Assembly: GCF_051622035.1 (NCBI RefSeq)
Contig: NC_135359.1
Location: 31,463,501-31,527,500, forward strand
Length of the DNA: 64,000 nucleotides
Source of the DNA: Arctopsyche grandis
Taxonomy: Eukaryota; Arthropoda; Insecta; Trichoptera; Hydropsychidae
Direction of reading: 5' to 3'
Shown here piece after piece: positions 1-64,000 of this stretch. The notes below the pieces were generated by a model. That model was not told the DNA's origin. It worked only from the letters and a program-made list of their open reading frames with translations, and searched no databases. Both the position numbers and the translations under genes were made by a program. Numbering within the stretch: the first letter of the stretch is position 1; each line of letters opens with the position of its first letter.

Positions 1-1340
1 TTACTATTTACAATAGTCATTAATAACCTCCCTAAAGTACTACGCAATGCTTCATATCTCTTGTTTGCGGAGGACGTTAAATTATTATTTGCTGTTAAGG
101 ATGAGAGGCAAGCCTCTCTCCTTCAAGCGGATATTAACGCTGTTTTAGAGTTCAGTTCCTGTTTAGGGCTTGAACTTAATACTAGTAAATGTGCCATTAT
201 GAGTTATGGACGTGCGAATTCGCTCTATTGTCACGGATATTCCATTGGATCCGTATTGTTGATGCGTGTGGAATCTATGGTCGACTTGGGTATCACTTTT
301 GATCCTCAATTCACCTTTCACAACCACATCAAGACAGTCGCTGACGTTTCCTTTCGTCGTCTTGAGATATGCTAGATTATTCTCCAAACCCTTGTCTTCT
401 CGCTTGCTTTTCAACTCGCTTGTTAGAAGTAAGCTAGAGTATAATGCGATTGTGTGGAATCCGCATGAAGCAAACTACTCTCTAATTATCGTAAAAGTGC
501 AAAAAGTATTTCTTCGTTTTCTTTATAAGAAAGAGTATGGGTACTACCCATATCTCTATCCTACTCCTTTCCTTTTGGGCATGCTTGGGTATAATTCCCT
601 TAAACTTCGGAGAAACTTCTCGTTAATTCGTTTCGTTCTCCAGCTATTGCGTGGTAATACGTCATGCCCGTTGTTGCTGGAACAGTTGGGACTTTATGTC
701 CCTAATAATTATGTGCGTGGTAGACATCATCATTTAATGGTTGTACCTGCTGCTCGCACAGTTCTTTTTCGAATGGTTCCTATTCCAAGAGCTATTCGAC
801 TTCTTAATGAAATCGTTGCTGCCGTCCCTGAATGTGATATTTTCTACCTTGGGGAGCGTAGATTATCGGATATTATTTTAACATATTTATCTGGTAACCT
901 GCGCTCATCATTACTTTCTTAATTTGAATGTGATGTATGAGTGGAATCTTAATCTACTCTTTTCCATTTGGGCCTCGCTGTGATTTTATTTTTTATTCAT
1001 ATTTTGTTTTATTTTATTTTACTTTTTCTTTCTCCTTTGTACATTTTTATGTACTTTTTTTAATTTTGTTCAGTGTAAACAAAGAATGGGATTTATGGAT
1101 TTTATTTTTGATTTTTACACTTTTGTTTATTTTTTTTTTCTCTGATGTATTATTTTCCTTTTGTTACTTTTTTATTATTTTATTTTACCATGTTTTCCGC
1201 TTTTGCTTTTTTCCTTTATTTATATTTTACTTTTTATATCTTTATCAAATGTATGCCATTGTGGCTTCCTGTAACGCCACATTAGGTTCTTCCTGTAACG
1301 CCACAATGGTCCAAAACTATTAATAAATAAATAAATAAAT
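1..1340 (+). mobile_element. Jockey-like LINE, 3' half, frameshifted
   Basis: This is the 3' end of a non-LTR retrotransposon cut by the window edge. The first frame reads through the reverse transcriptase catalytic region as LFAED where an intact enzyme has FADD, followed by LGLELNTSKC and a VDLGITFD block. Around position 360 the reading frame shifts, and the C-terminal domain continues to a stop near 920 (LEYNAIVWNP, FLRFLYKKEYGYYP). A T-rich 3' UTR follows, with two copies of a CTGTAACGCCACA motif, and the element ends in an (AATA)n tail at about 1320-1340. The frameshift and altered catalytic residue mark it as dead. A 5'-truncated relative lies at 3040-3445 on the other strand. Confidence 0.8.
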
Positions 1341-1469
1341 ATATTGAAAAGAGTGAACCTTTTTGCTTTGGAGACGAGAAGAATGAGATTTTATAAGGTA
1401 TTGTATATTTTATACCAACAATTAAAATTTTATTTATTTGACGTTTGTTAAGATTTGACTTTTCTAAGA

Positions 1470-1600
1470 GAAAAACATCCCATTTCTGGTTTATTAAATT
1501 TAAAGATTTTTTTTATCACATTGATACAAGAATTATAGTTGAATTTTCTCGTGAAGCGCACACATGTTTAAGAGGTCGAATTAAATTATGTGTGAACCAA
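1470..1600 (+). repeat. Fragment of a dispersed 'acttccggt' repeat family
   Basis: The stretch from TTCTGGTTTATTAAATTTA through GATACAAGAATTATAGTTGA to ACACATGTTTAAGAGGTCGA recurs almost word for word at 28110-28220. Related pieces are at 15330-15535, 28690-28795 and 59290-59700. No coding potential was seen. The family was not identified. Confidence 0.5.
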
Positions 1601-1813
1601 TTTTTAATTTTTATTTTGGACATGTCTCGTTTTGAGAATGGGGGGCCTCACATGTACATATTATATCTTAGGGCCTCACTTGATCTTAATCCAGACCTAC
1701 GATAACATCGTGTCTCCGTGTGCGGCTCATACCTTCGTGAACACCTTGTGTCTTCGTGCGCACCTTACGTACATACATATGTATGTCTCCACAGCTTAAT
1801 AGCACATACATAT

Positions 1814-2197
1814 TGAAACGTATGCGAAAAAGGAGCGGTCGTTTTAATTGGTTTTGAGGATTAACTCCAGGCTTAATTTCAAGTTGGCTAACAATGGAGA
1901 CCCCCGAATCGACTAAGTCGCTTCCCACTAGAGCTCTCAGAACTGAAAGTGCAAAAGCGTGGGACTTAGTGCCTTGGACCGTGAGACTGCATATCCTTGT
2001 ACGTGCCTAAATAATAGGAAAGTAAAAGGACGTCAAAGATGCAGTGAGCGACCTGCCCTTTATAATCAGGTACTTAGGCCATATCAACACATTCTGAACG
2101 GAGCACTGGCAGTGCGTGGATCTCCGTAATCACCTAATAAATGCTGTGAAGCGACTTTGGCCTTTTATTTGGATCCTCCACCCACTCCTACGTAACA
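1814..2197 (+). mobile_element. Solo LTR, diverged copy
   Basis: This is a member of a solo LTR family found five times here. It ends in CTACGTAACA and is flanked by ATAT on both sides (1810-1813 and 2198-2201), a 4-bp target duplication. It has an AATAAA signal about 60 bp before its end, followed by the family block GGATCCTCCACCCACTCCTA. The 5' end is more diverged than in the other copies. No internal retroelement region was seen. Confidence 0.7.
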
Positions 2198-3039
2198 ATA
2201 TAATACAAAAACAGTCAAAATACCAACCCAACCGACTTAAACGGTTCACAGAGGCCCGATTGTTAATGAGACAATGAACCACCGAAAACAAACACCACAA
2301 TCTTACACATTTATGACAAATTTCCCGCTATTCGTCTTCGTTTGTGACCGTTTGGAACATACCGCAACACTCGTGCAAATATTGGGTGTTTGTAATAAGC
2401 TTTGTCTTGTCGCCCCCGCCTAACAATGAACTCGACCCCGCACCGGGATTACGTATGCAAATCAAGATATTCGCGGCGAATTAATCTTTGATGTCTCAAC
2501 GTATCCTTCCGGAACCCCGAAGGATTCGAAACGGGAATCAATTAGACTTACAGAGGATCGAAGCATCCTCTATCCCCCCCCCCCCGCTCCCTCTCCCTGC
2601 CCTCCCGGCTAATCTATCGCCATTAATCATGGCGGATTATTCCCCAAACAACGACCCGATACTGGATGGGGTAGGTTGTGTGTGTGTGTGTGTGCGATTC
2701 CTTGACCGGACTGATTCCCGGGAATCCGGGAATTATGTGCGGCCATTGTCGTCAACATAGTCTGTATGTGTGTTCCCGGGAAACTGGCTATCGGAGTTTG
2801 CCGATACCCGGAACCCGATCCGGAGTGTCGCCTCAATTGAGGTTTTAATTGCGGGCATTATGAGGGCAAAACGGCCAATAATGTCTCAAATATATATACA
2901 AGTTGCCCGAACAGAATGAATCATTAAAAAATATATAAAATTAGGTATGAGTGCTTATTCCAAAAACCATGTACGATCTTAATTAAAATATCTTGAGATC
3001 ATATACAAATTTGATGAGTCTACATTGTCAACTGAAGAA
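2198..3039. other. No gene seen; short GT repeat
   Basis: Nothing codes convincingly here. A C-run lies near 2575 and a (GT)n run at about 2676-2693. The base composition is more even than in the flanks, but I found no ORF with family resemblance. Confidence 0.4.
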
Positions 3040-3445
3040 TAGTTTATTTATTTAAGTTTAAGTTTTGACCATTGCGGCATTACAGGAGTCCCTAATGCTC
3101 CACAATGGTTGAAAAAATTTAGAGATATGAGAAAAATAAAAATATATACATATATACACAGACAAAAAATACATTTATACATAATTATACAAAACGATAG
3201 CAATATAATAATAGCAGATAAAGTAAAAAAAAAATCAAATAATAAAATACAAAGCACGGGAATGTCGCACCTATTATAGCAAGTAACAATATATAAGAAC
3301 GAGCCGCAAATACAAAACATCCCTGCGAGGCACAAATGGCAGAAAGTAAATAAAAAGTCCACTCATACATCACATTCAATTATGAAAATAATTATGAGCG
3401 CAGGCTACCAGATAACTAGGTTAAAATAATCTCTGATAACCTAAA
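3040..3445 (-). mobile_element. Jockey-like LINE 3' end, 5'-truncated
   Basis: Read on the minus strand, this repeats the last stretch of the element at 1-1340. It starts at the codons near the ORF stop (ATCTGGTAACCTGCGCTC, with changes). It continues through ATGTGATGTATGAGTGG and the T-rich UTR to the CCATTGTGG...CAATGG motif and a TAAATAAA tail. 5' truncation is usual for LINE insertions. Confidence 0.75.
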
Positions 3446-3452
3446 TAGAAAA

Positions 3453-3798
3453 TCTATATATATAAAAATGAATTTCTGCCTGTCCATGTGTCTCGAATAA
3501 GCTCCTAAGCCACTTAACTGATTACTATGGAACTTTCAGGATTTGTTGTATGCATGTCCGGGAAGATTATTGTGAAAAAAAATCTCGGAAAAGGAACGGA
3601 AACGGAAAAAACGGGAATGAAACGGAAAAGTGTCATTACAACGCTATAGTTTCAAATTTTTTCGCGTCGCGACCAACGTGTTCGCTGACAAATGGGAACG
3701 AGAACGGGAACAGGAACGGGAACGAGAATGGGAACGGGAACGGGAACGGGAATTGTATGCGTTATTGTGGCATTGAAACGCATGCCGGGTTCAGCTAG
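3453..3798 (+). mobile_element. Non-autonomous Helitron
   Basis: The element starts with TCTATATATATAAAAATGAA and ends GCCGGGTTCAGCTAG. It sits between an A and a T with no target duplication, which is the Helitron signature (5' TC, 3' CTAG). The interior contains an expandable GGGAAC hexamer run at about 3697-3754. It has no ORF of its own. A minus-strand copy is at 55717-55992 and the start of a third is at the window end. Confidence 0.75.
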
Positions 3799-3799
3799 T

Positions 3800-5814
3800 A
3801 ATAATTAAAAGCAAAAAAAAAAGTTCAATTTTATATTAAACCAGTGGTTTTACCCGGCTTCACTCGGTATTTGTAATATAAATCGATTAAACATGGATAA
3901 TCTAATGTAAACGTTTTATTAAATTTATTTGAATAGTTTTATTTTATTTAAATTCATTTGAATATATTCATTTGCTGTTTTATTAAAGTTAACAGCACGG
4001 ATTCTACCACCCAAACCTTACATACATTAAACCTTACAAAGTGTCATTCGATATCAGAGACTTTGTAAAATTAAATTAGATTAACTATGTATATAGCTGA
4101 AAATTTCCGGACATCACCTTACGCTACTTAGGCGCAAAAAAGTTGAGGAAAAACCTTCAAAAAGTTCAGACTCTTTCAAAAAGACAATTTTTCAGCACTC
4201 GACTTGATTTTTTACTACTAAAATTATAATTCCCAACTTATGTACTCGGTGTTGCTCGGGCATTTTTCTATGAATCCCCTTCGACCCCATACTCTAAGAC
4301 CTTTCAAAATATACATATCTACATATGTATGTACGATCTAAGCTAGAGGTATCGCAAGATAGTACATGCATATACCTACTATATTTGCAATACGAAAAGA
4401 CACACTTTGAGCGTTTTTGTATGGAAACCCGTCTTTCCAAAAGATACCCAATAAAATTAACCCTTATTTGAAAACCGTGGACATGTAGACAAACAAGCAT
4501 TCAAAAACTCATTTCTATATGCTTACATAAATGTATGATCTGGTTGTCAGGAGACATAGAAGGCAGAGTGAAATCAGACTCGTTGATTGGTTAAAAACAT
4601 TGCTTACTAGGCGGAGCGCCGCAACGGTCTATCACATTACATGTTACCAACTTCATCATTCATTTTACTTATGCATACCAACCCAATCATTCATTCATCT
4701 AGATTATAAAAATAAATCGCATATATATTTACATACATAAAAGATACGTTAAAATAAATAATTAATATATAATAAATATTTTATTCTCCAAATTATCGAA
4801 TAGATTTTTTTAAAGTTCATATATTCAACATAAATAAATGCTAATTTCATTTGCACTTCTTCAACAATCAAATTTGTAGTTAATAAAAAATCAAGTTTTA
4901 CAAACATTTTTAGTGTAAATAAAATTTTCCAATGAAAAGTCAATTTGATATCAAACTTAAAATAGTTTTCTTTCTGAAAATTTGTCGACCTTTGTTCACG
5001 CATTTCGACAAATTACCATAGCGATTCCCAAGCTTATTCTCTGATGAATAAACTTTTCTCTATGGGACACATTGATGGACTTTTACTTTCATATCTACAT
5101 ACATAATTGATTTAAATAATTTGAAGCAAAACGAATAAAAGAAGAGGAAAATTTTATATGATTTGAATTGGAAACTTTATATCAAAAGATTTACATACAT
5201 ATGTAATTAAATTTACTGAGAATATTTGTTGGCTTTTTTTAAAGATTTTCTCAAGACCATCTCAGTTAGTATAATTTGTCAAAATAAATTTTGTTTAAAG
5301 TTTAATTCAATTATCACAAATTATTTTAATCCGACTGATTTATAATTAATTATTTACTACGAACAAATAACAATCATCAAGAGTGGTATATATGTACATA
5401 TTTACACACTTTCGACACACATAACTGAACTTTCTTAGCACCACCGTGACCGTGGAAGTATATAATATTTACCCGCACATAAAACTACTACTTGCTCAAA
5501 GATTACAAAAATCTGATAGCAATTTAATTACAAAAATTACGACGCAAAGCCTCGTTCATACACACACGTCAAAGACTGCATTAAATTATTAACACATTTT
5601 ATAATATACATTTAAATCAACCTCCATCCTAAAAATAAGAGTTACTTTCATCATCAAGCTTACATACATTTCAATCAAATTTACTTTTCAACGATGACTA
5701 TCTCATTAATTTATGACTCCTTCCGATTGCAAAGGATATCAGATAAACAATAAAATCAGAAAATCTTAAGTAAAACTTCTTTTCAGAGCACAATAAGTGA
5801 TTTTGAATTCTAAA
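3800..5814. other. AT-rich intergenic DNA, no gene seen
   Basis: I see no protein family in this stretch. It carries scattered TACATACATATGTATG-type runs common in insect DNA. At about 4528-4710 a segment (TGATCTGGTTGTCAGGAGAC onward) recurs loosely at 60995-61200, so it is probably a dispersed repeat. Confidence 0.4.
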
Positions 5815-6990
5815 TGCTTTTTATTATTACTAAATTATGTTCACAATACATCTTATCTTAATATTAGTACAGCATAATAGGAAAAAGACCTCAAAAACCT
5901 ATATACAATTCATATAAATGCTCATAATACAGTTTATACATAATATTAACTAAAGACTCTCTAAAGTCGATGATCTAAATCAGATTGTGTTTAGTAAATC
6001 TGTGTTTATACCTGAAGGTTAAAGACATTTTGTTGTAATTATCGAGACTCTTCACAAGTGTATTAGTATGATTATTAGTGATTCTGTCATAGAATCTACT
6101 GGTTAGTTTGTTAGTAATGTTTGTAACTAACGGAATATTATTTATAGCATGTAGATTTTTCAGATTAGTATACATGAGTGTGTTATAATTTATTGTTAGG
6201 AATTTATTTTATATAATTTGAAGTTTGGAAAGGTTAGTATTGGAGGCGTTATTCCATAAAAATGCAGCATAGATATAGTTAATATTATTTTATTTTATTT
6301 TGAGTTTATAAAGAACTATGGCAATCAAATATTGGGTATATTGGAGACATACCACGTGTCGCCTTGTATTTCGCTGCCTCAATGTAAGGGACCCATCTTA
6401 TTCTTTGATCGAACGTTACTCCTAAATATTTTATTACCGATTGCCATTTCAGACTTCCTCCAAAGAGGATTTTCAGATCTGAACTTGGCATATGCTTTCT
6501 AATACTAAATAAGATCGCGTCTGTAATGGTTAGATTAATTTAAATTTCCCACTTAGTGAAGTGTTGCAAGTTAGAGGTTTTTACGAATAGTGTATGGTTT
6601 GGTGCTACTTGTAAATTAAGCGATATCATCTGCATATAGAGCTATGTTACAGTTTTTATGAAAATAAGAGTGGGCCAAGCAAGCTTCCTTGCGGAACGCC
6701 AGCCATTATTTTCGGAGATGATAATTCATTATTTACATTAAGTGTCTACGATTTAGGTATGATCTGATTATGAGAATTACATAGATAGTTTGGTATTTTG
6801 TTAATAATGAGCATATAAATGAGTCCATCCGAATGAGTCTTTGTGAATATATCGAGACATACCATTCCGCTACTTCTCTTTATATTAAAGTGTTTCGTCA
6901 CGTGTTCGGTTACATAGTCTTATTAGTTGTTGGGTCATGGAATGTCCAATGCGAAATCCAAATTGTATATTAATGAATTTCTTAACTATG
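5815..6990 (-). mobile_element. Degenerate Jockey-like LINE
   Basis: On the minus strand, from the high coordinates down, the remains read AGVPQGSLLGP (an RT core motif, near 6680-6715), then IKYLGVTFDQRIRWVPYIEAA, then a C-terminal block NLKNLHAINNIPLVTNIT, then a 3' UTR near 5820-5950. Many stops and frame changes interrupt it. Its 3' UTR is shared with the fragment at 29517-29745. Confidence 0.7.
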
Positions 6991-7174
6991 TACAATAATT
7001 AAATTGGATTCATAGAACTGTTCACGTAACGATGCGTTGCAAAATAAATGTACCTATACTTTTTTACTATCTGACTATACATTCAATCAGGAAGCTTAGT
7101 CTCAACATTCAACCCCTTAAACATTTCCACGAAACTTCAAATCGCCTATAACTTATTCTTAGTCGAATGAGTAT

Positions 7175-7524
7175 TGTTGCGTTGGCGTGGATTCAGGATC
7201 AAAATGAAAGGCCAAAGTTGCTTCACAGCACTTATTCCAAGATTCAAGAGTTCCACACGTAACTATCACTCACTCAAAAATAATCAGATCTACCGTATAT
7301 ATGTACCTCCTTACAAAGGACAAGTTGCCCAACACAGCTTCCCCGATCCATTTATGTGCCTATTGTCTAGGCACGTAAGGTCTACCATGGTGAGCCTATT
7401 GTTCTGTGAGACCTCCAGCGTATCCTTTGTTCGGGCACTTATTCGCCTAATCCGGGGTCTCTATTGTTCACCCATGAATGCACTTAGACAGTGGATACCA
7501 TCTCTCTCATGTTCCTACGTTACA
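7175..7524 (-). mobile_element. Solo LTR, most diverged copy
   Basis: This is a minus-strand member of the solo LTR family. It starts TGTTGCGTTGG and ends CTACGTTACA, with GTAT on both sides (7171-7174, 7525-7528). The AAGGCCAAAGT block near the polyadenylation end is kept. Confidence 0.6.
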
Positions 7525-7699
7525 GTATTTATAAAAATTTCTATAGAAAATGCTACATCATGAAATAGCCGTAGCGATTCATCACTAATCTTTTTTCTAA
7601 TGACTTTACGTTCATTTTCAAATATGAATCGACAGTATGTACGTACGTATGTATATTGTAGAATATAAATGCATATTATTCTACAGTACAAATCAATGT

Positions 7700-8480
7700 C
7701 CAGGTGTATAATATAGCAATGCGCATTGCGGAGAAAATTCGCGCGTTTTGTTTTGCACCGCGGCACATGTGCTGATTTGGTGCATTTTCAGCACACAGAA
7801 ACGAGGCCGAAACGAACGATTTTTTCCCAGAAAACAATATCTTATACACGGCACACAAAGTTACGTCGAACGGTGAGTGTAGAGCTAATAAATCACAAGC
7901 GCCTGTCGCTCCCGACTCGAAAAATAAAATTAAAACCAAAGTAAATTCGCCATCATTACTATTTGAGCTCGCTTATCTCTCTTTGATATTTGTTTGCTCG
8001 TGTCAAGCCTCTGGTCTAGAGACGTGTCTCTGAAATTAATTTAGTCTCGAGGTGGTCCTGGAAGATTTAGCACAGCCCGCCGAGCCGTCGTTTCAGATGT
8101 GAAAATTTCGTCAAATTACTCTCTAGTAATAATAATTGGAGCGATAAAAGCGAACCCGTCTTAATGGCAGCTCGTTAAGCAATACACGATTTCGGTACGG
8201 CGAACATGCTCGCATTCCAAATTTAATAGTTTTCGTTCATTTTTTCACTGTTTGGCCACTGGGTGAGTGCTGCAGCAATGTCGCTTGATGATATTTTAAT
8301 TTTTTTAAATTTTTCACTTTGAGGTTTTTGCGTTCGTTCGGCGCGAAAAACAAAGTATGCCCGAGAGCTCTTTTCGACCGCTCCGTGAAAAATACGAGAA
8401 TTTTTAACTAGATTTCATTAAAAATTTATTCCAAGCTCTTCAAGCGTTTCGAATTACTTAAATTCCACGTGTACCTCAGT
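7700..8480 (+). promoter_or_regulatory. Possible promoter / 5' UTR region of the transporter
   Basis: This block is less AT-rich than its surroundings and contains several splice-donor-like strings, for example AACGGTGAGTGT near 7871 and ACTGGGTGAGTGC near 8259. The first coding exon of the transporter at 10082 follows a plausible acceptor (TTTTACCACACAG, ending 10067), which implies a non-coding exon upstream. The link is inference; no core promoter motif decides it. Confidence 0.25.
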
Positions 8481-8961
8481 GGACAAGTAATATAAAACAG
8501 TATCTGTTTTTTAATCGCTTTTTTTTTCACCTACATATAATGGAAACGCAATAAAGCAAACTCGCATTGATTTGATGCTCATTTCATTAATTTCAGATAC
8601 AACTTTTTAATAATCGAATTTCTGATACTTATTTTTGCCCGTCAATAAATCATTTTAAATTTACCCGTTTAAAAAAAAAGTTTGAAAATTCATGAAAAAA
8701 TCATTATAACATAAAGTTCCATAGATTTTTTTTCATATTTTTCATACTTTTGATATTTTTAAACAGCTCAAATTTCCTACTGATCGCGATATCAAATTTT
8801 CAAAAAGAAATCTTTTTATAAAAAGTTATTTTTGTTTTTAATGAATATAAAAAAAACGAAATAATTTATATATAAATTAAACGAACTATGTAGATCGAAT
8901 AATAATATACATAAATTAAATAAAAAGCTCAATTTTGCATAGAAATAATTTACATACATAT

Positions 8962-9196
8962 GAGCCGTTATATTTGAAAGTACCGTAAGTCCACTTTTCT
9001 TCATTTCGACAAACATTTCGCAAAACATTAAATATAATGTTTTGCGTTTAACAATATTTAAAAATACTGGTGGCCTGTAATACGTTTATTCTGCTTTCCA
9101 AATATTCTGGACATATCGAATTAAAATAACTGATGACAAGAATAGTGTTTTTGGAACTGAAAATAGGACTTCCGCCACATTCAAATATTACGGCTC
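8962..9196. mobile_element. MITE with GAGCCGTTATA inverted ends
   Basis: The ends GAGCCGTTATATTTGAAAGT and, inverted, GAGCCGTAATATTTGAATGT are about 20 bp and nearly identical. The interior is short and non-coding. A second copy at about 12924-13462 keeps the same ends and interior. The target duplication is unclear. Confidence 0.6.
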
Positions 9197-9509
9197 ATAA
9201 ATATAAAGGTTTTTCAAAAGTTTACCCTTCCTAGAATTATGTAAGTAATTATAAATTGTTATTGAATTAAAAGTTAAAAAACAAATTTATAAAGTAATGA
9301 ACAACCTAAAAATCATCGCTAAGATGATTTTTTTCATATTATATAACCCAATATTTGAAAAGTTACAGTCAACTATTGATACATTTACGCTGAAACAAAA
9401 ACTATCAAAATATAAATAGGAAAATATGAAAATAATCATCAAACAGAAACACCTACATATATTTAAAGTAAATTTAATGGCTGAGAAAACATTTTCAATA
9501 CCGTTTTAT

Positions 9510-9745
9510 CGATAAATGGTTTATAAGGTATCATCAGCCATTCGCCATCCACTGCTGGATGAAGGCCTCTCCAAAACGCCTTCATTCGTCTCTTTTTTGA
9601 GCAACTCTCATTCATCTCATTCACATTTTTTTCTGATTTCATCCACACATCTCCCCTATGCCTTTCTTCGCACCTTTTCACATTCTCTCGGGTACTATTC
9701 GAGCACTTCTTGTGTCCATTTATCGTTTGTTCCACTAGCTACGAC
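9510..9745 (-). mobile_element. LINE C-terminal fragment
   Basis: The minus strand encodes scrambled pieces of the ORF2 tail also seen at 19380-19830 and 46200-46580, including the end spelled by CACTGCTGGATGAAGGCCTC. Only the last quarter of the ORF remains. Confidence 0.55.
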
Positions 9746-10081
9746 CCACCCATTGCCATTTCAAATTCTTTATTATCAGTAATACTATTTCTTATTGTTA
9801 TTTCCGTTCAATTGCATAATTGATAGCCTCATTTAGATAAGCCTGAATTTTGAAATAAAATAAAATATTTCATCAGAAATTACGTAACTTTAAAAAAAAC
9901 CTTAATTTTTATCTACGCCTCCATTGCTAGCTACTATCTTTCTAATTACGATAAGTCATTTTACGACTAATGCCCAAATTTTTAAATCTTATTCAAACAC
10001 ACTATTCATGCAACGGAATGAAATAACAATTTTACCAGTCTTATTGTCGTTCGTTTTACCACACAGATTATAACCATCGAA

Positions 10082-13000
10082 ATGAACGAGACAAACATGG
10101 AGAACGTCACCGAAGGAATCACCGAAAAAGTGGTCGAATTCGACTTATCCGACTACGTTGTATTCGCCATGATGATTATGATCTCCACACTGGTCGGAAT
10201 ATATTTCGGATGCTTTGGAAGCAAACAGAAAACAGCCAAAGAATACCTTCTGGGAGGGAAAACAATGAAAGTACTACCTGTCGGATTTTCCTTGGTTGCT
10301 AGGTATAACAAAATTATACACCCATATATTTTCCCCAAAATCTTTATATGAAAATCGGTAAATTACCTTCGTGGGTTAAATATAGGTACAACCCCCTACC
10401 TTCACTAGTATTATTAAAAGTTGCATATCATTATAAAACATTGTGACAATGTACCTGTTGAATGTGGTCTCCGTAGTGATTGTTTAAGCGCCTTTGTCAA
10501 TCATCTTCTTCAATATATGTATGAACATTTAGAAATAATGCACATTTTACATGGTACTGTCTTTTCAAAACGAAAAATTCGAGCTGTTTCGTTGAAATTT
10601 TATAGTCACAGTCAGACAGTTATATATACCAAAATGACCCTTTGGATCATTTTCGGTAAAATCTTATCCTTGCTTGACAGTGATCGATAGCTGTGTATCA
10701 ACAAGTTCTCCTATATGTTTTCAAATATGGGAGAACTTGTCAAGCAAGGATAAACACTACTATACAATTTCAACGAAACAGCTCGAATGCTTCGTTTTGA
10801 AAAGACGGTAACATGTACGCCACATTTTTTCTATATGTTTAAAACTATCTAAAAAAACCACGTCCCACATCCCACGCTGTGCGATTTCGTCCTTAGTGTC
10901 CGGAGTTTGTGAAGAGACATCGTAGGGGGTCGACCGGGTATACATTAAGCACGTAGAGAAGGTCACATAACCATCAGAAAATTTTTGTATTAAGATTGGG
11001 AGAAAAAAATTATCCTATCGATGGGGTACTTCAAAATTCCAGCAGCATAGCTCGGTCGTTAAGCTTCCGCTAAGGGCCAGGCCGCACCGTGCGACTTGCG
11101 AGCGACTTGGTTGAGGGCGACCAGACCAATGCATGTAGGTAGATGGGACATGCCACACCCGTCAACTTGTTTGTCGCACACATTTCCATACATTTTTTCG
11201 TGTCGCGCAACTAGTCGGCCGACAAAGTTGCACGGTGTGGCCCGGCCCTAAGCGTCGAGAGGCACCGGGTTCGATCCCATGAGCTTACCTCGATTGAAAA
11301 GAATATCTGTATTGCTGCTGGTCAGACCTGGATGTTTGTGGTCGATCGTTTCCTATCAGAGTTTGCCCATTTTCTCTGATTTCATTGTTGAAACGGTTTC
11401 CGATTAATTAAGCTTATTGTAAAAAACTAAATGTATGTAAGCTTATTGTAAATCATATTAACAATTAGATACAACATAAATTCTTATTGAATACTTATCT
11501 CACAGATAAAACCGACTGAGGAGATATACATTGAAATGTCAGATTTGACATATTTGGCCAAAAATCAATATATATCGTGTATTATATTACATGAAGCTAT
11601 ACGCCAAATTTGAAATTTATATATATACATATGAGAGTTAAAACTATAAATATTTAAATGTTAGAGATAACGAGAACCTATAGAGCAAATTTTATAAAAT
11701 ATAGGCGTTTAATCAATTAAAATCTTATATGGCCATATCAAGGCGAACAGGTTGGAAGACACGGGACGAACGCTTATTAAACGTCAGGAAGGTTTACGGG
11801 CCCCGTTTTTAAAACGCGTTGTATACGATATTTTATCTCCAACGTAATGGCGGACGATACATTAACGTGTATTGATGACCAAAATGAGCAATTTGGCAAA
11901 GTATGAAAACGATCGGATAAGATATAAAAATGACCACTAACACGAAAGCCATGTGAAACGTAAAGGAGGTATGTAAAAATTGGCTAAAAATCCTTCCTAC
12001 CTACTATGTCACCACTATTTGAGTACGATTAATGTACAATAAAATTTATGTACAATTCATAGATGTCTCGTTAATTTGCGAGTTTTCAGTGTCTCGTAAT
12101 TCAGCGACTTGTAAATTAAAAATGCTGTATTGTTTGTAATTGGCCAGAAAGGCGCATTGGGACTTACCTGTAAGGCCTTCCTGGTATATAAAATTTAATA
12201 AAAAAAAATGTCTCGGCAAACAAAGAGTGTATATTTTAATAATATTTAAATTTGCAGTAGTATATCAGGAATTACCTTGATCGGTGTGCCGTCTGAAGTA
12301 TACACTGACACGGCTATATACAGTTTGATGATTCCATCTTTGCTCATCGCTTGCGGTTTGGTCAGCCTCCTGTTCCTGCCCGTCTTGTACAATTTGAATA
12401 TCACCAGTGTCTATGAGGTATTTTCAATATTATTAATATTTATTCTAACCGGCTTTCGAATCTACTTCGAATAATATTACCCACGCGTCGCGGTATGTTA
12501 TTGTGAAACCCAATTTTAATCACTTGAATCAACATTGCAGTATTTGGAGATGAGATACAGCAGAACCACGAGGTCTATAGCCTCTTGTCTTTATACGATA
12601 CAGTGTTTGATGTTTCTACCTGCTGTGATATACATACCGTCAATCTCGTTGAGTCAAGGTAATTAACGTATACCAGTTTTTATTTACGAAATATAGATAA
12701 AAATACTACGTGTAGATGTGCTATTTTTACGATGTTGATTTGTATTGCAGTTACTGGAATCAATTTGCATGTGATAACGACTGGAATCACTTCTGTATGC
12801 GTTTTCTACACGATGATTGTAAGTGTTTATTTATTAAACACCTCTTTATATTTACATATTGATATTATACAGTTCTAAAAGATCTAATCAAATTAATAGT
12901 TTTGTATCGAGAAAAATATACTTAAGCGGTTATATTTGAAAGTAGCCGATGCCCAATTTCCAGTTTCAAAAACACTATTTCTGTTTGAATTAATTTACAA

Positions 13001-16000
13001 ATTGTTATCACTTATTTTTATTCGACATGTCCAGAATCTCGGAAAAGCAGAATAAACGTATTACGGGCCACTAGTATTTTTAAATATTGTCAAACGCAAA
13101 AGATTATATTTATTGCTTAGCAAGATATGTCTTTAACCTATCCACCGCGTACGACTACTATACATGTCCTAGCGAACATGCCCTCAGCGCGTGAGACACG
13201 CATAGATATCTTGGAAGTTCCAACTTGGTTGAAAATATTACTAAATGTATACTTTACCAAATTCAATAGATGGCAGTAGTCAAAAAAAATTCAATATAGG
13301 CTAAAATAATTTATAAAATATTACAACCTATATTTATAGTCGAAAATGCGATAACAAAATCCGCAAAAAAGCAGCCGCGTACAGGGCATGTTCGCTAAAA
13401 TTGGTGACGCGGGCAAAGGGTTAAGAAAAGTGGATTTATGCCGCTTTCAATTATAACGGCTCACTTCCGGCTTTTCCGACTTTTCCGATGTATGTATGTT
13501 CTACTTAAATCATACATGTAAAGTTTTTTTTAAATATCATGCCTGAATGACCAAGCTTTCATTTATTCACTGAGTTATAAATGATATTGAAATTTAACCA
13601 TTCCGTAAACTTTCTGAGATAAGAGCTTTGTATTATGCAAATTTAACGTTTTTCTTAGAATGATATGATTTTTAGCTCAAAACTTCGTAAGTTTACAAAC
13701 AAAATAAGTATTTAAATATAAACTTAAAAGATTTTCTAAAAAAAAATTGCCTTTTACGTATTTAAAATATACATAATTACTACCCAAAATCACTTAGAAG
13801 TTTATAAATTAGTACTTTCGTTTTAGTTTTTTTTTTTGTCATATTAAGTCATTTTTTTCATTTGTTTTAATCCTAAATTATTAATATGCATTGTTTTCAT
13901 AACGTACTATTTTTTATTTATATATAAAAGCAAAAATGTATCGTTAAATACGTTACAAAGTCGAAAAATATATCAAAAACACGATGCATGACACTCCGTT
14001 TTATGAATGCTAATTTTTTTTAAAACTAATGCAAACACAATTATAATTTAATACAATTTAAAAAGACAACAGTTTTAAAGTATGTATAAACAAAATATTA
14101 ATAAAATATAAAACCGCCTGTTTTATTATTCCAAACTTGAAAGCGCCTATGTACTTGAACAGCTTAGTATAAAACTTTTCGCATTTGCACATGACACGTG
14201 GCCTTAAATATAATCCAATTTAATTACAGGGAGGATTGAAAGCCGTAGTTTGGACCGATTTCATTCAAACTGTGATTACAATATCGGCATGCATAGCAAT
14301 AGTCGTAATTGGCACTCACAACATCGGCGGATTTTCCCACGTCATGAAAACAGCTTACGACGCCGGAAAATTGGATATTTTCAAGTAAGTCAAACTAATT
14401 TGTATTTAATCCATTTATAAACGGTTTCATTTTGTTGTATTTTGGGTTTAATTTTGCAGCATGGATCCTAATCCATTTCAAAGGAATACATTCTGGACTG
14501 TGACTATCGGTATTCTATTCTCTTGGGGTTCCAGCTTGAGCTGTGCACAGTGGTCAGTTCAAAGATTCATGTCGGTGCCGACGATTAGAGATGCTCAAAA
14601 GTGAGTAAATAACATGTTATGTTTGTATCTTTCAGACTGGAGCTTCTTAAAGCTTATTACGGTTTATTTATTTAGGAAATTCAACGAAACATGAAGTACT
14701 TCTGTTTACAAATATAAATATATCAAGGAACCCATAGACCGTTCAGTGGTTCTTTTAAAAGAATGATATGTTTAAAATACGTGTCTTACATACTTTCCAT
14801 ATGTTTGTTTTTAGTTGACATGTGACAAATGATAGGTTGATTTGTAGCCTTTTTAATATAAAAATCATCCTTAACAATACAACCTTATTGTTTAACTTAT
14901 ATACACAATCAAATAATACCTGCTTTAACAGCCCAAGGATCGGTTAACTTTTTTTATTAGGCTCGAAATGTAAATTTCAACATTTGCGTGGGCCCTTTTG
15001 CCGGGCCCATTTCTAACCTAAATATTATGTACATCTATACCAATACCTATGAAACAACTACCTACTGAAATAAAAATGGGAATAAACAAATTTCCGTGAA
15101 TAATATAAACTGAATTGCTTAAAACAATTTTGATAGGAAGATTCATCATCAACCAGCGATCTAAATTTACTTCATACTTTCAAAATAACATTTGAATATA
15201 CTTCGACGATATAGTAAGATTTAAATACACAATTTTAAACAGTTTCAGAATATAAAATCTATTCCTAATCTAGACACATCCATGTATATAGAAATATAGG
15301 ATAGGGGCCCTATATTTCGGGCCCCAAAATCCCGATTTTCGATTAACATTAATTGAAAATATTATGCATTGATAGAGGGGGGGAGCATAGGGGGGCACAC
15401 AGAAACACACACTCAGACACACAGAGCCGCACAAATTTTTCTATATTATGTAAACGTGACCAGTGATCGATTCTGAGTTCGAATTTTCGCATGATCACAA
15501 AACTTTATCTATTGTTATTACTAAAGCCCGGACCCAGAAGGTGCCGCGTATTGTTCAAATGTTGAAAATGCATTGTTAAAGGTTTGCCGAACCTTTTTTA
15601 CAAAGGATTTACAACAATGGAACAATGAGCGGCCCATTGGCTATCCTACCTCTAGTTATTACGTACATATGTATGTACATAGATAAAGTGAAAAGACAGT
15701 CGGTAGAAATTAAGTTAATTGATAGTTTTTTAGTGACTCAGTTTGATGCTCGATTTTTGTTGACCATGTGGATTTTTGGAAAAAATTTTTCGGCTGCGGC
15801 GCTTTTTTCGCTTTCTACATAATTTTTTTTTCAAAAATAAGCTTTTTTTTCATATTTTATAACTCAATAAGGTGTATGCAAAGAATATTTTCCAGTTTTA
15901 TTCCGACATAAAAAAGATTTAAAAAAAAATATATTCAATTTTGCACTCTTACCTAGGACAAGGGTTAAAACGAAATATACAATGTAATTTATGGATCTAT

Positions 16001-19000
16001 TTTTCTTGTACCTAAATTTGTTTATTCCCATTTTTAAAAATTTTATTTATTTTTTACCGTTGATTTTTAGCGTGATGGAAAGAAGAAAATGTTATATGGG
16101 GGGGGGGGGGAGAGGGACAATTTTTTTTAACCCTGGGTGGGCCCCCTATGACTCCTGGCATGCACTGATTTCAGTCCCAGTCCGCCACTGCATACATGTA
16201 TGTTTACTTGAGGTGTGCGTGCATTCGCACGGCACATTTCAGGTATTGTTTCCTAACGCATGCGCGCTTTATGTGTCCATGCGTTGTTGTTTATTTTGTA
16301 CTTCGTTATTTGCAGTGTGGTTTTTTTTATTAGAACAGTGATGTGCGGTTGTTCTTGTGCGATATTCATGAACAACCGTCTCGTCCTCCAACGAAAGGGT
16401 CTTTTAGACTGTATTCATTGGGGGGTTGGTGGCCTCATGTTGAGGGCTTTAAGGGTCAAATTCCTTGGCTTAGTATGTACGATCTTGATTTTTTCCAGGA
16501 TTCTGATCATATACTGGCTTGGAATATCATTTTTGACCGGAATAAGCGTATATGGAGGCCTACTAGCTTACGCCACGTACTACGGATGCGATCCCATCGA
16601 AAGAAAGGTACCAAGTACAACATACTATAAAAGTGATTATTTTTATTTTATTCTCAAAAAAATACCCTACAGGACGTCGGTCCTGCAATTTCGTATATTT
16701 ACGAGGATATCTAATATTTTGTTGAGCGAAAATTTTCCTTTTTGTACGACTTCCCCGTCTGGCTGAATCACTACGAGCCACATCCCCTTCCCAATCCGCC
16801 ATTTTGGCTCGTTTCGTATTTCTCATTTCGTGCAATATGTTTTCAGCTGGTTTCGCGCGCAGATCAAATATTCCCGTATTACGTGCTGGATAAGACAGGA
16901 TATATTCCCGCTTTGCCAGGACTCTTCGTCGCCGGCGTCTTCAGTGCCGCACTCAGGTTATTATTCATTTACATGTCATACATACATAATAACGCGAAAG
17001 TTTAAAAAAAATCACAAACCTTAACCCTTTGAATGCTGACCAACACCGATCGGCATTTTGCCAACAAGTTCACGGAACTGAAAAACGCTGACGGGCGTTG
17101 TTTTTTCAGTATGTAAAAAATAAACAAGAATACTACCCGCTAAGCCTTTCCAGGTAGCATTGAAAAAAAATGCATTGAACATGGGTCGTGTAATCCGTGT
17201 CAATGTTTATAAAGACTGGTTTACACCGGAATTTCTGAATTTATAACCATAGCAGATTTTTTTCGATGGAAATCCCTATAGCTGCTGAGTATTTTAGATT
17301 GTAGCTTGGCATTTAGATTGTGAGCATTACATTTTAACAACAATGAAGAAGATGGAACTAGTTTTGGAAAAATTCATTCATTAATAGACTTATTTTGTTT
17401 ATTTTATATTGTTGCAAGATATATTAGAGAGTCTAAACACACCTTCACAAAACTCGAAATCCTCGGCGGTAGTTATCTAGGGTTTGTTTGGGTTAGCTAC
17501 AATTTTTAAACCTGCTGTCTATTGAATTTCTAAATACTTCTAGGTGGAAATGTTGGCGAAATTTTCAGCGTGGCGGGCTTTCGACAGAAAAGACGTCAGC
17601 ACTCAAAGGGTTAATCCTCAACGTACACTTTTGAAATAATTTTAAATAAAAGTCGGAAATAGTCCTTCAATTCGAAAATTAGTCTACGTTCCAAATTAGA
17701 ATGAACAACTGAAGAACTTCATGGAACGGTTTGTGTGTCCATGTTCGTCCGTGCGCGCCTTGTGTGTTCGTGTTCGTCCGTGCGTGCCTAATCTAAACGC
17801 GGCTTTAGGTACATGTTCAGGGCCTAGAAAAAAAAAAAACATAGTCTCGCATAGTTAATTGTAACATTTTTACATTTTCAGCACTCTGTCGACGACTTTG
17901 AACACTTTAGCCGGCACATTGTACGAAGATTACATCAAAAGGAGAGGTGTTACCGAAGAGAAGGCGCACATTATAATGAAAGTTATCGTTGTAGCGATAG
18001 GCACTTTCTCCGTCGTCATGGTACTTGCCATAGAAAGATTAGGAAAAATCCTTTCTGTAAGTTTGAATTTTCACATTGCCTATATGTACATACGTAGGTA
18101 CTCGTTTCATTTTCCAACGACACTTTGGAGATTTGTACATAAGCATTCGTATTTCGCATTCCGCATTTTGCATTCTAAAATTTCTTACATGAAATATAAT
18201 TAGTGTATTCGTTGAGGTGGTGGTGGCCTCATGTTGAGGGCTTTAGGGGTCGAATTCTTTGGCTTTAATATGTAATATATTGTTGCGTAGGGGTGGGTGG
18301 AGGATCCAAGTAAAAGGCCAAAGTCGTTTCGCAGCATTTATTGGTGATTAAGGAGATACACGCACTGCCAGTGCTCCGTCCAGAATGTCTCGATATCGCC
18401 TAAGTACCGCCTTATAAAGGATAGGTCGCTCAGGGCATCTTCGACGTCCGGTTACTTCCCTATTGTTTAGACATGTACCCGGATATGTATTCCCACGACA
18501 CTCAGTTCCACGCTATCGGTCACTTCTGAGAAGGTACCAATAGCGGCCAATTCAGTGGCCATTGTTTAGCCTACTTGCACTTAGTCTGGAGATAATCCTT
18601 GAAACCAATTATAACGGTCACACAGTCTCTGGGATGCTACTTCGCCTAATCCGATTGCATTTACTCGGCGGTGTACGTAACAATATGAAATTTAATGGTT
18701 CTCATTACATAACACTCAGAATACAGAAGAATCCAAATTATCCTTAATCAACATAGTGCAAGGCCTTAAGTAGCAGACTTAACTATGTATATATGAACTT
18801 AAACTTAAATCAATATGAACATATTTTATTTATTTATTTCAATTTGGGAAGGGCGGCATAGCCGATGGACCCAATTTTACATTTTTACAAAATACCACTA
18901 TCGGGTTGCTCCTGAGGGACATACATACATATGTACTTACTATATATGGTATTAAACTTCTACGTACATACATTTATAGATTTTAAATTTCGATATCATG

Positions 19001-21585
19001 TTCAAATAATGGTGACATGTGAGTAGAATGGATTTTGCCAATTTGATGACGAGCCAGCCGTTTCAACAATTATCATCAGGGCCGCGGCTACCACATGTAC
19101 AAGTATGAGCAACGCACACAGGCGGCCGAAATATAAAGGCGCCGAAAGAAATGAGAGTCGAAAAATATATATATTCTGTGTCAGCTAAAAAACAAGTCTT
19201 GAGAAAAATAACTATAATAATAATGAATATTGGCGACTGATTGCTAGCCTAAAAACAGTCAATTTTAGGATTCAAACGAAATTTTCACCCCGAATTCATA
19301 TGATTTATACAAATGCTGATAAAATTGAAGAGCGGCCGATTTAAGTTTGCACACAGGTGGCAGAACTCCTAGGCGCGGCCCCGATCATCATCCTCATCAT
19401 CTACAGCCACTCATCATCCACTGCTGGATGAAGGCCTCTCCTACACGCTTCCACTCGTCTCTGTTTTGTGCAACTATCATCCATCTCACCCCACACACTT
19501 TCCTAATTTCTTCTACCCATCTTCCCTGCGGTCTTCCTTTTACCCTTTTGCATTCTCTCGGGTACCATTCTAGCACTTATTTTGTCCACCTTTCGTCCAT
19601 TCTTCTAGCCATGTGGCCCGACTATTGCCATTTTAATCTCTTCACTATACCTACTACTCTTGTCATACTTCTCACCCACATATTCCGTTTCCTGTCTTTC
19701 CTCGTTATGCCGAATATATGTACAACGTTCCATACTTTTTTCAGTACATTGGACTTTGTGTAGCGACTTGAAGTTCAATGTCCAAGTCTCACATCCATAC
19801 GTCATCACTGGCAAAACACATTGACCGAAGATCTTTTTATTCAGGCAAAGAAATCAGATAAATTGGCAAACTCTGCTAGAAAGCGAACTCACAAATATCC
19901 AAATCTGAAGCGCTACAGATAATACTCCCAATAAATTATTTTCAATCTAGATCAACTCACCCGGCAACCTCTCGTATGGTGACTTGAATATTCTTGAGCT
20001 TTAGGGAAATGTGGGTAGATCGCTTTTGATCGATTCAATGGAACTCAAAACACCATGTTTTCCAACTGTGATAGATCTAGAAACCACCCTTATCTAATTG
20101 TTATTGCATCTTCAGGCGCTTTCGTGCAGCCTCGAGATTAAAGTTTTCGTACAATTGTCAATTTGATAACTTCAATATTGTATTTATTTGCTGCCCAAAT
20201 CTTCAACTAGCATATGTACATATATGCAAAATATATTAATTAATGTCGTGCATACAATCAAAGCTTACTCGTGTTTTTGTTTCTCACATCATTTATCATA
20301 TTTTTGGCTTTACCAAACTATGTAGGTTCAGTGTACATAATTCAAATTTCAATCAGCTGTTCCAATACACAAAATATCATAAATAATGGACATTACTTAG
20401 CCACATTCTTACATTGATTCAACGGGTTTGGTGCAAACGATCGACAAGCGCCAGACAGACTGAACCACAGATTAACTGGATGACTGCTTTAAACGCAATT
20501 CTCGACTTCACGAATGATAGATTGCACATCAGATGACGAGTAACCTTTCGATGTGCACAGATGCAATTATTAAAATGGTAATTATTAAAATTGAGTTGGA
20601 TTTTTCTGGCGAGTTTAATAAGACAAAATTCAGAACTAAAGTATCAGAAGCACAGAACGTATACAGGGTAGGTATGTCAGGACTTCGGGTAGATTTCGCT
20701 TAGTGTAAGTGTGAGCAGTGCGCATGCATAAGGTACACGTGTCGTTAATCTGTGGTTCAGTCTGTCTGGCGCTTGTCGATCGTTTGCACCGCATCGTGAT
20801 TCAACCTACCTATCTTCATTACTTTCAGTTCTTTCCACTATGGATTAGAACCACCGGATGAATACCCTTCCCAAAACACCATACATAACAGACAAGAAAT
20901 GTTTCCATAGTGTAATAACTACGTACATATGTACATAGATATGTCCATTCGAAATCATGTATATACTCAGTACCAAAATATAAATTGTTTCAGGCTAGTT
21001 ATGTAATATCTGGTGTAACCGGAGCACCAGTTTTTGCCCTATTCTTCATGGGTATGTTAATACCCAAGACAAATGCCAAGGGCGCACTAACGGGGGCTTT
21101 CACGGGCATGATATTGCTGTTGTGGATAGCCATCGGCTCCAGCTTAACAGACATCAACCACAAACACCACGACATATACCCGGTGAACACTTGCTCTGAC
21201 ACCAAATTATTCCGAAAGTTTACCAACTCGTCAATGGAGTTAGTACAATTCAACATCATACAAAATATAAGTATATATTATATTAAGAGTTAATAATAAA
21301 TTGATTTTAAATTATTGCAGAGATGAAGAGATGGCTGGAGTGAATGAAGAGGATGTATTCTTTCTATACAAATTGTCTTATTTGTTGTATATAGCCTTGG
21401 GTACCTCGGTGGCTGTAGTCGTAGGCGTCGTCGTCAGTTACATCACGGGTCCTACGGATCTCTTAACTTTAGATCCCAATTTGATCTCGCCACCGATAAG
21501 GAGATTCTTGCCGAAGAAAATCGTCGAAGAGTGTCAGAAAGCTCAAGAAGAAAAGCTCGTAGTGAAAAAAAGTGGTTATATTTAG
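10082..21585 (+). CDS. SLC5-family sodium-coupled solute transporter (SMCT/SMVT-like)
   Basis: This is a complete 11-exon gene encoding 588 residues. Coding exons are 10082-10302, 12258-12417, 12541-12658, 12751-12818, 14230-14384, 14460-14600, 16499-16607, 16847-16956, 17882-18056, 20994-21238 and 21321-21585. Every junction is GT/AG and all phases match. Family evidence in order: YLLGGKTMKVLPVGFSLVAS then SGITLIGVPSEVY; YTMIGGLKAVVWTDFIQ (the sodium:solute symporter signature region); CAQWSVQRFMS; YYGCDP; LPGLFVAGVFSAALSTLSTT; GAPVFALFFMGMLIPKTNAKG. About 13 hydrophobic segments are visible and the length is normal for the family. Relatives move sodium together with small monocarboxylates or vitamins across the plasma membrane; the substrate here cannot be read. 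Introns 1, 4, 8 and 9 are swollen by MITEs, a SINE, a solo LTR and LINE debris. It is convergent with the coronin gene. Confidence 0.93.
10548..10817. mobile_element. Inverted-repeat MITE in transporter intron 1
   Basis: Two arms of about 57 bp (TACATGGTACTGTCTTTTCA... and its inverted partner ending GACGGTAACATGTA) match at roughly four bases in five. A second, inner inverted repeat (TATCCTTGCTTGACA and its complement) lies between them, so the whole element can fold into a hairpin. Confidence 0.6.
11038..12207 (+). mobile_element. tRNA-derived SINE, split by two nested insertions
   Basis: The head carries pol III-like boxes: TAGCTCGGTCGTTAAGC (A-box region) and GGTTCGATCCC (B box). The conserved body has TTTCCTATCAGAGTTTGCC, and the tail ends in GGCCAGAAAGGCGCATTGGG and CCTTCCTGGTAT before an A-rich end. 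A Harbinger-type MITE (11074-11248) interrupts the tRNA-like head. About 565 bp of other repeat (about 11405-11970) interrupts the body; part of that insert (11810-11975) recurs at 45130-45320. Confidence 0.75.
11074..11248. mobile_element. PIF/Harbinger-type MITE nested in the SINE
   Basis: The inverted ends are GGGCCAGGCCGCACCGTGC and GGGCCGGGCCACACCGTGC, flanked by TAA on both sides (11071-11073, 11249-11251). A 3-bp TWA target and ends starting GGG are typical of the PIF/Harbinger superfamily. The 175-bp interior has no ORF. Confidence 0.7.
12924..13462. mobile_element. Second GAGCCGTTATA MITE, interrupted
   Basis: The ends (AAGCGGTTATATTTGAAAGT and, inverted, GAGCCGTTATAATTGAAAGC) and interior match 8962-9196. 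A TTAA-targeting MITE sits inside it at 13137-13420. It lies in intron 4 of the transporter. Confidence 0.55.
13137..13420. mobile_element. TTAA MITE family 1, shortened diverged copy
   Basis: TTAA lies on both sides (13133-13136, 13421-13424). The right end GACGCGGGCAAAGGG and the inner block CGAACATGCCC...GGGCATGTTCGCTA are recognisable against the copies at 23177, 29750 and 44406, but most of the left side has diverged or been lost. Confidence 0.55.
13470..14229. other. Intron 4 remainder, AT-rich
   Basis: This is very AT-rich intron DNA with long A and T runs. I see no repeat ends, ORF or RNA gene in it. Confidence 0.4.
15330..15535. repeat. Dispersed repeat fragment in intron 6
   Basis: The end block CGAATTTTCGCATGATCACA AAACTTTATCTATTGTTA (split here for length) recurs at 28738-28780 and 59640-59680. 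Together with the acttccggt blocks elsewhere it seems to be the 3' part of one dispersed family. Confidence 0.45.
17025..17610. mobile_element. TTAA MITE family 2 (piggyBac-type)
   Basis: The 16-bp inverted ends CCCTTTGAATGCTGAC and CCCTTTGAGTGCTGAC differ at one base. TTAA lies at both borders (17021-17024, 17611-17614). The interior of 586 bp has no transposase ORF. It is in intron 8 of the transporter. Its first bases resemble family 1 (CCCTTTG), which suggests related transposases. Confidence 0.75.
18281..18682 (-). mobile_element. Solo LTR in transporter intron 9
   Basis: On the plus strand it runs from TGTTGCGTAGGGGTGGGTGG to GGCGGTGTACGTAACA, with ATAT on both sides (18277-18280, 18683-18686). 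Read on the minus strand it has an AATAAA signal followed by the GGATCC block. No internal region remains. Confidence 0.8.
19380..19830 (-). mobile_element. LINE ORF2 C-terminal fragment
   Basis: The minus strand reads PVMTYGCETWTLN and then, with frame breaks, the tail blocks GHMARRMDERWTK, EWYPRECKRVKGRPQGRW and QNRDEWKRVGEAF. These are the usual end of endonuclease-type LINE ORF2 proteins. It is broken by stops. SINE fragments flank it (about 19017-19090 and 19838-19990, minus strand). Confidence 0.65.
20424..20796. mobile_element. MITE with 46-bp inverted ends and 9-bp target repeat
   Basis: The ends beginning GGTGCAAACGATCGACAAGC match their inverted partners over about 46 bp. The direct repeat TGATTCAAC lies at 20415-20423 and 20797-20805. 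A second copy is at 34132-34505. A duplication of 8-9 bp fits hAT- or MULE-type transposases, but the superfamily is not certain. Confidence 0.7.
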
Positions 21586-21768
21586 ATTACGATCTTAACA
21601 GAAAGACTACTCACACAGTTCAGTTCAATGAACTACTTCTTTATACTTTTTTTAATGTGTTATTTTGACTGTATATACATACATAATGTAAATAAGTGTA
21701 AATTAACTTATTATTAATTAGTTATTGTATGTACATACGTACACATGAGCAGTATGTATGTACTTTCA

Positions 21769-21774
21769 ATTAAA
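21769..21774 (+). terminator. Probable polyadenylation signal of the transporter
   Basis: ATTAAA lies 184 bp after the stop codon, followed by a T/G-containing stretch. It is the first good signal downstream of the transporter stop on this strand. Confidence 0.45.
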
Positions 21775-21878
21775 GGCATTTGAGTCTAATATATAACTCA
21801 CAACATGTACATTTTTTATTGATTTATTTTAATTCATTTTATTGAAGTAAATCCAAATAAACTCCAATTTTATTCAAG

Positions 21879-21986
21879 TAAATCCGATTATAGTCGACTA
21901 AAACGCGATTAAAACCGACTAAATCCGATTATAGTCGATTAAAACCGACTAAATCCGATTATAGTCGACTAAAACCCGATTAAAAC
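21879..21986. repeat. Short tandem array of a CGATTATAGTCGACTAAA unit
   Basis: Interleaved units AAATCCGATTATAGTCGA and CTAAAACGCGATTAAAACCG repeat about three times with small changes. Many units contain a GTCGAC or near-palindromic core. Confidence 0.65.
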
Positions 21987-22269
21987 CGGTTGTTTCCTCC
22001 ATCTCATACTTTCTTATCAAATTGATTTTTTTGTGTATGTAATTAATACACATACACTATGCAAATACTTACTTATTTATTTATTACTATTTATTATTCA
22101 ATAATTGAATCAATGATTTATCGAATATCTAATCGGTATCTGGCAATCTTAACAGTAGCCAAAAGCAATAGCAGATAAAGCTGGACGTGGCAGGGAACTG
22201 GTGAACAATGAAGATCGATCAAATATGCAAAAGGGGACTATCCAAGTCCGTCAGAGTGCATGTACGCAA

Positions 22270-22855
22270 AATATGACTAGTGTCTCACCAACATGATTCA
22301 TTCGTTGAAGATTGATAGAATCCAAAAACAGTTTCTCAGGTATCTTTATATGAAATTGTATGGTCATTATCCTTGGCCATAATATCCTAGTGCTTTCCTA
22401 TTAGAGGCATTAGGCTTCAACTCATTAGAGTCACGCCGTGTTTTGTTTCTGGGAAAGCATTTTTCAAGCTATTAAAAGGGTTAGTACACAATCCCCATGT
22501 TCTTAAAGAATTTCAGTTTTATACACCTAGTAAGTTCAGGGACCTGATGAACGTGTTTTGTTTTCTCCTCCTGTGGCTCGCACAAATATGTTGGCAACGT
22601 CTCCAATATCTAGAGCGACATATCTGATCAACCAGGTTGCTGGTGAAATTGACCTGTTTAATGTAAGCTGCGCTGAACTGGTTGAGTATTTGTGGAGCAA
22701 CGCCCGTAGTTGATTTTATCAATTATAAATATCATCGAGCACGGATGTTTTATATACCTTTATTTGTGTTATGATTGTGTGCCTGGTCACAGTGACGCGT
22801 TAGAGTACTGTGTAATGTAACTGTGACTAATATGTTAAAAATAAAAATAAATTAG
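22270..22855 (+). mobile_element. Jockey-like LINE 3' end
   Basis: Translation with frame breaks gives DRIQKQFLRYLYMKLYGHYP, FLLEALGFNSLESRR and FYTPSKFRDLMNV, the same C-terminal domain as at 1-920. The 3' UTR ends CCTGGTCACAGTGACGCGTT AGAGTACTGTGTAATG and an A-rich tail. That terminal block is shared with the SINE at 45540-45955. Confidence 0.7.
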
Positions 22856-23176
22856 TCATCTCCCTATCAACACGACCGTAAAATATCACGTTAAGTTAGG
22901 AGGAAACGCATCGGAAGGTCGCGGGCTCACTTAAGATATATTCATACTATAAGACAGAAATAAAACCATTATTTATATAATATTTTGTGTATTATTTTTT
23001 AAATCTAACATTATAAAATGAAAATTGTGTGGTTATCTAAAATAACCTGAAACCGAAAAGTAAAAATCGTTTATGACTGGTGGTTGAAAACTGCACATAG
23101 CAGTATATTATATTTATATTATAGAATGCCAGATATCGGTTATGAATGCCTCCAAACGCTTGTATATAATCTTTAA

Positions 23177-23662
23177 CCGTTTGCCCGCGACCGTCTTCTA
23201 TGGAAGCTTTGCGCGACAAGTTTGTAGCGCGGCTGTCTTCCATAGAATTTCTGAACTTTGCACGGGATTTTGAGCCTTATGTGCGCCTATTTCAACTGTT
23301 TTAAGGTTCAAAATTGGTTGAATATATTACTGAGATGAATGCCATCTATTCAATTTGCTTAAAATGAATATATACCAGTCAAAAATTAGTTTTTTGTGGA
23401 TCCATTATGAAACCTCGTTTATGTGACGTCACGTCTTCATACATTTATGAAGAATGATTATTTGACAATTAATCCAAAACTACGAGATATATTATGTATT
23501 TTATTGTTTACAATAATACTTTATGTGTTAATTAACATATCTGGTTACTTGAGTAAATATTAAAATCTGTATTTAAGGTCGAAAACTCGATTGCCAAATT
23601 CGCGAAAAAGGTGCCGCCGCGTTCAGGGCTTGTTCGCTATATTTATTGCCGCGGGCAAAGGG
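23177..23662. mobile_element. TTAA MITE family 1 (piggyBac-type), intact ends
   Basis: It runs from CCGTTTGCCCGCG to CCGCGGGCAAAGGG with TTAA at both borders (23173-23176, 23663-23666). The 486-bp element is the reverse complement of the copies at 29750-30250 and 44406-44889. It has no ORF. Confidence 0.8.
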
Positions 23663-24261
23663 TTAAAAAGCAGCTTTAAAAGGAATCTGAAAATACATAT
23701 ATATATTATAATAATAGTTTAATGATGTAGCGAAAAACAAAGCCGACAAAAAATAAAAATAAAATAAATAAATAAGCATAGAGTACATTTATTGCAGTGC
23801 TATTTATTTATCTTCATTACATATTTCAAGTTCCAAAAAACACTTTTCAAGAAACCAAAGCGGAAGCGACACCAAATACACTATAAAAGTACAAAAAGAT
23901 CATTCTTTTTTTCATATTACTCTATTTAATTACAAATATCAAAGATAATACTCTACATACATAGTTTTTGTTTGTTTTGTGTTTAAGTATCGTAGCCTCT
24001 GGATTTGTAACACTTACACAAGAGTCTATCGTGAAGAATAATACACTCGGGGAAGATATAAATATAACACGCATCGACTAATCCATTCCCTGATATGATG
24101 ATATACGGCCGCACACGTTTTAACCCTCTTATACCCTACTCAATATACAAAAGGAAAAATCATACGCTACGTGGAAGATTCAATATGTACACCATAATAT
24201 AATAAGATAAATTGAACAATACAGACAATGATTGGAGAATTATGTGTAATTATACCGTACG

Positions 24262-24290
<29 letters not shown>
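24262..24290. repeat. (CA)n microsatellite
   Basis: An uninterrupted run of CA dinucleotides of about 29 bp. Confidence 0.9.
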
Positions 24291-24293
<3 letters not shown>

Positions 24294-25127
24294 AACACAC
24301 ATCTCGTATCGGAATGTTCGTTTTAAAAACTTCACACTATACAAAAATGGCAATATTGGTGATAAAAAGCGTACAGATCGTTCAAAATATCTTTTGATTT
24401 TTATTTCGTTCATATTTCAATGGTTTTTCGATACACACCCGAGACTAGAAAACGTGTACAATCGACGCCGTCGCGATGACCTGACAATTTGGACTCGTCA
24501 AATCAAGACGGTCTCGATCGGACACATAAAAAATCAAATCCAAACAAACATCAGCACAGAGAACAGATTAATTCTTATTGTTATCGTAATCAAATGCGGC
24601 TGTGCAACATTTGTGCAAGTAAAAAAACTATTTTTGTAAATTTGTCACCATTATTTTGGACCACATTGGTTTGAGCGTCTTTGTGTTTCGATGAAAAACA
24701 AATAAAGTGTAATTAATAAATTGAATAATAATAATTAAAAAAAAAAAAACAAAGCAACGAATGATAGGAAAAGCTAACATACTTATATAGCAATGGCACA
24801 AGCAAAATCATGACGATTAGAGATACGTGTAAAAAATTAACACATTCACGCTTTTATTATTTTTAATACTCATTTGAAGCTGTATTCTCCGAATAGACAC
24901 CCGTTTGATGCATAAAATTAAATAAATAAATGCAAAAAACTGACCAAAAACATACATATAATAAAACCACGTATCCCCAACGATAATATACGTACGTATG
25001 TATTTATATATATATATATATAAATATTTATTCATAAGAGTATTTTTATCGTATCAAAAAAACATAAATATACGTGTGATAAACTTATTTTGAGCAATGG
25101 GATGTATACTGATTGTTTTCAAAATTG

Positions 25128-25158
<31 letters not shown>

Positions 25159-25733
25159 AATATAATGTTACAAAATATTTTACTATATTATTATTAGTAG
25201 TATAATAATTATCAATAACTACACAAGTGAAATTTTATTTTATTCTACATCAGTATTAATTTACCACAAAAAAAAATAAAAAAAAACAAGATTAATAATA
25301 CAGACACTCATATATTTCTAAACACATATTTCGTGTCATATCGCTTTCAAGTTTGAGATATGTTCATTATTTATTGAGTTGCATATCTCATTGTATAGAA
25401 AAACAATAAAAAAAAAATTGTTCAAGACTTGTATAATATATTGCAATAAAATTTTACATTATGCTCGCTTTAAATAGACGTTCAAAAATAATAAAATCGT
25501 TTAATTATGTATATAAAAAAATATTAATATTCACACAAAAAAAAAAACCTATCGAATTATCACCAGAAAATAATAATAATAAATGGTTAATTTATTTATG
25601 TATTTATTTAAAATGATAATCACTGCTTCGTATGTATGTATGTTTAATATTGCAATAGCATTTAGTAAAAAAATTATCACAATAATCTCACTCTTGGTAT
25701 TTTTCGTGAGGCGTTGATGTTTAATAATATAAT

Positions 25734-26043
25734 GGTTGTGGCTATTTGCAGGTACTATATCTGCGACAGGCGCAAAGCCTTCTGCGCATGCGTGTAAACT
25801 GTCACTGTCAGCGTGTTTACTGATAAAATTTTGTTTTAAACCTCTTAAAATTTAGTTCGAACTCGTAAAGTGACGTAGTATGAACGATTGATTAAATATA
25901 TAAGATTAAAATAATGAACGATTGATTAAACAAGTCTAGCATACATTAAATGTAAGAAATTATAATCGGATTATAAATTCACACGCATGCGCAGAAGGCT
26001 TTGCACCTGTCGCAGATATAGTACCTACAAATAGCCACAACCT
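25734..26043. mobile_element. MITE with 62-bp inverted ends and 8-bp target repeat
   Basis: The arms GGTTGTGGCTATTTGCAGGT... and their inverted partners (25985-26042) differ at very few bases. AATATAAT lies on both sides (25726-25733, 26044-26051). An 8-bp duplication suggests the hAT superfamily, but the low-complexity target weakens this. Confidence 0.65.
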
Positions 26044-27314
26044 AATATAATACGTATATATAATAATGATATACGAGAATGCGTATGAAAAAATAGTCAT
26101 GGCAATAGTAATCCTAAAAAATATATATAAATATGTATATATACGTTTAATATCAATAGCTTACACCTATAAAGGCATTTAGTAAGCTGATTGGAATAAG
26201 ACTAGAGATCAAGTAATTTAAATATAAATTTATACATTTCCCTCTATCTCTTTCTCTCACTCGGCTGTTTTGTATTTTTTTTTTTTTGTATTTACTTAAA
26301 TAGCGCAGATTTTGTGTTAACATTGAAATAGACTAACAACTCCTTATTTAAACAACAGTGGTTTCTGGAAGTAAACTGATAATAAAGACGTACCGATGAG
26401 TCGAAAGACAAAAACATCACTTCACAGAACTGAATATAAATAAATGTGAGACTAAAATATTGTCATGTGACACAATCACCAGTAAAATAAATAAAAATGT
26501 AAAATGTAAAAATTTATATAAATAAGAATATATTGCACAAAAGTATTAAACAGTACAAATTAAAAAAAAAAAAGTATACTTAGTAAAAAAATTCATACGT
26601 GGAATGATGTAAATTTTAGGTAAAATCAAAAAACTCAAAAAAGAGGTTTGTAAAAAGGAACTATCGGCAAAGTATGCCGATATTTTCACCGCGACGTACA
26701 TATGAAAAATTCAACGTGATTCAAGTTTAATTTTGGTCAATGCATTGAGCAGTCGTCAATATGTACTATTATATAAAATACATAATCTAATTTGTAAAAA
26801 TACTTGATTATTTAAAATTGCATCCACGATCGATCGGTATAAAAAAAGTCTTTCATAATAAATAATTAAAATAAATTTATAATATATAAATATCGACGTA
26901 CAAATGCGTGTAAAAAATACTACACAAAACCAACTACGATTTTGGCAATTAATTATCACAATTCGGTCATGACATGAAAATCAGAAAACATTAAAAACTA
27001 CAACCTAAGTAAATTTAGAAAACCATAGGAATGAATACACGTAATAAAACGAAAAAAAAAAAATGGCATACTGCGAGACTTGATGTAAAGTTGATGATTA
27101 TCTAAATCTACATACATACATATATATATACCTTACGATATAAAATATTAGTTAGATGTCCACTACCAAAGAAGATTAGCATATTTTGGTAGCCGTATAT
27201 ATATATATATAAAACTTATATAGTATATAAAAAGGGTTCTAAAGCTGTATCTGCATATATTATTATTATTGTTATTGATAAGGGGTTCCTAAAATGTGTA
27301 TATATCGTGAGCGT

Positions 27315-30300
27315 TCATTGATCCCATTCAGACTCGTCGACCCCCTCCATATTATCCTGCTCCAGCTTCAGGTTGATCTCCATTCTGGATGTGAGTGATC
27401 GTTGAATCTAAAACGAAAAATATAACATTGTAAACCAACGCGAATGCTGTATCAAATCAAGACCATTTTATATATGCAATAACCTCGTCTTGTTTAGTCT
27501 TGGTGATTCCAGCGATGTCCGGATTCCAGCCCAGCCTGTTATAAGGCTGATTACCGGAGACGGCCGGAGTTATCGCTTTAACGGGAGGCGTATTAGTAGC
27601 CGGAGATTGCAAACTTGGATTCGTCGACGCCGATACTACAAACAAAATAAATTTCAATACATAAAAAAAAATCGGATGTGACCAACCCATGTATTTGAGG
27701 AATATAAGGTCACAAAACAAAATTCGATAATTAAACATACATAACCGTTAACACATATCGGTTATGAGAGCGTTTTCGATACAAATTGAGCGCAAATGTA
27801 AGGAAACTTACACAAGACAAAAGTTCAACGTCCGGTTGTCGGATTTTGTTCGAAATTTTTTTATTACTTAAAATCACTATAATTATTATACACATTAAAT
27901 ATCAAGAAAATGAAAATAATTTAAAAGGTCAAAATAAAATAATGAAATATTGTTTTAAAAAAAAATACTACTTCCGGTTCACGAATTCTGACCAAAACCT
28001 TATCAGCTCTAAGTTACTACATAAAGAATACAAATATAAATTTTCAGCTTGATACGTTCAGGGGTGTGGACAGAATCGTGGTCACAATATTTTTGACCTT
28101 TATAAGAGGAAAAAATCCCACTTCCGGTTTATTAAATTTAGTGGTTTATTTTTATTTTCATCACGTCGATACAAGAATTATACTTGAATTTTTTCGTGAA
28201 GAACACACATGTTTAAGGGGTCGAAAAAAATAATGGAAGAAAAATCGAACAAGAGTTAACTACCACTTCCAGTTGAGGGATGATTACCAAATTTTATATA
28301 TAACTTGTTATTACGCTTAAACTTCTAGATATGAAATTTCAGTTCAATAAACTAAAAGGTTTCTGGGAAAAACATAAAAAAACCTCGATTCTCTAGAGTA
28401 AAAGTACTACTTCCGGTTCAGGTAAAAATATTAGGGTATAAAATTTATAATTTCTATTACATATAAAAAAAATTCAGTCTGATTCGGTTAGCGTCTTGGG
28501 AGATAATTAAATTCAAAAACTTAAAAAAAAGAGGACCTTATAAGGGGAGGTACTATTTCCGGTCAACTAAAAAATTTACGTCATATTGATAAGAATTTCA
28601 GTAACCGATACTAAGTTTCAGTTCGATAGGACTATCGGTGCTCAAAATATCACCAAAATACACACACACATTTTTTCCAGACCATGAAAACGTGATCAGT
28701 GATCGATTCTGAGTACAAATCAGTCAAAATCTCGAGTTCGAATTTTCGCATGATCACAAAACCTCCTCTATTGTTACTACGTACATAGATAAAAATAAAA
28801 ATCGAATAAATTACACTTACGAGTATCCATTCCTGGCGGTCGAAGCGACAGTAATTTCGGGGTACGGTCTATTCCTTTGAACCATTCCGTCGAGGTCACA
28901 GCAGGCTCCCAGTTGACTAGAGTAGGTGGGAAAAGATCGTCTTGGAAGAGTTCGCTCTGAAATTATTTTAAATTATTGCATTCATTGTACAAAAAGAAAT
29001 ACCACGTATTGCAAATATTATGCCTACTTTAATCCTAGGCACTGTGAAACTTAATGGTTCTATCGTTGTATTGGTGAGTCGTAAGGCTTTGGCGAATTCA
29101 ACTTTGTCGACGGCACACTGATTCTTCGGCAGGAAAGACAATCCTTGATGCAGCGACGAGCTGCGATGATGAGACAGAGGGCAAAGATGCGGAGCTTCGT
29201 TTGTCACTTCGAAACAATATATCGTAGAATCACCCTGCACGAAATCAACAAACTTTAGCAAAACAAAAACCAATCCTTATCCAACGGAATACTAAAAAAC
29301 AACGGAGACGCATACTCTTCCAGTGAGGAACAACGTCGAACTATCCTCATCGTAATACGGGATCAAAATTGCCGGGGAAACATCTAGGCCGACTGTGTTA
29401 AGTGGGGCAGACAAGTCGGTAGCACTGAAGACCATCAATTGCCTTTCCGATACTCTGAAATAAACGATGAAAATATTATCTTAACAAAAGTGACATTTAT
29501 ATATTAATTTTGATTTTTAAATGCTTTTTATTACGACTAAACTATGTTCACAATACATCTTATATCTATTTTATAATAGCTACTGATCTACTGATCATTT
29601 TCTATTTTACAATTTTAATTTAATTTTGTTAGTAATCATATAGTATTATATTATTATAATGTTAATGTACAGCATAATAGGACAAAGAGCTCAAAAACCT
29701 ATTTACAATTCTTATAAATGCTCATAATACATCTAATACATAACATTAACCCTTTGCCCACGGCAATTAATATAGCGAACAAGCCCTGTACGCGGCACCT
29801 TTTTCGCGAATTTGGCAATCGAGTTTTCGACCTTAAATACAGATTTTAATATTTACTCAAGTAACCAGATATGTTAATTAACACATAAAGTATTATTTTA
29901 AACAATAAAATACATAATATATCTCGTAGTCTTGGCTTAATTGTCAAATAATCATTCTTCATACAATTGAGACGTATCGTCGCCATTGTTCAACAGACGT
30001 GACATAAACGAGGTTTCAGTATGGTTCCACAAAAAATTAATTTTGACTGGTATATATTCATTTTAAGCAAATTGAATAGATGGCATTCAACTCTCAGTAA
30101 TATATTCAACCAATTTTGAACCTTAAAACAGTTGAAATAGGCGCATATAAGGCTCAAAATCCCGTGCAAAGTTCAGAAATTCTATGGAAGACAGCCGCGC
30201 TACAGACTTGTCGCGCAAAGCTTCCATAGGAGACGGCCGCGGGCAAACGGTTAATTAAAGACTGTGTTTTATATATTAATTAAGTTTTATATATTAATTA

Positions 30301-33300
30301 AGTTTTATATATTAATTAAGTTTTATATATTAATTAAGTTTTATATATTAATCTGTGTTTTATATATTAATTAAATGGCAACTTACTTATCAAATCCAGT
30401 GACAACTATATGAGATCCGTTTAAAGCCCAAACAATACGAGCTCCTCTACTTCCGACAGGTCCTTTGCCTTCACGTATAGGAACATCAGACGACCTCGGT
30501 TTATACACCTACAAAAAATCCACCGTAAAATATATCGATAGTTTCAAAAGCAGCAGTCAACACCGAAAGCATCGACTTACCCTAATCAATCCATCCTTGC
30601 TGACTGTGGCCAATAATACACCGCACGGCGACCATGCCAATGCGAATATCTGATCCTTGTGACCAGTCAACAAAATCTTCTCCTTGCAATCATCGTCGAT
30701 GGTCACCAAATCCCAGATCTTAACGGTGAGATCGTGCGCAGCGGTGACGAGCACATCGGAAGCCCGCGGATGAAACTTCAGCAGGTAGATCTTATCGGAG
30801 TGTGCGGCCAGCATACGCGCCGGCGAATTCGTCGGCTCCGACAGACCTGCCACAAAACAATCACAAACATGAGAATAGCCACTACTAAAATTACAATTAT
30901 ACAAGTGCATTTATATTCAAACCTTCTTCGGGTATGATCCACTCTCGTACGATACCGTCGTCGCACGCTACCATCAGTCGTGCATCGTTGAAGGGATCCC
31001 ATTGCCAATCGCACAAAGCGTTCGGATGCAACAGAGACGGTGTGACTCCGTCGGGAAGACGACCGCAAGTCTTCAGCTCGAGGACAGCGACGCGTCCACC
31101 ACCACCACCAAGCGGGACGGCCATTCGATGAGGATTAGCTGAATATTACATACACTCTTCAATTATGACTGACTGTCCCGAATACCTCAATAGTGAAAAT
31201 CAACTGTGAAATTACCGTGAAAACCGTCACATTCTCCAGATATTTGACGGCTGACATTCTTGATGTTTTCGACATGTGTAGACTTGTGACCGGGTGTGCC
31301 TTTCAAATGCCGGAACTTCGAAACACGACCTGATGAAAGCATTATATGTAATACATAGGCGAGAATTAGGATCGAAATACCAATATATCAGATAGATATA
31401 TTGGTATTTCGATCATATTGTTACGTACACCGCCGAGTAAGTGCAATCGGATTAGGCCGAATAGCATCCCAGAGACTGTTTGACCGTTATAATTGGTTTC
31501 AAGGATTGTCTCCAGACTAAGTGCAAGTAGGCTAAACAATGGCCACCGAATTGGCGTAGTAAGCGGCACCCGGTCCCTTCTCAGAAGTGATCGATGGCGT
31601 GGGACTGAGTGTAATGGGAATACATATCCGGGTAAATGCCTAAACAATGGGGAAGTAACCGGACGTCGCAGATGCCCTGAGCGACCTGTCCGTTATAAGG
31701 CGGTACTTAGGCGATATCGAGACATTCTGGACAGAGCACTGGCAGTGCATGTATCTCCTTAATCACCAATAAATGCTGTGAAACGACTTTGACCTTTTAC
31801 TTGGATCCTCCACCCACCCCTACGCAACAATATCATATATATAATATCGCTATTCTGTCTGTATAAGTGTCTGTCTGTCATATATTAACCAGCAGCGTGG
31901 TCTAGTGGTGAATGTTGAATCATTTCGTACTTGATGTTACGAGTTCGATTCACCGCTAAGTCTCGCTGTGGGCCAGACCTTGATTTGTCTAGGTCGATCG
32001 TTTCTTATCAGAATTTGCCAATTTTTCTGATTTTCATTGAAACGATTCCTGTAAAATTGGCGTTTCCTTCCCAATTTTCTGTTGCGAACCTTTAGTTATT
32101 GTTATATCTTAGGTTTCGCCATATTGCTCACCATAGATGTCTCTGCGATTGTTTATCGAATATAAAAATTCGTATTGTTACATGAAAGTTATTCATCGTT
32201 ATTTATCCTATGAATACGATGTTTGTAATATATGTATACTGACCATAGATGTCAGATATTTAGATTTACATGTATCTATGTAATAATTATGTGGACCAGG
32301 AAGGCGCATTTGGGGTTTACCTGTTAAGCCTTCCTGGTATATTTGTATATATGTATGTGAAAATATGTATGTAAATAAAATAAATAAAATATATGCCAGC
32401 CACTAGTCTACCCTCCTGGCTTATAGAACATTCTACATATATAGTACTTCCACCCCTTTTTTCTGGCTTAAATTAAAAATAGTAAATTTTAAGCGTTGGA
32501 AAAATTTATAACTTTTAATCATATCATCATCTATATAATATCGCTATTCTGTCTGTCTGTCTGAGATAACGCTCGCCGTACTATACTGAGATTTCGATTC
32601 CACATACATGCATATGTATGTCACAGCTAAACCACTGCCAAAACGTATATACGAATACAATAACAAAATAAAAAAAAACTTCTATGTATACTAATGGCTA
32701 CGAATGTTTCCTCTTAAAGCATCGTAGAAGTCTCAGTCGGAGTGCTATACTGAGATCACGTGTGGTTAGGTCTTTTTTCAATTTCAAGAATGTAACTCTT
32801 GCTTGCTCCACTCTAACGCGAATTTCCTTTCCACTTTCACACGTTTCACTCAGATAGCACCCAAGATATCTAAAACCATCCACTCTCTCCACGACGCTGC
32901 TATTGATCTGTAAATGAGAACTGACCGTATTGTGCGCCGACTTGCTGAATATCATCCATTTGGTCTTTTTTGTATTCAGCTTCAACCCCGCCCTATAGCT
33001 ATGCACAACAACTGCGTCCAGTGTTGCCTGTAAGTCGTTGAAGTTCGTGGTCAGTAGTACTGTATCATCCGCGTACCGAATGTTATTAATTACTGTGCCA
33101 TTTGACATAAATATTAGTACCGTTTATTACCTATTTAATAATTAAGCAATTACTAAAGAAAAACAAGGTAAGCAAGTGCTATCAAACAAAATATATATTC
33201 GGAATTTGAATTTTAAAAAAAGGCTTTAATTAAATCTATTAAAACAAAATATAATTTTTATAATGTATATTCAACCATTTTTTCGACAAACTTTCAACAC

Positions 33301-36300
33301 AGCATACTATGTAATATAATAAATATTTGGGACGTTTTTTGAAATAGAACTGAAGATAATTCGGATATGACGGTAAAAAATTGAGACACATATCTATCAT
33401 ATATGTATATTATAATATATTCATGTTTATGTATATATCGTGCAGACCAATGCTGAGAAGACAGATAAACCTTCCAGAAAGAGGACTCTCAATGATATGG
33501 AAACCAATGATGAACCCAAAAAATCATATTTGAAAAAATTACTAGCCAGAAAATATAAAAAATTAATGGAATCGGAATTGACGTGTCCGATTTGCACAGA
33601 AATTTATATGCAATGCACCACTCTATACTGTGGCCATTCGTTTTGCCATTACTGTTTAGAAAAGTGGAAGAAACACAAGCTACAATGTCCAACGTGCAGG
33701 TAAAATTAATCGTAAATTTTCATATGTGATTAAATGTAATATGTAAAAGAAAGAGGACTAAACCGAAGCCCGACACTTTATATACGTGCAACTTTTATTG
33801 CAGGACGAATATAACTTCACAGCGTTCAAATTATGCAATAAATTCTTTAATAACAAAAATGATTTCAAAATTAGACCGAGACACGAGAAGAGATAGAACC
33901 TTCGAGTATCAACGACGCAGTGAGTTTTGAACACTTATAATCGCAGATGCCATATTACTCGACTTTTTAGTACATATGTGGAGGTAATTTGAGGCAATTT
34001 GCAAGACTAGCTTTCCACTCAAACAATAAATCCTTATCCGAGCAGGTACTCGTACTACCCGAATACTTAAAAAGTCGAGTAATTTGACATCCCTATTTAT
34101 GAATAATTATATTATCGTATATGTATGTAATGGGTTTGGTGCAAACGATCAACAAGCGCCAGATAGACTGAACCACAAAATAACTGGATGGCTGCTTTAA
34201 ACGCAATTCTCGACTTCACAAATGATAGATTGCACATCAGATGACGAGTAACCTTTCGATGTGCACAGATGCAATTATTAAATTGGTAATTATTAAAATT
34301 GAGTTGGATCTTTCTGGCGAGTTTAATAAGACAAAATTCGGAACTAAAGTATCAGAAGCACAGAACGTATACAGGGTAAGTGTATGTCGGGACTTTGGGT
34401 AGATTTCGCTTAGTGTAAGTGCGAGCAGTGCGCACGCATAAGGTACACGTGTCGTTATCTGTGGTTCTGTCTGTCTGGCGCTTGTCGATCGTTTGCACCG
34501 CATCGCTATATAATATCGCTATTCTGTGTCCGTGTGTCTGTCTGAGATAACACTCGCTGTACTATCAGTGCCGGTTTTTTACCTTTTTTTACATACCGCC
34601 TTTACGTTTCACTTACGATTACAATTCAGGAAAAAGTTTGCCTCTTATCCGATCGTTTTCGTACTTTGCCATATTGCTCAGTTTGGTCATCAATATAAGT
34701 TAATGGACCCTCTGCAATTACGATAGAGATAAAATATCGTATAAGAAGCATTTCAGGTCCGAAGATTTTTAATCTCGGTGACAGTTGGTAGTCATGAATT
34801 TCATATTAAAAAATTAAATATAAATATATTTTAAAGGTATATGCAAAAAAATTCGACGGCTTGCGGATTGAACACAGGACCGACACATTTCTTTTAATTT
34901 TGTTTTATTTAATAACCCATGCAATGATATTTATAGTATAAATCTAATACTAAGAAATAAATTTTATTATTTGAGCTCCGTAATAAAATTCAAATAATAT
35001 AACCCTTGCAATATTTTGTACATACATACATACTATTTTTTTATTTATTTGATGGTCTAAATAGAGAATATTTGAGATAAAATTTTCAATTGATGTTGTT
35101 TTGAAATTGATTATAGATGAACTGCTACAAAAGAAAAGAAAAAGAACGAACCCTCAATAAACACATGAAACGATGATCAAAGTGAAGCTTGCATTCATAA
35201 ATTTTTTGTTAAATTTGTATTATATATATATATATTTGTAACGAGTGTTATTATTAGTATTTGAACATAATCATTTAATAAAATAATTTAATTTATTGAC
35301 AATATCAACTTAGCAACGTATTTGAATTTAGACAATTTCATGGTAGTGGCCTATGTCCGAATACGGATTATAAGAAGAATGATTTTAAAAAAGATTGAAT
35401 ACAAATAAAGTAAATAGAATCACATTGTGTGTAATAGAGTTAACAATTGATCGCTGAAATGTAGCGGTAATCACTAGCTTTCCAGATTAATTAGAAATTT
35501 GTAGTTAGACTACACTTCTTAGCAAAAAGACATTGAACAAATAATAAATAGGTGCCGAGTGGAAACAAAGTATACATATATGAATACTACATAATTCTTA
35601 CAACCATTATATCTACATATACATATATTTATATTAATAAAAACAAACTATTGCACATAAAAATCAAACAATAATATGTACATACCAAACACAGTCGAAG
35701 TCCTTTTAGTAGAAGGATTCGGAATAGAAGTCCTCTTTTCTTCTGGCTCTGGACTTCTTCGAGACTTCAACGAATCACGACGTCTACAATACAATCAATC
35801 ATTCAAAACACATTCCAATAATAAATGATTAATTTATATATTATACATTTGCCGAGAAAAAATACCTGATTGGTGTCGGCGACGATTGATTGGCTTCGAC
35901 AGCTGCGGCCGTAGCCGCTATCATACCAGTGGACGCTGTCTCTTGAACGCTGACACTGCGTCCTTCATACATTCGCCTACGTTCTGCTATACTGCTACGT
36001 TGATTACCAGCTCGTTCAAATTTTCCAATGGCATCGTCGAAAGTGTCATCGGTGACACACGTATCAGCACCTTCTTTGGAATTTGGCCTACGAATTTTAA
36101 ATGATTAACACAAACTCTTTACACAATTTGACATTACAATAATACACAAGATATATACAAAATAGCATACTTGACTTCGAATAATCGCCTCCTTTCAGCT
36201 GTGCTCGGCGTCTTTGGTTTGTAGCCCGAATCGGAAGAATTTGGTTCTTCTTCAATGCTTGAATCCGACTTGCCGTTTTGATAGTCGTTTTCTATATTGA

Positions 36301-39300
36301 CAATATTCAATTAACGTAAAATTTAGTAATGTCTAATCAATCAAATTCAACTAAAAAGTTGATTTTAAATGATTTCATTAAATTATATGACGTGTATTTA
36401 TACCTTTCAATGGATTTGCTTCAACGTCACTCGTAGGAGACTTGTCATCATTGAAATTTTCAATGTTTGACATTTCTTTTTGGGAGTTATCGTCAGAATT
36501 ACCTAAAAATTGAAATGTTAAAATATAACATACATATGTATGATTCAATTTGAAAAAATAATTGGACATGTTTCACAATACCTTTGGAAGGACTAGATTT
36601 CTGCTTCACTGGAGACATATTTTCTTTGTCGGGAGAACCTCCATTGTTGTATTGCAAAGGCGGACTCTGACTCTCTTGAGATCCATTACCAGATTGAGTG
36701 ACAGGCGCAGACGGTACGCTGAACACCTTATCGAATGAAAACTCTTGACTGTTCTGCGATGAAGAGAAAGGCTTCGGCCCGAGACGAGGCTAAAATCACA
36801 TACAAATACGATAAAAATGCCATTTCGCAAACAGTAACCACACACAGACAAAACAAAATCAATCAAAACAATAAATAAATAAAACCAAGGAAATCATAAA
36901 AATATATTTGTGCCTAATACAAAAAAAAAAAAAAAATACAAAAAATAATGTGCAAATAATACACAGCAAACGTTTCAATCTTCGATACCTTGTATCCCGT
37001 AGGATTAGTCTGAGCGGTAGTTCTTGGTCTGGCAACAGGACGCGGTACTCCATTCACAACATTCACATTCGAATACGACTCTTCGCCGCTGCCGGCTTCG
37101 GAGATCGAAGACCGAGGCATCGGTTTGGGGACGGCGACAGACGAGTTGCCGTTCAACGATACAGATTCGGAAGCATTGTCATCGGCAGCAGTGGTAAAAC
37201 CATTAGTTTTGTGATTCGAATCATTTTCGTTTACATCATCGGCGATTGTTTGGCCCCCTTGATCGCTCTCGGGCAAGTCATTGCTGCAGTCCATCTGATC
37301 GAGAGTTTCATCGACTTGATTGTTTTGATTTTTTTCGTGATTGTCAACGATTTTAGGTTTGTCTTCTTTCTTTGGCTTTTCAATGCCTTTGACTAGATCT
37401 TTAACGTTGACAAACTCTATACGGGACAACTGTTCCGAGTCTTTAACAATGTCTGGTTGCTCGACAGGGGGTACTATTTTAGGTTGTGGCTTTATTAAGG
37501 CCGTCGGAGGTGAATTGATGGGTTTTGCGGACTTCGGAGTTGGATCTACCATCGCTTCGAGAATTTTTACATATTCCGATAGCGACCCTCGATGAACCTA
37601 AAATTTTAATCGCAATGAAAAATCCGCTCTTCTGATATTTTTTGGAATATTTTAAGACATTTTATGATTTTAATGTGAAATAATTTAGCAATATACCCTA
37701 ATAAGCATTTTGCAAGACAAAATTCTCACTATTGAGTGTGGAGTTATTTATTTTTTAGGCATCCCTTATACATTATTTCTAATTTGACAATATCTTTTAA
37801 CACACCAAACCAACCCATGCCAAATCGTACTAGAATTTATCATACAGATATACATATTATGAAAAATAAGTGAAATAATAAGTATAATACATAACATAAT
37901 ACTAAACACCTACCGTCTGGACAAACGCCAAAATTACACACACCGATTAATGACATCAAAACACAAAATCCAAACACACAGAAACAAAAATCTTCAATAT
38001 GCAACAAAAAGAAGCTGAAAAAAAATCGGCATGTTAAATAAAATAATGAAATAAGGTGAAAAAATTAACTACACATGCATTCGAATATCGTATGTATCGG
38101 ATGTAAAAAAAAGCTTCGGAAATATTGATCTTTTTAAGTACCGATAATAATACTAAGCAACAAAATTCACATTCTTTACTTACCGAAGCGGAGACTAATC
38201 TCAATCTTTACCAAGTTTGACTCACTAAATTCGAATATGACAATGATTTCGTTGTTGTTTATACAAAGTAACTCAAAATTTAGGCGTGCTGTGTTTGTAT
38301 TTAGAATCAATCAGTCAGATGTTTTTCTATTGATTGTGATTTTTATAACATTAAAATACGTATAATTTATTATCTAGCGAGTCAAAAATAGTTTTTAGTA
38401 GAATCTATTGGGCCAGTTTTACATTCCACTACATTTACAAGGTTTGTTTTTCAATCTCAATATTTTTTATCTGAATGTACTAATTCGAGCGAGTAGGAAT
38501 CTCAATTCTTCATCTCGCTGTTGCATCATGCATACAGTCATCAACAATGGCATTTTTTAACTCAATTTAGAATCATTTACTCCTCAAATTAGTACATTTA
38601 GATAATATATTGATAATGAAAACGTATTGAAATATAAAACTGGCCCAATAGACACATAACCAGCAGAATAGACTAGTGGTTAGCATATAATGCTTTGAAC
38701 AAAGTGGTCACGGGTTCAAATCCCACTGTTTTCTGCTAGCCAGGTTGGTTTGTGACTCCAAGTCGAGCGTTTCCTATCAAAGTTTGCCAATTTATCTGAT
38801 TTTCATTGAAACGGTTCCAACAAATTGGCTACCTTACCCATTTTCTCGCAAATCTCGGGTTTTCAGCAATCTCGAATTTCACAAAATGCTGCAAATTTAC
38901 AAATTCAACCATAGATGTCTCTGTGGGTGTTAATTGATTTGTATTTACTTTGTATGATACTAACATTACTTGTATCAAGAGTACAATGTTTCTGACCAGG
39001 AAGGCGCATTGGGGATACCTGTTAAGCCTTCCGTGTATAAATTAAAAATAAAATAAAAAATTGATAGTTTGAGAAAAAAATTTCAAAAGCCAAATTATAT
39101 TTCATAAACGAGGGGAAAACAATAAAAAATCATAGCCATATTAGAACTCGATGGGTCAAACTTAGTAATGATTGATTAGTCTCTGCTCTGGTCATTTTTT
39201 TTTTTGTTGCTCAGTGTAATTAACACGTTCAAACCGGCGGCGTGTACCACCGGTGGCCACGCGGATAGTGCTATAGCAGACTATAATTTTACGGTTCCAC

Positions 39301-42300
39301 TTCATTGAGCACCCCAACACTAAAATTCCTATAAAATTCTAAAGATTTAGGGACAACTCATTATATAAAGTGATTTAATGCCGTCACGCGTAATTGGGTG
39401 CCGATATGCGTGACAGTGCCGCCACATGGGCAAATGTATGAAATCATGCGCCAGGCTGAATGTGTTAAATCAATAATTTAATGTCCTTTAAAATTTTGTG
39501 TCAGTTTCATTGCAAAGGTAATGAACTTTTTTATTATAAATAAATTTTAGTTTATATAAAAATATTAAAAAAAAAAAAACCTTAAACTGTAGTCTGATAT
39601 AAAATACGCAAAAGAACTTTCAGTAATCGACATTTTAAAAATTCCGCTTTTTTTTTTTACACCTGCTATATTCCGTCAAACTAAACAACAAATTGCACAA
39701 CTCCAAAATTAAAATGATATGAAACAATTTGCGATTTAGATTGAAGATTTTGAATCATACAAGGGTTTGTCAGTACGTATATTATAATATATATATATAT
39801 ATTTATAATAGAAATCCACCACAATGGGAAAACAAAACCGGTGAATAAAATACAATACATATATACACACGTGACAACCTAACGACTCGTCAACAACACA
39901 TTTTCAAACTCACCTTCTCGCTGCTCTCCGGACCACGCTTGGATGGATCGAGCGACATCTTGGGCACGGGATGATCCACACCCTTGACCCACATTGTCGA
40001 ATTCAAGTGCGTTACAAAGCCGGGAGTATCAGGATAGAGATCGGCATGATAGTCTCTATACGTCTGTTGAACACGTGGAATATATTATCACATATGCCGC
40101 ATGATTGAAAACACATGTTGCCAATCAAACTGACCTTTCTCGGAACTTGATACATTATAGGAACAACCATGCTTGAAGTCAATTGGAGAACTCTGTTGAC
40201 TTCGCCTTCCATGACTCTGAGAGCTCGTTTCGGCACCAAGCATGCTCCTTTAGTTTGTTCACCTGGTTTAACAAAGATAGTACAAAATATGAAATGTTTG
40301 AAAAGAAGCATGATTAAAGATTGACATAAACAGTACTGGGCATTGAAATCGCATCACCTATAAATATTTTGAATTCTCGTTAGAAGGTCCCCTACTTTCT
40401 AAAATACTCTTTTTTTTTTTAATCAAAAGGGTAGTATTTCGAATGTTTTAAGGTATTCTATTAAGTTCTTGTGCGGATTTTAATTGAGTAACTACGATTT
40501 TCATTAACGTGGCGAATCGTGCGAAACTTGACGTGGCGAAAAAATGGCAAATAATTTCGCTATCTTCAACAGGATTGTCCACACGAAAAATTACGTTGCA
40601 GTTGAGTTGTCACCAGACAATTCTAGCACATTTCCTCAAAAATTATCGAGAAACGGGATCCATAAGGTAGTTGTGGCGTAAAAAAAACAACCCGCCAAGA
40701 AGATCGGACGATAAAACGTTCGTGTTTAAGCGTTAGATTCAAAACTGCCCAGGATATTAGAGGAGAATTCAGACAAACGACTGGAAAAAACATCAGCGCC
40801 GAAACTATAAGGAGACGACCGACAAGTAGGACTTTGTGCATGGCAGTTATGCGGAAAAAAACGGTTTGATTGGGAAAAATTCCGCAAAATTTGGACCAAA
40901 GATGATTGAGAGAATGTAATATTTACCGAAGAGAGCAAGTTTAATCTTTGGGACTCCGGTGGAATAAACTGGGTGAGGAGAATGACGAACGAACAGTGTT
41001 TTACGCGAATATGTAGTTAAAAACCGGGCGGCCAAATGATATGGGGATGTTTTTCGTATTACGGCATGAGGGCGCTACATTTTGTCAATGGCATAGTGAA
41101 GACTACAGACTATGAAAAATTTTTAGAAACATTTGTGCTGCCTTCTATTGAGCAACATCATTCGGAGTCAACTGACTTTATATTCCAGGGCGATTTTACA
41201 CCTTGTCATCGGGCAAAAATTGTATTTGTTATATTTAAAATAAGTGATTGATATCATCAAACAAGTTTAATAACATTTTATTAAGTTTGCACCGCTATTT
41301 TTTTTACACATTGCCACTACAATGGCCAGGCAATAGTCCTGACTTACACACTATCGCAAATTTATAGCCCATCATAAAGCAAAGGGTACAAAAACAACAC
41401 CCTGGAACAGATGATGAGTTTAATAAACTATGATGTGAAGAAATGCTAAAAAAATCGAAAAAAAGTATCAATGCCTTCATAAAAGCAAAATGAGGGTCTA
41501 CTAAATATTAGATTGTTATTTATTATTGTCTTATGTCAATTGCCTTTGAATTTGAATTCATGGAAAAATATATACTATAATATTACTTTACTTAGAGACA
41601 TTTGAAATAAATAAAAAAATTACCCTATTGTACATGTTTTTTAACAAAATTCTTATCTCGTCTTAATTTAAAATTATAAATAATCTTTTTTAATCGCAAA
41701 ATATTGTTACGTACGCCGCGGATTAAGCGAATAGAATCCCAGAGACTGTGTGACCGTACCTATGGGACAGGATTATCTGTAACGGATATCTGTTAACGGA
41801 TTAACTAAATGCATACCGTGCGACTGGTATAAGTGGTTTTAAGGATTAGCGACAAGCTAAGTGCATGAAGGCTAAACAATGACCGTTATTAGTTATTTCT
41901 CAGAATCGGTACGGGGAGACCCAATGTCGTGGAAATACATATCCGAATACATGACTATACAACAGGTAAACAGATTAGGCGTCCTGAGAGATCTACCCTT
42001 TATAAGGCGGTAGGTAGGGGATATCAGGGCATTCTGGACTGAACACTGGCAATACGTGTATCTCCTTAATCATCAATAAATGCTGTGAGACGACTTTTGG
42101 CCTTTTCCTTGGATCCTCCACCCACCCGTACACAACAATATGTTAAATAGTTGAAATCAAATAAATAAACCAAAATAACTCATATAATAGCTACATGTAA
42201 TTAAAAAAAAAAACGAAAACATCAAACAATTGAAAGTGATGCGATTTCAATGCCCGTTAGTATTCAAATAAAAATGTACCTGAATGTCTTATGCCTTCGA

Positions 42301-44228
42301 TCAAATACGGATCTCTATCGGAGACTTCCATGTAAGCGATGGTGGTATCGCCTTTTCCGGCCAAGAACAGCATACACGTGTCGGCATCGTACAAAGGCAT
42401 CAGTATACCGGTGGAGCAATCCAACTCCAAAGTCTTCTCAGGCGTCGAAAGATTACGTATATCCCGTATTATCACTTGCCGTAGACGAGCAGAATCAAAT
42501 CCTGAAGATATAATCCCCAATATATACAATATGCACAACCAATTCAAAAGTCAAAATTTTAAGTGATGAATGTGTTACCTGTTGTCAGAATCCTATCTTG
42601 TTCGCCGAGCCACACGACCCTACTATCCTTGATACTTTGATGACTCGTAGCCGTAGACACCAATGGGGTGGGTGACCTCGGATCGACGATTCGTACGCTC
42701 TTATCCTTGCAAGAGGTGGCGAGGAGTTTGCCGTCCCTCTTCCAAGACAGTGATTGAATCACATCACCGTGATCGTTATTGCCTATTTGACATAAACAGA
42801 TGATTCTATGAGTAACGATTTCATTAGAATAAACATCAATAGCACTGAGCAACAAAAAAAATTACCAGAGCGGAAACTAACCAATCTTTACTAAATTTGA
42901 CCCACTGAATTCGAATATGATAATGATTTTTGTTGTTTTGGGTCTCCTTTACGAGATATGAGGGTTTAAAAAAATGCGCAGTTTTTACAGTTTTTTGTCT
43001 TTGATTCAAAATCTAGTATTGCTGTGCTCAAAGTGAGTATTGGAATTAATAATCAGATGTTTTTCTATTGATTGTGATTTTTTATTGTTTTAAAATACTT
43101 ATAATTAATTTTCTAGCGAATTTTAAAAGTCAAAAATATATATTTTTTTACGGATTTTTTACCTGTGCTATTTTGCATTTGTTTGGTCAGTTTTTTATTT
43201 CACCGCGTTCATAAGGATTGGTTTTCTATCTCCATATTTTTTATTTTTATCTAAACGTACTAACTCGAGCGGTAATTGCTAAGAAAGACTTTCGTTCAGT
43301 TTCCGTGAGCGTACACCAGAAACGTTGGTGCAAGCGGGATAGCAAGCGAGAGTCCGCCACTTAGGCGCGTAAGTGGCGGACTCCAACGCACAATCAATAG
43401 AAAAAACATCCGACTATTAATTCCAATACTCACTTTGAGCACAACAATACTAGATTTTGAATTAAAGACCGCAAAAGCCAAAAAACTGTAAAAAGTGCGC
43501 ATTTTTTTAAACACTCATATCTCGTAAAGAAGTCCTAAACAACAAAAATCATTATCATATTCGAATTCAGTGGGTCAAACTTAGTAAAGATTGGTTAGTC
43601 TCTGCTCTGGTAACTCAAAAACGTGATTTTTTGTTGCTCAGTGTAATTAGCAGAATATTTACAAAATATTTCTTGTTGAGTGATGAGATCCCACAACGAA
43701 AGAACAGTCGCCGAAGTGACGTGAAGGAGACCGTCGGCGACTGGATTGAAACCGAGGGTTTCCACTCTTCGCTGCCGCTGGGAAAGAGTACACTCTGGAT
43801 TCGTGAGAGACTCGGATAGGCCGTTCAATGGAATGTTCCAAATTTTCACCTGAACAAAATAGAACATTAAAGAAACGATCACATCAAGTCGGGTGATGTT
43901 GAGAGATGAATATAGTCACCAAGCAGTCTTGAGATCCGGTCGCCAGGAGACCGTCATGAAACGGCGAAAATTCCATGTCGGTGATGGTGTCGGAATGGGC
44001 GTGCAGCAAGGGCATGGTTTTGCTTTTCCGGCCGCAATCGTCCAGCGGCAAGACGGCCAGACTGGAGCCGACGTGCTCCCAGTTGAAAGCCATCACCGAT
44101 GCAGACGCGCAAATATTATTGCCGTACGTTTGGTACGAGCCGACGCAGATGTCCCGTATGCAAGCCTCGGGCTTCGGGACGATCGGCGCCGCATTTTTAT
44201 ACTTGGACGCTTTGAACCGCCAAGCCAT
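27315..44228 (-). CDS. pod1: Tandem coronin, pod1 / coronin-7 homologue
   Basis: This is a complete 21-exon gene of 1333 residues. Exons in transcript order: 43920-44228, 43663-43849, 42579-42782, 42280-42501, 40135-40262, 39914-40063, 36989-37597, 36582-36789, 36404-36502, 36171-36291, 35866-36087, 35686-35783, 31216-31329, 30923-31138, 30581-30846, 30387-30508, 29316-29454, 29028-29234, 28821-28956, 27484-27635 and 27315-27407. All borders are GT/AG and all phases agree. Residues 1-400 form a first coronin WD40 propeller (MAWRFKASKYKNA; SWKRDGKLLATSCKDKSVRI). Residues about 401-852 are a low-complexity Ser/Pro/Glu linker. Residues about 853-1252 form a second propeller starting RVSKFRHLKGT. 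The C-terminus DESEWDQ is an acidic tail with Trp, as in Arp2/3-binding proteins. Fly pod-1 crosslinks actin and microtubules, and vertebrate CORO7 acts at the Golgi. The 450-residue linker is the main oddity. Confidence 0.93.
27960..28795. repeat. Dispersed 'acttccggt' repeat in a coronin intron
   Basis: ACTTCCGGTT-type blocks recur every 100-180 bp within this intron (near 27970, 28110, 28265, 28410, 28555), each followed by similar wording such as AAGTTTCAGTTCGATA. The 3' end at 28690-28795 matches 15330-15535 and 59640-59700. It looks like an element built of internal repeats. No ORF. Confidence 0.5.
29517..29745 (-). mobile_element. LINE 3' UTR fragment
   Basis: It matches the 3' part of the LINE at 5815-5950 (TATGTTCACAATACATCTTAT; AGCATAATAGGA; CAAAAACCTAT). 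Its upstream part is cut by the TTAA MITE at 29750-30250 and resumes at 30251 (TTAATTAAAGACT), so together they give an empty-site comparison. Confidence 0.6.
29750..30250. mobile_element. TTAA MITE family 1 in a coronin intron
   Basis: It runs from CCCTTTGCCCACGGC to GGCCGCGGGCAAACGG with TTAA at 29746-29749 and 30251-30254. It is 501 bp. The unoccupied LINE relative near 5945-5960 reads ATATTAACTAAAGACT with a single TTAA, which confirms the insertion boundaries. Confidence 0.85.
30262..30375. repeat. Tandem 18-bp repeat
   Basis: The unit TTTTATATATTAATTAAG is repeated about five to six times in the intron just before the exon at 30387. Confidence 0.8.
31419..31829 (+). mobile_element. Solo LTR in the large coronin intron
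   Basis: It runs from TGTTACGTACACCGCCGAGT to CCCCTACGCAACA, 411 bp, with ATAT at 31415-31418 and 31830-31833. It has CAATAAATGCTGTG as polyadenylation region. No internal region is present. Confidence 0.85.
31889..32395 (+). mobile_element. tRNA-derived SINE, GTGGTCTAGTGG head
   Basis: The head reads CCAGCAGCGTGGTCTAGTGG with B box GAGTTCGATTC. It is followed by the same body (TTTCTTATCAGAATTTGCC) and CCAGGAAGGCGCATTTGG / GCCTTCCTGG tail as at 11038, then an A-rich end. The different head suggests a second subfamily. Confidence 0.75.
32698..33108 (-). mobile_element. Reverse transcriptase fragment of a LINE
   Basis: The minus strand encodes 136 residues with the catalytic YADD motif in NNIRYADDTVLLTTN, then LNTKKTKWMIFSK and VDGFRYLGCYLS. 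The spacing fits RTE-like or similar endonuclease-type LINEs. No upstream endonuclease and no full ORF are present, so it is a fragment. Confidence 0.75.
33446..33930 (+). CDS. RING-finger protein, RNF8-like C-terminal part, nested
   Basis: Two exons (33446-33699, 33804-33930) with an acceptor GTGCAG before the first and GT/AG between them. The product begins TNAEKTDKPSRKR, then a basic coiled stretch, then a C3HC4 RING (CPICTEIYMQCTTLYCGHSF ... CHYC ... CPTC), then TNITSQRSNYAINSLI and a stop. The layout after the RING is like the C-terminal end of RNF8, an E3 ubiquitin ligase. RNF8 has an N-terminal FHA domain, which I could not find upstream here. The first exon must be elsewhere, or this is a partial copy. 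It lies in the 4.4-kb coronin intron on the opposite strand. All eight zinc ligands are intact, which argues against long decay. Confidence 0.6.
33953..34085. mobile_element. Small inverted-repeat element
   Basis: The ends TTACTCGACTTTTTAGTA and TACTTAAAAAGTCGAGTAA are inverted copies about 90 bp apart. It looks like a short MITE directly after the RING gene's stop. Confidence 0.5.
34132..34505. mobile_element. Second copy of the GGTGCAAACGATC MITE
   Basis: It matches 20424-20796 along its length with scattered changes, including both inverted ends. Its flanks show no clear target repeat; on the right it abuts another repeat starting CTATATAATATCGCTATTCT, which also occurs at 31843 and 32530. 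Confidence 0.65.
38153..39222. mobile_element. Decayed long-inverted-repeat transposon holding a SINE
   Basis: The left end (AAGCAACAAAATTC ... GCGGAGACTAATC) and right end (TTAGTCTCTGCTCTGG ... TTGTTGCTCAGTGTA) match the better element at 42843-43648. A small inverted repeat (TCTATTGGGCCAGTTTTA at about 38404 and its complement near 38634-38651) and a SINE at 38657-39058 are inserted in it. It lies in the coronin intron between exons 39914-40063 and 36989-37597. Confidence 0.6.
38657..39058 (+). mobile_element. tRNA-derived SINE, TAGACTAGTGG head
   Basis: The head has GAATAGACTAGTGGTTAGC and B-box-like GGGTTCAAATCC, then the shared body TTTCCTATCAAAGTTTGCC and tail CCAGGAAGGCGCATTGGG / GCCTTCC, ending in AATAAAATAAA. 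It resembles a tRNA gene only in its head. Confidence 0.75.
39224..39464. mobile_element. TTAA MITE family 3
   Basis: The inverted ends CACGTTCAAACCGGCG and CACATTCAGCCTGGCG are flanked by TTAA (39220-39223, 39465-39468). It is 241 bp and non-coding. It is inserted at the very tip of the element at 38153-39222. A fragment of the same family is at 50667-50729. Confidence 0.7.
40430..41500 (+). pseudogene. Dead Tc1-like transposase
   Basis: Broken frames spell the tail of a Tc1/mariner transposase: VIFTEESKFNLWDSGG, then QMIWGCFSYYGMRALHFVNG, then LPSIEQHH, then FIFQGDFTPCHRAK where intact relatives have QQDNDPKH, then WPGNSPDLHTIANL. Both readable acidic catalytic positions are altered and several stops occur. 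It is inside a coronin intron. Confidence 0.8.
41705..42135 (+). mobile_element. Solo LTR
   Basis: It runs from TGTTACGTACGCCGCGG to CCCGTACACAACA, 431 bp, with ATAT at 41701-41704 and 42136-42139. It contains a short local duplication (ATCTGTAACGGATATCTGTT) not present in the other copies. Confidence 0.8.
42843..43648. mobile_element. Long-inverted-repeat transposon filling a coronin intron
   Basis: Both ends read CACTGAGCAACAAAAAA inward and pair over roughly 230-245 bp (TGACCCACTGAATTCGAATA, CAAAGTGAGTATTGGAATTA). Near the middle of the right half is a perfect 14-bp stem with a 6-nt loop (43350-43383, GAGTCCGCCACTTA). Long arms and a TA next to the right end suggest a Tc1/mariner-type origin. 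There is no transposase ORF. Confidence 0.65.
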
Positions 44229-44313
44229 GATTGCTCCTCGTTATCGATCGCGTATTATTACTATTGTGTAAATCAGTCTGTCGATCAATCTCGGAATGTG
44301 TTGCTCGGAATGC
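44229..44313 (-). other. pod1: Probable 5' UTR part of the coronin exon
   Basis: On the minus strand a strong acceptor (pyrimidine tract then GCATTTTAG) ends at 44314, 85 bp before the start codon. This implies at least one upstream non-coding exon, for which the GC-rich block at 48.2 kb is the best candidate. Confidence 0.5.
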
Positions 44314-44405
44314 CTAAAATGCAAAAAAAGAAAAAATGTCACAGCATTTAAACAGATTGGGAATCAAATTAATTTCAATGGTTCATAAATTAAATGCTCA
44401 TTTAA

Positions 44406-44889
44406 CCCTTTGCCCGCGGCAATAAATATAGCGAACAAGCCCTGTACGCGGCACCATTTTCGCGAATTTGGCAATCGAGTTTTCGACCTTAAATACAGAT
44501 TTTAATATTTACTCAAGCAACCAGATATGTTAAGTAACACATAAAGTATTATTTTAAACAATAAAATACATAATATATCTCGTAGTTTTGGATTAATTGT
44601 CAAATAATCATTCTTCATAATTGTATGAAGACGTGACGTCACATAAACGAGGTTTCAGTATGGTTCCACAAAAAACTAATTTTTGACTGGTATATATTCA
44701 TTTTAAGCAAATTGAATAGATGGCATTCAACTCTCAGTAATATATTCAACCAATATTGACCTTAAAACAGTTGAAATCGGCGCATATAAGGCTCAAAATC
44801 CCGTGCAAAGTTCAGAAATTCTATGGAAGACAGACGCGCTACAAACTTATCGCGCAAAGCTTCCATAGAAGACGGCCGCGGGCAAACGG
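44406..44889. mobile_element. TTAA MITE family 1
   Basis: It runs from CCCTTTGCCCGCGGC to GGCCGCGGGCAAACGG with TTAA at 44402-44405 and 44890-44893; 484 bp. It is in the same orientation as and closely similar to 29750-30250, and is inferred to lie in the first, non-coding intron of the coronin gene. Confidence 0.85.
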
Positions 44890-45079
44890 TTAATAAGTAA
44901 GGTAATAAGGTGAAAATATCTTGAATTTTTTATCATGTGTGCATGTATATCTTTTCAGATCTGATTACTCTCTCATAGCTATCTGATTAATAAAAAAAAG
45001 TTTTTTAAAAACATACCTCTTCTATAATTTGTATATAAAATTATTATTTTGAATACAAACAATAATTTTATTTTACTAC

Positions 45080-45320
45080 CGCCATCTATAATTAAAACTA
45101 ATAAACAAACGATGGATAAACGTCAACGACTATCTCGCCGGGCAGATATCAAACGCGTCTTACACGATATTTTTGCACCATCGTAATGGCGGAGGATCCA
45201 TTTACTTATATTGATGACCAAAATGAGTAATATGGCAAAGTATGAAAACGATCAGATACGAGGCAAACTTTTTCCTGAATTGTAATCGTAAGTGAAACGT
45301 AAAGGAGGAATGTAAAAAGG
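45080..45320. repeat. Dispersed repeat shared with transporter intron 1
   Basis: The wording ATATTGATGACCAAAATGAG ... GGCAAAGTATGAAAACGATC ... AAACGTAAAGGAGG recurs at 11870-11975, and in the other orientation near 34590-34735. The family is not identified. Confidence 0.5.
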
Positions 45321-45539
45321 GCAGATTATGTCCGGATTGATAAATATGAACGATTGTGTTATCTCGTCTTACAAACAGGCGCTTAGTTCACTGTCAAATG
45401 CGAATGAGACTCAATGATATAATAATGGATTAAATATGAAAATTATTCAAGTTCAATACGATTAACAATTTTACATTCTTCTAAAATTGCAGAAATCATT
45501 GATCAACTTCTTTCATATACATATATAAGCACATACATA

Positions 45540-45955
45540 TCCACCAGCCAGTAACATGGTTCGGTGGTTGCGTTGATACTTAGCACCGAGAGGTCACCAG
45601 GTTCGATCCGGTGACCTGACCGCAATTGAAAAGAATTTATTCCGAGTATAATCTTTAATGCTGCTGGTCACACTTGGATATTTGTGACTCCAAGTCGATC
45701 ATTTCCTATCGGATTTTTCCAAGTTATCTGATTTCATTGTTGAAGCGGTTCCTCCGTCAAATTGACAAACACCATCCTACCCACTGTGTCATCACTATTT
45801 GAATATGATTTCAAAAATTTACTATCTATAACATAGATGTCGCGCAAATTTTCTTATATATAGTATTTGTATTTTGCTTATGTCTGGTCGTAGTGACGCG
45901 TTAGAGTATTCTGTAATGTCACTGTAGCTAATATGTAAATAAATAAATAAATAAT
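45540..45955 (+). mobile_element. tRNA-derived SINE with a LINE-type tail
   Basis: The head CCAGTAACATGGTTCGGTGG and B box GGTTCGATCCG, then the shared body, are standard for the family here. The tail is different: TCTGGTCGTAGTGACGCGTT AGAGTATTCTGTAATG, then TAAATAAATAAA. That tail matches the LINE end at 22781-22855. Confidence 0.75.
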
Positions 45956-46199
45956 AATATCGGATTTGCAAAAACTATAAATCGGTTAATTTTTCTACAT
46001 ATTATAACACAAAGGAAAACTATATAAAACATTATTATTTTATATACGTATTATATTGCTAAATATAATCTAACTATTCAACCTCAACTATATCATTATC
46101 ATAATTCCGAGTTAAACTGCAATATTTAATGTGTATGTATATAAATATTACTTGCTGATAATTTGTTATCAATGCAAATGCAATGTAAGCACATATATA

Positions 46200-46580
46200 T
46201 CATCATCCACAACTGTTCACTATCGACTGCTGGGTGAAGGTCTCTCCAACACGCTTCCACTCCGTCTTTTCCGCGCAAATCTCGTCCATCCCACCTCACA
46301 AATTTTCTTAATTAACCCATCTTACAATTCCAGCACTTCTTTTGTCCATTCTTCTAGCCACGAGACCCGCCCATTGTCATTTCAATCTCTTCACTCCATC
46401 CACTATATCCACTACCCTTGTCATACTTCTCACACATGTATCCCGTTTCTTGTCTTTTCTCGTTATGAGTACATTAGACTTTGTGTAGCAACTTGGCGTT
46501 CAATGTTCAAGTTTCACATCCATACATCATCACTAGCGAAACACAATGATCGAAGATCTTTTTCTTATGGCAAAGTGGGA
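46200..46580 (-). mobile_element. LINE C-terminal fragment
   Basis: A shortened, stop-ridden copy of the ORF2 tail at 19380-19830, recognised by GACTGCTGGGTGAAGGTCTC at the far end and TCATCACTAGCGAAACACAA at the near end. Confidence 0.6.
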
Positions 46581-47148
46581 TTTTTGATTTGAAATCCACA
46601 TTCACTCGACCAAATGCATTCCATCCTAGTTTCATATGTACATCTCTTTATTTAATTTTCTTTGATTAGAAAATATTCAAAAATCCAGGCAATTTGCATT
46701 TTATTTTAGCATTCCCAAGTAATTAACTTTATTTTGCATTTAGCAATGCAATGTTCTGCATTATATTAGCAATTTGCTACTAAATAAATAAATAAATTTC
46801 CATAGAAATTGGATATCATATATGCTATTATCTATTATTATCATCATAAAGATAAAATTTTAATGACCTGAAATAAACGGCGATTTGATTCAAGTGATGA
46901 AAAATCTGGCTATATTGTATGATGAAACACGAAAAAATGATTGAAATATTACTTTTTCACACAATGATGAACCAAATAAATGCTACATATTTCATGATTT
47001 TTTCAATATTTTAAAGCGAACGACAAATTTGTATAAATATTATTTTAGGGTGATAAAATGATTCGATTTATAACATTTGGATGAACCAGTATTTATAACA
47101 TTTGTTTTGAAAGAATGTAATAATAAAAACATATAAAAACATAAAAAC

Positions 47149-47590
47149 GCCAGCAGCATAGCTCGTTCGTTAAGCTTCTGCTTAGTGTCGTCAGGTGCCG
47201 GGTTCGATCCCATGAGCTGACCTCGAGTGAAAAATGAATTTTTCAGAGTATGCTGCTGGTCAGACCTGGATTTGTGACTCCAGGTTGATCGTTTCCTATC
47301 AGAGTTTGCCAATTTTCTCTGATTTCATTGTTGAAACGGTTCCCGGTAAAAATTGGCTAAAAATCCTTCCTATATATGTACAATATGTCACCATTATTTG
47401 TGTTTGAATAATGTGCAATAAATAAGTTTGTGTACAATTTCATCGATGTCTCAATGATTTGCGAGTTTTTCAGTGACTTGTATAATGAATAAAAAATGCT
47501 GCAATATTTGTAATTGGCCAGGAAGGCGCATCGGGGTTGCCTGTAAGGCCTTCCTGGTATGTGTGTGAAAAGAATAAATAAAATAAATAA
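47149..47590 (+). mobile_element. tRNA-derived SINE, near full length
   Basis: This is the cleanest SINE here: CCAGCAGCATAGCTCGTTCG head, B box GGTTCGATCCC, body TTTCCTATCAGAGTTTGCC, tail CCAGGAAGGCGCATCGGG / GGCCTTCCTGG forming a short hairpin, then (AAAT)n. Confidence 0.8.
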
Positions 47591-47751
47591 ATAAAAGCCT
47601 TGTAAACAAAAAAGGGCGTATGTTTTCTATTTGCTGGTGACTAATACAGTTCAACGCACACGCATCGTTGGCAAAAAACGAAATGCCTTTGTGAGATTAA
47701 AAAACCGTATGAAATAAATAAAATAATATAAAAAATGAAACACAGTAAAGA

Positions 47752-47782
47752 GAAGAAGAAGAAGAAGAAGAAGAAGAAGAAG

Positions 47783-47814
<32 letters not shown>

Positions 47815-47835
47815 GAAGAAGAAGAAGAAGACGAA
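47752..47835. repeat. (GAA)n microsatellite
   Basis: About 80 bp of GAA triplets with one TAG and one ACG interruption. It explains the long poly-Leu and poly-Ser frames on the other strand. Confidence 0.9.
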
Positions 47836-48201
47836 GAAAGCTCGACAAGGGGGGGAACGGGGGGGGGGGCGATTAAAATCAATGAATTGTAAACAAAATC
47901 AATTCGACCAATCAATGAAGCGTGAGTAGATTTGAATGAAATGATGAATGAAATAGTGAATGAATTGGTACGAGTGGAATTGTTTGAGAAAGTGGGCGTG
48001 TGACACAGCGACCGCGACCGCGACCGCCACCGAGACCGAGACATCGAAACCGCGTACAGGAAGTGGGCGGGAGGGGCAGGTGGGGCGAGGGCGAGTCCGC
48101 GAGGGGTGGGGTGGGGTGAGGGGGGTACGAGGAGTCTCCGTGAGAGGAGGTGCTCCGGCAGGGCGCGGTGGGGCGGTGGGGCGGTGGGGCGGGGTCCTTA
48201 C

Positions 48202-48360
48202 CGGCGTCGCTCCCGGCACTCGGCGCTCGCCAATCGCCAATCGCCACTCGCCAATCGGCTCTCGGCTGTCGTCGCCCGAACGCCGGCAACTACGGCTTAA
48301 TGCACGGCCGATGCGCTCTTTCGACCAATACGCGACGTTTGCGCGACGCGCATGCGTCAC
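48202..48360 (-). promoter_or_regulatory. pod1: GC-rich block: probable promoter and first exon of the coronin gene
   Basis: This is the most CpG-rich stretch of the window. On the minus strand a good donor, GACGCCG followed by GTAAGGAC, starts at 48201, which would close a non-coding exon covering roughly 48202-48350. The CGCGACGCGCATGCGTCAC string near 48338-48359 contains a CRE/ATF-like TGCGTCA. Distance to the coronin start codon is about 4 kb. The assignment is inference from position, strand and splice signals. Confidence 0.4.
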
Positions 48361-48599
48361 CACAACAAAGGCTTTTCTCTTTCCACGTTCATGCTCTTCG
48401 TCTTTCAGCCAAATTTCAAAGCAAACAAACGCCGTTCTATTTAAAACGCATCACTTTCGGCTCGTACCTTTTTCAACAACCGGATTTACTATTTATTTAT
48501 TTGTTTAACATACTTGGGGGAGAGAGGCATGCGTAGAGCACTGGATGGTTGGATGGGTGGTATCCGAGCCAAAAACCCTCATGGCCGTTGGTTGTCCTC

Positions 48600-49660
48600 T
48601 TACGGCTTCGGCTTTTGTTTTCTCTCTTTTACTCTGATCATCTGTCAGTCGTGCTAGATTCTCCCGTGGGTCCGGCGCCCGGTGATCCCGGCGCGAACCG
48701 CCAGATGCAGCGTCCCTCGTAAAAGCCGGCCTCGAACTAAGGCAGGCTGGCCCCGTGATCCACCCAAGCGATCACGGCGAGCGCTCATTGGCATTGTAGG
48801 CGGGGTAGGTATATGTTGACCGTATCCCAGCCTAACGAAACACTGTTGTGCTAGTTTTATAAAGTTTTATTGTTTGCCTATGGTTGTACAAAGGTATGGT
48901 ATTTGTGGGCAAAAGTATGTCGTTCAGCGGTCTCTGGATATGGTAGAGTGTTGCTGGCTCGGCATTCAGCTATGTTCAGAAGGTCTCTGGATGCGGCAGT
49001 GTGTTGCTGGCTCGTCCGGCTGGTTGATCTTCCAAGTCCGCGTAGTGTAGTGGTGGCTGGTCAGGAGCTGTATGTCGACGCTTGCTGCTGTGGGTCGACT
49101 GGCGTTGTTTGGGTTGTACCTCCTTTTATAGTGTTTCTGGAATCGCCTGACCGATGGTGGTGGTTTGTTGATGCGTAAGAAAGGAATGCACTTTTGTCGA
49201 GGCGTAGAATTTTCTGGAACGCTTGATGGAAGTGGTTATTGATGCGTGCAAGCATTTAGTTGTTGATGCGTACGAAAGGAATTTGCTTTCGTCGAGGCGT
49301 AGAATTTTCTGGAATGCTTGATGCTGTTCCGCTCGATGTATTTTGTTGTTGCGGAATATTCTCGAAGGTTTCGATGACGATGACGACGACGAGATTCCTA
49401 CAGCATCATAGAAGCCCTCCATAATAGAAGGAGTATGGCTTCTTCCATAGTCGTGCCTCACCGACTATGTCTACCGACTATACTCGAACACGGCGAGCTC
49501 TCAGACGCTCGTGAGACTCCGACCGAGAAGGTCTTGGCGTGGCTGGTCTACCCTTCCTGACCAGCCACAGCCTACTCGATCCACAGCCTCCGCCATAAAG
49601 GGGCACAGGCGCCGAGAAACTCCCCGGCGCGCCATCTACTCATCAATAAAAACGAGATCA
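48600..49660. other. Uncharacterised moderately GC-rich DNA with imperfect tandem repeats
   Basis: Two imperfect direct repeats are visible. One is GTTCAGCGGTCTCTGGAT...GTGTTGCTGGCTCG, about 50 bp apart at 48918 and 48974. The other is TTGATGCGTAMGAAAGGAAT...CGTAGAATTTTCTGGAAYGC, about 97 bp apart at 49167 and 49264. On the minus strand a polyadenylation-like CAATAAAAC lies near 48870. It could be part of an LTR, but ends and target repeat were not found. The ORFs across it match no family I recognise. Confidence 0.35.
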
Positions 49661-49800
49661 TAACCGTTCCTCTTTTGTATAATTCCCCCACCCCGCACCG
49701 TTCCAGAGCAAGCTGATCGAAACGACGACACACACAGACAGCCATTGGTCACCCATACATATACACACATTACAGCTGCTGAAGCTATCGTTCAGGTGGA

Positions 49801-50645
49801 GTGTCCATTGGTGGAAAAAAACTATCCAATCTTCGGTATGCGGATGACACAACGCTCATAACTAATAATCATGAAGAAATGGCCGAACTGATCCGTCGTG
49901 TTGAGACAGAGAGTAATGTGCTTGGCCTCCAGATAAAACGCCCCAAAACAAAAATTATGATAATTGACCGTCACCAACAGCTGCAAAACAACAACTCAGC
50001 TTTAAACGGTATAGATGTGGTTGATAATTTTGTCTATCTGGGGTCACTCATATCTAACAACGGCGGCAGCGAATTGGAAATACGGCGCCGGATTACATTA
50101 GCAAAATCGGCAATGTCACAACTAACGAAGATTTGGAAGAATAGAGCCATTACAACTGCTGTCAAAATCCGTTTCGTTTATTCTGTCTGCCTTTATGGTG
50201 TCGAGACGTGAACCATGAAGGCGGCGGATAGACGGAGAATCGATGCCTTCGAGATGTGGTCCTGGAGACGGCTACTGCGCGTGCCTTGGACCGACAAACG
50301 CACGAATGTGTCTATTCTTGAAGAATTAAAAATCAAGGATAGACTGTCAACAATATGCCTGAAACTTATATTGCAGTTCTTCGGCCACATTGCACGAAGA
50401 GGTGAGGAGCGCCTGTAGCGGTTGGTTGTGGTTGGTAGCGTCGAAGGCAGAAGAGCCAGAGGCAAATCCCCCGCACGCTGGACTGACCAAGTATTTGCAG
50501 CGACGGGCGCTTCCACGGTAGCGAGTCTTCGCCTGGCCGAATTTAGAACTGAATGGAGACAGCTGGTTGACCGGACATCATATTCACGATCCTCAGTGAT
50601 GAGGGAACCGACAGCAATAACTTGGGGGAGGCGACAAAGCCGATA
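49801..50645 (+). mobile_element. LINE reverse transcriptase C-terminal part
   Basis: One in-frame stop (after YGVET) and a second at 50416 break an otherwise continuous ORF2 tail: NLRYADDTTLITNN (catalytic YADD), KTKIMIIDRHQQLQ, NFVYLGSLISNNGGSELEIRRRI, RRRIDAFEMWSWRRLLRVPW, FFGHIARRGEERL, then RARGKSPARWTDQV. This is the endonuclease-type (RTE-like) LINE layout. It is dead but less decayed than the other LINE pieces. Confidence 0.8.
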
Positions 50646-50666
50646 GACCCAAGGGGTTTGATTTAA

Positions 50667-50729
50667 CACATTCAGCCCGGCGCATGACTTCATACATTTG
50701 CACTGTCACGCGTATTGGCACCCAATTAA
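50667..50729. mobile_element. Fragment of TTAA MITE family 3
   Basis: It begins after TTAA with CACATTCAGCCCGGCGCATG and matches the inverted right end of 39224-39464 for about 60 bp, then is cut by the element starting at 50730. Confidence 0.6.
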
Positions 50730-50742
50730 GGTCTGTTCATAC

Positions 50743-51693
50743 TGTGGCGGCTCGCTATACGACATGGTCGAGTTTGGTCACCTTCCTGCGAGTGGGGACC
50801 AACTCGACGTGTGTTCAGAGTAGCTACCTCACTCTGTCATAAATAAAGCACGTGCATCAACATGCCAGTCGTCTCATTCGTTCATCCCCCATAACTGGTG
50901 ACCCCCGATATCGAGCCACGCAGCCTCGATTAACTCAGCATGCCGCCCATCCCAGCCTCGCCGAACCAGGCGGGTAAGCTATCCGCCGCCTTTGTCGCAA
51001 CACAACAACAACAACCGAGCGGACAATGGCTACCTACCTACCTACAACTAGCGAGTCCAGCCACGACGTCAACGTCAGCGCCGCAGTGTATATGAACGAA
51101 CCGCCATTCATCATCATCAACATTCATCACGACACACACCACCTCAGCACCATCATCGAGGCCCCGTCCGTCTCCACGAGCGTCGTCACGCCGAGACGGG
51201 TGGCAGTTGCCACAACACCTCCACGAGCCACAACGACCCACGGTCCAGCTCGGAGTACCATCATCAACCATATCGATGCTCCTGCCGCCCCACAAACCGA
51301 CAGTCACGGACGAGCGGCGCAGGCGCGCAGCATCACATCGCCACCACCGATGACCACCGGACGACCCATCGTCCTGCTCGCGACGTCACCGCCCTCGAAT
51401 GTACCGACCATCCAGGGCGGTACACTCGTTAACAATTTTTTTCTCTTTCTTTGTGTAACAATAATTTTTTCCTTTTGTAAAATTTGTGTTTTTTTTTGTA
51501 ATTTTTGTATCGCTGATGCTGGGGGGGAGTGATGTGGCGGCTCGCTATACGATATGGTCGAGTTTGGTCACCTTCCTGCGAGTGGAGACCAACTCGACGT
51601 GTGTTCAGAGTAGCTACCTCACCCTGTCTTCAGCTGTCATAAATAAAGCACGTGCATCAACATGCCAGTCGTCTCATTCGTTCATCCCCCATA
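50743..51693 (+). mobile_element. Miniature LTR retrotransposon (TRIM-like)
   Basis: Two direct LTRs (50743-50893 and 51533-51693, starting TGTGGCGGCTCGCTATACGA) flank about 640 bp. A primer-binding-like ACTGGTGACCCC follows the left LTR, and a G-rich tract (CTGGGGGGGAGTGA) precedes the right one. The LTRs differ by a few substitutions and a 10-bp indel. ATAC is duplicated at 50739-50742 and 51694-51697. The interior has a Gln/Thr/Pro-rich frame starting MPPIPASPNQAGKLS, like the first codons of a gag gene, but no protease, RT or integrase. It must be mobilised by a full-length relative. Confidence 0.8.
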
Positions 51694-51757
51694 ATACCTA
51701 TCCAGCAGAACCCGTATCCTGCAGGTGTCATGCAAGTGTGGATAGTATTCTTTGGTA

Positions 51758-51829
51758 CATTATATGGACGTATTCATACTCCATTCGCGCATGCGCATTT
51801 ACGCATTCATGCGCGTCCATATAGAATGT
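51758..51829. repeat. Imperfect palindrome
   Basis: ACATTATATGGACG and CGTCCATATAGAATGT are inverted copies around a core rich in GCGCATGCGC. It lies inside the Harbinger-like relic. Confidence 0.5.
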
Positions 51830-51831
51830 AC

Positions 51832-52257
51832 TGTAACGTAGAGATTAGATGAGAGGCGCTCGTGGAACGATGGTTTACTAGCGCAGATCACCTGATCTCT
51901 CGTTCCCGCCAAAATGGCCTCCACGAATGAATCAGCCGTATGCAACGGCCAAAGGGATCATCTGACTCATTGACCAATGATTGTTGAGATATGTATGTAT
52001 GTGTATTGTGCCCAACGGGTATAAATATTGGGCGTTCTCGGCCTGGCATTCATTCCAGCCTGCAGCATCGCCGAGAGCACACGAATAAAGGTCAGTTCAT
52101 ACTTAACAGCACTGCACGGCTTCAGCACTGCACGACTCCGTTTCAAATATGTCATTTTATTACATTTCTATTCATATCTACCTACACGTCGTGGTCACGT
52201 CACGTTCACAGCACTTTGGCCGAGTGCAAGGCAAAATCGGCTTACTTATACATTACA
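51832..52257 (+). mobile_element. Candidate solo LTR
   Basis: It begins TGTAACGTAGAG and could end TATACATTACA. The middle holds GGGTATAAATATTGGGCG, a TATA box followed by an initiator-like TCTCGGCCTGGCATTCATTC, and ACGAATAAAG as a polyadenylation signal. This order is what an LTR has. No target duplication was found, so the ends are uncertain. Confidence 0.4.
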
Positions 52258-52314
52258 GGCCATGACGATACGGCGCAATATTGCTTACGTCGTATTGTCG
52301 AGTACTTACAATAT

Positions 52315-52760
52315 TTTATTTTATTTATTTTTATTTTACATATATACCAGGAAGGCCTTACAGGTAAATCCCAATGCGCCTTCCTGGCCAATTACAAATA
52401 CAAATACAGCATTTTTATTATAAGTCGTTGAATTGCGAGACACTGAAAAAACTCGCAAATTAACGAGACATCTATGAATTGTACATAAATTTTTATTGTA
52501 CATCAATCAAATTTTTCAAATAGTGGTGACATAGTAGGTAGGAAGGATTTTTAGCCAATTTTTTTTTCCGGGAACCGTTTCAACAATGAAATCAGAGAAA
52601 ATTGGCAAACTCTGATAGGAAACGATCAACCTGGAGTCACAAATCCAGGTCTGACCAACAGCATACTCTGAAAAATTCATTTTCATTCAGGGATAGAACC
52701 CGGCACCTTCTTGACGGTAAGCAGAAGCTTAACGTCCGAGCTATGCTGCTGGCTATATGA
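52315..52760 (-). mobile_element. tRNA-derived SINE, minus strand
   Basis: The reverse complement of the SINE at 47149-47590, with tail hairpin at 52348-52390, body GGCAAACTCTGATAGGAAAC and tRNA-like head ending CCAGCAGCATAGCTCGGACG inverted at 52738-52753. The B box is altered (GGTTCTATCCC). Confidence 0.8.
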
Positions 52761-53995
52761 ATGCATACACGTGCATTCGTAGCAACGCGTCAGAATACAA
52801 GTCAGCAAAAATTGTTCGACGTTTATCGAACGAAAAATTATGCAAAATCGCGTTGTTGTTGGAAGAAGAAGCTCAAGAAGGCAATAAAAAAGCACGAACG
52901 CGTTTTGATGTGCATCCCATGTTAAAAAATAGAAAAACCGAAGAAGAGTTTTGGACACTGTATAACGAGCTTGTGGATGATGGACAAATTTTTTTTAAAT
53001 ATTTCCGTAAAAAATTTAAATTTTTTTTAAATATTTTTGCGCCAAAACCATGTCGAAAGATTGAACAGCTGTCAACTGTCACTATCGATAATTGGTCCAA
53101 AATAGCAAAACGGCAGACTCATGGCACGTAATTCTCGTGTATATTTCCACGATGGCCAAAAAAATGGATACGATACGTTGACGGATGTTGCTGTAAGGTA
53201 TGAACAGGAAATGTCGGGTACTGCTGTAAGCCTGCCGTGGCGTAAACGTGACGGTTGGTATGAATATACCTATACAAAATGTACCAAAGAATACTTTTCG
53301 TACGGCCGGATACCTGCTGAAGTCGGTACGTGCTGACTAGGCATGAACAGACCTTAAACCGCCACTATAACCGTCCTGTGTCTTTCACTCCGATTCTGGA
53401 AGCCCCCTCTTCACGTCCACGCAACAGTACTAAAGAATTCTGTCCGTACTTGCAGGATTTGGGTCGTGCTGGATAGATATGAGCAGACCTATACCCGCGT
53501 AAACACGTTCGTTACAATATAAATTATTAATTTTATACCGTGATATTTTTTAAATATTTTTTCCTCAACTGAAAGTAGTAATTTTACTGTAGAAGATCAA
53601 GGTTGTTTTTATGTTTTTCTCGAAAACGTTTCAGCGTATTGGATTGACATTTCATATCTGCATCGAGACGCATCGCATTCCGATTTCGTCAGGGTGCTTA
53701 TGCGTTAAGTTGGTATGGACGGTGTATTCATCCCCACCACCATTATTTTTCTGCACGACACTACTATGCAGTTTGACATCTGTCATAAAGGAATATATTC
53801 GAAATTAAGACTATAATACGGTCGAAATCTGTTTTATATCAAAGAAAATTGATGCCAACTTATCCTTGTTCGTGTTTTTTGATTCATCTTCTTCTTTTTG
53901 ACATTTGCGAATCTCAAAAAGAAGGTTAGTCTTGTTTAATCTTAACACGATTATTAGTCTTGTTGTCGTGTTTCTGTCGAGTGGTGTTTTGCACA

Positions 53996-54808
53996 ATGGA
54001 GTGCAGACTTTGCCTTTGTACTGTTTCTGCAGAGTCTTCCGTCTCCATCCATAACGACCCTCATCCACTTGTGCAACGCATTTGGACCTGCTGTCACCTG
54101 CAGGTCAGTGACAGTTACTTTTAACCTTACGCTGTATCATTGTTCTCGGATATCATTACAACCTACCTTTTTCATTTGCAGGTTATGAAAGGTGACAGCT
54201 TACCAGATGTTATGTGTCTTTCGTGTGTCAAAAGTTTGGAATCGTTGAGCAGTTTTCGAGACATCTGTCTTAAAAGTGACGAAATATCGAAACTGAGATT
54301 AAATGATTGTCCGAATATCAAGCCAGAAGAAGTCATACTGGAAGATTTTATATGGGAGGATGCTGCTTCGTGTGATAACAAAACAAAAATGGTAGATGAT
54401 ATTGGAACTCCACTGACAGAATCTCTGTTACCGAAAACTGCAGATGAAATATGCTCCACACATTCTGAATCTAGTCATGAAATTAATTCCCTAGATTCAT
54501 CTCTCCATGTGCTTGGATTACAGTTGACACAACAAAATCGCACAGCCTTTGAATGTGGCGTTTGTTTAAAATCGTATAGATTAAAATCTAGCCTTGTGAG
54601 ACATTCCAAAACTCACATCGAAGAAAAGCCATTTAAATGTGACATTTGTTCAAAATCTTTTACTCGTCAATATAGCCTTGGGGTACATTTGAAAACGCAC
54701 ACTACAGAAAAACTGTACTATTGTGATATTTGTTTAAAATCATATACACGGAAGGGTAATTTACCAAGATATCATATGTGTACCAACACATATGAAGTTT
54801 CACACTGA
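53996..54808 (+). CDS. ZAD C2H2 zinc-finger protein, three fingers (copy 1)
   Basis: Two exons (53996-54103, 54182-54808) encode 244 residues. Exon 1, MECRLCLCTVSAESS ... RIWTCCHLQ, holds the first CxxC of a ZAD; exon 2 supplies the second (MCLSC), completing a four-cysteine zinc-binding dimerisation domain typical of insect transcription factors. An acidic linker follows (about residues 75-145). Then come two C2H2 fingers (CGVCLKSYRL...HSKTH, CDICSKSFTR...HLKTH) and a last CDICLKSYTRKGNLPRYHMC with His/Cys at its end. The product should bind DNA in the nucleus, probably as a dimer; no target is known. Three fingers is few for the class, and the paralogue at 61908 has four more between fingers two and three. 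Confidence 0.85.
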
Positions 54809-54837
54809 GCCATACAAATTTGGCTTACGCTACCATT

Positions 54838-55213
54838 AAGCCAGCAGTTTGGCTTAATGGTAGCGTATATATTTAGCACCACTTAGCACAATCGATGGTT
54901 CGATTCACCAAAAAAACTGCTGGTTAGATTTGGGGGTTTGTGACTCCAAATCGATCGTTTCTCTATCAGAGTTTGCCAATTTTATCTGATCATTGTTGAA
55001 ACGATTCTTGAAAATTTCCTGTGATCATTTCCTGTTTTCACAAAAATCTTGTATAATTTGTAAAAATTATGCACAAATCTGAAATCTATAGATGTCTCTA
55101 TAATTTCGTGTTTATTATGTGTATAAAAATAGTAATAATAATTGTGCACAAAATCTAAAAATAATCCATAGATGTCTCTATGATTATTATTTCTGTACTT
55201 GATTAATTATTGT
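54838..55213 (+). mobile_element. SINE cut at the duplication/deletion border
   Basis: The head AGTTTGGCTTAATGGTAGCG and B box GGTTCGATTC, then the shared body (CTATCAGAGTTTGCC). The tail stops at 55213, where the sequence jumps to the DNA found at 63460. The same SINE is complete at 58513-58985. A short inverted copy of its head precedes it (CGCTACCATTAAGCCA at 54827-54842). Confidence 0.7.
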
Positions 55214-55753
55214 TTAAAAATACATGAAAAAACTGATTGTCATTGTGAAATTTCATAATATATAATTTTGTAATTAAAAATATTTTATGTAATAAATATG
55301 TTTATATATTTTTTATAATTCCTGTTCCCTTGATTCAAAAGTCACCGAAAGTTATATACCGAAAATAAAATGCTGGTCATTTAATTTGTTGGCAAATTCA
55401 AATAACCTTTGTATAAATGTACATTGTAATCAGGTAATATAAAATAATAATAATAAAAATAAAGGTGCAGCAAACTAGGCACATGCCTAGGGCCCCCATT
55501 TTTCTTTTTTATTTTATATTGAAAAAATAAAAAAATAAATTTGGCTTTCTTTGAACTTACAAAATATTCCATATTCAACTAATGGAAGTAACAATACTGA
55601 TTGCAAAATATTATATTTTACGAGGCACGCAGGAAGTTGACTGTCAAATATCAACGAATCACGAATACAACTTGTAAAACAGCAAACTGTAATTTGGAAT
55701 TGTATTTTATATAAAACTAGCTGAGCCCGGCATGCGTTGCAACGCCACAATAA
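55213..55753. repeat. Segment repeated at the window end
   Basis: From TTTAAAAATACATGAAAAAA onward this is the same as 63460-64000, offset 8247, as far as the window reaches. It holds an AT-rich stretch and the start of a Helitron copy. I saw no coding gene in it. Confidence 0.85.
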
Positions 55754-55992
55754 CGAATGCAATTCCCGTTCCCGTTCCCATTTGTCGGAACAACGCAGGC
55801 AGCGAACACCTTGGTCGCGACGCGAAAACATTTGAAATTATAGCGTTGCAATGACACCCATTCCCGTTTTTTTTCATAGAAATCTTCCCGGACATGCATA
55901 CAACAAATCCTGAAAGTTCCATCGTAATCGGTTCAGTGGTTTAGGAGCCTATTCGAGACAAGCACACACAGACATTCATTTATATATATAGA
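55717..55992 (-). mobile_element. Non-autonomous Helitron, second copy
   Basis: On the minus strand it runs from TCTATATATATAAATGAATG to GCCGGGCTCAGCTAG, between A and T, and is a relative of 3453-3798 with a much shorter GGGAAC run. Confidence 0.75.
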
Positions 55993-56018
55993 TACTGCAG
56001 AAACACATGTATGAATGT

Positions 56019-56110
56019 CAACCAGCAGCGTGGACTAGTGGTTAGCATATATGCTTTCGAAAATAGTGGTCACGGGTTCGAGTATCATGGGTTGCTGCTG
56101 GCCACGAAAA
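56019..56110 (+). mobile_element. SINE head only
   Basis: ACCAGCAGCGTGGACTAGTGG, GGTCACGGGTTCGAGTATC and GCTGCTGGCCACG match the tRNA-like head of 38657. The normal body is missing, and a run of GTGACCAGTTTT-type repeats follows to about 56240. Confidence 0.6.
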
Positions 56111-56342
56111 AACTGGACCAGTTTTTTCGTGACCAATTTTCGGGTGTGACCAGTTTTATCGTAACCAGTTTTAGTGTGACGTGTGATCACGCGTGACCGA
56201 TCTAGAGCGACCGGTTGTCCTGTGACCGATTTACATTTGACTAGTAACACCGAACCGCAAAATACTATGGTTACCTGACAACTCGTTCACAGATTTTCCG
56301 TAAACCGATGATGCGCTCCAGGCATTACGTATACGGCCATCT

Positions 56343-56513
56343 CTTTCTCACCCCGTCTGTTCACCATGATCTTATTTACTATCCCATTACGTATGCAGCC
56401 ATCTCTTTCACAGACCGTCTGTTATCGGTGAAAAAATGGTCTGTGAAAGAGATGGCTGCATACGTAATGGCAGAGTAAACGAGATCATGGTGAACAGACG
56501 GGGTGAGAAAGAT
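56343..56513. repeat. Large hairpin at the edge of duplication copy 2
   Basis: CTTTCTCACCCCGTCTGTTC...CATCTCTTTCACAGACC pairs with its inverted copy over about 74 bp with four or five mismatches and a loop of about 20 nt. The right arm ends exactly where block copy 2 begins. Confidence 0.8.
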
Positions 56514-58888
56514 TATGCAAAATCGCGTTGTTGTTGGAAGAAGAAGCTCAAGAAGGCAATAAAAAAGCACGAACGCGTTTTGATGTGCATCCCATGTTAA
56601 AAAATAGAAAAACCGAAGAAGAGTTTTGGACACTGTATAACGAGCTTGTGGATGATGGACAAATTTTTTTTAAATATTTCCGTAAAAAATTTAAATTTTT
56701 TTTAAATATTTTTGCGCCAAAACCATGTCGAAAGATTGAACAGCTGTCAACTGTCACTATCGATAATTGGTCCAAAATAGCAAAACGGCAGACTCATGGC
56801 ACGTAATTCTCGTGTATATTTCCACGATGGCCAAAAAAATGGATACGATACGTTGACGGATGTTGCTGTAAGGTATGAACAGGAAATGTCGGGTACTGCT
56901 GTAAGCCTGCCGTGGCGTAAACGTGACGGTTGGTATGAATATACCTATACAAAATGTACCAAAGAATACTTTTCGTACGGCCGGATACCTGCTGAAGTCG
57001 GTACGTGCTGACTAGGCATGAACAGACCTTAAACCGCCACTATAACCGTCCTGTGTCTTTCACTCCGATTCTGGAAGCCCCCTCTTCACGTCCACGCAAC
57101 AGTACTAAAGAATTCTGTCCGTACTTGCAGGATTTGGGTCGTGCTGGATAGATATGAGCAGACCTATACCCGCGTAAACACGTTCGTTACAATATAAATT
57201 ATTAATTTTATACCGTGATATTTTTTAAATATTTTTTCCTCAACTGAAAGTAGTAATTTTACTGTAGAAGATCAAGGTTGTTTTTATGTTTTTCTCGAAA
57301 ACGTTTCAGCGTATTGGATTGACATTTCATATCTGCATCGAGACGCATCGCATTCCGATTTCGTCAGGGTGCTTATGCGTTAAGTTGGTATGGACGGTGT
57401 ATTCATCCCCACCACCATTATTTTTCTGCACGACACTACTATGCAGTTTGACATCTGTCATAAAGGAATATATTCGAAATTAAGACTATAATACGGTCGA
57501 AATCTGTTTTATATCAAAGAAAATTGATGCCAACTTATCCTTGTTCGTGTTTTTTGATTCATCTTCTTCTTTTTGACATTTGCGAATCTCAAAAAGAAGG
57601 TTAGTCTTGTTTAATCTTAACACGATTATTAGTCTTGTTGTCGTGTTTCTGTCGAGTGGTGTTTTGCACAATGGAGTGCAGACTTTGCCTTTGTACTGTT
57701 TCTGCAGAGTCTTCCGTCTCCATCCATAACGACCCTCATCCACTTGTGCAACGCATTTGGACCTGCTGTCACCTGCAGGTCAGTGACAGTTACTTTTAAC
57801 CTTACGCTGTATCATTGTTCTCGGATATCATTACAACCTACCTTTTTCATTTGCAGGTTATGAAAGGTGACAGCTTACCAGATGTTATGTGTCTTTCGTG
57901 TGTCAAAAGTTTGGAATCGTTGAGCAGTTTTCGAGACATCTGTCTTAAAAGTGACGAAATATCGAAACTGAGATTAAATGATTGTCCGAATATCAAGCCA
58001 GAAGAAGTCATACTGGAAGATTTTATATGGGAGGATGCTGCTTCGTGTGATAACAAAACAAAAATGGTAGATGATATTGGAACTCCACTGACAGAATCTC
58101 TGTTACCGAAAACTGCAGATGAAATATGCTCCACACATTCTGAATCTAGTCATGAAATTAATTCCCTAGATTCATCTCTCCATGTGCTTGGATTACAGTT
58201 GACACAACAAAATCGCACAGCCTTTGAATGTGGCGTTTGTTTAAAATCGTATAGATTAAAATCTAGCCTTGTGAGACATTCCAAAACTCACATCGAAGAA
58301 AAGCCATTTAAATGTGACATTTGTTCAAAATCTTTTACTCGTCAATATAGCCTTGGGGTACATTTGAAAACGCACACTACAGAAAAACTGTACTATTGTG
58401 ATATTTGTTTAAAATCATATACACGGAAGGGTAATTTACCAAGATATCATATGTGTACCAACACATATGAAGTTTCACACTGAGCCATACAAATTTGGCT
58501 TACGCTACCATTAAGCCAGCAGTTTGGCTTAATGGTAGCGTATATATTTAGCACCACTTAGCACAATCGATGGTTCGATTCACCAAAAAAACTGCTGGTT
58601 AGATTTGGGGGTTTGTGACTCCAAATCGATCGTTTCTCTATCAGAGTTTGCCAATTTTATCTGATCATTGTTGAAACGATTCTTGAAAATTTCCTGTGAT
58701 CATTTCCTGTTTTCACAAAAATCTTGTATAATTTGTAAAAATTATGCACAAATCTGAAATCTATAGATGTCTCTATAATTTCGTGTTTATTATGTGTATA
58801 AAAATAGTAATAATAATTGTGCACAAAATCTAAAAATAATCCATAGATGTCTCTATGATTATTATTTCTGTACTTGATTAATTATTGT
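56512..58888 (+). repeat. Segmental duplication block, copy 2
   Basis: Second copy of 52837-55213. Unlike copy 1 it continues past the block end into an intact SINE tail and zinc-finger remains. Confidence 0.9.
57671..58483 (+). CDS. ZAD C2H2 zinc-finger protein, three fingers (copy 2)
   Basis: Exons 57671-57778 and 57857-58483; the 244-residue product is identical to that of 53996-54808, as is the intron. ZAD (CRLC / CLSC), acidic linker, two C2H2 fingers and a final C2HC-like finger are all intact. The same perfect splice signals are present. Identity at silent sites and in non-coding DNA means either a very recent duplication or an assembly duplicate; it cannot reflect selection on the protein. 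Confidence 0.82.
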
Positions 58889-58985
58889 ATTCGATGTTTA
58901 TTGAACGTACTGTATACGTTGTCTGACCGTTCTCGTACACTCGTCGCATTGGAGCGATCTGTAATGACGAGTGTACATTGATTGT
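58513..58985 (+). mobile_element. SINE inserted in zinc-finger remains
   Basis: The same SINE as at 54838 but complete, with a third kind of tail (CACTCGTCGCATTGGAGCGA TCTGTAATGACGAG) before TAATAAAATAAAT. Zinc-finger codons resume right after it. Confidence 0.7.
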
Positions 58986-59240
58986 AATAAAATAAATATG
59001 ACATTTGTTTAAAGTCATTTCTTCGTAAATGGATTCTCGTTGAATATGAGAAATCTCATGCTTGGATTAATTCATGCAAGTGTTTCATTTGTTTAAAATT
59101 ATTTACTCAAAAAGTCATATTGATACACACATGAAGGCTCATACTACATATATTAAAACCACACAGATGCAATATTTTTTACAACCATTCGTTCTAAAAA
59201 GTCGTTATATTTATTATTGTAATATCTGTAAAATATTTAA
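58973..59240 (+). pseudogene. Zinc-finger remains beyond the SINE
   Basis: One frame reads KYDICLKSFLRKWILVEYEK SHAW and then CKCFICLKLFTQKVILIHT, followed by a stop. The first ligand of the first finger is Tyr instead of Cys and the linkers are worn. They match the out-of-frame finger after the stop of the gene at 61908, so they are the old 3' end of the two copies' ancestor. Confidence 0.65.
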
Positions 59241-59289
59241 ATAAATAAATATTATCAAAAACCAAACATGCAAACCGATTTCAACAAAA

Positions 59290-59700
59290 CAAATTTAGGT
59301 GATAATTGAAAAAAAAAACACATGGATAAGCCTTGTAAAGAGGACACCTATGTATAAGGGAGGTACCACTTCTGGTCAACTTGAAAATTTGAAAAAAAAA
59401 TCGATAAGCATTTCAGTAACCGATACTAAGTTTCAATTCCATAGGACTAACGGTGTTCAAAAAATACACAGACACGCACACCCATTTTTTCTAGATCATG
59501 AAAAGGTAATCAGTAGTCACCGGAGCCTGAGGGGGCCGTGTATTGTTCAAAGGTTGTAAATGCATTGTTAAAGGTTTGCCGAACAATGGATAGCACTGTG
59601 ACTATCCTACCTCTAGTAATCAGTGATCGATTCTGAGTTTTAATTTTCTCGTGATCACAAAACTTCATATATTGTTACTACATATATAGATAAAGTAAAT
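59290..59700. repeat. Dispersed 'acttccggt'-family repeat
   Basis: CACTTCTGGTCAAC, GTAACCGATACTAAGTTTCA and the end CTCGTGATCACAAAACTTCA TATATTGTTACTAC match pieces at 28555-28795 and 15330-15535. Confidence 0.5.
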
Positions 59701-61528
59701 ATCCGAAATCTCGAATAGCACACCTGTAACCTAGCACTGCAGGCACGACAGATAAAGGCGAAAATAAAGATAGCGGTGCGAATTTTAGGCAAGAAAATGA
59801 CACGTCCTAATGTAACAACTATCGACTGTCGTTTCGACAGCCAATGGTCAACTAAAATTGCCGATAGCCGGAAACAGTGAGGGTACATTAATAAAGGAAG
59901 GGCAGGTAGTTGCATTCTTCTCCGAGTACTGTGAATGCTATCGTTTTTTATTTCGTTCTCTACTTATTTTCAAACATGTTTCGAAAATGTGAAACTATTT
60001 TTTTAAGAGTCATAATAGAAATATAATACAAAGGCAATGCGTCTTCGCCTGATGAGTAAAATTTGTCGAGCATAGAAAGTAATCTAAAATTTTGTAGCAA
60101 GCACCTTTGGCGTTCTAATTTAAAATTAAAATAATTTAAAAAATGGCAAAATCTAATTTAAAAACATCAAACCGCACCCTAATTTACTTGCCCGACGGTG
60201 GTGTCCCCCCCCCCCCCTAAAAGCAGCGCTGCCTCTGATGAAGAAACTTTAATTTGACGATACTTGGAGACCAGCTCCAGTATTCTTCCGGGGTGGAGTG
60301 AGGAAGCCTGGCCTGTCTTCGTCCCGAAGGCAGAAAACGTAGCCACGCGGGTTTGGTATCATAACCTCAAGCACACGTGCTACCATTGTATACGAACTCC
60401 CCCCTGCTTGCTCTCTGTACATTTAACCTAAAAATACGGTTGATCACATACAGATTTACAACCTGTTTTTCATTATATACAATCTCCCTCCATTTTCCAT
60501 CTAGCAACATCACGCTTACATACGCACACGGTACGAGAGAGGGAGACAGAGCAGAGCCATCATCAGCAGAGACCAGACCACAGACGACGAAGGAAGACAC
60601 CGTGAGGAAAGCCACTCCACCCTTACCGCTGAGCAACTCTACAAACATCATGACATCAGGTGGCATCTCGATTGAGAACCCCTGGCGTCCGTACAACATA
60701 TTTAGGGAGTTGCAGGAAGCTCACCTCTCTTTACAATTGAAAACTGTTGTAAAGGTTTTCACAACGCTTTAAACTTAAAGTTTCATTGTAGAGATCCAAG
60801 CATTTGGAATCTGTCTACATTTTTTGGAAATGTGGAAATGTGTATGAGGTTGAGTTAAACAATTTTTTTTAATTCACCGTATAATTTTATTTTTTTGCCA
60901 TATTTTGTATGAAATGTTTTTATAAAAATAAGAGAGGGGGCTGTGCAAAATTATTTGCACGCAGGTGAATAACCATAGAAAACATGGAAATTTCACAATA
61001 ATGTAGCATCTGGTTGTTAGGGGACAAAGGCGATATAGTGAAATGCAACTCACTGAACCACAGGGAACTAATGGCTTCCGCGTCACATGACAAGATGACA
61101 ACTCTACCATTCTTCGACTCATGCATGCCATACTAATCATTCATACATGGATTCTTCTAGGCTACAAAGCTAATTCCCATACGAATACCATTATTACTAA
61201 AAGTCAGAATTCAATCAAATCAAAAATTTACGGAAAAATTCTAATGAAATTCTAAGGCTTGTGTTTTACTGGTAAGTATTTTTGTCAGTATTTAAATATG
61301 AAAAGTCAGTATTTATAAAACGCCAGTATTCATCGTTCAGTTTACAAGTAATCAGTATAAATAATAAAATGTAAATATTTATATTAAATGGTCAGTATTT
61401 AGGTTAAATGATAAGTTTAATTTTGCCGAATGCTCGGTATTACTTTTTTTGGTTGGGATTAAGGTTGATACGATCTTAATAGACAATTAATTCCCTGCAA
61501 CACGCATTGCTATTTGTTCTGATAAATG
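59701..61528. other. No intact gene seen
   Basis: ORFs here resemble nothing I know. A C-run sits at about 60207-60219 and the segment at 60995-61200 resembles 4528-4710. From 61268 on, TCAGTATTTAAAT-like strings recur and an inverted partner (AATACTGGCCATTTAATTTG) is at 61753, suggesting a decayed MITE. Confidence 0.35.
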
Positions 61529-61638
61529 AAGGGCTGAAAACCAGACTTGTACAAGTGACATTTTTAAAAAAATCTGGTTTAAGTGCTAAAATAATAGCAT
61601 ATATGTCATTTGTACCAGTCTGGTTTTCAGCCCGTCAA
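61529..61638. mobile_element. Hairpin element
   Basis: GGGCTGAAAACCAGACTTGT...GTGACAT and its inverted copy (ATGTCATTTGTACCAGTCTG...AGCCC) pair with about three mismatches over 31 bp. It probably is a short MITE. Confidence 0.6.
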
Positions 61639-61812
61639 ATGTGATTTTTATACTGTCCATTTGTTATTTATACCATTTGACATATAATAATAAAATACTG
61701 ACCATTTTGTAATAAAATACTGGTAGAAAACTGATTTGTATACTTACCGAAATTGATTAAAATACTGGCCATTTAATTTGTTGCCAAAGAAAATTGACAA
61801 CAATTGATTCAC

Positions 61813-61846
61813 CTTCTTTTTGACATTTGCAAATGTCAAAAAGAAG
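61813..61846. promoter_or_regulatory. Perfect 34-bp palindrome upstream of the 7-finger gene
   Basis: CTTCTTTTTGACATTTG followed directly by its exact complement reversed. It ends 61 bp before the ATG at 61908. The two copies at 53891-53924 and 57566-57599 keep it with two changes in the right half. Confidence 0.6.
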
Positions 61847-61907
61847 TTGAAGTCAAACGTTTATTAGACTTGTTTTGTCGTTTTTCTGTCGAGTGGTGTT
61901 CTACACA

Positions 61908-63060
61908 ATGGAGTGCAGACTTTGCCTTTGTTCTGTTTCTGCCGAGTCTTCCGTCTCCATCCATGACGACCCTGATCCACTGGTGCAACGCATTTGGACC
62001 TGCTGTCACCTGCAGGTCAGTGACAGTTACTTTTTTTTAACCCTATGCTGTATCATTGTTCTCAGGTATCATTACAACCTACCTTTTTCATTTGCAGGTT
62101 ATGAAAGGTGACAGCTTACCAGATGTTATGTGTCTTTCGTGTGTCAAAAGTCTGGTATCGTTGAGCAGTTTTCGAGACATCTGTCTTAAAAGTGACGAAA
62201 TGTCGAAACTGAGATTAAACGATTGTCCGAAAATCAAGCCGGAAGAAGTCATATTGGAAGATTTAATATGGGAGGATGTTACTTCGTCTGGTAACAGAAC
62301 AAAAACGGTACATGATATTGAAACTCCACCGACAGAATCTCTATTACCAAAAGCTGCAGATGAAATATGCTCCACACATTCTGAATCAAGTCATGAAATT
62401 AATTCCCTAGATCCGTCTGTCCCTATGTTTGGATTACAGTTAACACAACAAAATCGTACACCTTTTGAATGTGGCGTTTGTTTGAAGTCGTTTACTTTAA
62501 AACCCAGCCTTGTGAGACATTCCAGAACTCATATGGGGGAAAAGCCATTTAAATGCGACATTTGTTCAAAATCTTTTACTCGTCAATATAGCCTTGCAGT
62601 ACATTTGAAATCTCACACTGAAAAAAACCCGCATAAATGTAACATTTGTTTAAAAATATTTACACAAAAAGACGATCTTGTTATGCATCGGAAATCTCAC
62701 CCTATCGTCCAACCGTTCAAATGCGACATCTGTTCAAAATCTTTTACTCGTAAATACGGCCTTACAATACATTCGAAATCTCACACTGGAAACAACCCGT
62801 ATACATGTAACGTTTGTTTAAAAACATTTCCCGTAAAAAATTATCTTAGACGACATTTGGAATCTCACTCTGGTGACAAGCCGTATAAATGTGACATTTG
62901 TTTAAAAACATTTGCTGCAGAAACTTACCTTAAACAACATTCGAAATCTCACTCTAAAGATAAACTGTATCAATGTGATATTTGTTTAAAATCATATACA
63001 CGAAGAGGTAATCTACCAAGATATCATGTATGTACCAACACGTATGAAGTTTCACACTGA
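61908..63060 (+). CDS. ZAD C2H2 zinc-finger protein, seven fingers
   Basis: Exons 61908-62015 and 62098-63060 encode 356 residues. The ZAD is split by the intron as in the copies (CRLC in MECRLCLCSVSAESS, then MCLSC). After an acidic linker come seven fingers: CGVCLKSFTL, CDICSKSFTRQY, CNICLKIFTQ, CDICSKSFTRKY, CNVCLKTFPV, CDICLKTFAA and a last CDICLKSYTR ending in Cys. Linkers are of the TGEKP type but degenerate (GEKPFKC, GNNPYTC, GDKPYKC). The protein is about 85-90% like the 3-finger copies by eye, apart from four inserted fingers. It should be a nuclear DNA-binding factor. This is the best-preserved member and likely the functional one. Confidence 0.88.
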
Positions 63061-63165
63061 GCCATACAAATGTAACATTTGTTCAAAACCATTTCTTCAT
63101 AAGTGGATTCTTGGTGAATACATGAAATCTTATGCTTGAATTAAATTGCACAAGTTTTTCATTTG
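63061..63165 (+). pseudogene. Out-of-frame extra finger after the stop
   Basis: One frame over from the stop the DNA reads EPYKCNICSKPFLHKWILGE YMKSY, a zinc finger with good cysteines and a lost histidine. The stop at 63058 therefore lies in what was once a longer finger array. Confidence 0.65.
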
Positions 63166-63170
63166 CTTAA

Positions 63171-63228
63171 CCGTTTGCCCGCGGTCGTCTTCTATGGTAG
63201 CTTTGCGCGACAAGTCTGTAGCGCGGCT
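63171..63228. mobile_element. Truncated TTAA MITE family 1
   Basis: After TTAA (63167-63170) it reads CCGTTTGCCCGCGGTCGTCT and follows the end of 23177-23662 for about 58 bp, then departs. Confidence 0.65.
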
Positions 63229-63459
63229 GTTGATTTCATATTTCAATTTTCTAAATTCAAGACAATTTCTTTCTGCCAATCCATTTTCTACCTTCTATTT
63301 TTCCCATGGTTATCAAACGGAGACATTCGTATTTTGGACCCCGTATCATGTGTGTGAGTAACAAGTTGCCTAGCTCTCCCTATCATGTCGAGGACAGCTT
63401 CATTTGATACTGTTTTGGTCCACGGCATCTTCAGCATACGCCTGTAGACCCAAACAAAT

Positions 63460-64000
63460 TTTAAAAATACATGAAAAAACTGATTGTCATTGTGAAATTT
63501 CATAATATATAATTTTGTAATTAAAAATATTTTATGTAATAAATATGTTTATATATTTTTTATAATTCCTGTTCCCTTGATTCAAAAGTCACCGAAAGTT
63601 ATATACCGAAAATAAAATGCTGGTCATTTAATTTGTTGGCAAATTCAAATAACCTTTGTATAAATGTACATTGTAATCAGGTAATATAAAATAATAATAA
63701 TAAAAATAAAGGTGCAGCAAACTAGGCACATGCCTAGGGCCCCCATTTTTCTTTTTTATTTTATATTGAAAAAATAAAAAAATAAATTTGGCTTTCTTTG
63801 AACTTACAAAATATTCCATATTCAACTAATGGAAGTAACAATACTGATTGCAAAATATTATATTTTACGAGGCACGCAGGAAGTTGACTGTCAAATATCA
63901 ACGAATCACGAATACAACTTGTAAAACAGCAAACTGTAATTTGGAATTGTATTTTATATAAAACTAGCTGAGCCCGGCATGCGTTGCAACGCCACAATAA
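63460..64000. repeat. Second copy of 55213-55753, runs off the window
   Basis: The same sequence as 55213-55753, including the end of a minus-strand Helitron from 63964. Its left border is where the deletion in the first copy would rejoin. Confidence 0.85.

What the first reader, a model, noticed from the sequence alone, without database searches (positions are those of the whole stretch)
52837..64000. Duplicated block whose edge coincides exactly with a 4.57-kb deletion junction
Block 52837-55213 equals 56512-58888. Where that identity stops (55213), identity with 63460 onward starts at the same base. Copy 1 therefore reads as copy 2 with 58889-63459 removed, joined at a 1-bp overlap (T). 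Copy 2 keeps the intact SINE tail and older finger remains, so it is the ancestral arrangement. The removed piece holds the entire 7-finger ZAD gene. Either this is a recent duplication followed by a deletion, or a deletion haplotype and a normal haplotype were placed end to end by the assembler.
Basis: seen in the sequence. Interest (0 to 1): 0.8.

Follow-up and report, generated by a model that had tools for sequence, protein, structure and literature searches.

The report
Recent two-piece duplication beside zinc-finger genes
A probably insect chromosome carries a very recent extra 3.7-kb insert made of two copied neighbouring pieces joined together, which adds a second identical copy of a small zinc-finger gene; this is a known kind of copying accident, and the assembly looks more likely right than wrong here.

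Summary
A1 52837-55213 equals A2 56512-58888 (2377 bp, 0 differences). C1 55213-56512 equals C2 63460-64759 (1300 bp, 0 differences). The order is L-A1-C1-A2-U-C2-R, with U (58889-63459) found once. Transposon copies and paralogous genes show L|A1, A2|U and C2|R are old; the joins at 55213 and 56512 are new. The ancestor was L-A-U-C-R and the net gain is 3675 bp. No gene was lost: the 7-finger ZAD gene remains once, and an intact 244-aa ZAD gene now exists twice. This is the DUP-NML-DUP pattern known from human rearrangements; one event with two template switches explains it at least as simply as duplication then deletion, but cannot be told from it. Each join has a 1-bp overlap, which about 28% of random joins show, so microhomology is not shown. 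An assembly artefact is less likely (no N in 153.5 kb; the second join shares 1 bp) but not excluded without reads. The lack of differences speaks against two haplotypes, not against false duplication within one haplotype. Species not identified.

The parts
52315..52754 (.).
   Evidence: in the fetched transposon copies, sequence matching 52200-52314 directly adjoins sequence matching about 52755 onward; repeat match 47149-47587 vs 52753-52315
52755..53357 (+). Remnant of a high-copy DNA transposon; runs unbroken across the left edge of A1, so L|A1 is native
   Evidence: 5 of 5 fetched genomic copies (L006-L010) align from 52749-52782 to about 53355-53361 at 95-96%; further copies. The label PIF/Harbinger-like is recalled from the peptide; Pfam gave no hit for 52733-53128
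52837..55213 (+). Block A1 (2377 bp), first copy
   Evidence: identical to 56512-58888
53996..54808 (+). ZAD zinc-finger gene, copy 1: exon 53996-54103, intron 54104-54181, exon 54182-54808; 244 aa, zf-AD plus about 3 fingers (the last one degenerate, counted by eye)
   Evidence: PF07776 E 3.7e-10, PF00096 over cut-off; CDS identical to copy 2. The exon model is a prediction; no transcripts seen
55213..55213 (.). Novel junction J1 (A to C), 1-bp overlap T, about 395 bp into a ~495-bp SINE-like insert
55213..56512 (+). Block C1 (1300 bp), first copy
   Evidence: identical to 63460-64759
56269..56512 (.). Palindromic MITE-like element (label recalled), truncated in its right arm
   Evidence: match to genomic copies L018 and L019 stops at 56512 (2 of 2)
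56512..56512 (.). Novel junction J2 (C to A), 1-bp overlap A
56512..58888 (+). Block A2 (2377 bp), second copy
   Evidence: transposon matches begin only at 56507 in 5 of 5 copies
57671..58483 (+). ZAD zinc-finger gene, copy 2, 244 aa, CDS identical to copy 1
58495..58990 (.). SINE-like insert in the 3' part of the ZAD gene; complete here, truncated in copy 1
   Evidence: homology to paralogs G2 and G3 ends at about 58494 and resumes at about 58990
58889..63459 (+). Segment U (4571 bp), single copy, the copy-neutral middle part
   Evidence: one full-length match in the assembly
61908..63060 (+). Paralogous 7-finger ZAD gene (G2), 356 aa, open throughout
   Evidence: dN/dS 0.35 against the A gene over 244 shared codons
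63460..64000 (+). Block C2 (second copy), continuing outside the window to 64759
   Evidence: Outside the window, in the same numbering: complete MITE-like element 64516-64832, then a further ZAD paralog G3 (exon 1 ends at 65070)

Best explanation
A real, very recent complex local duplication of the DUP-NML-DUP kind. From an ancestral order L-A-U-C-R, a repair or replication event ran through A, jumped forward over U into C, ran through C into the right arm of a palindromic element, jumped back to the start of A, and ran on through A-U-C-R. The product is L-A1-C1-A2-U-C2-R, a direct insertion of 3675 bp with two novel joins, at 55213 and 56512. SHOWN: the structure in the assembly, the identities, and which adjacencies are old and which new (U|C2 by elimination). 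INFERRED: that the assembly is right here, and that both joins arose together (template switching, FoSTeS/MMBIR-like) and not in two steps. The predicted effect is a second, identical, intact copy of a small ZAD zinc-finger gene with 1159 bp of the same upstream DNA and a new 3' flank; no gene was lost.
For: 0 differences in 2377 bp and in 1300 bp. L|A1 native: 5 of 5 fetched transposon copies run across 52837, while matches to copy 2 begin only at 56507. C2|R native: the palindromic element is complete at 64516-64832 (98.4% to L018) while C1's copy stops at 56512 (2 of 2 copies). A2|U native: paralog homology lies on both sides of the insert. U found once, A and C twice. No N in 153.5 kb. The same two-join geometry is reported in three directly oriented DUP-NML-DUP patients in PMC6902434 (section 17 read; passages). 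There 9 of 50 carriers had the DUP-NML-DUP array pattern against 33 of 50 single duplications; of the nine, three had this geometry, one was two separate tandem duplications, and five involved inversions or an inverted haplotype.
Against: The 1-bp overlaps are what chance gives (28% of random joins here have exactly 1 bp), and there are no inserted bases. The three human cases showed Alu homology, microhomologies or insertions at their joins; none of these is seen here. A tandem duplication followed quickly by a deletion leaves the same sequence. No reads, depth or second individual could be examined. Both sides of J2 lie in high-copy elements. Perfect identity of the copies is also what a false duplication within one haplotype ('homotype') would give.
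Confidence: 0.5

Rival explanations
1. Two steps: an 8248-bp tandem duplication of A-U-C (join J2), then a 4571-bp deletion of U inside the first copy (join J1).
For: Gives exactly the observed sequence. Tandem duplications with later internal deletions are described in flies (recalled; the paper was not held).
Against: Needs a second, independent large deletion before a single base changed in either copy over 3677 compared bp. No undeleted first copy of U is in this assembly.
Confidence: 0.24
2. Assembly artefact: a deletion haplotype (L-A-C-R) and a normal haplotype (L-A-U-C-R) were placed end to end, or sequence of one haplotype was placed twice at a contig end.
For: [quoted passage not shown] J2 joins two high-copy elements. 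A deletion allele alone would explain J1. Identical copies fit the homotype kind.
Against: J2 is in neither supposed haplotype and has only a 1-bp overlap, no basis for an assembler to join contigs (my judgement). There is no N run in 153.5 kb, whereas a legend in that paper describes tandem homotype duplications at contig ends as having a gap between the copies. Against the heterotype kind: 0 differences in 3677 bp would have probability about 0.025 at 0.1% heterozygosity and about 1e-8 at 0.5% (the real heterozygosity is not known).
Confidence: 0.17
3. Extrachromosomal circle: pieces A and C were ligated into a 3675-bp circle (both joins made at once) that re-entered the locus by homologous recombination in A or C.
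For: A circle of A+C recombining with A or C gives exactly this product without any further scar (inference).
Against: Nothing specific to a circle is seen, and it needs more steps than template switching.
Confidence: 0.07

Closest known systems
DUP-NML-DUP complex rearrangements at human PLP1 (PMC6902434; section 17 and passages seen)
   Same: Two directly repeated duplicated segments separated by a copy-neutral segment; two joins in the same geometry in three patients
   Different: Here kilobases, much smaller than the examples in the passages seen; on a reference assembly and not in a patient; no homology, microhomology beyond chance or inserted bases at the joins, which those three cases had; not observed as a new mutation
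Tandem duplication with later internal deletion (Drosophila; recalled, not read)
   Same: Same end sequence, recent, near-identical copies
   Different: Requires two independent events; no intermediate seen
False duplications in assemblies, heterotype and homotype (PMC8081667; passages seen)
   Same: Local direct identical or near-identical blocks in a primary assembly; identity fits the homotype kind
   Different: No gap and base-exact joins; no allelic differences between the copies (against the heterotype kind only)
ZAD-ZNF gene clusters of insects (PMC7655104; passages seen)
   Same: Neighbouring ZAD genes with a shared exon/intron structure, of the sort said to arise by segmental duplication
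   Different: Here the latest duplication has both joins still exact

Membership tests
DUP-NML-DUP complex duplication | Two segments present twice, separated by a segment present once | tested here: met
   A twice, C twice, U once, in the assembly; not confirmed by depth
DUP-NML-DUP complex duplication | Direct orientation with joins distal-of-A to proximal-of-C and distal-of-C to proximal-of-A | tested here: met
DUP-NML-DUP complex duplication | Both joins arose in one event | not testable with these tools
   Needs population or parent-offspring data
Template switching (FoSTeS/MMBIR) | Microhomology beyond chance or templated insertions at the joins | tested here: not met
   1 bp at each join; 28% of random joins show exactly this; no insertions. 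So it works like a template-switch product, but membership is not shown
False heterotype duplication (assembly) | Copies differ like two haplotypes | tested here: not met
   0 differences in 3677 bp; the heterozygosity of the individual is unknown
False heterotype duplication (assembly) | Half read depth over each copy | not testable with these tools
   No reads available
False homotype duplication (assembly) | Identical copies | tested here: met
   0 differences in 3677 bp
False homotype duplication (assembly) | Contig end, with a gap between the copies after scaffolding | tested here: not met
   No N in 153.5 kb around the locus
ZAD-ZNF genes | N-terminal zf-AD domain followed by C2H2 fingers | tested here: met
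   PF07776 over its cut-off in both spliced proteins, plus PF00096 and PF13465

The most novel reading that the evidence does not exclude
A fork stalled in the hairpin-forming arm of a young palindromic MITE-like element (the break lies 85 bp past its centre) switched template twice. That would make such elements a driver of one-step, gene-adding duplications in this ZAD zinc-finger cluster: a single event copies one zinc-finger gene while leaving its neighbour at one copy.
Probability: 0.15. Interest if true: 0.5.

Novelty: new member of a known kind. Interest (0 to 1): 0.3.

Why it matters
[quoted passage not shown] It shows how 'deletion in one copy' can be misread when nothing was ever deleted. 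If it is an artefact, it warns that a spurious ZAD gene sits in the assembly. Either way the two junctions are cheap markers to test.

Tried and rejected
Chance or ancient repeats: rejected, 0 differences in 2377 and 1300 bp with single-base limits.

U as an insertion between A and C in copy 2 (A-C ancestral): rejected, because homology to paralogs G2 and G3 resumes beyond the SINE-like insert inside U, so A2|U is old.

Transposition of the block: rejected as the main cause. The edges lie inside repeated elements, not at their ends.

Homologous recombination between repeats: rejected, the joins share 1 bp only; BLAST extends J2 by 5 further bp with one mismatch.

Microhomology as evidence: rejected, not more than chance.

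Rfam: 0 hits in the window at gathering thresholds. Species: not identified. Contigs numbered up to C13 appear in the hits. A COX1-like stretch on C1 looks hemipteran to me (recalled; the PDB comparison did not help to place it). The deathwatch beetle came up by size but has 32 scaffolds and 144 contigs against 189 contigs here. Diaphorina citri was considered, but the assemblies described (474 Mb with many unplaced scaffolds; 267-283 Mb for three others) do not fit clearly.

Number of ZAD genes in the genome: not obtained. Paper searches were seen as listings; of the papers listed, passages or sections were read only from PMC6902434, PMC7655104, PMC8081667, PMC4503668 (nothing useful), PMC12504945 and PMC11659978. 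The output was cut in the middle; the rows used here were visible.

Full report
OBSERVATION. Block A1 (52837-55213) equals A2 (56512-58888) over 2377 bp with 0 differences and no possible one-base extension. From 55213 the sequence equals 63460 onward to the window end. The window is G000:C5:31463501-31527500 of a 475.7-Mb assembly in 189 contigs. I fetched the DNA beyond the edge. The second identity, C1 55213-56512 against C2 63460-64759, is 1300 bp with 0 differences, and it stops at base 56512, exactly where A2 begins. The full order is therefore L-A1-C1-A2-U-C2-R, with U = 58889-63459.

COPY NUMBER. In whole-assembly searches, A is found twice full-length, C twice and U once. Further matches to A are a transposon part of about 520 bp and the neighbouring paralogs. 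Further matches to C are its palindromic element and short pieces. Further matches to U are a dispersed repeat, the paralogs and short pieces. The tool scores only its best candidates (40 in each of these searches), so repeat counts are lower bounds. These are counts in the assembly, not read depth.

WHICH JOINS ARE OLD. L|A1 is old: in 5 of 5 fetched genomic copies of the transposon (L006-L010) the alignment to copy 1 begins at 52749-52782 and runs through 52837 at 95-96%, whereas alignments to copy 2 begin only at 56507, 5 of 5. C2|R is old: the palindromic MITE-like element is complete in C2 (64516-64832, 98.4% to L018), but C1's copy matches L018 and L019 only to 56512, 2 of 2. A2|U is old: in copy 2 a SINE-like insert of about 495 bp lies between stretches homologous to the 3' part of two paralogous ZAD genes, and the homology resumes at about 58990, inside U. 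A1 breaks off about 395 bp into that insert. U|C2 is old by elimination; I did not test it directly. So J1 and J2 are the only new joins and the ancestor was L-A-U-C-R. The net change is +3675 bp.

GENES. The A block holds a complete predicted ZAD gene: exons 53996-54103 and 54182-54808, 244 aa, zf-AD E 3.7e-10. Copy 2 has the identical CDS. U holds the paralog with 7 fingers (the last one degenerate, counted by eye; Pfam zf-H2C2_2 gives 6 stretches), 356 aa. Over 244 shared codons (the 112 extra codons of the longer gene left out) the two paralogs differ with dS 0.197, dN 0.069 and dN/dS 0.35, so they look like genes under constraint. A third ZAD paralog follows C2. Nothing was lost; one gene was gained. 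Expression was not tested.

MECHANISM. A product in which two segments are doubled around a single-copy segment, in direct order, is called DUP-NML-DUP. In PMC6902434 (passages; section 17 read), 9 of 50 PLP1 copy-gain carriers had this array pattern and 33 of 50 a single duplication. Of the nine, three had the two joins in the geometry seen here, which the authors attribute to template switches; one was two separate tandem duplications, and five involved inversions or an inverted haplotype. The three had Alu homology, microhomologies or insertions at their joins, which ours lack. By parsimony I prefer one event with two switches, but the sequence cannot separate it from tandem duplication plus deletion, or from a two-piece circle that re-entered. 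The joins carry a 1-bp overlap each and no insertions. In random joins drawn from this DNA (20,000 draws, pairs under 200 bp apart dropped), 28% had exactly 1 bp and 55% none, so this is no evidence for microhomology. J2 lies in the right arm of a near-perfect palindromic element of 317 bp, 85 bp past its centre. A hairpin stalling a fork is attractive but untested.

REAL OR ARTEFACT. For real: no N in 153.5 kb around the locus, whereas a legend in PMC8081667 (passages) describes tandem homotype duplications at contig ends as having a gap between the copies; and J2 exists in neither supposed haplotype and shares only 1 bp. Against a join of two haplotypes: 0 differences in 3677 bp would have probability 0.025 at 0.1% heterozygosity and 1e-8 at 0.5%; the organism's heterozygosity is not known, so this is conditional. 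Against real: no reads were available, both sides of J2 are high-copy elements, and identical copies are just what a false duplication within one haplotype would show. I put real at about 0.8.

AGE. With 0 of 3677 differences, the 95% upper limit on divergence between the copies is about 0.08%. Gene conversion could lower the apparent age.

CONTEXT. [quoted passage not shown] in D. melanogaster 37 of 91 lie in 13 clusters, many likely from segmental duplication (PMC7655104, passages). This locus looks like an ordinary but unusually fresh instance of such growth.

Noticed in passing
L028:1501-2841 (G000:C1:36084329-36085669): A long COX1 stretch on a 42.7-Mb contig, free of stops under the invertebrate mitochondrial code: a very recent nuclear insertion of mitochondrial DNA, or mitochondrial sequence wrongly joined into C1.
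   Followed up: partly
64516-64832 in window numbering (beyond the window end); copies listed on C1-C12: A 317-bp near-perfect palindromic MITE-like family; the 38 other scored places are 96-99% identical to the query part (85-93% in the reverse-arm rows): young and apparently recently active.
   Followed up: partly
86102-86744 vs 89664-90302 (beyond the window, same numbering): Another recent local duplication in the cluster, 643 bp at 99.2%.
   Followed up: no
-24586..-24014 vs -22489..-21920; 105031-105388 vs 110096-110455; 102076-102437 vs 109152-109512 (same numbering): Further local repeats at 98-99%, one of them inverted.
   Followed up: no
about 73000-102400 (beyond the window, same numbering): Many mutual matches, on both strands, to the finger-coding DNA of the window genes: apparently a larger zinc-finger cluster downstream (not annotated).
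   Followed up: no
54104-54181 and 62016-62097: The ZAD paralogs share a short predicted intron at the same position inside the ZAD-coding part.
   Followed up: yes
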